Of a stretch of DNA of 29,563 nt, positions 1 to 29,563 are shown in pieces (within the stretch, counting starts at the first letter, position 1; each line of letters starts with the position of its first letter). This DNA comes from a virus, in IMG/VR virus record IMGVR_UViG_3300025120_000345, positions 1 to 29,563 of that record; one strand, 5' to 3'. The notes below the pieces were generated by a model that saw only the letters and a program-made list of their open reading frames with translations, had not been told where the DNA came from and did not search any database. A program made the translations under genes and the position numbers.

Positions 1-6
1 TCCGGT

Positions 7-222
7 GGAAAAGTGGAATAATAATGGGGTGAAATCTTTGATTTTATTCATATTATGAATATTTTATAATATTATTCCATTATTCCATATATTCCATATA
101 TCTCTAAATCTCTATTTGAGAGAGAGGGATTCACAGAAAAAGACACCCCTATGGAAAAACCGGAATAATGGAAACATCTTATCAGTCTAGCGTTTCCGCT
201 TATGGAAAGATAGCGGAATAAT
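7..222. repeat. Three dispersed copies of GGAAA(A)-n-GGAATAAT
   Basis: A composite motif occurs three times on the + strand: 7-22 (GGAAAAGTGGAATAAT), 153-169 (GGAAAAACCGGAATAAT) and 204-222 (GGAAAGATAGCGGAATAAT). Each has a GGAAA block, a 3-6 base spacer, then GGAATAAT. The copies are unevenly spaced in non-coding AT-rich DNA ahead of the first gene. They could be iteron-like protein-binding sites of an origin or operator; no cognate protein can be named. Confidence 0.5.
71..100. repeat. Tandem ATTATTCC / ATATTCC repeats
   Basis: ATTATTCC occurs at 71-78 and 79-86, followed by ATATTCCATATA at 90-100. ATTATTCC is the reverse complement of the GGAATAAT core found at 15-22, 162-169 and 215-222, so the same 8-mer appears in both orientations within about 220 bases. 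The surroundings are very AT-rich, compatible with a DNA-unwinding element, but nothing in the sequence proves that. Confidence 0.45.
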
Positions 223-230
223 TATTTTAA

Positions 231-299
231 TACTATTTTACATAAAAAAATACTATTGGTGTTTTGTCTTACCTAAGTAGTAAAAATGCTAGTACTATT
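231..299. repeat. TACTATT repeated three times
   Basis: TACTATT occurs at 231-237, 251-257 and 293-299, with start-to-start distances of 20 and 42 bases (near two and four helical turns). The first two copies share the longer context AATACTATT. The spacing would put bound proteins on the same DNA face, but short AT-rich words recur by chance in DNA of this composition. Confidence 0.35.
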
Positions 300-370
300 T
301 ACTTCAATGGTATTTTGATAATGCTATACTTTTTCTCCAATATCTTTAACCCGAAATGGTGCATAAACCC

Positions 371-377
371 TTATAAA
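371..377 (+). promoter_or_regulatory. Possible archaeal TATA box ahead of the first operon
   Basis: TTATAAA at 371-377 resembles an archaeal TATA element. Transcription would start about 25 bases downstream, near 398-402, at the 5' edge of the GTCTC hairpin. The 5' leader would then be about 115 bases and would contain both stem-loops before the first start codon. A TATA-like word is expected by chance in such AT-rich DNA, so this is tentative. Confidence 0.3.
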
Positions 378-397
378 GCAAATCGGGAGGTTTGGGT

Positions 398-490
398 GTC
401 TCAATCGGGTTTATCCCTTAGAGACAGAGAGTAGGGCTATGGGGCCTTTTAAGATAATCACTAATTTATTTAGTGTGTAGCCCTACTCTC
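398..490 (+). promoter_or_regulatory. Structured 5' leader: two stem-loops before the first gene
   Basis: First hairpin: GTCTC 398-402 pairs with GAGAC 421-425, with inner GGG 407-409 / CCC 415-417 and a 5-base loop. Second: GAGAGTAGGGCTA 427-439 pairs perfectly with TAGCCCTACTCTC 478-490 (13 bp); its loop holds a nested hairpin, CACTAA 459-464 / TTAGTG 470-475. GGGTTTAT 407-414 could alternatively pair with ATAAACCC 363-370. The structure ends 10 bases before the GGAGG at 501-505, so it could act as an RNA control element or as an origin cruciform. It matches no riboswitch class I recognise. Confidence 0.6.
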
Positions 491-512
491 ACCCTTGATA
501 GGAGGTAGAAAC

Positions 513-773
513 ATGCAAATAATAATAGAAATAAACGAGAAGCAAGAACGACACTTCGCCGTAGGTGGAGTAGGATGGACATTTGGAGACAGGTGGTATG
601 AGGGGCCGGATAATTCCTTGATGTGTAATTATCAAGATGAATCGGGTTTCCTTTGTCTCTACATTATGAAAGATGGTTCAATCAAGAAGCAATTATATTC
701 TCCGGTAAATAACGGATGGATTGATGTTCTAGAACACAAAGAAATGTATGATATTGGGTTGGGTGTTGAATGA
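513..773 (+). CDS. Small protein of unknown function, first gene of the operon
   Basis: An 86-aa acidic protein that I do not recognise. I chose ATG 513 over an upstream in-frame TTG at 495 because GGAGG at 501-505 lies 7 bases before it. The sequence alternates hydrophobic and charged segments with several Trp and Tyr (VGWTFGDRWYEG, FLCLYIMKDG), suggesting a small beta-rich fold with no signal peptide or membrane span. Its stop overlaps the start of the helicase gene (ATGA), so the two are probably translationally coupled. Position directly behind the structured leader suggests early expression. Confidence 0.75.
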   Translation: MQIIIEINEKQERHFAVGGVGWTFGDRWYEGPDNSLMCNYQDESGFLCLYIMKDGSIKKQLYSPVNNGWIDVLEHKEMYDIGLGVE

Positions 774-2203
774 TGGTAATTGTAGGCACACAACAACAAG
801 AAGACATTTGGGCTGAAATGGAGCATGGCGAAAACCATGTTGTAGTTGATGCAGGAGCAGGTGTTGGTAAGACCTTCACTATTGTAGAAGGTGCAAAAAG
901 AATGTCCGGTAAGATGGCTTTCTTAGCATTCAATAAGAGTATTGCAACAACACTTGGTAAGCGTCTTCCCGAAGATGTTTATGCGGCGACATTTCATTCA
1001 ATGGGATTCCGAGCAATTAAGCAAAATGGGCGAACTAAGATGGACAAGTCCAAGACATATAACATTATCAAAAAGGTTCTTGGTGCGGATTATTTCGCAG
1101 TGCCTTTGGCTAAACTAGTATCTTTGATGAAGGGTGCTATGGTTGAAGGTAGCGATAGAAAGTCAATCGCTAAGTTGGTTGATTCTTACAATATTAACTT
1201 TGATACAGACCATGATGAAGTGTTGGCCTTTGATGCTCTACCTCAAATTATGAAGTTGAGTATGAATTCTTCAACTATTGATTTTGATGATATGATTTGG
1301 ATTCCTCTAGTGAACAATCTTCCTTTGGAAAAGTATGATGTATTGTTTGTTGATGAGGCACAAGATTTCAATGAAGCACAACGACAACTAATCTATCGTA
1401 GTGTTGAACCCGATGGCCGATGTATTGTAGTGGGCGACCCTAACCAAGCCATCTACGGTTTCCGTGGAGCAGATTCTTCTAGTATGCAAATCTTTGAAGA
1501 TTTGTTAAAGACGAGCAATAGGGAAGTTAGTAAGTTCCCACTTAGCGTAACATGGCGTTGCCCTAAGTCTGTTGTAAAGGAAGCAAACAGATTCGTAAAA
1601 GATTTCACTTGTAGAGATGAAGCGGAAGAAGGTAGTGTAGAAGAATTTGCTAGCCTTAATCCAATCAAGGGCGACATTGTTTTGTGTCGTTATAATGCAC
1701 CTCTCGCTACTGCGTTCTATAGTTTATTGGCTGATGGAAAGTCGGCTTATATTCTAGGGCGTGACATGACAAAGGGACTAACAAACTATGTGAAGAAAGT
1801 TTCCCGTAAGAATATGGGAATGTCTTCAAGTGAGTTCAACCTGTTGTTGAATCAGCACTTTAGTAAAGAGACAGAAAGACTTCTCTTGAAAGAGAAAAAG
1901 AATCAAGCACTTGCACTAGAAGATAAGTATAATTGTTTGAGTATCTTTGTGGATAAGGCAAGCAGTGTTCAAGGAATTATTGATGAGATTAACCGAGTCT
2001 TTTCTTCCGATGGTAAGGGTGACATTATGTTGTCCACAGTACACAAAGCAAAGGGTCTTGAAGCCGATAATGTATATCTTTTGGCTACGGAAAGGATGCC
2101 TCATCCGAGAGCAACTAATCCACAAGAAGAACGAAACATTTGCTATGTTGCAATAACAAGAGCAAAGCGAAACTTATTTTATTGTGGGCCTAGTCCACAG
2201 TAA
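770..2203 (+). CDS. SF1 (UvrD/Rep-like) DNA helicase
   Basis: A 477-aa superfamily I helicase that would use ATP to translocate on and unwind DNA. Visible motifs, in order: Q-motif TQQQ near residue 7; Walker A AGAGVGKT at 28-35; Walker B/motif II FVDEAQD; motif III VGDPNQAIYGFRGAD; motif IV VTWRCPKS; motif V STVHKAKGLE; motif VI YVAITRAKR near the C-terminus. At 477 aa it is much shorter than UvrD or Rep (about 670-720), so the accessory 1B/2B domains must be reduced. The function could be the replicative helicase (no MCM or DnaB homologue is visible) or a recombination helicase. Two hairpins follow the gene. Family call is firm; the in vivo role is inferred. Confidence 0.93.
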   Translation: MMVIVGTQQQEDIWAEMEHGENHVVVDAGAGVGKTFTIVEGAKRMSGKMAFLAFNKSIATTLGKRLPEDVYAATFHSMGFRAIKQNGRTKMDKSKTYNIIKKVLGADYFAVPLAKLVSLMKGAMVEGSDRKSIAKLVDSYNINFDTDHDEVLAFDALPQIMKLSMNSSTIDFDDMIWIPLVNNLPLEKYDVLFVDEAQDFNEAQRQLIYRSVEPDGRCIVVGDPNQAIYGFRGADSSSMQIFEDLLKTSNREVSKFPLSVTWRCPKSVVKEANRFVKDFTCRDEAEEGSVEEFASLNPIKGDIVLCRYNAPLATAFYSLLADGKSAYILGRDMTKGLTNYVKKVSRKNMGMSSSEFNLLLNQHFSKETERLLLKEKKNQALALEDKYNCLSIFVDKASSVQGIIDEINRVFSSDGKGDIMLSTVHKAKGLEADNVYLLATERMPHPRATNPQEERNICYVAITRAKRNLFYCGPSPQ

Positions 2204-2211
2204 TACTCCTA

Positions 2212-2229
2212 GTTGGGCTTATGTCCAAC
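2212..2229 (+). terminator. Hairpin just after the helicase gene
   Basis: GTTGGGC 2212-2218 pairs with GTCCAAC 2223-2229 (7 bp including one G-T wobble) around a TTAT loop, 8 bases after the helicase stop. It has no long U-run immediately after it, so it may be an mRNA 3' stabiliser or processing signal rather than a classical terminator. Confidence 0.4.
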
Positions 2230-2305
2230 AGAAAGAGTTTGGGGTTTGTCAGTAATAAGAGAGAAATTTATCTACACTTCCATGTTTGATGTTTCTATCC
2301 ATTGA

Positions 2306-2350
2306 CTAGGGGGATTCGTTCTCCTCCTTCTCTTCCCCCATCCCCTCTAG
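2306..2350 (+). terminator. GC-rich stem between operons with pyrimidine-rich loop
   Basis: CTAGGGGGA 2306-2314 can pair with TCCCCTCTAG 2341-2350 (one bulge), or GGGGGA 2309-2314 with TCCCCC 2334-2339. The intervening stretch is strongly pyrimidine-rich (TCTCCTCCTTCTCTTCCCCC). It stands out sharply from the AT-rich surroundings and sits in the 185-base gene-free gap 2204-2388. It could be a terminator, or an operator for the following block of small genes. Confidence 0.4.
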
Positions 2351-2388
2351 GTTAATCTACTTAGAGAATTTAAATTTACAGTGATAAT

Positions 2389-2565
2389 ATGAAATATATG
2401 AAAGACATAATCCGTAAAGAATCAATGCACTTATTCAAGTCAGTGTTCTTGAATCGTAAAGCGGAAGAAGAAGAAAAGCGTAGTGAAATCTACAAAGAAT
2501 TAACGGGTTTAGGTATGCGCCCATACAAAGCATACCAAATATCAATAAGGAGAATGAAAATATGA
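2389..2565 (+). CDS. Small basic helical protein, unknown
   Basis: A 58-aa protein starting at ATG 2389, preceded by GTGATAAT, a start-proximal Shine-Dalgarno variant seen at several genes here. The sequence is highly charged, with a central EEEEKR run and a basic C-terminus (ISIRRMKI), predicted mostly helical, with no cysteines. Its stop overlaps the next start at 2562. I do not recognise it; the coding call rests on start context and coupling. Confidence 0.6.
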   Translation: MKYMKDIIRKESMHLFKSVFLNRKAEEEEKRSEIYKELTGLGMRPYKAYQISIRRMKI

Positions 2566-2756
2566 ATAAATGCGACACTTGCGAAACTAAAGAAAAACTA
2601 TTTGAGATGACGGACATGGCTTATTGGACTGTATTATGCGGTTCATGTATCAGTGATGGTGAAGAAAGCCATTGGCTTATCAAGACCCATATTCCCGAAA
2701 CCTTTCCAATAGGTAGTAAAGGACACACAACCCCAAGAACAGGTGATGAACAATGA
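2562..2756 (+). CDS. Zinc-ribbon microprotein
   Basis: A 64-aa protein with two CxxC knuckles (C4/C7 and C26/C29) spaced like a zinc ribbon. The tail after residue 35 is hydrophilic. Its start overlaps the previous stop and its stop overlaps the next ATG at 2753, so it belongs to a coupled run of small zinc proteins. Such microproteins may bind nucleic acid or host proteins; no specific function can be assigned. Confidence 0.7.
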   Translation: MNKCDTCETKEKLFEMTDMAYWTVLCGSCISDGEESHWLIKTHIPETFPIGSKGHTTPRTGDEQ

Positions 2757-2962
2757 GTGAAGAAATGATTGGCGTTTGTGGTCACTGTTCTTCTATGCAA
2801 GGTTACCACCCATCAAATATGATGCTTATGTCATCAAGACCCGATATAGATTGGTCGGAAGAACCCGATGTTTATGAAGGTGATATTTGGTATTGTCAAG
2901 GTTGTGGAAGCGGTACAAAATGGGTAGTTACAATGACTAAAGCAAAGGAGATGATTGAATGA
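2753..2962 (+). CDS. Zinc-ribbon microprotein
   Basis: A 69-aa protein with CGHC (C9/C12) and CQGC (C48/C51) knuckles enclosing a 35-residue acidic, Met-rich middle. The start is coupled to the upstream gene by ATGA. The paired CxxC arrangement supports one bound zinc ion. Function unknown. Confidence 0.7.
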   Translation: MSEEMIGVCGHCSSMQGYHPSNMMLMSSRPDIDWSEEPDVYEGDIWYCQGCGSGTKWVVTMTKAKEMIE

Positions 2963-3159
2963 TTGACACAAGCAAATACGAACCAACAAGCAATTGCGGG
3001 CGTGAAGAATGTAATGATGGTTACGATTGCGAGGATAGGAAATGCACACACGCTTATGTGGATTACTACAAAGGTGAAATGGTCTTTTATCTCATATGTA
3101 AAAATGGGTTTGAATGGAAAGAAATATGGACATACAAAGGGGGCGAGTGGCTTGATTGA
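2959..3159 (+). CDS. Cys-rich small protein, unknown
   Basis: A 66-aa protein with C13, C18, C24 and C29 in its first half and an aromatic, beta-prone second half (YYKGEMVFYLICKNGFEWKEIW). I prefer this frame over a longer overlapping ORF beginning at 2963 because it starts with the ATGA overlap typical of the region and keeps ordered Cys spacing. The four clustered Cys suggest metal binding. Function unknown. Confidence 0.65.
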   Translation: MIDTSKYEPTSNCGREECNDGYDCEDRKCTHAYVDYYKGEMVFYLICKNGFEWKEIWTYKGGEWLD

Positions 3160-3328
3160 TTTAGAACAAATTGAGAAAATGTATTATGAAGCAGGTGGTG
3201 TAAGTGATATTATGTATTGGAATTTATTCCGAGAAGTCAAGCGGTTGCGTGAAATAATAGGTAATCGTGAATGGACTATCAAATTATGTGATGAAGAAAT
3301 CAAGCGATTGAAGGAGATGATTAAATGA
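3152..3328 (+). CDS. Short coiled-coil protein, unknown
   Basis: A 58-aa product if started at TTG 3152, which has a GGGGG/GCGAG purine run 8-10 bases upstream and overlaps the previous gene by 8 bases. ATG 3179 would give 49 aa. The C-terminal half has heptad-like spacing (EVKRLREII, EEIKRLKEMI), suggesting a coiled coil that dimerises. The frame continues upstream to 2963, but that part is out-of-frame reading of the Cys-rich gene. Function unknown. Confidence 0.5.
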   Translation: MIDLEQIEKMYYEAGGVSDIMYWNLFREVKRLREIIGNREWTIKLCDEEIKRLKEMIK

Positions 3329-3906
3329 ACATATTTGCACTATCAAAATGCCCCGTAGAATCAGCACAACAAATGGTGGATAAGCATGTAGTAAAAATGC
3401 CCACTGAAAGTTGTCAAATGCTACACACTAATTCCCTCTACTTTTTGTTTTGGGAAGCACATGGTAGAGAACCTTCTCTAAAAGAATTGAAGGGATTCCA
3501 CAAAGAATCTCACTTCTCTTACATGATGAAACCCGCTATGCTAAATCACCCTAGTACTATTTGGGCTAGGAAAAACAAGGCTAACTTCATGTGGCTATAC
3601 AATCATGCAGTTGCCTTATGCAAAGAATACTCTTACCGCTACGGTAAGACACATGGTACTGAGTCTAGAATACAAGACAGTTTTACCTTCTCTTACGATG
3701 AAGATGAATTGAGTCCTGTATCTATTGCTATGGCTGATGAATACAGACTACCGGAAGAAAAACACACATGGGATTTTGTGATTAAATCCTATCAACACTA
3801 CTACCTTGAAGGTAAGTGGGAGTTTGCTTTTTGGACAAAGCGAGACAATCCAAGTTGGTTTCCTACCTCTTGGAGAGTTACTAAAATACTAAACAAATAC
3901 AGGTGA
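3325..3906 (+). CDS. Conserved phage-type protein, MNIF...DKHVVKM family
   Basis: A 193-aa protein with features of a family widespread in marine phages: MNIF start, DKHVVKM near residues 20-26, a conserved ES-CQML segment, NHPSTIWAR in the middle, a YNHAVALCKEYSYRYGKTH block, and W/F-rich TKR..PSW at the end. Database records of this family are sometimes labelled pyrimidine-dimer DNA glycosylase, but I cannot see T4 endonuclease V catalytic features and treat that label as unproven. The many conserved His, Lys, Glu and Trp residues suggest an enzyme or nucleic-acid binder. It starts by ATGA overlap. Confidence 0.8.
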   Translation: MNIFALSKCPVESAQQMVDKHVVKMPTESCQMLHTNSLYFLFWEAHGREPSLKELKGFHKESHFSYMMKPAMLNHPSTIWARKNKANFMWLYNHAVALCKEYSYRYGKTHGTESRIQDSFTFSYDEDELSPVSIAMADEYRLPEEKHTWDFVIKSYQHYYLEGKWEFAFWTKRDNPSWFPTSWRVTKILNKYR

Positions 3907-3911
3907 ACACA

Positions 3912-4016
3912 ATGACAATAGAAGAAATAATTGAATGGACAATAATTAGCGACTACAATGTTGCGATAGATGATTTGGGGATAACTACTAGTTTCCTTTT
4001 CTTGGAGGGATACTAA
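3912..4016 (+). CDS. 34-aa microprotein, unknown
   Basis: A 34-aa ORF from ATG 3912, just after the previous stop; AGGTGA at 3901-3906 serves as Shine-Dalgarno and contains that stop. Its TAA overlaps the next ATG at 4016. The sequence is acidic and hydrophobic (MTIEEIIEWTIISDYN) with no recognised motif. Its main support is that it fills the gap with correct coupling at both ends; it might only carry the ribosome-binding region of the next gene. Confidence 0.45.
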   Translation: MTIEEIIEWTIISDYNVAIDDLGITTSFLFLEGY

Positions 4017-4219
4017 TGCTATACCGAGAAAGAAAAGATACAGATAACCCCGACTACTCAATTTGGTACGAAGACATTGAATGGGTTTCAATGAGTTTCT
4101 TCACTACATATCCTAACAAAATGAGGGTACTAATTGACTTAGACGATGACAATAAAGTAATCGTAAACTTTGAGGACTTGGATGACTATTTAGAAGAGAA
4201 CAATGTGGTGATTATCTAA
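4016..4219 (+). CDS. Small acidic protein, unknown
   Basis: A 67-aa protein starting at ATG 4016 with GGAGGGA about 7 bases upstream. The C-terminal half is very acidic (IDLDDDNKVIVNFEDLDDYLEENN). Its stop overlaps the next ATG (4219). It is not recognised; a DNA-mimic or protein-protein role is possible but cannot be shown. Confidence 0.65.
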   Translation: MLYRERKDTDNPDYSIWYEDIEWVSMSFFTTYPNKMRVLIDLDDDNKVIVNFEDLDDYLEENNVVII

Positions 4220-4521
4220 TGTCACAGGAATGTTGTAAATGTAGTCATTGTGATGGTAGCGGTATTATGCTCGTCATTGATAATACTCACGATGTAACCT
4301 ACAAAGAAGAATGTTATTGTGTCCTACAACATCGTAGAGAGGAAGAAAAACTAGCAAAGAGAATTGCTTCTGTTTTCCTAGAAAAGACAAGTAAAGAAAA
4401 GTTGGCTATTAGTTTGGCTTCTGTTATTGTGGCTAAACATACAGACGAATATTCCAAATTCCAAATAGGAACATTGGTTGAATCTAAAAACGATGCTTGG
4501 CTCCTTAATTGGCTACATTAA
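4219..4521 (+). CDS. DnaJ-type zinc-knuckle protein
   Basis: A 100-aa protein with an N-terminal knuckle C8-SH-C11-DGSG and a second CYC pair at C32/C34, matching the CxxCxGxG...CxC pattern of small phage zinc proteins. A charged helix (RREEEKLAKRIA) and a hydrophobic helix follow. It probably binds zinc; partner and function are unknown. A 16-base gap separates it from the winged-helix gene downstream. Confidence 0.65.
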   Translation: MSQECCKCSHCDGSGIMLVIDNTHDVTYKEECYCVLQHRREEEKLAKRIASVFLEKTSKEKLAISLASVIVAKHTDEYSKFQIGTLVESKNDAWLLNWLH

Positions 4522-4537
4522 ATACTAGGAAAGGTTC

Positions 4538-4798
4538 GTGCAGTGTATGGGTGGAACAAGTCACATAACAATGGTTGAAACTGCTTTTAAAGAATTAGGA
4601 AGTGATTTAACTTTAGGAGAGATTATGGCTTATATCAACTCTCGTTGGTATAGGATAGCACCGTCAAGACATAAAGTAATAGTTATCTTGACTAGAAAAC
4701 CTCAATTTTCCTCTAAGGAAAAAGCCTTTGTTATGGGGGGCGTTGGGGCAAATTACCAAACTAATGTTTGGAACATAACAAATGGGCATATGGTGTAA
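4538..4798 (+). CDS. Probable winged-helix protein overlapping a tRNA
   Basis: An 86-aa product from GTG 4538; ATG 4547 is an alternative start. Residues 12-65 follow the same helix-helix-wing pattern as the two winged-helix proteins at 18198 and 18412: a xTxxEIxxYIN-like helix, a recognition-like helix, then a final VWNI strand equivalent to their AEWEV and SLWEL. The last five codons and the stop (4796-4798) lie inside the tRNA-Arg gene, so maturation of that tRNA would remove the 3' end of this mRNA. It is likely DNA-binding; the target is unknown. Confidence 0.6.
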   Translation: MQCMGGTSHITMVETAFKELGSDLTLGEIMAYINSRWYRIAPSRHKVIVILTRKPQFSSKEKAFVMGGVGANYQTNVWNITNGHMV

Positions 4799-4858
4799 TG
4801 GATAGCATTTTGGCCTTCTAAGCCGAAGATACGGGTTCAATTCCTGTTATGCCCGCCA
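4784..4858 (+). tRNA. tRNA-Arg (anticodon UCU)
   Basis: Full cloverleaf: acceptor GGGCATA 4784-4790 pairs perfectly with TATGCCC 4848-4854; D arm 4793-4808 with GG in the loop; anticodon stem TTGGC/GCCGA with loop CTTCTAA (anticodon TCT 4817-4819); 4-base variable loop; T arm ACGGG-TTCAATT-CCTGT; discriminator G 4855; encoded CCA 4856-4858. No intron. It reads AGA (and AGG by wobble), common Arg codons in these genes. The 5' end overlaps the upstream coding region by 15 bases. Confidence 0.95.
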
Positions 4859-4864
4859 ATTCAA

Positions 4865-4951
4865 GTCGGAGTAGCCGAGTTTGGTCAAAGGCGCAGGGCT
4901 TAAACTCCTGTTCATATTGATTCGCAGGTTCAAATCCTGCCTCCGACACCA
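4865..4951 (+). tRNA. tRNA-Leu (anticodon UAA)
   Basis: A class II tRNA: acceptor GTCGGAG 4865-4871 pairs with CTCCGAC 4941-4947; D stem GCC/GGC; anticodon stem CAGGG/TCCTG with loop CTTAAAC (anticodon TAA 4901-4903); long variable arm; T arm GCAGG-TTCAAAT-CCTGC; discriminator A; encoded CCA 4949-4951. It lies 6 bases after tRNA-Arg, so both probably come from one transcript. It reads TTA and TTG, favoured in this AT-rich genome. Confidence 0.95.
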
Positions 4952-4974
4952 TTCAAATAGTGTAGCAGTGTTAA

Positions 4975-5003
4975 ATGATTGCCGAAAGGGTGCAAGGCCC
5001 AAT
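4975..5003 (+). promoter_or_regulatory. Hairpin with GGGTGCAAGGCCC before a coding block
   Basis: GGGTGCAAGGCCC at 4988-5000 can fold as GGG/CCC, with ATTG 4977-4980 and CAAT 5000-5003 as an outer stem. A near-identical word, GGGTGCAATGCCC, occurs at 21325-21337, again 20-30 bases before a start codon in an intergenic gap. Recurrence in the same position suggests a shared RNA or DNA control element. The 69 bases between tRNA-Leu and the next start hold no other feature. Confidence 0.4.
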
Positions 5004-5020
5004 ACAAATGAGGAATAAAA

Positions 5021-5404
5021 ATGAAATGTAAAGCGTGTGAAATAGAATTTAAACCAACTTCTCTAAAATTTGAAGGAGAACGAAAGGGCAACATATGTAC
5101 TAGTTGTCGTTCTCTGTCAAAACAGAGTAGTGCGGTTCAATCCGCAAACAAAAGAAAACAAACAGAATATCTTGCTCTACAAACTAGAATAGAAAGAATG
5201 GAAGAGAAATTTTCCCTGCTTGATACTATAGTTGAGTCTATGACTAGAGACATTGCTGAAAATGTAGCAGTAGAACAAGTTAAGTCTATGGAAGAACAAA
5301 TATTGAAGAATATACTTGGGTTATTGAAACTCTTCCAAGATAAAATGCAAGCCCAAGTAATGGACATAAATAATAAAATAATAAGGAATGATAAACATGA
5401 ATGA
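5021..5404 (+). CDS. Zinc finger plus coiled-coil protein
   Basis: A 127-aa protein with C3/C6 and C26/C29 forming an N-terminal zinc ribbon, followed from about residue 48 by a long helix with heptad character (RIERMEEKF...VKSMEEQILKNILGLLKLFQDKM). It starts at ATG 5021 behind GAGGAATAAAA, the standard ribosome-binding arrangement in this genome. The architecture suggests a dimer with nucleic-acid or protein-binding fingers. Function unknown. Confidence 0.7.
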   Translation: MKCKACEIEFKPTSLKFEGERKGNICTSCRSLSKQSSAVQSANKRKQTEYLALQTRIERMEEKFSLLDTIVESMTRDIAENVAVEQVKSMEEQILKNILGLLKLFQDKMQAQVMDINNKIIRNDKHE

Positions 5405-5642
5405 AAAAGTAGAATTTAGAATAATAGACAGTGAGGATATGCCTCCCATTGTTATAACGCAAGGAGAAGATGATGGAGTTAAGGTGGTATTGAATACTTA
5501 CCATAGACTTTGGATTAGTCTAAAGCGAAGAACAATTGCCGGAGTCATTGATGCACTTCAAGAGAAGATGGACTTCATCTTGAATAGTTATCTTAGTGAA
5601 GCGCATAAGTTTGAAAAAGAAGACAGGGAGATGATGAAATGA
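5397..5642 (+). CDS. Small protein, unknown
   Basis: An 81-aa protein. I chose ATG 5397 over ATG 5388 because AAGGA 5383-5387 is 9 bases upstream of it. The first half is beta-prone (VEFRIID, PIVITQ, VKVVLNTYHRLWISL); the second half is helical and charged. It overlaps both neighbours by a few bases. No recognised motif. Confidence 0.65.
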   Translation: MNEKVEFRIIDSEDMPPIVITQGEDDGVKVVLNTYHRLWISLKRRTIAGVIDALQEKMDFILNSYLSEAHKFEKEDREMMK

Positions 5643-5809
5643 GTACTTGTGGAGCATGTGATAGCACTAACACAGTAACCGATTGCGACCATTGCACATT
5701 GGCTACCTGTAAACAATGTGCTAGGATTATACCTAGCCGAGACGGTTTGAAAGTCAAACATAACAAATGTCTACCAAAGAAAGAACAATACGAATTAGGA
5801 GAGAATTAA
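5639..5809 (+). CDS. Double zinc-knuckle microprotein (B-box/RING-like spacing)
   Basis: A 56-aa protein starting by ATGA overlap at 5639. Cys residues at 4, 7, 16, 19, 24 and 27 plus His18 are packed into 27 residues (CGAC, CDHC, CKQC), resembling B-box or RING fragments that bind two zinc ions. The C-terminal half is basic and hydrophilic. A RING-like role would be notable beside the nearby ubiquitin-like gene, but the fold cannot be assigned from spacing alone. Confidence 0.65.
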   Translation: MSTCGACDSTNTVTDCDHCTLATCKQCARIIPSRDGLKVKHNKCLPKKEQYELGEN

Positions 5810-5810
5810 A

Positions 5811-6971
5811 ATGGATATACCAAGAGAAGCAATTGAATTAAGTTACGAAAGAGAGACTATTCAACCTAAAAGAAGACTAGGAAATGGACGATGGGATAGG
5901 GCTTTGAAAGAGGCACTAGTACGCCTATCAACCGCAGACAATTACAACGATGCTAAATTAGAATGGTTGGCTACAGGCAATGTTTGGTGGTCACAATATG
6001 GTGGAGATAGAGCCGAAGATGCTCCTTTGTGGGTCATGAATTCTAGTATGGGATACGGTAGTTGTCTATGCGGTCATAGGATTATCTATCATTTTGAGAT
6101 AGAGAACACCGAGAACGGTAGAAAGGAATGTGTCGGTAGCGACCACATCAATTCCTATCTAATCCTTAGAGCAATCAAAGAGGCTACAGGTCTTGAAGAT
6201 GAATACATTACTGATGAAATGATTGACCAATGGATTAATGTTCGTATTGAAGGCATGAAGAAAACTGCTTGGTGGGCTACTAATGGTTCAATCTTTGAAT
6301 TTAAATTCAACAAGATTAAGGACTTAGATTTGCGAGTCAATGTTAGAAGTAAAGGGTTCTATTGGGATGAGAAACTAAATACTCATCGTCCTAAGACCTA
6401 TATTCGTAAAAGGGCTATGGATGGAGAAATGGCTTCTATTGTATGGCGTTGGAATCATCCCGATAACCACAAAGCCCAAATTAATACTAAGGGCTACCCC
6501 AACAAAAAACTGTTAGAGGATTTAGATGATTTCTACTATTCATCAAGAGAAACCATTGCTATGATTACTGAGGAAGATGCTATTATGGAAAAGAAAATGG
6601 CCGAGGTTGATAGTATGCGAGAGAAGAGGTATTCTCGCAATATTTCTAATAAGATGGAATTCTTTGGGATTAGTAATTACTACGAAGTGAAGAACAATCT
6701 TCCTTTTGATAATTGGACAACTAACTTCCTTCGGGACATAGAAATCAAATTGAAGAATTCCAATTGGGGTAATGCTCTATCTCAAAAACAGATTGAAACA
6801 TTAACTAAATGTATGGAGGCGGCAACAGATAACCAAATCCAATACATGCAAAACTTAGGATACAACGGTAGTGAAAAAGTGACAAAGAGACAAGCAACCG
6901 TTTGGATTTCCGCAAACAAAGGGGATGGCTTAAATAGTCATGACAAGGTGAACAAAACAGAGGTGAATTAA
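5811..6971 (+). CDS. Multidomain protein with CxCGH knuckle, unknown function
   Basis: A 386-aa protein starting at ATG 5811 with GGAGAG 9 bases upstream. Residues 84-118 resemble a zinc knuckle common in phage proteins, normally CxCGH...N..tG....vGs.CI..f: here C85, C87, H89 and C107 are present but the last Cys is replaced by His112 (GSDHINSYL). The middle region is rich in Trp, Lys and Arg. The last 70 residues carry two short SxKQ/TDxQ helical units (ALSQKQIETLTK; DNQIQYMQNLGY...TKRQATVWI) like small nucleic-acid-binding tails of phage enzymes. No catalytic motif is visible. It immediately precedes the ubiquitin-like gene (1-base gap), so a linked role is possible. Confidence 0.75.
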   Translation: MDIPREAIELSYERETIQPKRRLGNGRWDRALKEALVRLSTADNYNDAKLEWLATGNVWWSQYGGDRAEDAPLWVMNSSMGYGSCLCGHRIIYHFEIENTENGRKECVGSDHINSYLILRAIKEATGLEDEYITDEMIDQWINVRIEGMKKTAWWATNGSIFEFKFNKIKDLDLRVNVRSKGFYWDEKLNTHRPKTYIRKRAMDGEMASIVWRWNHPDNHKAQINTKGYPNKKLLEDLDDFYYSSRETIAMITEEDAIMEKKMAEVDSMREKRYSRNISNKMEFFGISNYYEVKNNLPFDNWTTNFLRDIEIKLKNSNWGNALSQKQIETLTKCMEAATDNQIQYMQNLGYNGSEKVTKRQATVWISANKGDGLNSHDKVNKTEVN

Positions 6972-6972
6972 A

Positions 6973-7179
6973 ATGATTACACTAACGATTTTAAATGAAA
7001 CAGGACACACAGAATTGCAACTCTCTGTAGAGAAGGTTGTAGAACAAATTGAAACACACCCCACACATTGGGTTTTCGTTGATGGTGAGATGGTAAGCCG
7101 CCAAGACATTAACACAATCAATTGGGATACTGTTAGTAGCGTGGACTTGACTCCTGCTATTGTTGGAGGTTCCTGTTGA
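6973..7179 (+). CDS. Ubiquitin-like beta-grasp protein (MoaD/ThiS type) with GG-SC tail
   Basis: A 68-aa protein behind GAGGTGA at 6961-6967. The layout matches the MoaD/ThiS/SAMP fold: strand ITLTILN, short hairpin, strand ELQLS, helix VEKVVEQIET, strand WVFVDGEMV, then SSVDLTPAIVGG, closely resembling the family ending (DEVxLxPxVxGG). The di-glycine is G65-G66, followed by Ser67-Cys68. In this family the Gly-Gly carboxylate is adenylated by an E1-like enzyme, for sulfur transfer or protein conjugation. A two-residue extension would need removal, and this genome encodes both an E1-like protein (10414) and a JAMM peptidase (11115). The assignment rests on pattern rather than a search. Confidence 0.65.
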   Translation: MITLTILNETGHTELQLSVEKVVEQIETHPTHWVFVDGEMVSRQDINTINWDTVSSVDLTPAIVGGSC

Positions 7180-7225
7180 ACCTACCTTGTTGATGAATAA
7201 AACCATCCCTTAAACCGTGGTGCTT

Positions 7226-7507
7226 ATGCCCCTCTATCGTAACTTTGCTCATTGTAGAGCAGTAGTTAAGTCACTTCTACCTATGTTATCGGTAGAGGGG
7301 CAATTGTTCGTTGAGACGGCACTACGACATTCGTTGTTGATGGACGACGAAAAAGAACAAGTCTTCTTCTTAAATTCTAAATTAAAGAATTATCTTTTTG
7401 ATATTGATGAAGCCGTGACAATTGGATTCAACCAATACTTAGCAAAATACATTAAAGATTTTGATGTATATGTTAAATACCACGAAGTAAATAAATTAGA
7501 GGGTTAA
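7226..7507 (+). CDS. Small helical protein, unknown
   Basis: A 93-aa protein from ATG 7226; GTG 7217 and GTG 7220 are in-frame alternatives and GGTG at 7219-7222 is the only Shine-Dalgarno-like word. Predicted mostly helical with Phe/Tyr-rich segments (FNQYLAKYIKDFDVYVKY). No Cys cluster or recognised motif. It follows the ubiquitin-like gene after a 46-base gap that holds nothing else visible. Confidence 0.6.
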   Translation: MPLYRNFAHCRAVVKSLLPMLSVEGQLFVETALRHSLLMDDEKEQVFFLNSKLKNYLFDIDEAVTIGFNQYLAKYIKDFDVYVKYHEVNKLEG

Positions 7508-7509
7508 AT

Positions 7510-7668
7510 ATGTCAAACAATCCAAACTATACAGACAATTCAAGAGGTCGCAAGATAGCGACAAAATGCAGGGTATGTGGAGGCTCTTTACTAACTCCAC
7601 AAGATATGAAAATAGAAGCACATGAAGAATGTGTAAACAATTACAAAACAAAAATGAGAATGATGTGA
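7510..7668 (+). CDS. CCHC zinc microprotein
   Basis: A 52-aa protein from ATG 7510, two bases after the previous stop. C20/C23 (CRVC) and H38/C41 (HEEC) give a CxxC-x14-HxxC zinc site of the kind found in small DNA-binding fingers. The N-terminus is Asn-rich and polar and the C-terminus basic. The downstream gene starts 4 bases after its stop. Function unknown. Confidence 0.65.
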   Translation: MSNNPNYTDNSRGRKIATKCRVCGGSLLTPQDMKIEAHEECVNNYKTKMRMM

Positions 7669-7672
7669 TAAT

Positions 7673-8908
7673 ATGACGGAAATTGAAAACTTAAAGAACA
7701 ACCATACAATTAAAAATTATGATACAGAAACAAAAACCCTACACCTCCCCCTACACAGTGATGGAGGATACCGTGAAACAAAAAAAATAGAAGGGACTGC
7801 CTTCATTATACAGAATGGATATGCGAGTTCTATTGCTCACCATTTCAACGGGAGGGTAGACCAAGTAGTTACCTCATTGGATTCCTTAATAGTCTCCTTT
7901 GCTGAAAAAATGAAAAAGAAGATGAAACTTGCGAATAACCCAAAAGCCTGTTTAGAAATTATAGTGAATGACTACCCAATCGTAGTAACTAACACAACAC
8001 CAATTTCTATTAATGGTTTAAAGGGTACTAAGAGAGAGGTATTCTACAATCTATCTAGGTTCCTTTATCGTGTAAATAATGACATGAGTAGGTCGGAAAC
8101 GATGATGTTATTCTATAGGATATGCAATACTCCTTACGAGATTAGCCATGTTCTTGAAAATAGAATACCGTTTTACTTCTTTAATGGCGGGCGAAGAGTT
8201 AATGTTAGATTGAATGCTAAACAAATAAGTGATGATAAGGTAGCCATAGAGATAAGTGATTCTGTTTGGGGTACTATTTCATTCAAAGACCTGTCTAAGT
8301 ATTTAGGACACTATTTACATGGACACAATAGAGGCTCTTGGAAATTTCTTTCACCACAAAAATTGTACTTCTTATTGATGGGTAAGCAGATAACTGAATC
8401 GGACTCCGATGTTATGATTGCCTTTCTAGAACAGAATAGAACTTCTAAATTAATAGAAGACAGGGCCGAGGTTCTTCTAGAACAAACGCTTGTCAAATAT
8501 AAGAATAAAGTCAAGATGTTGAGCGATAAAGAAACAAACGAACAATATCTACTAGTCAAAGGAATAGATAACGATTGGTTATTCACTTGGAATAGTAATA
8601 GGAAATCGTCGGGTAGGCAATTGGTATCAACTGCTTTCTTATCTCTTGAAGGAGACTACAAATGGAACGGAGTTTGTGTTGATAACCTTCAAAACAATTC
8701 TCCTATACATGACCAACTAGTAACTAGATTGTTGGTCTGTATTAATGACAGAATGACTAAACAAAGAGTCTCTACCATGAAGAGTATTCCTTCCGCTACG
8801 CATAGAATAAATTTTGAATTGGTGGATGATAACAGTAGGTTAGAAATTGCTTATGCTACACATATAGAGAGATATATAGAACCCGTAGAGAGTGAGAACC
8901 TTGATTAA
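7673..8908 (+). CDS. Large protein of unknown function upstream of TFB
   Basis: A 411-aa protein from ATG 7673, with GTGATAAT directly before it. I do not recognise it. The sequence is a mix of beta-rich and basic segments (MKKKMKLANNPKACLEIIV; GTKREVFYNLSRFLYRV; FLSPQKLYFLLMGKQI) with no P-loop, zinc cluster, signal peptide or membrane span. The 3' end overlaps the TFB start by 17 bases, so the two are co-translated and may act together, for example in transcription control. That link is inference from position only. Confidence 0.75.
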   Translation: MTEIENLKNNHTIKNYDTETKTLHLPLHSDGGYRETKKIEGTAFIIQNGYASSIAHHFNGRVDQVVTSLDSLIVSFAEKMKKKMKLANNPKACLEIIVNDYPIVVTNTTPISINGLKGTKREVFYNLSRFLYRVNNDMSRSETMMLFYRICNTPYEISHVLENRIPFYFFNGGRRVNVRLNAKQISDDKVAIEISDSVWGTISFKDLSKYLGHYLHGHNRGSWKFLSPQKLYFLLMGKQITESDSDVMIAFLEQNRTSKLIEDRAEVLLEQTLVKYKNKVKMLSDKETNEQYLLVKGIDNDWLFTWNSNRKSSGRQLVSTAFLSLEGDYKWNGVCVDNLQNNSPIHDQLVTRLLVCINDRMTKQRVSTMKSIPSATHRINFELVDDNSRLEIAYATHIERYIEPVESENLD

Positions 8909-9716
8909 TTGTACTGAATGTAACAGTACTGCTTTTTCGTACAACGAATACATGGGCGAGAAGGAATGTCAAGACTGCGGATTGATTGTAGTAACTGAAC
9001 CCTTTGACCAAACGGTTTCTCTATTTACTCATGATGGAGAAATTATTAGGCATGGAGATAGAACTCTAGGCTCTAGGCCCATTCATAGATACGAAAGGGG
9101 TAGGCGAAGCCATGTTGATGTAGGTTTGGGTTTCTCTAAAATGTTAATGTCTTCTTTGACTAATTCAAAGAGCCAAATGGAGAGAGTAGAAAACGCCTAC
9201 ATGACTTGTTTTAGAGCAGGGATATTTAGTCAATCTACTTATGAAGATAGGGCTAGTGCTTTGGTGTATTATGTCTTAAGGGAAAGAAATCTGCCCTTCA
9301 CTCTAAAAGAAGTCTGTGCTGAGTACGGCTCTAACCAAAGGTTGGTTGCTAAAGTAGCCAAGAAGATTTCTAAGCATTTTAAGAATAGTGGAGTCTTTAT
9401 TCAATCTCTTGATTCTTTGGTAGAGAAGTATTCCCTTCAATTAGGGGACAGGTATTTTGCTAGTACCTGTAGTATCTTACTTTCCTTCTTTGAGAGGGAA
9501 TACGAAATGCGTACTCTTACTCTAAATAAGAGCGCAGTAGCGGGGATACTCTACATAGCAAATCTTTGCGAATTTAAACAACTAACTCAAAAAGAAGTTG
9601 GTGATGTTGTAGGTGTGACTAGTCGCACTTGTAGAGATACAACAAAAAAACTCCTACGAACAGTAGGTAAAACAGAGTCCGAAATAAAAGGACAAGGAAC
9701 ACAATGGATATGGTAA
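8892..9716 (+). CDS. tfb: Transcription initiation factor TFB (TFIIB family)
   Basis: A 274-aa homologue of archaeal TFB, which recruits RNA polymerase to TBP-bound promoters and helps set the start site. The N-terminal zinc ribbon is C7/C10 and C26/C29. It is followed by a basic B-finger/linker region (RPIHRYERGRR) and two cyclin-fold repeats, about 80-165 and 170-260; the second ends with a helix-turn-helix (QKEVGDVVGVTSRTCRDTTKKLL) typical of BRE recognition. Slightly shorter than host TFBs (about 300 aa). The start is GTG 8892; TTG 8901 is the alternative. A viral TFB could redirect host polymerase to viral promoters. No TBP gene is seen in the window. Confidence 0.88.
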   Translation: MRTLINCTECNSTAFSYNEYMGEKECQDCGLIVVTEPFDQTVSLFTHDGEIIRHGDRTLGSRPIHRYERGRRSHVDVGLGFSKMLMSSLTNSKSQMERVENAYMTCFRAGIFSQSTYEDRASALVYYVLRERNLPFTLKEVCAEYGSNQRLVAKVAKKISKHFKNSGVFIQSLDSLVEKYSLQLGDRYFASTCSILLSFFEREYEMRTLTLNKSAVAGILYIANLCEFKQLTQKEVGDVVGVTSRTCRDTTKKLLRTVGKTESEIKGQGTQWIW

Positions 9717-9717
9717 T

Positions 9718-9975
9718 ATGGTTGAAACAAAAACGAGGTGCGAAAACGGTTGTACCTTTCATTATGAACAGGTTGCCTATACACACAATCCAAAAACAGG
9801 AGTCACAATTAAGAATTGGCCTAAAGCCCTATGTGGTAAAGGCTTGACACGCATCTATTGTGAAGTTTGTAATTACCAATATAGCGGTTGTAGAGGACTA
9901 AGTGCTTCTCAAATAAAAGAAGGTGCGGAATGTAAAAAATGCTTAATTATAATTGCTAAAAGGAAGGCGATTTAA
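9718..9975 (+). CDS. Cys-rich zinc protein
   Basis: An 85-aa protein with eight cysteines (8, 12, 39, 48, 51, 58, 72, 75), including CEVC and CKKC pairs, consistent with two zinc sites. It starts one base after the TFB stop, with GGTAAT before the ATG, so it is likely co-expressed with TFB. The C-terminus is hydrophobic then basic. Function unknown; it could be a small transcription-associated factor by position. Confidence 0.65.
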   Translation: MVETKTRCENGCTFHYEQVAYTHNPKTGVTIKNWPKALCGKGLTRIYCEVCNYQYSGCRGLSASQIKEGAECKKCLIIIAKRKAI

Positions 9976-10002
9976 ATGAAAGAACAGAAAGGAGATGATA
10001 AT

Positions 10003-10269
10003 ATGAAATGTAAAATATGCGAAAAAGAAATGGAGACTTGGGAAGGGAATAACCCTCAACCGATTCTAACTAAGTTTGAAGATAGAGTTTGTCGTGAATG
10101 TAATTGTTATGTGACGGCAACTAGAATGATGTTAGCCCCACTGTTTTCTCAGTTTGATGCGTCAATTCAAGATGAATTATACAGAGGACTTGCTAGTATG
10201 ATAAGTATGTCATATACCATGAAAGAATCACAATCAGCATTTGAAGAGTGGAGGAATAAAAATGAATAA
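10003..10269 (+). CDS. Zinc-finger small protein
   Basis: An 88-aa protein with C3/C6 and C30/C33/C35, then a helical C-terminal half. ATG 10003 is preceded by GGAGATGATAAT. An in-frame ATG at 9976 also has a Shine-Dalgarno-like GGAAGG and would add nine residues, so two starts are possible. It overlaps the next gene by 8 bases. Function unknown. Confidence 0.65.
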   Translation: MKCKICEKEMETWEGNNPQPILTKFEDRVCRECNCYVTATRMMLAPLFSQFDASIQDELYRGLASMISMSYTMKESQSAFEEWRNKNE

Positions 10270-10411
10270 AGATACAGAAGATAAATTAAAGAGTACTTTA
10301 GCAAGAGACAAACTATTAGAACGCCTATTCAAGATGGATTTATCTTGTAGGGATTTAGAATGGTTAGCGGAAGGAATAATGGAAGAAGTCTATTGCAGAA
10401 TGGAGGAATAA
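10262..10411 (+). CDS. 49-aa helical protein, unknown
   Basis: A 49-aa ORF from ATG 10262 with GAGGAATAAAA immediately upstream. The product is highly charged and helical (DKLKSTLARDKLLERLFKMD) with two single Cys. It ends 2 bases before the E1-like gene start and contains that gene's ribosome-binding site, so it is probably coupled to it. Not recognised. Confidence 0.6.
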   Translation: MNKDTEDKLKSTLARDKLLERLFKMDLSCRDLEWLAEGIMEEVYCRMEE

Positions 10412-10413
10412 AA

Positions 10414-10968
10414 ATGAAAAGAAAAATATTGATAATTGGAGCAGGTGGAATTGGAAGTTTTCTAATCCCACTACTAGATAAGACGGGCCTTTACACGATT
10501 AGCGTAAGTGACCCCGACACCGTAGATACAAAGAACCTACCTTACCAAAACTTCACGGAAGATGAAGTGGGTGAATTGAAAGTGATGGCCCTACAAAAGA
10601 GGTATCCCATCAGTCCAAGTAAATTCCCTATCCTAACAGACGGGCAAATACAAGGATATGATTTGGTAGTATGTTGTGTGGATAATCTATCCGCACGAAG
10701 GATGCTATACCGTTCAAACATAGCGTGGCTAGACCTTCGCTCCCAAGCAAGGAACGCCGCCTATGTATCCTACAAGGCCGACCCTAAAATGTATGATACT
10801 ATGCTAGCAGGGCCGGATGGTAGTTTTTCCTGTCAAGGTGATTCATGGGATGGCTCTACAGAAGGAGTACATTTCTTACAAGTTGCTATTGCAGGAATGG
10901 GTGCTGAATGGGTTCAGCGTTGGTTTAATGATGAAGAAGTAAACGGTTTTGCCGTGATTAATGTTTGA
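10414..10968 (+). CDS. E1-like / ThiF-MoeB adenylating enzyme
   Basis: A 184-aa protein from ATG 10414 (GGAGG 10402-10406). A Rossmann glycine loop GAGGIGS (residues 9-15) is followed by SDPDTVDTKNLPYQ, the ThiF/E1 signature D-x-D-x-V-...-N-L-x-x-Q. N41, K56 (in VGELK) and D90 (CCVDN) match the ATP-binding Asn, Lys and Asp of MoeB; the usual Arg of NLxRQ is Tyr44. C140 (SFSCQGD) is in the right place for a catalytic Cys, and the usual pair of CxxC zinc motifs is absent. At 184 aa it is shorter than MoeB/ThiF (about 250). The family activates the C-terminal Gly of a ubiquitin-like protein with ATP; the likely substrate is the 6973 product. ThiF-family call is firm; exact pathway is inference. 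Confidence 0.82.
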   Translation: MKRKILIIGAGGIGSFLIPLLDKTGLYTISVSDPDTVDTKNLPYQNFTEDEVGELKVMALQKRYPISPSKFPILTDGQIQGYDLVVCCVDNLSARRMLYRSNIAWLDLRSQARNAAYVSYKADPKMYDTMLAGPDGSFSCQGDSWDGSTEGVHFLQVAIAGMGAEWVQRWFNDEEVNGFAVINV

Positions 10969-10977
10969 GGTGATAAT

Positions 10978-11118
10978 ATGGGAGTATATGATTTTTTAGA
11001 AGAAGAAACTGAGAATGAAGAAGTGGATAAAATATCCTTAACTTCAATGTGGATAATAACCATTATTGGTTGGTTCGTAACTTACCTAATTTGGGAAGAT
11101 GCAGGGTGGTTACCATGA
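10978..11118 (+). CDS. 46-aa single-pass membrane protein
   Basis: A 46-aa ORF with the strong start context GGTGATAATATG. The N-terminus is very acidic (FLEEETENEEVDK) and followed by one hydrophobic segment of about 17 residues (MWIITIIGWFVTYLIW) and a short tail (EDAGWLP). It lies 9 bases after the E1-like gene and overlaps the JAMM gene by ATGA, so all three are probably translated together. It could anchor the ubiquitin-like machinery at the membrane or be a target of it; neither can be shown here. Confidence 0.65.
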   Translation: MGVYDFLEEETENEEVDKISLTSMWIITIIGWFVTYLIWEDAGWLP

Positions 11119-11660
11119 GCAGTAGAACAACCATGAATTCAGTTGAATTACTAAAAGCGAAACATCTACAGGAATTAAGAGGATTAGTTGAGCCTTACAT
11201 TCAAGGAGTCTTTGATGAGATGTTAGTAAATCACAATGGAGAAGACATAGTAAAGAATCCTAGATTCCATTCAGCAATTTGGGAAGCCTCTACAAAAATA
11301 TTACCTAACTTAGAAGTACAGGTAGTAGTTGATGCAAATTTTAACTTACATATTTCTAGTGGTTCATCGGGCTATGTAGATTTTCAAATTAACCCTGTAG
11401 GGATGAAGTTACCGATTAAGTGTTGGATACATACTCATCCTTTCGGTAGTGCTTATTTCAGTGGAGTTGATTGGAGAACAATTAGAATTTGGGGAGCCAA
11501 GATGGAATCCGCTTATGTTCTAGGCGGATATAGCCATTATGGAGTTTGGAGTAATAAACTACCCGAACTACTAAAGATAATTACCTACGAAAGTATTGAC
11601 GAATTCTCAACAAGAATTCAACATATGAATAAAGGTTTTATTGGAGGGGAAGAAGAATGA
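11115..11660 (+). CDS. JAB/MPN metalloprotease with JAMM motif
   Basis: A 181-aa protein from ATG 11115, coupled to the membrane-protein gene; a longer GTG-started version (11049) would run through that gene and is unlikely. The JAMM zinc signature H-x-H-x7-S-x2-D is intact: H106, H108, S116 and D119 in IHTHPFGSAYFSGVD. JAMM enzymes remove ubiquitin or ubiquitin-like proteins from targets or trim their C-terminal extensions. The N-terminal 60 residues form a helical extension absent from minimal JAMM enzymes, and the C-terminus ends GGEEE. With an E1-like gene 146 bases upstream and a Ubl ending GG-SC, it probably processes or recycles that Ubl. A phage-tail JAB role is less likely because no NlpC/P60 or tail genes are adjacent. 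Confidence 0.85.
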   Translation: MSSRTTMNSVELLKAKHLQELRGLVEPYIQGVFDEMLVNHNGEDIVKNPRFHSAIWEASTKILPNLEVQVVVDANFNLHISSGSSGYVDFQINPVGMKLPIKCWIHTHPFGSAYFSGVDWRTIRIWGAKMESAYVLGGYSHYGVWSNKLPELLKIITYESIDEFSTRIQHMNKGFIGGEEE

Positions 11661-11872
11661 CATATACAGAAAATGATATAGGAAAAATAGTTTCTTATGA
11701 AACAAAAGTAGGCTCACACCTTGATGAAAGAATAGTAATGGTTTATTGTCAAATTTGTTCTGCACAGTTCATTGGCCCTATTAGAGAAGCAGGTGGTTTT
11801 ATTGGCGGGCATGAAATGTTCCATCAATGGGAATTTGCTAACATGGTTAGTGTTAATGGTATGGAGGCTTGA
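11657..11872 (+). CDS. C2H2-type zinc-finger small protein
   Basis: A 71-aa protein coupled to the JAMM gene by ATGA. C31/C34 (CQIC) and H52/H56 (HEMFH) form a CxxC-x17-HxxxH site, a C2H2 finger with a long Gly-rich loop. It may bind DNA or protein. Its position right after the protease suggests it belongs to the same unit. Function unknown. Confidence 0.68.
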   Translation: MTYTENDIGKIVSYETKVGSHLDERIVMVYCQICSAQFIGPIREAGGFIGGHEMFHQWEFANMVSVNGMEA

Positions 11873-11874
11873 TT

Positions 11875-11967
11875 GTGAAGAATTGCCCTAACTGCGATAT
11901 TGCCCTCTATAAGAACAGAGTAGTGGATGGTAAATGTATTGCTTGTGGTGTGGAGGTGACTGCGTGA
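11875..11967 (+). CDS. 30-aa zinc-ribbon microprotein
   Basis: A 30-aa ORF from GTG 11875 with GGAGG at 11863-11867, 7 bases upstream. Almost the whole product is a ribbon: C4/C7 (CPNC) and C21/C24 (CIAC). Its stop overlaps the GTG of the next gene. Although very short, the strong ribosome-binding site, coupled stop and perfect zinc spacing support it. Confidence 0.6.
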   Translation: MKNCPNCDIALYKNRVVDGKCIACGVEVTA

Positions 11968-12125
11968 AGTGTTGTAAAGAAATAGATGACGATTGGATAG
12001 ATGGTGATATGTTGCATGATAATCATACTACATTTGGGTGTAATCATGGAAAACTTTTGGTGACTTATCAATGTCCTCATTGTGGTAAAAGAAGTGAGAG
12101 AGATTTCGTGGAGGTGAAGGTGTGA
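11964..12125 (+). CDS. Zinc-binding microprotein
   Basis: A 53-aa protein. I chose GTG 11964 over ATG 11934 because GGAGGTGA 11952-11959 precedes it and the start overlaps the previous stop (GTGA). C26/H28 and C37/C40 (CPHC), possibly with C3/C4, can bind zinc. The N-terminal half is acidic (EIDDDWIDGD). Function unknown. Confidence 0.6.
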   Translation: MKCCKEIDDDWIDGDMLHDNHTTFGCNHGKLLVTYQCPHCGKRSERDFVEVKV

Positions 12126-12316
12126 AGTGTTTTAATTGTAAAAGCGAAAACTTTGAGATTATCAAGGTTAAGAAAAAGAACCGTTTGTATTATTGCCTAG
12201 ACTGCAAAAGTGCAACTTATCGTATTTGGTTGGGTAAAAAAACTACGATGGTTAGGCAATACCTAGAAGCGGCCTCTCATCTAATCATGCACGATGGTAA
12301 AAAAAAGGTTAGATGA
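12122..12316 (+). CDS. Zinc-ribbon small protein
   Basis: A 64-aa protein from GTG 12122, coupled to the previous stop and preceded by GGAGGTGA. A clear zinc ribbon (C3/C6, C25/C28; CFNC and CLDC) is followed by a basic helical tail ending KKKVR, so nucleic-acid binding is plausible. It is the last gene before the chaperonin promoter. Confidence 0.68.
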   Translation: MKCFNCKSENFEIIKVKKKNRLYYCLDCKSATYRIWLGKKTTMVRQYLEAASHLIMHDGKKKVR

Positions 12317-12320
12317 TTTG

Positions 12321-12334
12321 GGAAACAATATATA
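12321..12334 (+). promoter_or_regulatory. Archaeal BRE/TATA promoter for a leaderless chaperonin mRNA
   Basis: GGAAAC (BRE-like) followed by AATATATA at 12327-12334 lies 23-30 bases upstream of the GroES start (12357), exactly where an archaeal TATA box sits relative to the transcription start. There is no Shine-Dalgarno sequence before that ATG, unlike nearly every other gene here, so the transcript would start at or next to the start codon. The 40-base gap is one of few gene-free breaks in this half. Confidence 0.6.
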
Positions 12335-12356
12335 CTCTTGATGTAATGATTAGAAT

Positions 12357-12572
12357 ATGAAAGCGGTTGGAGATTGGGTCGTAGTTAAAAGCGAAGAGAA
12401 AGAAAGTACACACGGAATCCTTTCTTTAGAAGAAAACAAAGGTACAGTCATTGATTGTCAATGCGATTCTTCTCTTATTGGGAAGACTATCTTTTATTCT
12501 ATAGAGAAAGCAAAGAAGAATCGTGGATTTATCTTTGTCCAATACAGTGACATTTACGGGGTGGAAGAATGA
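12357..12572 (+). CDS. groES: GroES-like co-chaperonin, short form
   Basis: A 71-aa protein that would cap the GroEL-type ring encoded next. The N-terminus (DWVVVKSEE) matches GroES (DRVIVKRKE). The mobile loop ESTHGILSL carries G20-I21-L22 in place of the GroEL-contacting Ile-Val-Leu of bacterial GroES. It ends SDIYGVEE, like the GroES ending ESDILAIVE. It is about 25 residues shorter than bacterial GroES (95-97), so part of the central barrel and probably the roof hairpin are lost. Its stop overlaps the GroEL start. The order groES-groEL is the usual bacterial one. Confidence 0.75.
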   Translation: MKAVGDWVVVKSEEKESTHGILSLEENKGTVIDCQCDSSLIGKTIFYSIEKAKKNRGFIFVQYSDIYGVEE

Positions 12573-14086
12573 TTCTCTTTGGTAACGAAGTGAAGGAAAA
12601 AATCCTACAGGGCATTAATTTGGTTGCTGACACAGTTAGGCCAACATTAGGCCCACAAGCCCGTACTGCTATCCTACAAGGCACTCCACCTGTTGTTATC
12701 AACGATGGCGTGACAATCGCTAAGTATGTTAGTCATGAAGACCCTTATGTTCAAATGGGAATTCAATTGGTACAGAATCTAGCATTCAAAGCACAATCAA
12801 AGGCAGGTGATGGAACAACAACGGCGTGTGTTTTAGCACAGTCTCTTTGTAATTCTATTATGTCTATGCCTCTAACCAACCTACATTCCATTAGAAACAA
12901 TCTAGAATATGTGAGGGATGAAATGATGTTGTGCTTAGATAATTTGGCCGAACCCGTTACCGAAGAGTCTATTCTAGATGTTGCTACCATTGCCGCTAAT
13001 AACGACTCGGTTTTAGGGGAATTGATTGCAGAAGTATTTTCTCATGTAGGTAAAGACGGGGTTATTTCTGTTGAAGAAGGGCATGGATTGACTACAGAAT
13101 TTGAGTTAAAGGAAGGCTTAGAATTAGATAATGGTTATGCTAGTCACCTATTTGCTAATCAAGATAGTGGCGAATGTATCCTAGAGAAGCCATTAGTATT
13201 CTGTACCAATAAAACAATCATTAACTTTAGTGATATTCTTCCTGCACTAGAGTATGCTTCTTCTAAGAGTCGCCCGTTGTATTTGATTTGTGGGGACTTA
13301 AGAGGCTCTGCCCTATCTAATGTATTAGCGAATGTTGTTCAAGGAAGAATACAGATTGGTGTAACACAAGCCCCTAATCATGGTGATGCTAGACTAGATG
13401 AATTGAAAGATATAATTTCTGTCGTAGGAGGAAAATTATTCTCCGATGAAGCAAAGGATGATTTGCGTATTGTTGATGAGTCTTCCTTTGGTGAATGTGA
13501 TAAGGTCATATTGAACCAAGTTGATTCAACAATCATAGGGGGCATTGGAAATCCCAAAGATAGAGTAGAATCACTAACGGGATTATACAAGGTTGCTAAC
13601 AACGATTGGATTAGGGAAAGACTAACCACTAGAATTTCTAGATTGAAGGGAGGCATTGCAGTGATTACTGTAGGTGGTGGTTCTAGTGTTGAATTGAGAG
13701 AAACCAAAGAAAGACTTGATGACGCACTGAACGCTACTAAGGCCGCATTACAAGAGGGAGTTATTGTGGGTGGAGGCTTAGGTCTACTCTTGGCCTTCCA
13801 AGAGATGAAGAAGGAAGTTGATGTTCCCAACCTACCATACCTTGCTGATGTTTTCATGACACCAATTAGTGTTCTATTACAGAACGGTGATGCAACAGAA
13901 GATATTTGGGATTTAATCAAACCTAGTGAACTAATAGGTTACAATGCTAAAACAGGAGAAGTAGAAAATCTTTGGGAAGAAGGAGTTATTGACCCTGTTA
14001 AAGTAACTAAGAGTAGTTTATCAGCCGCTATGTCAATCGCACTAATGTTCTTATCTACAGAAGTAGCAGTTCTTAAAGAGGAATAG
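12569..14086 (+). CDS. groEL: Group I chaperonin, GroEL/Hsp60 type
   Basis: A 505-aa chaperonin that folds proteins by ATP-driven encapsulation. It is group I, not thermosome: TVRPTLGPQARTAIL near 22-36 matches GroEL TLGPKGRNVVL; GDGTTTACVLA at 80-90 contains the ATP-binding Asp81; GKDGVISVEEG, RLKGGIAVITVGG and RLDDALNATKAALQEGVIVGGG align to GroEL in order, including the Asp equivalent to hydrolytic D398. Shorter than GroEL (548) with reduced apical and intermediate regions, and it lacks the Gly-Gly-Met tail. Cotranscribed with the GroES-like gene. Viral chaperonins are thought to fold capsid or replication proteins. Confidence 0.93.
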   Translation: MILFGNEVKEKILQGINLVADTVRPTLGPQARTAILQGTPPVVINDGVTIAKYVSHEDPYVQMGIQLVQNLAFKAQSKAGDGTTTACVLAQSLCNSIMSMPLTNLHSIRNNLEYVRDEMMLCLDNLAEPVTEESILDVATIAANNDSVLGELIAEVFSHVGKDGVISVEEGHGLTTEFELKEGLELDNGYASHLFANQDSGECILEKPLVFCTNKTIINFSDILPALEYASSKSRPLYLICGDLRGSALSNVLANVVQGRIQIGVTQAPNHGDARLDELKDIISVVGGKLFSDEAKDDLRIVDESSFGECDKVILNQVDSTIIGGIGNPKDRVESLTGLYKVANNDWIRERLTTRISRLKGGIAVITVGGGSSVELRETKERLDDALNATKAALQEGVIVGGGLGLLLAFQEMKKEVDVPNLPYLADVFMTPISVLLQNGDATEDIWDLIKPSELIGYNAKTGEVENLWEEGVIDPVKVTKSSLSAAMSIALMFLSTEVAVLKEE

Positions 14087-14088
14087 TT

Positions 14089-14490
14089 ATGAAGAAAAGA
14101 GCAATCACTGTTACGCTTCCTGCCCCTCACAAGTCTAGAATTACCTGTCCTATTTGTGAAGGTAATAAATGCAAGGTGTGTAATTTAAGTGGTGAAATGG
14201 AAATCAAGGTTGCTCCTAGAATACCCATTCAAAGAGCGCACATCATTAAGTATGTAGTTGATAACATTCACGATGTTGCTTCGGAGATTACTAGAATGTA
14301 CGGATTAACCCCCGACATAAACACAACAGAGGTCTGTGAAGTAAGCGGAGGCCAATACGAAATCGTACAAATATCTAGTTTAGGTGGAGCCTGTTGGGTT
14401 GTTAATAGATTAGATGAATTAGATACGCCAAGATATTTCCTTTCTAGAAAGGAACTAAAGAAATTCAAGGAGGGATGGATGCTTGAATGA
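14089..14490 (+). CDS. DnaJ-type zinc-finger protein
   Basis: A 133-aa protein directly after groEL (GAGGAATAGTT before ATG 14089). Residues 20-36 have the DnaJ central-domain pattern, C20-PI-C23-EG and C28-KV-C31-NLSG. No J-domain HPD motif is present, so it is not DnaJ itself. The rest is a mixed alpha/beta region ending in a basic helix (SRKELKKFKEGW). It may help deliver substrates to the chaperonin; that is inference from position. Confidence 0.6.
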   Translation: MKKRAITVTLPAPHKSRITCPICEGNKCKVCNLSGEMEIKVAPRIPIQRAHIIKYVVDNIHDVASEITRMYGLTPDINTTEVCEVSGGQYEIVQISSLGGACWVVNRLDELDTPRYFLSRKELKKFKEGWMLE

Positions 14491-14695
14491 CGATATGGAA
14501 TTTAAAGGTAGAGTTATTAGAAATAGTACTCAAGAAGTAAAGGTACATCAAGGCCGCTATTATGGAATAGAGGTTCTAGATGTTCGTTGGTACAAAGACG
14601 AAAAACCATCAAGAAAAGGAATACGGCTCAATATGATAGAAGCCAAAGTTCTCTATAGAATTCTAACAAATATGTTTGAAGGAGAGGAAGAATAA
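14483..14695 (+). CDS. PC4-like ssDNA-binding/transcription cofactor
   Basis: A 70-aa protein from TTG 14483, which has AAGGAGGG at 14467-14474; ATG 14495 is the alternative start. The middle reads GIEVLDVRWYKDEKPSRKGIRLNMIEAKVL, matching the PC4/Sub1 core (strand with DIREYY, then KKGISLSPEQW, then a helix). PC4 proteins bind single-stranded DNA as dimers and act in transcription and replication. The short length fits a stand-alone PC4 core. It ends GEEE and overlaps the next gene by one base. Confidence 0.6.
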   Translation: MNDDMEFKGRVIRNSTQEVKVHQGRYYGIEVLDVRWYKDEKPSRKGIRLNMIEAKVLYRILTNMFEGEEE

Positions 14696-15060
14696 TGAAG
14701 ATTAGTAAACTAAAACTGTTGTCCAAAAAACCTAAAGAATTTTCAAAGTGGGCTATTGGACACGAAAAGAAAATACCCAAACAATTCAAAGAAGACTTCT
14801 CTTCTGTTTGGCCTAAAGTACAAAATACCAATGAACAAGTAAGAGGTGCATTTGTAGTGCATTGGTCACTCATTGTTGGTAGTACTTTCAATACAATTTC
14901 CTTCCCTATTGTTATAGGGACAATGACCTATATGCAATTAGCCGCAGAGTCAGTGGATAGGTTAGACCTATCCGAAGTTTTACAAAAGATGATGCAGAAC
15001 TTTTCTAGAATAAATGCTGAGATTTCTTCCCATCAAGGTGATACTGATGAAGAAGAATGA
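14695..15060 (+). CDS. Protein of unknown function before DNA ligase
   Basis: A 121-aa protein with a basic N-terminus (KISKLKLLSKKPKEFSKWA), a hydrophobic centre (VVHWSLIVGSTFNTISFPIVIG) that could be one membrane-associated segment or a buried core, and an acidic tail (QGDTDEEE). It starts at ATG 14695, overlapping the previous stop. No family recognised. Confidence 0.65.
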   Translation: MKISKLKLLSKKPKEFSKWAIGHEKKIPKQFKEDFSSVWPKVQNTNEQVRGAFVVHWSLIVGSTFNTISFPIVIGTMTYMQLAAESVDRLDLSEVLQKMMQNFSRINAEISSHQGDTDEEE

Positions 15061-15271
15061 ATGGGTTGAATTAGCCAAATATCTTTGGTCTGTTTCCAAA
15101 GTAAAACCAAAAATGAAGGATAACATTAGAGAAATAATCCAAACATTAAATGAAAATAAAGAGTTGATAATAGATGACGATGAAAAGACTATCCCGATTA
15201 ATGGAAGCGATTTGCTACCAAACGCCGACAACACAAGTGAACCGACTTACAAAGGAAATGGAGAATTTTAA
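15047..15271 (+). CDS. Small protein, unknown, overlapping the ligase start
   Basis: A 74-aa protein. ATG 15047 is preferred over ATG 15014 because AAGGTGAT 15035-15042 precedes it. The N-terminal helix is amphipathic and basic; the C-terminal 30 residues are polar and probably disordered. It overlaps the previous gene by 14 bases and the ligase start by 14. Function unknown. Confidence 0.6.
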   Translation: MKKNEWVELAKYLWSVSKVKPKMKDNIREIIQTLNENKELIIDDDEKTIPINGSDLLPNADNTSEPTYKGNGEF

Positions 15272-16703
15272 TCCAACAGACCTAGTAAAGATTCTAAGTC
15301 TAGATTTAGAAAAGAATAACATAGGATTGACCAAAGCAAAAAAGTGGTTATCCTCCTTCTTTGGAATTTTTGACGAAGAATTAGACGCATTGTACGATGC
15401 TACTAATGATATTGGAGAAGCAGTATCTTTGATGGAAACCTTTGATTCGGAAGAGGAATATAGTCTTAAGAGAATTATTCAACTTCTAGAATTAGACTGT
15501 TCTTCTAGGTCACTATCCTTTGACACAATACAAGAAGCCTTCTTATCAATGTCGGACTACGAAAGAAAGTGGTTTGTCAAGTTTTGGATTAGAACCCCTA
15601 ACAACAAGATAGGTGAGAAAACCCTACAAAAGGTTCTAGCAAAGAAGTATAATAAAACTCAACAAGAAGTACAACGAGACTGTTCTCTTAACAGTATAGT
15701 TTCCGTTACTTCTTATTATGAAATGAATAGAAACCCACCACTGAATCTAGTACACGGTAAATTCGTTTCACCAATGTTGGCTAAAGTCCAACCTTTCAAG
15801 AAATGGCCGGAGGATGCAATCTATGATATTAAGTACGATGGTAATAGGTATCAAATACATAAGAAGAAGGATTCGGTTATCATCTTTAATAGAAAAGGAA
15901 AGGTAGTTAATTTTCAATTTCCTGATGTTGTAGAAATGATACTACTATATGAAGAGGATGATTTCATACTAGATGGTGAGATATATCCTGTAGATGGTAG
16001 CGGGTATCCTGTTGCTCATCAACAAATGAATAAACGGGTTCATTCAAAGAACATAAATTCCGATTTGCTTTTGAAGTGTCCTGTAGAATGGGTAGTGTTT
16101 GATTGTTTGAAAATGAATGGAGTGTCTATCATGTCCTATCCTTTGAGAGTACGGCTTGAAACCTTCTCTTCTTTGCCTCATCAAGCCCTACGAGTGGTTG
16201 ATGGCGACCCTTTCGCTTTTTACAATCAAGCAATTGCAGGTGGATTTGAGGGCATCATGATTAAGGATATGGGGGAAGAATATCATCCTGCTAAGAGGAA
16301 ATGGATTAAGTACAAACCGGCTCAAATTGATTTAGATGTAGTGATTACCGGAGCAAGGTATGGAGAACATTCTAACGCAAATCTATTTTCTAGTTTTGAA
16401 ATCAGTGTGTTATCTTCATCTTCCGATAGCGGATATGAACCAATAGGTAGAGTTGGTATTGGTTTTAGTGATGATGATTTACTCTCTCTAACTGCTAAAT
16501 GTCGTAGGCTTATTTCTAATTACAATTCTTCTTCGGAGAATTATTCTATAACGCCTTCAATAATTATTTCTGTTACTGCTGATGCAGTCACTAGAAATAC
16601 CAACGGCACACTAGGACTAAGATTCCCTAGAAAGGATAGAATTAGAGACGATAAAATTCTTAGTCAAATAAACACCATTGAAGATGTGATAAACTTATTT
16701 TGA
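15258..16703 (+). CDS. lig: ATP-dependent DNA ligase
   Basis: A 481-aa enzyme that seals nicks through a lysyl-AMP intermediate. I take ATG 15258 as start (AAAGGA just upstream); the frame stays open to 15174, but that would run 98 bases into the preceding gene. The N-terminal 170 residues are a helical DNA-binding domain as in archaeal and eukaryotic ligase I. Motif I is IKYDGNR with catalytic Lys192, followed by motif III (WVVFDCLKMNG), motif IV (FEGIMIKD), motif V (RKWIKYKP), and an OB-fold ending near GLRFPRKDRIRDDK. Slightly shorter than archaeal ligases (550-610). It would join Okazaki fragments in viral replication. Confidence 0.95.
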   Translation: MENFNPTDLVKILSLDLEKNNIGLTKAKKWLSSFFGIFDEELDALYDATNDIGEAVSLMETFDSEEEYSLKRIIQLLELDCSSRSLSFDTIQEAFLSMSDYERKWFVKFWIRTPNNKIGEKTLQKVLAKKYNKTQQEVQRDCSLNSIVSVTSYYEMNRNPPLNLVHGKFVSPMLAKVQPFKKWPEDAIYDIKYDGNRYQIHKKKDSVIIFNRKGKVVNFQFPDVVEMILLYEEDDFILDGEIYPVDGSGYPVAHQQMNKRVHSKNINSDLLLKCPVEWVVFDCLKMNGVSIMSYPLRVRLETFSSLPHQALRVVDGDPFAFYNQAIAGGFEGIMIKDMGEEYHPAKRKWIKYKPAQIDLDVVITGARYGEHSNANLFSSFEISVLSSSSDSGYEPIGRVGIGFSDDDLLSLTAKCRRLISNYNSSSENYSITPSIIISVTADAVTRNTNGTLGLRFPRKDRIRDDKILSQINTIEDVINLF

Positions 16704-16711
16704 GGGATTGT

Positions 16712-16990
16712 ATGAAGGACTTTGATAAACTACCAAACAAGAAAAAACTAGTCTTCTCTTTAGAAGAGGACATATCAATAAATCAAAGAATGACTTTAGA
16801 ACTGTTTAATGCTCATTGGCTAAGACACAAAAAAGACACAAGTAGAGTATTATTCAAATATACTGACACTCATATAGAAGTACATCTTTCTAGTTTAGAT
16901 GAATCACTTGTAGTATCCAATGTTCAATTTTTCTTGAAGCATGAAGGAATAAAGCATCATTATCTAGGAGTTGTAGATTATGTTATCTAG
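16712..16990 (+). CDS. Small protein, unknown
   Basis: A 92-aa protein from ATG 16712 (GAGGG 16702-16706; TTG 16700 possible). Mixed alpha/beta with many His and Asp (SLDESLVVSNVQFFLKHEGIKHHYLG). It ends 11 bases inside the next gene. No family recognised. Confidence 0.6.
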   Translation: MKDFDKLPNKKKLVFSLEEDISINQRMTLELFNAHWLRHKKDTSRVLFKYTDTHIEVHLSSLDESLVVSNVQFFLKHEGIKHHYLGVVDYVI

Positions 16991-17366
16991 GGACATGATA
17001 GTTGGTATTCTTTTAGCAAAGGGTAATTTTTATTCTAAGGTAGAAATTAGTGAAAGCACAAACATTGGGTATTCTTGCACGCTTCAAATAATAGTAGCGT
17101 CTTCTAATCAAGAGTTATTATCGGCATTGTCTAGAAGTTTGACACAACGGAATTTTCCGCACAGTCTACAAAGTGACCGTTTGGTAATAAGCAAAACTAA
17201 TGTAGAACACATATTACATATTATACCTAGAGGGTTGGATTCTCTTTCAAAGAAACTCGCAGACTTTAGAAGAATATACGAAATAGTCCAAAATAAAAAA
17301 CATTTGACCCTACAGGGTCTAGAACAAATACTAATAATAAAGGGGAATCTAAATGGGTTTGACTGA
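16980..17366 (+). CDS. Degenerate LAGLIDADG-like protein
   Basis: A 128-aa protein whose layout resembles one half of a LAGLIDADG homing endonuclease: helix GILLAKGNF at residues 9-17 in the place of GLIDAEGSF, strands (YSCTLQIIVASS), helix (ELLSALSRSLTQRN), strand pair (RLVISK), then a long helix and a closing LTLQGLEQILIIKG like the family ending. The acidic catalytic residue is replaced (Lys13 in the Asp/Glu position), so cleavage is unlikely. It may be a domesticated DNA-binding domain. The match is by pattern only. Confidence 0.5.
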   Translation: MLSRDMIVGILLAKGNFYSKVEISESTNIGYSCTLQIIVASSNQELLSALSRSLTQRNFPHSLQSDRLVISKTNVEHILHIIPRGLDSLSKKLADFRRIYEIVQNKKHLTLQGLEQILIIKGNLNGFD

Positions 17367-18201
17367 TATAAATAAAGACAGAACAGAAATTTTTGTAGGA
17401 AAGGCAGGAACGGGCAAGACAACTAAAGTTAAGGAATTATTCCCTAACGCCGTTTATCAATATGCTAATGATATTGACATAAAGGATATTTTCTCTATAC
17501 CTACTGATGTAGGTATAATTATAGAAGACCTACACTATAAACCAATGACGAAAGAAATAGTAGATATTATTCTTAAGTATAGAGGGAAAGTAGTACTAAC
17601 CTCCATCAACCAAAAATCAGTCCCTATAGAAATAAAAAAGATTTGTAAAATTAAAAGAGTTGGTACTAAACAACACATACAAGAACAGTTGAAAGAAATA
17701 GCACCTAGAAGTGAAGAACCCTTTTCCTATGAAAGAGATGTATTTAGTCTAATAAATGAATATCTAAAAAGCGGAGACAGAGACTTAATTAGAGAATTAC
17801 TTTTGTTCAACAAGCCCGCAGATACCCAAATCGTTTCGTGGTTAAATGAAAATCTACACCCAAACAAGTTACTCTTTGTTGATGGTGTAGTTAAACGCCG
17901 TTGGCCTCAACGCTACTTCTATGAGATGCTTGCTTATTGTCACGAAGGCAAGATGTTTAGGAGGGCCACGATGCCTAAAAGAGGAAAATATTCTAAGGTT
18001 CCTAGACTACTAAAGAGGGTGGGCTTGGCCCCTCATGAACATAAATTGTTCAAGCAATTAATACAGGATGATGTGTTTAGAAAACACGCCATATCAAAAT
18101 TCAACAATGAAGAATGTAGACTGATGGGATTAGGCGAGAAGAAAACACTCAGTATTAGAAAGAAAAAAACTAAACAGTTTTCATTGGAGGAATTCCTATG
18201 A
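17353..18201 (+). CDS. AAA+ ATPase, RFC large-subunit-like, with C-terminal PIP box
   Basis: A 282-aa P-loop protein: Walker A GKAGTGKTT at residues 16-24, Walker B-like VGIIIEDLH near 53-61, then a helical C-terminal half. The last eight residues, QFSLEEFL, match the PCNA-interacting peptide (QxxLxxFF type), preceded by a basic KKKTK stretch. Archaeal RFC large subunits end in a similar PIP box, so this is probably the large-subunit equivalent for the RFC small subunit at 19102. It is much shorter than host RFC-L (about 450-500 aa). A different PCNA-tethered ATPase is possible. ATG 17353 is preceded by GGGGA. Confidence 0.6.
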   Translation: MGLTDINKDRTEIFVGKAGTGKTTKVKELFPNAVYQYANDIDIKDIFSIPTDVGIIIEDLHYKPMTKEIVDIILKYRGKVVLTSINQKSVPIEIKKICKIKRVGTKQHIQEQLKEIAPRSEEPFSYERDVFSLINEYLKSGDRDLIRELLLFNKPADTQIVSWLNENLHPNKLLFVDGVVKRRWPQRYFYEMLAYCHEGKMFRRATMPKRGKYSKVPRLLKRVGLAPHEHKLFKQLIQDDVFRKHAISKFNNEECRLMGLGEKKTLSIRKKKTKQFSLEEFL

Positions 18202-18425
18202 GCAAAAAGAAAAAAACAGAAAGACACGCTGATAAAATTAAACAATATATTAGTAGTGGAAAAAAATCAACTCAAGAAATATTTGAGTACATTAATAGAA
18301 AAACCAAGTGGGGCATAACTGCTAATCAATTAGGCTCCATTTTAAAATCTAGTAAATTTACTAAAATAGGAGCAGGTAAGAATGCTGAATGGGAAGTAGG
18401 AGAGGAAGAGAATGGGAAAGAGTAA
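18198..18425 (+). CDS. Winged-helix DNA-binding protein 1
   Basis: A 75-aa protein with a very basic N-terminus (KKKKTERHADK). Residues 23-68 read as helix (STQEIFEYINRK), helix (TANQLGSILKSSKF), then a two-strand wing ending AEWEV: a winged helix-turn-helix. Closely similar in plan to the next protein. Both overlaps are short, so the pair is co-translated. Likely a viral transcription or replication regulator. Confidence 0.65.
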   Translation: MSKKKKTERHADKIKQYISSGKKSTQEIFEYINRKTKWGITANQLGSILKSSKFTKIGAGKNAEWEVGEEENGKE

Positions 18426-18651
18426 ATCATCGGGAAACTACAAACGAATTAAAAAAGAAATAGTACGAGTACTTAGTAATGAGTCACCTCTTAGTACTTT
18501 TGAATTAAAAGAAAGACTAATTAACAATCTTAAATTAAAGAATGCTATGGTTAATTCTAATAGAATAGGACAGATTATGCGACAAAAAGAGTTTAGTAGA
18601 CATTCCTATCTACCAAACAAAATATCCCTATGGGAATTAAAGGAGAAATAA
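18412..18651 (+). CDS. Winged-helix DNA-binding protein 2
   Basis: A 79-aa paralogue of the preceding protein: helix (STFELKERLINN), helix (NSNRIGQIMRQKEF) and wing ending SLWEL. The N-terminus is basic. GAGGAAGAGA before ATG 18412 is its ribosome-binding site. Likely DNA-binding, perhaps pairing with protein 1. Confidence 0.65.
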   Translation: MGKSKSSGNYKRIKKEIVRVLSNESPLSTFELKERLINNLKLKNAMVNSNRIGQIMRQKEFSRHSYLPNKISLWELKEK

Positions 18652-18653
18652 AA

Positions 18654-18887
18654 ATGAAAACAGAATTAGAAATTAAAATAGAAGATATAGAAAGAGAAAT
18701 TAAATTAATCAATAGTAGATTGGTGGGTATAACTAACAAACTCCATTCAAAAATTGACAGTGTGCAATCCTACAATCAAATTAACAAAATGTCTAGAGAA
18801 TACCAATCTAGAATGAACGATGAAATACGAGCGAAGATAATTGAACAATTGCCTTCTGCTCTTAGGTATTTCTTTAAGGAGGAATAA
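18654..18887 (+). CDS. Coiled-coil small protein
   Basis: A 77-aa protein from ATG 18654 (AGGAGAAATAAAA). The N-terminal half is a heptad-like helix (ELEIKIEDIEREIKLINSRL). The C-terminal IIEQLPSALRYFFKEE is similar to the end of the 25133 product (VIKELPSVLDMYFKVMEED), so the two are probably related. Function unknown. Confidence 0.65.
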   Translation: MKTELEIKIEDIEREIKLINSRLVGITNKLHSKIDSVQSYNQINKMSREYQSRMNDEIRAKIIEQLPSALRYFFKEE

Positions 18888-18889
18888 AA

Positions 18890-19102
18890 ATGAGCGCAGT
18901 AGAAAGAGTAAAAGAAATGGAAAACAATCTAAGAGACTACAACGAACTACTAGAACAATTGATAGACATAGAAATGATTTATGACAATTTAAATTGGGTA
19001 GATATTTGCAAACCCCATCATATTGAAATTGAATTACCTAGAGCAATTAGAGAAGTTGAAGGTAAGATAGTAGATATAAAATATAAATTGGAGAGGATAT
19101 AA
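18890..19102 (+). CDS. Coiled-coil small protein upstream of RFC
   Basis: A 70-aa almost entirely helical protein, acidic, with AGGAGGAATAAAA before ATG 18890. Its stop overlaps the RFC small-subunit start, indicating co-translation and perhaps a clamp-loader-associated role. Not recognised. Confidence 0.65.
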   Translation: MSAVERVKEMENNLRDYNELLEQLIDIEMIYDNLNWVDICKPHHIEIELPRAIREVEGKIVDIKYKLERI

Positions 19103-20013
19103 TGTTATGGACAGAGAAATACAGACCAACTAAACTAAGTGAAATTGTAGGACAAGAACACTTTGTAATGGATGCAGAGTCTTGGGCTAAAGAACAAGTA
19201 ATGCCCAATGTTCTACTCTATGGTACATCGGGTACAGGTAAAACTAGTGTAGCCTTTGTTCTTGCTAATGCTATTCTAGGTATTCATGTCAAAGAAAACT
19301 TCTTTGAAATAAATGCCTCCGATGATAGAAGACTAGAAACAGTTAGAACACGGATTAAAGAAATCGCACAAAGCGGTACTATTGGTACTGTTCCCTTTCG
19401 CATCATCTTGTTAGATGAGATGGATGGGATGACCAATGATGCTCAAAACGCATTGAAGAGAATCATGGAAAGATACTCTAACAATGTTAGATTTATTATT
19501 ACTTGCAATGATAAAAACAAAATCATTCACGCACTTCAAAGTAGATGTGCAAACTACCGATTCAAGCCTTTACCATATGATTTAGTATTGAGAATCACGA
19601 AAATGATTTTGAAGAAGGAAGCACATACTCACTTAACGGATGAGGATTTGGGAACCTTCATATACTCTCTTCATGGTGATTTGCGTAGAACACTTACCGA
19701 GTTACAGGCCGGTATCGTGTCGGGTACAACACTAACGAGACAAATTGAAAAAGGTCTAGAAGAGTACGAAGAAATAATAAATGAAATTGTAAATAGAAAT
19801 GCTAATGGTTCACTTGAAAAAATTCATCAGTCTATTTACGCAGGTCGTTCCGTAAAGGAAATCTGCATTGGACTCCACGATTACACAATTAAGTGTGATA
19901 TGGAGGCTAAAATGAAATTGAAATTCCTGCGAGTAATTGGAGAAGGGGAGTGGCGTTCTACCACCATGACCCCGAAATTGCTTGCTTCATGGATGGTAGG
20001 CCAACTAATATAG
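19102..20013 (+). CDS. rfcS: Replication factor C small subunit (clamp loader)
   Basis: A 303-aa AAA+ clamp-loader subunit that opens and loads PCNA. Box II WTEKYRP at residues 3-9; Walker A GTSGTGKTS at 41-49; the RFC-specific EINASDDR; Walker B LLDEMD (DEMD instead of the usual DEAD); sensor-1 FIITCNDKNK; and the SRC motif LQSRCANYRF. Slightly shorter than archaeal RfcS (about 320), with a reduced C-terminal collar. It probably works with the ATPase at 17353 and the PCNA at 22589. Confidence 0.95.
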   Translation: MLWTEKYRPTKLSEIVGQEHFVMDAESWAKEQVMPNVLLYGTSGTGKTSVAFVLANAILGIHVKENFFEINASDDRRLETVRTRIKEIAQSGTIGTVPFRIILLDEMDGMTNDAQNALKRIMERYSNNVRFIITCNDKNKIIHALQSRCANYRFKPLPYDLVLRITKMILKKEAHTHLTDEDLGTFIYSLHGDLRRTLTELQAGIVSGTTLTRQIEKGLEEYEEIINEIVNRNANGSLEKIHQSIYAGRSVKEICIGLHDYTIKCDMEAKMKLKFLRVIGEGEWRSTTMTPKLLASWMVGQLI

Positions 20014-20026
20014 GAGGGAAAAACAA

Positions 20027-21238
20027 ATGCAAAACGAAATTGTAAAAGCCGCAGAGAAGTTGAGTATTCCACTAGAGGATGCTCAATTGAAATTTGACGA
20101 AATTTGTGCCGAAAATGGTGTGGGTGCTGATAGCCCAATTGCTATCGCACTATGGCGTAGTTACGCCGCACAACAAATTAGAAGCCAAAAGTCACAGAAC
20201 ACAACAACAACCACCGGAGGGGGAGGGGGACTTGCAAAGCAAGCCTTTGGATTCTTTTTGGCTCTTGAAGAACCAAGAGACTTAAACGAATACAACCGAC
20301 GACGAGCCGTAGAAGAATGGAAGAATGACCCATACAACGCTCATCAAAAGGGATTCGTTGCTATTGTTGAAGAAGCAGAGAATGGATTTTATTCAGTCTC
20401 CCGTTTCCACAATGATGCAATCCAAGAGAGAAAGGTTAAGAATCTACCCGACTGCGTACAGGAATTAGAAGATGGTTCTATCATCATTCCATTGGACAAC
20501 AATGCTCGCTATCAAAATGGTGGCGAAAACAAAAACTACGGTAAGCCACTAAACTCAGTAATGCGTAGAAGTGGTGTCTTTATTGGTAAGGTAGGAGATG
20601 ACGAAGAGTACAATCTTTACAACTTCTCCTATAAGAACAAGGGAGGAATTGAATTTACCCCTAAGACATTCTCATGGTTGAATATGGTTGTCATTAAGGA
20701 TTCTAATAGAGATGGATTTATCTATGGATTCACAGATAAGACCATTGGTAGTTTGAGAATTAACGAAGAACAAGACCCTAACAGTGACCTTTACCGTGAC
20801 ACTTCTTCCTTAAACATGACTAACATGATTGCTAATGTTGCATCTAACAATGTCGTGTATCTAGGAAACCTACAAGACAAGCACGATGAGTTGCGTGATT
20901 TACCATCACCAAAACGCTTTGTTATTACTAACGGTACTGTTTGTAATATCAACATGACACCTACAGGTAACGGTAATAGAATCATTAACATTACTGACCT
21001 AGCCGCAGACTTTGATTACGAGAATGACGGTATGGTAACTTGTTGGGTTCCCGAAAATGTGGACATTGACTTTGGTATTGGCTCCGCCGTTACTGTTGTC
21101 GGTAGAACTTCACAAAGGGAAACAGACGAAGGCCTACAACCTGTTACTATCAACCTTACAGGGCTTCTTGTAAAAGAACGCCGAGGCCAAGTAGTAGAGA
21201 TTGAACAGGCTACGGAGGAAGACCTAGATTGGTTTTGA
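20027..21238 (+). CDS. Probable ssDNA-binding protein (RPA-like, acidic aromatic tail)
   Basis: A 403-aa protein with GGAGGGAAAAACAA before ATG 20027. A helical N-terminus (1-55) is followed by a Thr/Gly linker (TTTTTGGGGG, about 60-70) and a beta-rich body consistent with several OB folds (GVFIGKVGDD, KRFVITNGTVCNINMTPTGN, AVTVVGRTSQRE). The end, EEDLDWF, is an acidic-aromatic tail like those that ssDNA-binding proteins use to recruit partners. Position between RFC and RecA/PCNA fits an RPA/SSB role. No single OB signature is diagnostic, so the call is moderate. Confidence 0.6.
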   Translation: MQNEIVKAAEKLSIPLEDAQLKFDEICAENGVGADSPIAIALWRSYAAQQIRSQKSQNTTTTTGGGGGLAKQAFGFFLALEEPRDLNEYNRRRAVEEWKNDPYNAHQKGFVAIVEEAENGFYSVSRFHNDAIQERKVKNLPDCVQELEDGSIIIPLDNNARYQNGGENKNYGKPLNSVMRRSGVFIGKVGDDEEYNLYNFSYKNKGGIEFTPKTFSWLNMVVIKDSNRDGFIYGFTDKTIGSLRINEEQDPNSDLYRDTSSLNMTNMIANVASNNVVYLGNLQDKHDELRDLPSPKRFVITNGTVCNINMTPTGNGNRIINITDLAADFDYENDGMVTCWVPENVDIDFGIGSAVTVVGRTSQRETDEGLQPVTINLTGLLVKERRGQVVEIEQATEEDLDWF

Positions 21239-21246
21239 TTTCCAGC

Positions 21247-21342
21247 CCCACTAATTTATGATACCAACAGATTAAGTGGGATTTAGTGTAAACATAGACT
21301 AAAGGTTCAAACTGATGTTCGGATGGGTGCAATGCCCTATCC
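21247..21342 (+). promoter_or_regulatory. Structured gap after the ssDNA-binding gene
   Basis: This 118-base gap has no gene. CCCACT 21247-21252 can pair with AGTGGG 21275-21280 (possible terminator), or CACTAA 21249-21254 with TTAGTG 21283-21288. The words CACTAATTTAT and TTTAGTGT also occur together in the leader at 459-476. GGATGGG 21321-21327 pairs with CCTATCC 21336-21342 around TGCAATGC, containing the GGGTGCAANGCCC word also found at 4988. Confidence 0.45.
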
Positions 21343-21356
21343 TTAGAGGAATTAAT

Positions 21357-21563
21357 ATGAAATTATACAGAAAAGCAATAAAAACAGATTTAGCATTTAT
21401 TAGGTTTGAAAATATCCAACACATTAGTTGGAACCACGAACCGGATAATTATGTCACCGTGAAACTCTACTCAAGTGGAGGGACAATCGTACAGAAAACT
21501 ACTATGAAATTCTTTGAAGAGTTCATGTCTAGTTACTGCCGTTGGACAGGAGAGGAATACTAA
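21357..21563 (+). CDS. Small protein, tandem paralogue A
   Basis: A 68-aa protein from ATG 21357 with GAGGA at 21346-21350; an upstream ATG at 21315 falls in the hairpin and is rejected. Beta-rich (FIRFENIQHISW, YVTVKLYSSGG) with a C-terminal helix. It shares plan and spacing with the next gene product. Function unknown. Confidence 0.65.
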   Translation: MKLYRKAIKTDLAFIRFENIQHISWNHEPDNYVTVKLYSSGGTIVQKTTMKFFEEFMSSYCRWTGEEY

Positions 21564-21775
21564 TGATTGAATATCAAGGTACAAACTTTGTCTATGAAGA
21601 CGGAAAGTGGATGGTTGATTTACGAGATGTAGATTTTATCACCATGAAGCAGAATTGGGACGACAATAACTTCCATGTAAAAATGCACATTGGAGGTAAA
21701 GAAGTTAGACTAGTTTTTAACGAAGAAGAAGAAGTTACCAAGTTACTAGAAACTTGGAAAGATAATAAGAGGTGA
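21563..21775 (+). CDS. Small protein, tandem paralogue B
   Basis: A 70-aa protein starting by TAATG overlap at 21563. The pattern VDFITMKQNW-DDNNFHVKMHIGGKEVRLVF-EEEEVTKLLETW parallels FENIQHISWN-EPDNYVTVKLYSSGGTIV-FFEEFMSSY in the previous protein, suggesting gene duplication. A small beta-sheet plus C-terminal helix is likely. Function unknown. Confidence 0.65.
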   Translation: MIEYQGTNFVYEDGKWMVDLRDVDFITMKQNWDDNNFHVKMHIGGKEVRLVFNEEEEVTKLLETWKDNKR

Positions 21776-21782
21776 AATACAC

Positions 21783-22592
21783 ATGATACAAAATAAAAAT
21801 TTAGTAAGCAAAGAAAGCCAAACCGCAATTGATGTTGATTTGGTTCAAAGGCTAATTAACGAACAAAAGAAGACAAACACTAGCAATAAATCCCATCTAC
21901 TATTGGGTATTGAAGGTGATGCAAAGACAGGAAAATCCGGCATAACTATGGATACAGGTATGAAGACATTCTACTTAGATTGTGATGAAGGAGCAGTCCC
22001 TACTTGGAAGGCTAATCATAACAGTACAGATAGAATTCTAATTTTTAATCCTGCGGCCCATGACGAAGACGGTGAGTTTCTACCTTACCAAACTCAAGGA
22101 AACATTCGTTCTTTCATTGCTCTAGTAAAAAATGAAATAGCATCATCGGAAGAACCCATTCTATTCGTTTGGGATGGAGTAGATACTTGGTTAGATTACT
22201 GTACTCTTTACATGACAGGGATGGAGAATTCCCGAATGCGTAAAATGAAGGCTACAAAACAACAAGAATGGTTTCAGCGAAACCAACCTTACAGAGAAGT
22301 TTTGAAAGAATCATTGAAACTTAATTGTCATCAAATATACATTACACACACTAAGCCACCATTTAGAGATGACCCACCCCAACCAATATGGAATAGATTA
22401 GACTCACGATTATATTCTATTATTAGTACTAAGCAAAGAATCACCGCTAAAGGAACAGAGTTTGTTGCTACTGTTAAAAGTAGTAAATACTATCCTTCCT
22501 TAGTAGGTAAGAATTATACCTTCTTAACAGTGGCTAGAGATGGTTCAGTAGATTGGACAGGTATTGATAGCGTAAAGGAGATGAAGGTATGA
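21783..22592 (+). CDS. RecA-fold ATPase, Sak4/AAA_24-like
   Basis: A 269-aa protein with Walker A GDAKTGKS at residues 45-52, Walker B-like PILFVWDGVDTW, and a conserved IYITHTKPP sensor-like strand, the pattern of phage RecA-like AAA_24/Sak4 proteins that anneal or pair DNA strands. It lacks the N-terminal helix-hairpin-helix of RadA and is shorter than RadA (about 320). It probably acts in recombination-dependent replication with the Cas4-like nuclease. AGAGGTGA precedes ATG 21783. It overlaps the PCNA gene. Confidence 0.78.
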   Translation: MIQNKNLVSKESQTAIDVDLVQRLINEQKKTNTSNKSHLLLGIEGDAKTGKSGITMDTGMKTFYLDCDEGAVPTWKANHNSTDRILIFNPAAHDEDGEFLPYQTQGNIRSFIALVKNEIASSEEPILFVWDGVDTWLDYCTLYMTGMENSRMRKMKATKQQEWFQRNQPYREVLKESLKLNCHQIYITHTKPPFRDDPPQPIWNRLDSRLYSIISTKQRITAKGTEFVATVKSSKYYPSLVGKNYTFLTVARDGSVDWTGIDSVKEMKV

Positions 22593-23353
22593 GAATTACA
22601 GTAGATGCAAAGACACTAGAAAAGACCCTTTCTAACTTAATGGTAAGAGGTAAGTATGGTACAGGTACAGGAGTTAAGTCCGACCTGTTAGGAAAACATG
22701 TAGTTATGGTTTACAGGGAAGAAAGACTAGAAGTTTGGAATGCTGATATGTCTTTTATTGCTTGTTCAATTTTAGATTGCACAGTTGATGACCCAACCCT
22801 AAAACCGTTCTGTGTAAATGCAAAAGAAATGTCTCCTTTCTTAAAAAAGATGAATGGAGATGTTATCATGTATTTGAACGACACAATACAGATACAAACA
22901 GAAGATACTTCTTTGACTCTTTCTTTGATAAACGAGCATCCTAATTTCAGTTCCATTAATGCTATTATGGGCATGAAACTACCCTTTGCTTCTTCTATTG
23001 AACCTGTTTCGGGAGAGTTACCTTCCTTTAACAAGACCCAATTTGAATCGGGTATCTTGATTAATCACAGAGAATTCAGTGAAGCAATCAATATGTGTGA
23101 AAACATCAACACAGGAATTTACCTTTTGAATCACAAAGAAAACCAACTAACTATTTCTTCGGGAAACATTACTAAGAACTATGCTAAAAATCTAGAATTG
23201 GAAACACAAATAGGAGATGGTTCTACTGTAGCCTTTTCTGCACCAATCCATAAATTCTTTGATGAGGATTTCTTTCTCTTTATGAAAGACGACTTCCCAC
23301 TATTTCTTTCTAACGAAAATAGATTCTTAGTACGAGTACCTCACATTGAATAA
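22589..23353 (+). CDS. pcn: Sliding clamp, PCNA family
   Basis: A 254-aa protein of PCNA length: N-terminal MRITVDAKTLEKTLSNL, two-domain beta-alpha-beta architecture, an interdomain region near residues 115-140, and a C-terminal VAFSAPIHKFFDEDFFLFM segment followed by FPLFLSN, like the PCNA closing strands. The clamp encircles DNA and tethers polymerase, ligase and other PIP-bearing proteins. Conservation is weak, but position between RecA-like and PolB genes and coupling (ATGA) support it. Confidence 0.82.
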   Translation: MRITVDAKTLEKTLSNLMVRGKYGTGTGVKSDLLGKHVVMVYREERLEVWNADMSFIACSILDCTVDDPTLKPFCVNAKEMSPFLKKMNGDVIMYLNDTIQIQTEDTSLTLSLINEHPNFSSINAIMGMKLPFASSIEPVSGELPSFNKTQFESGILINHREFSEAINMCENINTGIYLLNHKENQLTISSGNITKNYAKNLELETQIGDGSTVAFSAPIHKFFDEDFFLFMKDDFPLFLSNENRFLVRVPHIE

Positions 23354-23372
23354 TAACATACGAGGAATATAA

Positions 23373-25136
23373 ATGATAATTGCTAATTATGAAAATACAA
23401 TATACACATCTAATAGAAACCAACAAGGAGAATTGTCTACAGAATTAGTAGACTTTGCTCCTTACTTTTATGTACCGGATTCTTATAGGGAACCTGCACA
23501 ATATAGTGTAGGTATGCTAAGAAGAGACTTTTCCTATGTAAAGGGCGAATGGTTTTCTATTGATGGTACTAAACTAAAGCGAGTTTACTACGAGAAGCCA
23601 TCACATGTAGATAGTGCTAGGAAGCCATTTAAGCATCCTAAGTTGGGCGATATGACCTATGAAGCAGATGTTTCATTAGTTAATCGCTACGCAGTTGATT
23701 CTTTAGATGTTATGAAACCTTACACCCTAAAGAAGTATTATTGGGATATGGAATGGATGCAAGGCGGAGTGCATGACGGTAAGATTACTGCTATTGCTCT
23801 TTACGATAACTTCTCTAAAAACTTCCATGTGTGGGTATGGTATCCTAAAGAATCGTTTGCTAAAGTTACTAAGCCATCAGTAGATGGTTATACTAGTGTT
23901 CTTGACTACAGTACTTCCGAAGCAGAAATGCTAACTAAGTTTGTTGCTTTTCTTTCGGAAGAAAAACCCGATATGATGGTTGCTTGGTTTGGTCTTAAGT
24001 TTGACCTACCCAAACTACTAGGAAGATGTATTGCTAATGAGATTGACCCTAGAAGTATTTCTCCAATGAATGTTATTGATGGAATAGAAGAAAGTCTAGA
24101 CGGTCTAAAGTTTACTAAAAGTGGAGGGTATTCTCCTATTGCACAACCCGTCAAAGGTATGATTAACTTAAATCTTGATGTTGCTTTTGAGCGACAATGG
24201 AATGATGCACAAAGAGGGACACTACCAAGTCTTGCTTTGGACTATGTTTCTAAAACATTATTCGGTGAAGGTAAGTATATTGAAACTAAATTTACCGACC
24301 CTAATGAGTTTTATTCAAGGGCTTGGTTAGAAGATAAGTATTCTTATCTACAATACACTATCATAGATGTAGAATTACTAAGAAAGATAGACGAGGAAAA
24401 CCATTGCAGTGAGGCTATTATATCCTTACAAAGATTGCTAGTGGCTCCCTTTGAGTCTTGCTTTTATGCTTCTCACATGGGTAGTATTTACTTTATGAAC
24501 AATGCTAGTTGGAAATGTAAGACAGGTGTTAGATTAAAAACAAAGAAGTGTGATGATTGCGGATACGAAAATCCTAAAGATAAACAACTGAAAGAATGTA
24601 AAAAGTGCGGTGCATCTCTATCTTATTCGGGTGCTATGATTTACAATCCATTGGATGAAGGTACGAATGGACTACATCTTAATGTGGCGGCGTTTGACTT
24701 TGCTGGACTCTATCCTTCAATGATTATCGCTAGGAACATCAGTTTTGAAACCATCAGTGAAATACCCACTGCTTTTTGTGCTGATTTGAATACACCACAA
24801 AATCTACGCCCTGTATCGGTGGACTACGAGCCTAACATGCTATACTTCAAGACTGATGAATTGGGCCTTCTCCCTCGCTCTTTGTTGGCTCTCAAGGACT
24901 TGAGAAACGACTACAAGAAGAAGATGAAGGTTGCTAGAGATGGTGACGATAAAGAAGAGTATGTCAAGTGGAATAACAACCAAATGGCCGTCAAGAGATT
25001 GATGGCTTCGTTCTACGGAATCCTTGCTTTTAGAGGGTTCGGTTGGAGTAACAAAGACCTAGCCGCTAGCATTACTGCAAGCGCAAGAGAGGCAATTAGA
25101 TTAGCCGCATTTAAAGCAAGGGAGATGAAAGAATGA
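23373..25136 (+). CDS. polB-N: Family B DNA polymerase, N-terminal part (exonuclease, motifs A and B)
   Basis: A 587-aa N-terminal portion of a replicative PolB. Exo I is D125-M-E127, Exo II ends in D211 (GLKFD; the usual Asn of NxxxFD is not seen), Exo III is Y328-TII-D332, so 3'-5' proofreading residues are largely kept. Motif A DFAGLYPS has catalytic Asp442. Motif B is KRLMASFYGILA. Before motif A there is an inserted zinc ribbon, C393/C396 and C409/C412. The protein stops just after motif B (AFKAREMKE); motif C and the thumb are in a separate gene at 25985. The two parts must associate to form an active site. CGAGGAATATAA precedes ATG 23373. Confidence 0.93.
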   Translation: MIIANYENTIYTSNRNQQGELSTELVDFAPYFYVPDSYREPAQYSVGMLRRDFSYVKGEWFSIDGTKLKRVYYEKPSHVDSARKPFKHPKLGDMTYEADVSLVNRYAVDSLDVMKPYTLKKYYWDMEWMQGGVHDGKITAIALYDNFSKNFHVWVWYPKESFAKVTKPSVDGYTSVLDYSTSEAEMLTKFVAFLSEEKPDMMVAWFGLKFDLPKLLGRCIANEIDPRSISPMNVIDGIEESLDGLKFTKSGGYSPIAQPVKGMINLNLDVAFERQWNDAQRGTLPSLALDYVSKTLFGEGKYIETKFTDPNEFYSRAWLEDKYSYLQYTIIDVELLRKIDEENHCSEAIISLQRLLVAPFESCFYASHMGSIYFMNNASWKCKTGVRLKTKKCDDCGYENPKDKQLKECKKCGASLSYSGAMIYNPLDEGTNGLHLNVAAFDFAGLYPSMIIARNISFETISEIPTAFCADLNTPQNLRPVSVDYEPNMLYFKTDELGLLPRSLLALKDLRNDYKKKMKVARDGDDKEEYVKWNNNQMAVKRLMASFYGILAFRGFGWSNKDLAASITASAREAIRLAAFKAREMKE

Positions 25137-25438
25137 AAGAAGACAAAATTGTAGAAGCATTAATTAATAATAAAAAGTTTATGGAGAACATGAGAAACTC
25201 TATAGAATATAGATTAGGTAATTATAGCCATATGCACGATTATATAAAACGCATGGTAACAACTAGTTTAGCAAACACTAAATTTGAATTCTTAGATAAG
25301 CATTTTACTGAAATGCTTCAAACTACGGTATTAGAAGATAAAAATGAAAACATTACTAATCTCATTAGAAGAATAGTAATAAAAGAACTACCTAGCGTTT
25401 TAGATATGTATTTTAAGGTAATGGAGGAAGACGAATGA
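25133..25438 (+). CDS. Helical protein inserted between polymerase parts
   Basis: A 101-aa mostly helical protein coupled to polB-N by ATGA. Its C-terminus resembles that of the 18654 product (LPSVLDMYF versus LPSALRYFF). No catalytic motif. It may be a passenger of the insertion or a small polymerase-associated subunit; neither can be tested from sequence. Confidence 0.65.
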   Translation: MKEDKIVEALINNKKFMENMRNSIEYRLGNYSHMHDYIKRMVTTSLANTKFEFLDKHFTEMLQTTVLEDKNENITNLIRRIVIKELPSVLDMYFKVMEEDE

Positions 25439-25857
25439 TTGAAGAAGTTTTTATTAGAAAAGCAGACTGTAGGTTTGGGGATGACCTAATATCATTTATT
25501 GACTTATACGAAGAATGGAAAGAGGATTTTCATAAGGAACAAGTAATACACCATTTCTGTGAAAATGAATTTTATTTCATCTACAAGGAAACTTGGGAAA
25601 ATGAAGAACATCATTATTCCGGCTTTGAAGGTGAGCATGAAACCATAGGCTTTCTTACTGTGGAATACCTACACGATGAATACCGTGCGCTAGAACATGT
25701 ATGGATTCGTGAAAGCGAAAGAGGAAAAAGATTCGCCACAACTGCAATCGCACAAACAAACGCCAACTACATTTCAACAATAGGCATTAATGAACGCTCT
25801 AATGAGTTCATTAATTATATATTATCATTAGGAGTTTTACAGGAGGTGGTTGAATGA
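25435..25857 (+). CDS. Probable GNAT-fold acetyltransferase
   Basis: A 140-aa protein with a GNAT-like core: strand IGFLTVEYLHD, strand ALEHVWIRESE, then RGKRFATTAIAQ in the position of the acetyl-CoA pyrophosphate loop (usually Q/R-x-x-G-x-G/A), and a C-terminal segment SNEFINYILSLGV like the family's last helix-strand. The loop is RGKRFA, so the second Gly is Phe-Ala; activity is uncertain. It lies between the polymerase parts and overlaps both neighbours. Confidence 0.55.
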   Translation: MIEEVFIRKADCRFGDDLISFIDLYEEWKEDFHKEQVIHHFCENEFYFIYKETWENEEHHYSGFEGEHETIGFLTVEYLHDEYRALEHVWIRESERGKRFATTAIAQTNANYISTIGINERSNEFINYILSLGVLQEVVE

Positions 25858-25988
25858 AGTGCGATATGTGTAGAGAAGAGAATGCTGAAACAAGAGGACT
25901 AAGATGCGGGAAATACAAAGTGTGTGACCCCTGTATTACTAAGTCTATTGAAGCAAGAATGTTTTTAATTGGGAGAGATAAACAATGA
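25854..25988 (+). CDS. 44-aa zinc microprotein
   Basis: A 44-aa ORF, ATG 25854, coupled at both ends (ATGA 25854 and 25985) with AGGAGGTGGT upstream. C3/C6, C18, C24/C27 (CDMC, CDPC) give one zinc site. It immediately precedes the C-terminal polymerase gene, so it might be translated with it. Confidence 0.65.
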   Translation: MKCDMCREENAETRGLRCGKYKVCDPCITKSIEARMFLIGRDKQ

Positions 25989-26890
25989 AAGTAGTATATG
26001 GACACACAGATTCCATTTATATTAAATGTGATTCAGTAGAAAAAGCAAAAGTAGCAATAGAAGAAATTAACGACCATGTTAGAGAATCCTTTCCTAATGT
26101 ACTTGGTCTAGAACAACACCCTGTAGTATTGGAGTTTGAGAAATTCTATTCTAGTTTAGGAGTAGGCACTACTAAGAACCGAAATGTAGGGCTTGTATCT
26201 TGGCTAGATGGTGTTTGGTTGGACGAACCTAAGTTCGTAATGACAGGATTTACTGCTAAGAAAATTTCCGAAACGGGGTTTGCTAGAGATATTCAAAGTA
26301 CTGTTCTTAGAATGTGGGTAGACCAATGTTCCTTTGAAGAAATAAACGAATACCTACATCAAAAGTATTCTACTGTACTGAAAGGTGAAATAGATTTTGA
26401 ATCTATTGTCAAAAGAAGTCGGTTTAAGGAAGAACGGTTTAAGGTAAAATGTTCTTGTGGTAAGGGCTATTCTGTGTTTGATTTGCAGAAAAAGCACAAA
26501 TTCACACAAGGTAAGAGAACAAATTTCTGTTCTAAATGTGCGGCTGAGTTTACAACCTTCACTACTAAAGAAGGTAAGAAGCCGGTATTCGGAGCAGGTA
26601 ATTCGGCAATATTATTCGGAGTAGAAAAACTAAATCTGCCTACTAATATTGACTCTTATGTTTTCATCAAGTGCAAACCGGCAGGACATTATACTAACCC
26701 GCTAACAGGAAAACAAGTAGAGGCGACTTATGTTGCAGGAAGAACCTTTGACGAACTAAGAGAGTATTCTCCCGATTGGTCACATTATGCAGACCAAGTA
26801 ATTAAGAAAGCAGAACCCGTTTACAAAGCAATGGAATGGGACACTGCAAGCATAAAAACTAAAGAAAAGAAACTATCGGATTGGTGGTAA
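25985..26890 (+). CDS. polB-C: Family B DNA polymerase, C-terminal part (motif C, thumb)
   Basis: A 301-aa C-terminal portion beginning exactly at motif C: MKVVYGHTDSIYIK. The usual YGDTDS reads Y5-G-H7-T-D9-S; the catalytic second Asp (D9) is kept but the first is His. Residues 61-69 (TTKNRNVGL) take the place of the KKRY motif. A second zinc ribbon, C156/C158 and C182/C185, is inserted in the thumb region. The C-terminus KKLSDWW resembles a PIP box (hydrophobic-x-x-aromatic-aromatic) for PCNA. Start is ATG 25985, overlapping the previous stop. It must pair with the 23373 product. Confidence 0.9.
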   Translation: MKVVYGHTDSIYIKCDSVEKAKVAIEEINDHVRESFPNVLGLEQHPVVLEFEKFYSSLGVGTTKNRNVGLVSWLDGVWLDEPKFVMTGFTAKKISETGFARDIQSTVLRMWVDQCSFEEINEYLHQKYSTVLKGEIDFESIVKRSRFKEERFKVKCSCGKGYSVFDLQKKHKFTQGKRTNFCSKCAAEFTTFTTKEGKKPVFGAGNSAILFGVEKLNLPTNIDSYVFIKCKPAGHYTNPLTGKQVEATYVAGRTFDELREYSPDWSHYADQVIKKAEPVYKAMEWDTASIKTKEKKLSDWW

Positions 26891-26891
26891 T

Positions 26892-27791
26892 ATGAATAAT
26901 GAAGAAAAATACAATGCAGAAATAGAAGCGATGGATGACTACACATATCAGTGGTTGCCGGAAAATTATGATGACCCAAGCGAACCCATTTTGAAGATTA
27001 CAAAGTCTTCTTTGGGTTCTCATATTTGGTGTCCTAAGAAATACGAATATAATTACATTGAACGAAGACCTCAAGACCAATCCGAAGCAATGCGAAAAGG
27101 AACAATTATGCACAACGCAAGAGAGGATTTCTTTAATGCGTTTGATATTAAGAAAGCAGAAACTATGAACAGTACAGAAGTTATTGACTATTGTTCTTCA
27201 CTGTTTCCTTTAGATGAGTACTTTGATGACTATGCCGGAATCGCAATCTTTGAAGCGCAGAGATTTATGGATGCTAAGAAAGAAGGCAAAATCCATGAAT
27301 TTTTGCCTGTATGCAACGAAGGTAAGTTTGATTGTGAGATTATTATTGAGGCTAATACCGACCCTAAGTATCCATTGACTCGCCCGTACAAGGTACACTT
27401 ACAAGGAATCATTGACAGAATCTTTCAAGAAGGGGGAGGTTACATTCCTATGGAGTTTAAAACAGGGCCGTGGAAAGACACAAAAACTTCTCCTATGAGA
27501 AAGGAAATGGCGTTCTATCAAATACTTATTGAGAATAGTAGTCCTGCGGTTCTACAAAATGCAGGATTAGAAGAAGGAGTACCTGTTACTCATTGGTCTT
27601 GGTATTATCCTATCTCCAATCATATGTATTGTGAGAAAGTAAAAAAGCAATCTAAGAATTCTGCTATGAAATCTATTGCTAGACTAATACACGCTTATGA
27701 GAATAAAAACTTCCCCACTAAGTTCTTCTACAAGACTTGCGCCCATTGTAGTTATTTCCCATTGTGTGATGAAGAAACTTGGTTGATGTGA
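26892..27791 (+). CDS. Cas4/RecB-like Fe-S nuclease
   Basis: A 299-aa PD-(D/E)xK exonuclease family member. C47 (WCPKKYEYNY) and the trio C283/C286/C292 (CAHC...C) form the four-Cys iron-sulfur site of Cas4/AddB-type nucleases. Catalytic elements: H74 (GTIMH), D175 (GIIDRI), E188-F-K190 (MEFKTG) and the QxxxY-like MAFYQIL. It probably processes DNA ends for recombination or replication. No CRISPR array or other cas gene is present, so a CRISPR role is not supported. GGTGGTAAT precedes ATG 26892. Confidence 0.88.
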   Translation: MNNEEKYNAEIEAMDDYTYQWLPENYDDPSEPILKITKSSLGSHIWCPKKYEYNYIERRPQDQSEAMRKGTIMHNAREDFFNAFDIKKAETMNSTEVIDYCSSLFPLDEYFDDYAGIAIFEAQRFMDAKKEGKIHEFLPVCNEGKFDCEIIIEANTDPKYPLTRPYKVHLQGIIDRIFQEGGGYIPMEFKTGPWKDTKTSPMRKEMAFYQILIENSSPAVLQNAGLEEGVPVTHWSWYYPISNHMYCEKVKKQSKNSAMKSIARLIHAYENKNFPTKFFYKTCAHCSYFPLCDEETWLM

Positions 27792-27795
27792 TATT

Positions 27796-27921
27796 ATGAA
27801 AGATAGTATAATGGCGGTAGCCACAGATGCAATCAGTATTATTAGTGCTATGGGTAGAAATGATGTTTCTAATATTTTATTGGAACGAATAAATACTATT
27901 ATGGGGTGGAATAATGAATAA
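27796..27921 (+). CDS. 41-aa helical protein, unknown
   Basis: A 41-aa ORF, ATG 27796, preceded by TGTGATATT (start-proximal ribosome-binding variant). Hydrophobic and helical (MAVATDAISIISAMGRNDVSNILLERI). It overlaps the next gene by 8 bases, and its end carries that gene's ribosome-binding site. Support comes from context only. Confidence 0.5.
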   Translation: MKDSIMAVATDAISIISAMGRNDVSNILLERINTIMGWNNE

Positions 27922-28291
27922 AAATAATATCAAACTAAAAGTACTATCTAGGTCTTGGACTTTCTTAGAGATTTCCAACCTAAAAGACACCATAGAAATA
28001 CTATGTGAAGAAATCTATAACGAATCTAAACTAATTGAAAGGTTTGAATTAGTAAGAGAATTAAAATTAAACGAAGGTTTTGTCGGATATTCTTTTGAAG
28101 ACGCTTTTAGGGAAGCAGTTAAAATACAACTACGAGGCGAAATAGCAGAAGTAATTAGAGAAATGTTAGGACAAGCAACAATCAGTTTTGAAGGAGGCAA
28201 TAAAAATGAAATTTCCGAGGGAAGTGTGGGCGGGGAGTCACATCAAGAACGCACCACAGATGAAGAGAAGAATAGTGAAATCAAAGAGTGA
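27914..28291 (+). CDS. Protein of unknown function with polar tail, overlapping primase
   Basis: A 125-aa protein from ATG 27914. Residues 1-95 are helical and beta-mixed; the last 30 residues are Gly, Ser, Glu and Lys-rich and probably disordered. That tail is encoded in the 86 bases shared with the primase gene, the longest overlap in this window, so tail composition may simply reflect the primase frame. Not recognised. Confidence 0.6.
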   Translation: MNKNNIKLKVLSRSWTFLEISNLKDTIEILCEEIYNESKLIERFELVRELKLNEGFVGYSFEDAFREAVKIQLRGEIAEVIREMLGQATISFEGGNKNEISEGSVGGESHQERTTDEEKNSEIKE

Positions 28292-29246
28292 ATACACAAG
28301 TTTTGTTAAAGAGTTTAACAATAGGACGAATGTTTACACTAGTGTATATGATTTCGCTATCTTTGCTGAAACGGCAAAGGTAGAATCTTCTGTTATTTTG
28401 GATAGAGTTTTTTTGGATTTTGATGCTCACGACGATAATCTACAGGAAGCACTTGACGATTTGATTATTGTTTTAGGCTACATCAATAAACACGACTACC
28501 AACACACTATGTTTTTCTCCGGCAAGGGGTTTCACTTGTTTGTGTACGGGGAAGTCACTGATGACATTAGAAATATCCAAGCATTTTACAGAGAGGTGAA
28601 ATCTCTACTTGGCTCGGATTCTACTTTGGACGATAGAGTAGGTCAAACTACTAGGCTTAGGAGAATTCCAAACACAGTAAATCTGTCTTCTTCCGATGAA
28701 AACGGCGTTCCTTACTATTGTATCCCAATCTTTGAAAACGACCTAAAAACGGGGATTCAAGAATTGCAAACATTGGCCTCCGAGCCTAGACTAATCGCAA
28801 GAAAAGTGACAAATAATTCACTTGTAATTTGGCCCGATTTGCCTCCTATTGAAATGGTAGAAGGAGAAGTCCAAGTTAGCAAGATTGAAGGCAATTTGCC
28901 TCTACTTCCCTGTTTGCATAATGCTATCATGGTGGAAAATCCTAGTCATATGGCTAGAGCATATCTTGTTGCTTGGTATCGGGACTTACTAACACAGAGA
29001 ACAAAGTTAATTTCTACTGAACAGAAAAATGAAGTCTTGGATTTAATCATTGAAGAAATAGAAAAGATTGCATCCATAGACGGTGTGTGGTTAGATTGGG
29101 ATAAATCAACCACAAAAAGACACGCTAAGTTTACAGTACACGGTAATTATAAAACGCCTAACTGTAAAACTAAATTAATCCCCGAAGGATACTGCGTCGG
29201 AAGATGTTGGAGGTATCCAAATTACTTAGATGAGGTGAAGAAATGA
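28206..29246 (+). CDS. priSL: DNA primase, PriS-type catalytic plus PriL-type Fe-S domain
   Basis: A 346-aa single-chain archaeo-eukaryotic primase that would make RNA/DNA primers. Catalytic part: FLDFDAHD with metal-binding D71/D73, SGKGFH at 105-110 (the AEP S-x-H motif) and RLRRIPNTVN at 150-159. The C-terminal part matches the PriL iron-sulfur domain: C236 (PCLHN), C320, C330 and C334 (CKTK...GYC..RC), with helices in between. Host enzymes are two chains of about 340-400 aa each, so this is a compact fusion. ATG 28206 is used because GGAGG is 9 bases upstream; the open frame to 28188 lies in the preceding gene. Confidence 0.9.
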   Translation: MKFPREVWAGSHIKNAPQMKRRIVKSKSEYTSFVKEFNNRTNVYTSVYDFAIFAETAKVESSVILDRVFLDFDAHDDNLQEALDDLIIVLGYINKHDYQHTMFFSGKGFHLFVYGEVTDDIRNIQAFYREVKSLLGSDSTLDDRVGQTTRLRRIPNTVNLSSSDENGVPYYCIPIFENDLKTGIQELQTLASEPRLIARKVTNNSLVIWPDLPPIEMVEGEVQVSKIEGNLPLLPCLHNAIMVENPSHMARAYLVAWYRDLLTQRTKLISTEQKNEVLDLIIEEIEKIASIDGVWLDWDKSTTKRHAKFTVHGNYKTPNCKTKLIPEGYCVGRCWRYPNYLDEVKK

Positions 29247-29536
29247 TAATTGAAATAATTGTAGGAGTATTGTTAGTAGGACTGTTCTTGTTAATACTAG
29301 GAGGTAATGTAGCAATACATGAAGCCCTCCAAGAAAATATGGGTAAGATGGTTTACATGAATGGAATAATGTTGAAATTACTAGTAGATATAGCGGGGCC
29401 ACAAGAGTACAAGTCGCTTAAACAAATTAGTAAATCTGTAGAAGATAAACACGGTTGCGCTAATTGTTTTGATGCCGGAGGCATTTGTGATGGTTGCGTT
29501 AAAAAAGTACGAAAAACAATGGAGGAATTAAATTGA
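29243..29536 (+). CDS. Membrane-anchored zinc-ribbon protein
   Basis: A 97-aa protein with an N-terminal transmembrane helix (about residues 3-20, IEIIVGVLLVGLFLLILGG), a helical middle, and a C-terminal zinc ribbon C72/C75 and C82/C85. The tail probably faces the cytoplasm. It is coupled to primase by ATGA. Function unknown. Confidence 0.68.
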   Translation: MIIEIIVGVLLVGLFLLILGGNVAIHEALQENMGKMVYMNGIMLKLLVDIAGPQEYKSLKQISKSVEDKHGCANCFDAGGICDGCVKKVRKTMEELN

Positions 29537-29563
29537 AATTTAACTTAAAGAAATGGATGAAAC
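29533..29563 (+). CDS. Start of a further gene, cut by the window end
   Basis: TTG 29533 overlaps the previous stop (TTGA) and has GGAGG at 29521-29525. Only ten codons are visible (MKFNLKKWMK), basic and helical. Nothing can be said of its identity. Confidence 0.5.
   Translation, partial: MKFNLKKWMK

Follow-up and report, generated by a model that had tools for sequence, protein, structure and literature searches.

A probable virus-encoded cycle of ubiquitin-like protein conjugation and removal in magrovirus-like records

The window analysed here is a stretch of 29,563 nt of viral DNA (IMG/VR record IMGVR_UViG_3300025120_000345, positions 1–29,563). It carries a cassette with genes for a predicted ubiquitin-like protein (Ubl), an E1/ThiF-like adenylating enzyme (E1) and a JAMM/JAB protease (JAMM), together with a gene for a 411-aa protein that is a candidate E2 (Table 1). 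An earlier note on this DNA had read the Ubl, E1 and JAMM open reading frames as a candidate Ubl conjugation and processing system, and all three lie where it had placed them. Genes for a helicase, TFB, ligase, RFC and PolB are found with those of the cassette, and the window also contains two tRNA genes.

Table 1. Positions of the cassette features in the window.
Feature	Coordinates	Strand	Basis
Ubl, 68 aa, predicted beta-grasp, C-terminus ...PAIVGG-SC	6973..7179	+	Predicted ubiquitin fold; GG 81/81
Gly65-Gly66 with two-residue tail Ser-Cys	7165..7176	+	Tail lengths of 78 distinct Ubls
Cys-rich 52-aa protein (CxxC...H..C), role unknown	7510..7668	+	In 78/88 cassettes distinct by spacing
411-aa protein, candidate E2, UBC-like C-terminal domain (~aa 256–405)	7673..8908	+	Model, structure search, synteny
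Cys335 codon, candidate E2 catalytic cysteine	8675..8677	+	Cys in 98/98 distinct sequences
Viral TFIIB/TFB homologue, possible functional partner	8892..9716	+	Sub-threshold TFIIB repeat (E 4e-4)
Adenylating enzyme of E1/ThiF type (184 aa), Cys140 (10831–10833) as candidate catalytic residue	10414..10968	+	Pfam, conservation, profile alignment
JAMM/JAB metalloprotease; E67, H106, H108, S116, D119	11115..11660	+	Motif conservation, Prok-JAB, PDB profile

The AF2 model of the Ubl (pLDDT 82.6, pTM 0.62) has the topology beta-beta-alpha-beta-beta-(h)-beta, and nearly all of its top 50 matches in the PDB belong to the ubiquitin superfamily as judged by their titles. The matches include ThiS, TtuB and 3rpf_C, a molybdopterin-converting factor chain. 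The best Foldseek E-value is 2.2e-3 and the best VIA Z is 5.7 (that of 3rpf_C), compared with the tool's caution level of 8. The beta-grasp fold proposed in the earlier note is thereby upheld as a prediction. The PAIVGG ending that it described was right as to the glycines, which are invariant in 81 of 81 distinct family sequences, but the window protein ends in GGSC rather than GG. The GG is followed by 0–3 variable residues throughout the family: among 78 distinct Ubls the tail has length 0 in 11, 1 in 11, 2 in 54 and 3 in 2. In this combination of a GG and a hypervariable short tail the viral Ubl resembles ubiquitin-type precursors. On its own the window protein matches nothing in Pfam; at the family level ThiS is matched by 3 of 64 members (best 8e-4), and the PinA inhibitor by more, 30 of 64 (best 1.4e-4), which is unexplained. 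We predict from fold and C-terminal GG that the protein is a Ubl of the ubiquitin/ThiS/MoaD type, while its trimming, attachment or thiocarboxylation is inferred.

Chance as an explanation of the Ubl was rejected in view of 63 diverse relatives with 43–79% identity to the window protein and of a GG that lies outside the search patterns. An artefact of an overlapping gene was also considered as the origin of the GG tail; no ATG lies over the tail or stop in the 14 cases inspected, and GTG or TTG starts are not excluded. A Rhodobacter phage match to the Ubl (E 0.2) runs antisense to tail genes and was taken as chance.

The E1 matches ThiF (PF00899) with E 1.8e-16 and has the ThiF fold with the nucleotide-site residues GxGGxG, D, N, K and D. 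The residues N41, K56, D90 and C140 (numbered from ATG 10414), which the earlier note had listed, show no variation in an alignment of 22 diverse sequences, nor among the 98 distinct ones, a count that includes the window and leaves out reading frames truncated at a locus end. The viral family lacks the Arg usual in the NLxRQ motif and has Tyr (95 of the 98) or Asn (3) in its place. When profiles are aligned (98%, 203 columns), C140 coincides with a Cys conserved in the E1 domains of bacterial E2-E1 fusions; aligned with crAss-phage E1s, it stands opposite no Cys. Among NCBIfam models the best scores are with the ThiF type, the UbaA equivalog model being far below its cut-off (33.4 bits against 450), and the best defence matches in PADLOC are E1-E2 models (1.6e-10).

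The likely start of the JAMM gene is ATG 11115; the reading frame may open at GTG 11049, and the nearest relatives align from residue 23. Taken alone, the window protein is a weak match to Prok-JAB (E 0.039; 14.3 bits, where the cut-off is 25), and 37 of 38 family members match that model with E-values no higher than 1, the best being 9.8e-5. The JAMM/MPN+ motif E ... HxH ... S-x2-D is present. The earlier note had called H106, H108, S116 and D119 (numbered from 11115) intact, and they are invariant in all 99 distinct sequences; the upstream E67 is kept in all 97 that have a residue at that place. Searched against the PDB, the family profile finds AMSH-like proteases (best 1e-4), Sst2 (8e-4) and an Rpn11-like protein (0.03), so that by profile comparison the putative protease is nearest to AMSH-type deubiquitinases.

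The earlier note could see no E2-like gene; this is probably mistaken, the 411-aa gene being a candidate. Its C-terminal half is modelled as a helix, five strands, Cys335 and a further helix, with Cys335 ten residues ahead of that helix. In the VIA search E2s account for 36 of the best 50 rows and are placed almost exclusively on aa 256–405; Z is 3.5–4.6, which is within the tool's noise range. The best Foldseek match has E 0.02 and is to other folds, and neither Foldseek nor VIA gave a fold for the N-terminal half. In BFVD the protein has three near full-length nameless relatives and a weak match to an entomopoxvirus E2 (E 0.24, prob 0.51). A G-x-[LIV]-C-[LIV] motif occurs somewhere in 84 of 98 distinct homologues; the window protein reads NGVCV at Cys335, one residue shorter.

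Profile comparisons of the UBC-like domain with E2s gave hhalign probabilities of only 0.3–3%. In each of the five comparisons the best alignment fell on the G-x-I-C motif, and in three of them (e2all, euE2, mixE2) the domain scored highest. An unrelated family (g5811) outscored it in the e2b set, as did the protein's own N-terminal half in the uq set. When columns were shuffled, 1 of 60 shuffles scored as high against the human E2 profile (P 0.014), and 4 of 60 against the mixed set. The support from fold and sequence is only suggestive, and HMM profile searches of PDB and Pfam with the 411-aa family found no E2; for these reasons we state that the protein may work like an E2, an activity that is inferred, and do not file it as a member of the E2/UBC family.

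Relatives of the cassette were collected with peptide patterns that contained neither the GG, nor C140, nor the H/H/S/D residues of the JAMM. We take the association to be more than chance because these residues are invariant though absent from the search patterns. Of 159 loci, 134 contain all three genes, identically ordered and on the same strand; the remaining 25 have no room for the absent gene, as gauged by the largest spacing observed. No locus with space for a Ubl carried an E1 or JAMM without it. Each of the 134 full loci also has the TFB gene and the 411-aa gene, the latter always between Ubl and E1. The earlier note had held that its reading would be refuted if the 68-aa protein were not a beta-grasp protein or if relatives had E1 and JAMM without a Ubl; both were checked and neither was met.

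Sampling through the DNA polymerase gave the same picture: a Ubl was found in 20 of 35 records, all 20 with E1 and JAMM as well, and the other 15 stop short of the place where it is expected. The Ubl, and a ThiF above cut-off, are present in 33 of 33 long records, with the caveat that these were recruited through the three genes. The median dN/dS was 0.20 for Ubl, 0.21 for E1 and 0.45 for JAMM, from pairs that are related and not independent. The families and predicted folds, the invariant candidate catalytic residues, the gene order and the co-occurrence are computed observations, and their best reading is that the genes of a Ubl cycle are fixed in the magrovirus-like records sampled.

Judged by gene content alone, the window fits the magrovirus group (order Magrovirales) of the ICTV profiles, which is characterised by tailed-virus genomes of ~90–110 kb encoding PolB, an ATP-dependent ligase and a chaperonin. 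The carrier viruses probably infect abundant ocean archaea. A search of genome contigs gave only three contigs, all from one Altibacter MAG, which we read as stray virus contigs; it linked no host.

These results support the conjugation and processing reading of the earlier note, and we consider it probable that the virus encodes a self-contained cycle of Ubl conjugation and deconjugation comprising Ubl, a probable E2, E1 and JAMM. The JAMM would trim the tail of 0–3 residues and expose Gly66, which the E1 would adenylate with ATP and then hold as a thioester at Cys140. The Ubl might pass from there to Cys335 of the UBC-like domain, or straight to its targets, to be joined to lysines on host or viral proteins and later taken off again by the JAMM. 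Every chemical step, the E2 activity and the targets are inferred; we have no interaction, co-fold or assay data.

Of the functions offered in the earlier note, conjugation is favoured over the supply of sulfur. In a sulfur relay, a carrier like MoaD, ThiS, TtuB or CysO would be thiocarboxylated by the E1 and recycled by the JAMM (Mec+ recycles CysO) in the service of tRNA thiolation or cofactor synthesis. The fold matches to 3rpf_C, ThiS and TtuB, the ThiS matches in the Ubl family, the ThiF-type preference of the E1 and the two tRNA genes are in keeping with such a role. We nevertheless regard it as unlikely, as a free carrier is not expected to have residues after the GG, every full cassette has an E2-like gene, and neither a CysM-type PLP synthase (PF00291) nor an NcsA/TtuA-type ATPase (PF01171) was detected in any of the 33 records by searches whose controls were positive in 14 of 14 genomes. 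These records are possibly incomplete, and the missing partners could come from the host. Still less likely, in our estimate, is counter-defence, with the JAMM stripping SAMP-type tags of the host while the Ubl and E1 of the virus compete against the tagging by the host or block it. The closeness of the JAMM family to deubiquitinases would suit it, as would two points in the portion of PMC12660748 available to us, namely that archaeal Borg elements have many predicted deSAMPylases and, as cited there, that bacteria tag phage proteins with Ubls. It leaves unexplained why the parts that make and attach a tag are jointly retained under purifying selection, and the JAMM in every full cassette is as expected for a partner of the virus's own Ubl. 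A device for virion assembly has a phage precedent in the lambda tail proteins TAPI (Ub-like) and TAPK (JAB plus NlpC/P60), and we find it very improbable here: the lambda sets have no E1 in the part of PMC1779556 that we could consult, the viral genes keep company with those for a helicase, TFB, ligase, RFC and PolB, and the window proteins scanned include no recognised structural protein or NlpC/P60.

Because the cassette always brackets the viral TFB gene (it lies between Ubl and JAMM in 88 of 88 distinct cassettes), host transcription factors may be among the proteins tagged. SAMP2 of Haloferax promotes the degradation of the TATA-binding protein TBP2, according to the available text of PMC4895103. 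This leads us to a more speculative proposal, to which we give somewhat less than even chances: a complete cascade of four parts (Ubl, E2, E1 and JAMM) belongs to the fixed core of an archaeal virus order, and it may mark transcription factors of the host for removal as the viral TFB takes over, by the SAMP2–TBP2 route.

Ubl tagging in prokaryotes is mainly known as host physiology (SAMP) or anti-phage defence (Bil, CBASS). A whole tagging kit seems obligatory in the present virus lineage; if this is true, archaeal viruses are users of Ubl tagging and not just its victims. The literature searched holds no prior description of a Ubl-tagging set in archaeal viruses, with the exception that one in Philosof et al. 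2017 or Prabhu et al. 2025, which we regard as the principal gene lists for magroviruses, is not excluded. Ubiquitin, ThiF and JAB are not named in PMC12999244, nor did a term search find them in PMC10160649, PMC5332604, PMC5628999, PMC10768690 and PMC8651126 (for the last, JAB domain). The set is small, four proteins amenable to expression and testing, and may be informative about the spread of linked Ubl-E2-E1-JAMM systems.

The close known sets are bacterial Bil and CBASS and archaeal SAMP, and crAss-like phages hold a JAB-E1 pair. The Ubls of SAMP end in a terminal GG, which the viral Ubl shares. SAMP likewise combines small Ubls (SAMP1/2) with one MoeB/ThiF-type E1 (UbaA) and HvJAMM1, a JAMM that undoes the tagging, as described in the available parts of PMC4443979, PMC5587910 and PMC4895103. 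It is said to need no E2 or E3 in what we could see of PMC11354881, whereas the viral set has a probable E2 gene. The viral set is moreover linked and virus-borne, its GG is often followed by 1–3 residues, and its E1 fails the UbaA equivalog test.

The fold matches of the viral Ubl include the bacterial Ubl complexes 8tyx and 8tyz, which are presumably Bil complexes. Bil is an anti-phage defence and belongs to bacteria, whereas the viral set is carried by a virus. The Bil operon unites the same four roles in one cluster (BilA Ubl, BilB E2, BilC JAB, BilD E1), and its Ubl is processed by the JAB, as we propose for the viral set; BilA differs in having two Ubl domains and BilD in having two adenylation domains (PMC11354881, seen in part). 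Of the four roles in the viral set three are well supported, the E2 being only probable. The likeness to type II CBASS (Cap2/Cap3) lies in the bacterial E2-E1 fusions, whose E1 domains align to the viral E1 with Cys on Cys. Cap2 is an E2 fused to an E1, and we assume that the aligned fusions are of this type. The viral set differs in its separate Ubl, and no cGAS-like enzyme was found among the window proteins scanned. The Borgs, selfish archaeal elements, have JAMM proteases, and Lilac Borg has a SAMP; the proteases are multicopy, and the available part of PMC12660748 describes no linked Ubl-E2-E1-JAMM core set.

The comparison also brings to attention the related pair in crAss-like phages (e.g. 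crAss001 gp76–gp79), in which JAB, E1 and two uncharacterised genes lie side by side and Ubl and E2 roles are unproven. Homology of the 433-aa and 253-aa families from these phages to the 411-aa protein and the Ubl found no support (hhalign about 1% or less). The crAss-like cassette has a PRTRC likeness, for which we obtained only a weak PRTRC_A match (0.0072). The two crAss-like E1s inspected are also without the Arg of NLxRQ, and hhalign probabilities to the viral profiles reach 95% for the JAB and 99% for the E1.

The genes for the ubiquitin-like protein (Ubl), the E1-like enzyme and the JAMM protease were confirmed where the earlier note had placed them. Scans of viral sequences returned at least 158 loci, several per contig, with the Ubl taken from among the matches listed (80 of 90). 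With the window included, all three genes are present in 134 of 159 loci, always on one strand and in the order Ubl–E1–JAMM. These full loci are not independent, and without the window they reduce to 88 that are distinct by spacing. A Ubl and a ThiF match above cut-off were found in all 33 long records tested, a biased sample, as these records were themselves found via the three genes. Sampling by the family B polymerase (PolB) is free of this bias. The best 80 of 583 records were kept; they lie closest to the window, which leaves distant groups under-represented. We searched the 35 records of at least 18 kb, excluding one already counted (L196), and detected the Ubl in 20, E1 in 23 and JAMM in 25. 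E1 and JAMM genes in relatives without any Ubl would have refuted the proposed system; all 20 Ubl-positive records carry the complete set, and each of the 25 partial loci is too short for the absent gene by the largest spacing observed. In the 15 Ubl-negative records the polymerase starts 1–14 kb from the contig end on the Ubl side, compared with 16.4 kb from polymerase start to Ubl in the window. Median dN/dS is 0.20 for the Ubl, 0.21 for E1, 0.45 for JAMM and 0.48 for a 411-aa gene located between Ubl and E1.

Features of the window discussed in the text
Feature	Coordinates	Strand	Remark
Pyrimidine dimer DNA glycosylase homologue	3325–3906		PF03013, 2.5e-7
386-aa gene	5811–6971		conserved CxCxH...H pattern
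Ubl	6973–7179	+	68 aa
Ubl tail beyond GG	7171–7176	+	
411-aa gene	7673–8908	+	candidate E2
TFIIB-like gene (TFB)	8892–9716	+	
E1	10414–10968	+	ThiF family
JAMM protease	11115–11660	+	
71-aa gene and adjoining chaperonin gene	12357–14086		Cpn60/TCP1
Family B polymerase, two ORFs	23373–25136; 25985–26890		two small ORFs between

Neither the Ubl sequence by itself nor its profile, when searched in the PDB, gave a useful match. The assignment of the Ubl as a beta-grasp protein is supported by an AF2 model, which predicts ubiquitin topology with a disordered tail (residues 65–68). By title, nearly all of the top 50 Foldseek matches belong to the ubiquitin superfamily (ubiquitin, NEDD8, ISG15, SUMO, MoaD, ThiS and similar), with modest E-values starting at 2.2e-3. 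The first-ranked VIA match is a molybdopterin-converting factor chain (Z 5.7; the tool's caution level is 8), and two bacterial Ubl complexes are also matched. GG followed by 0–3 residues ends all 81 distinct Ubls, window included (loci from among the matches listed, 80 of 90). The residues beyond GG vary without constraint, although Tyr (26/78), Leu (17/78) or Cys (10/78) is frequent in the final position; one of these three ends 53 of the 67 Ubls with a tail of 1–3 residues, a bias that perhaps reflects a preference of the JAMM protease.

The putative active-site residues named in the earlier note proved invariant among distinct sequences, counted with the window included and without ORFs cut at the locus end. 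The JAMM match is weak for the single sequence and clear at family level, and the predicted H/H/S/D motif occurs in 99/99 sequences. E1, a plain ThiF-family match whose profile matches eukaryotic E1s, UBA5, MccB, Cap2 and MoeB, keeps GxGGIG, D54, D56, N62, K77, D111, N112 and the candidate catalytic C161 (C140 counted from the ATG) in 98/98. The profile also matches the E1 domains of bacterial E2–E1 fusion proteins (98%, 203 columns). There C140 (SFSCQG) aligns to a conserved cysteine, presumably the catalytic one of Cap2-type proteins, with SCQ, GCQ, GCG or GCA in 6 of 7. However, the NLxRQ arginine position holds Tyr or Asn, unlike standard E1, and when crAss-phage E1s are aligned C140 meets no cysteine; it is therefore not assured that the enzyme carries out adenylation or forms a thioester.

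The earlier note saw no E2-like gene, and in this it missed a candidate. The 411-aa gene lies between Ubl and E1 in 134/134 full loci, Cys335 of its product is kept in 98/98 family sequences, and its model (pLDDT 83, pTM 0.62) places helix 258–275, strands 280–334, Cys335 and helix 345–357 in the C-terminal part. E2 is named in 36 of the top 50 VIA rows, nearly all on about residues 256–405, with Z of only 3.5–4.6 and a warning from the tool of a possible common arrangement; the first Foldseek rows are other folds. G-x-[LIV]-C-[LIV], the central part of the signature around the E2 active site, occurs somewhere in 84/98 sequences (the window has NGVCV, one residue shorter). Many relatives show V-x-T-x-[VI]-[WY]-Q-P then G-x-I-C-I-D, which by eye resembles F-V-T-K-I-W-H-P-N then G-A-I-C-L-D of E2. 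Against a profile of five human E2s the domain scored 20.9, the top of seven profiles and a level also attained by 1 of 60 column shuffles; against a mixed E2 set, 4 of 60 shuffles reached its score. With three bacterial E2 sets the G-x-I-C motif once more gave the best local alignment, without any significant score, and the domain was outscored by the unrelated 386-aa gene family (g5811; set e2b) and by the N-terminal half of the 411-aa protein itself (set uq). HMM searches of PDB and Pfam found no E2. Statistical support is thus thin, and we lean only modestly towards an E2 role. TFB is likewise present in 134/134 full loci, and both genes fall within the Ubl–JAMM interval in 88/88 distinct loci; this may indicate coupling to transcription or mere fixed gene order.

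The same enzymes could instead serve a sulfur relay. Two of the enzymes that usually draw on such a relay are absent from 33/33 records, although incomplete records or partners supplied by the host remain possible. Counter-tagging alone requires neither E1 nor Ubl, and the described examples of a lambda-type tail role have no E1.

As for the proposed Ubl conjugation and processing system itself, our literature search, which did not cover two magrovirus gene-content papers, found no Ubl, E1 and JAMM set described in archaeal viruses; the nearest prior report found concerns JAMM deSAMPylases in Borgs (PMC12660748). An adjacent Prok-JAB and ThiF pair does occur in crAss-like phages, annotated in crAss001 as a metalloprotease and a thiamine biosynthesis protein, and profiles from ten crAss-like JABs and E1s match the JAMM (95%) and E1 (99%) families here. 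Viral use of such enzymes therefore extends beyond one lineage, which weakens a claim of uniqueness. The crAss-like block, which follows the primase (L268, L269, L283–L290), comprises a 201–308 aa gene (9/10 aligned regions), a 371–444 aa gene with an HSH motif (10/10), the JAB-type protease gene and the ThiF E1, and is possibly a second viral Ubl-type set.

The 29.6 kb virus record encodes a UvrD-like helicase, chaperonin, ATP-dependent ligase, RFC-like AAA ATPase, family B polymerase, tRNA-Arg(TCT) and tRNA-Leu(TAA), a content that fits published magrovirus descriptions; tRNA-Arg-TCT served to place one magrovirus (PMC5628999). We call the record magrovirus-like by inference only, since the 40 polymerase matches listed from an annotated phage collection (among 465 records) come from haloviruses, cyanophages and other phages, share 22–26% identity and include no named magrovirus for comparison. 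The 71-aa gene beside the chaperonin has no Pfam match; ICTV records GroEL and GroES in Aoguangviridae. The 386-aa gene immediately upstream of the Ubl matches no Pfam family and is found in 77/88 distinct cassettes. The N-terminal polymerase ORF is also 540–590 aa in 22 of 25 relatives fetched and shorter in three, of which two are truncated where the contig ends. One IMG/VR record (G014, 184733 bases; L143, L145) is probably two virus genomes joined, as Ubl, ThiF and polymerase are all doubled, and three Ubl-bearing contigs of one Altibacter MAG (L265, L266, L267) probably represent viral contigs that strayed into the bin.
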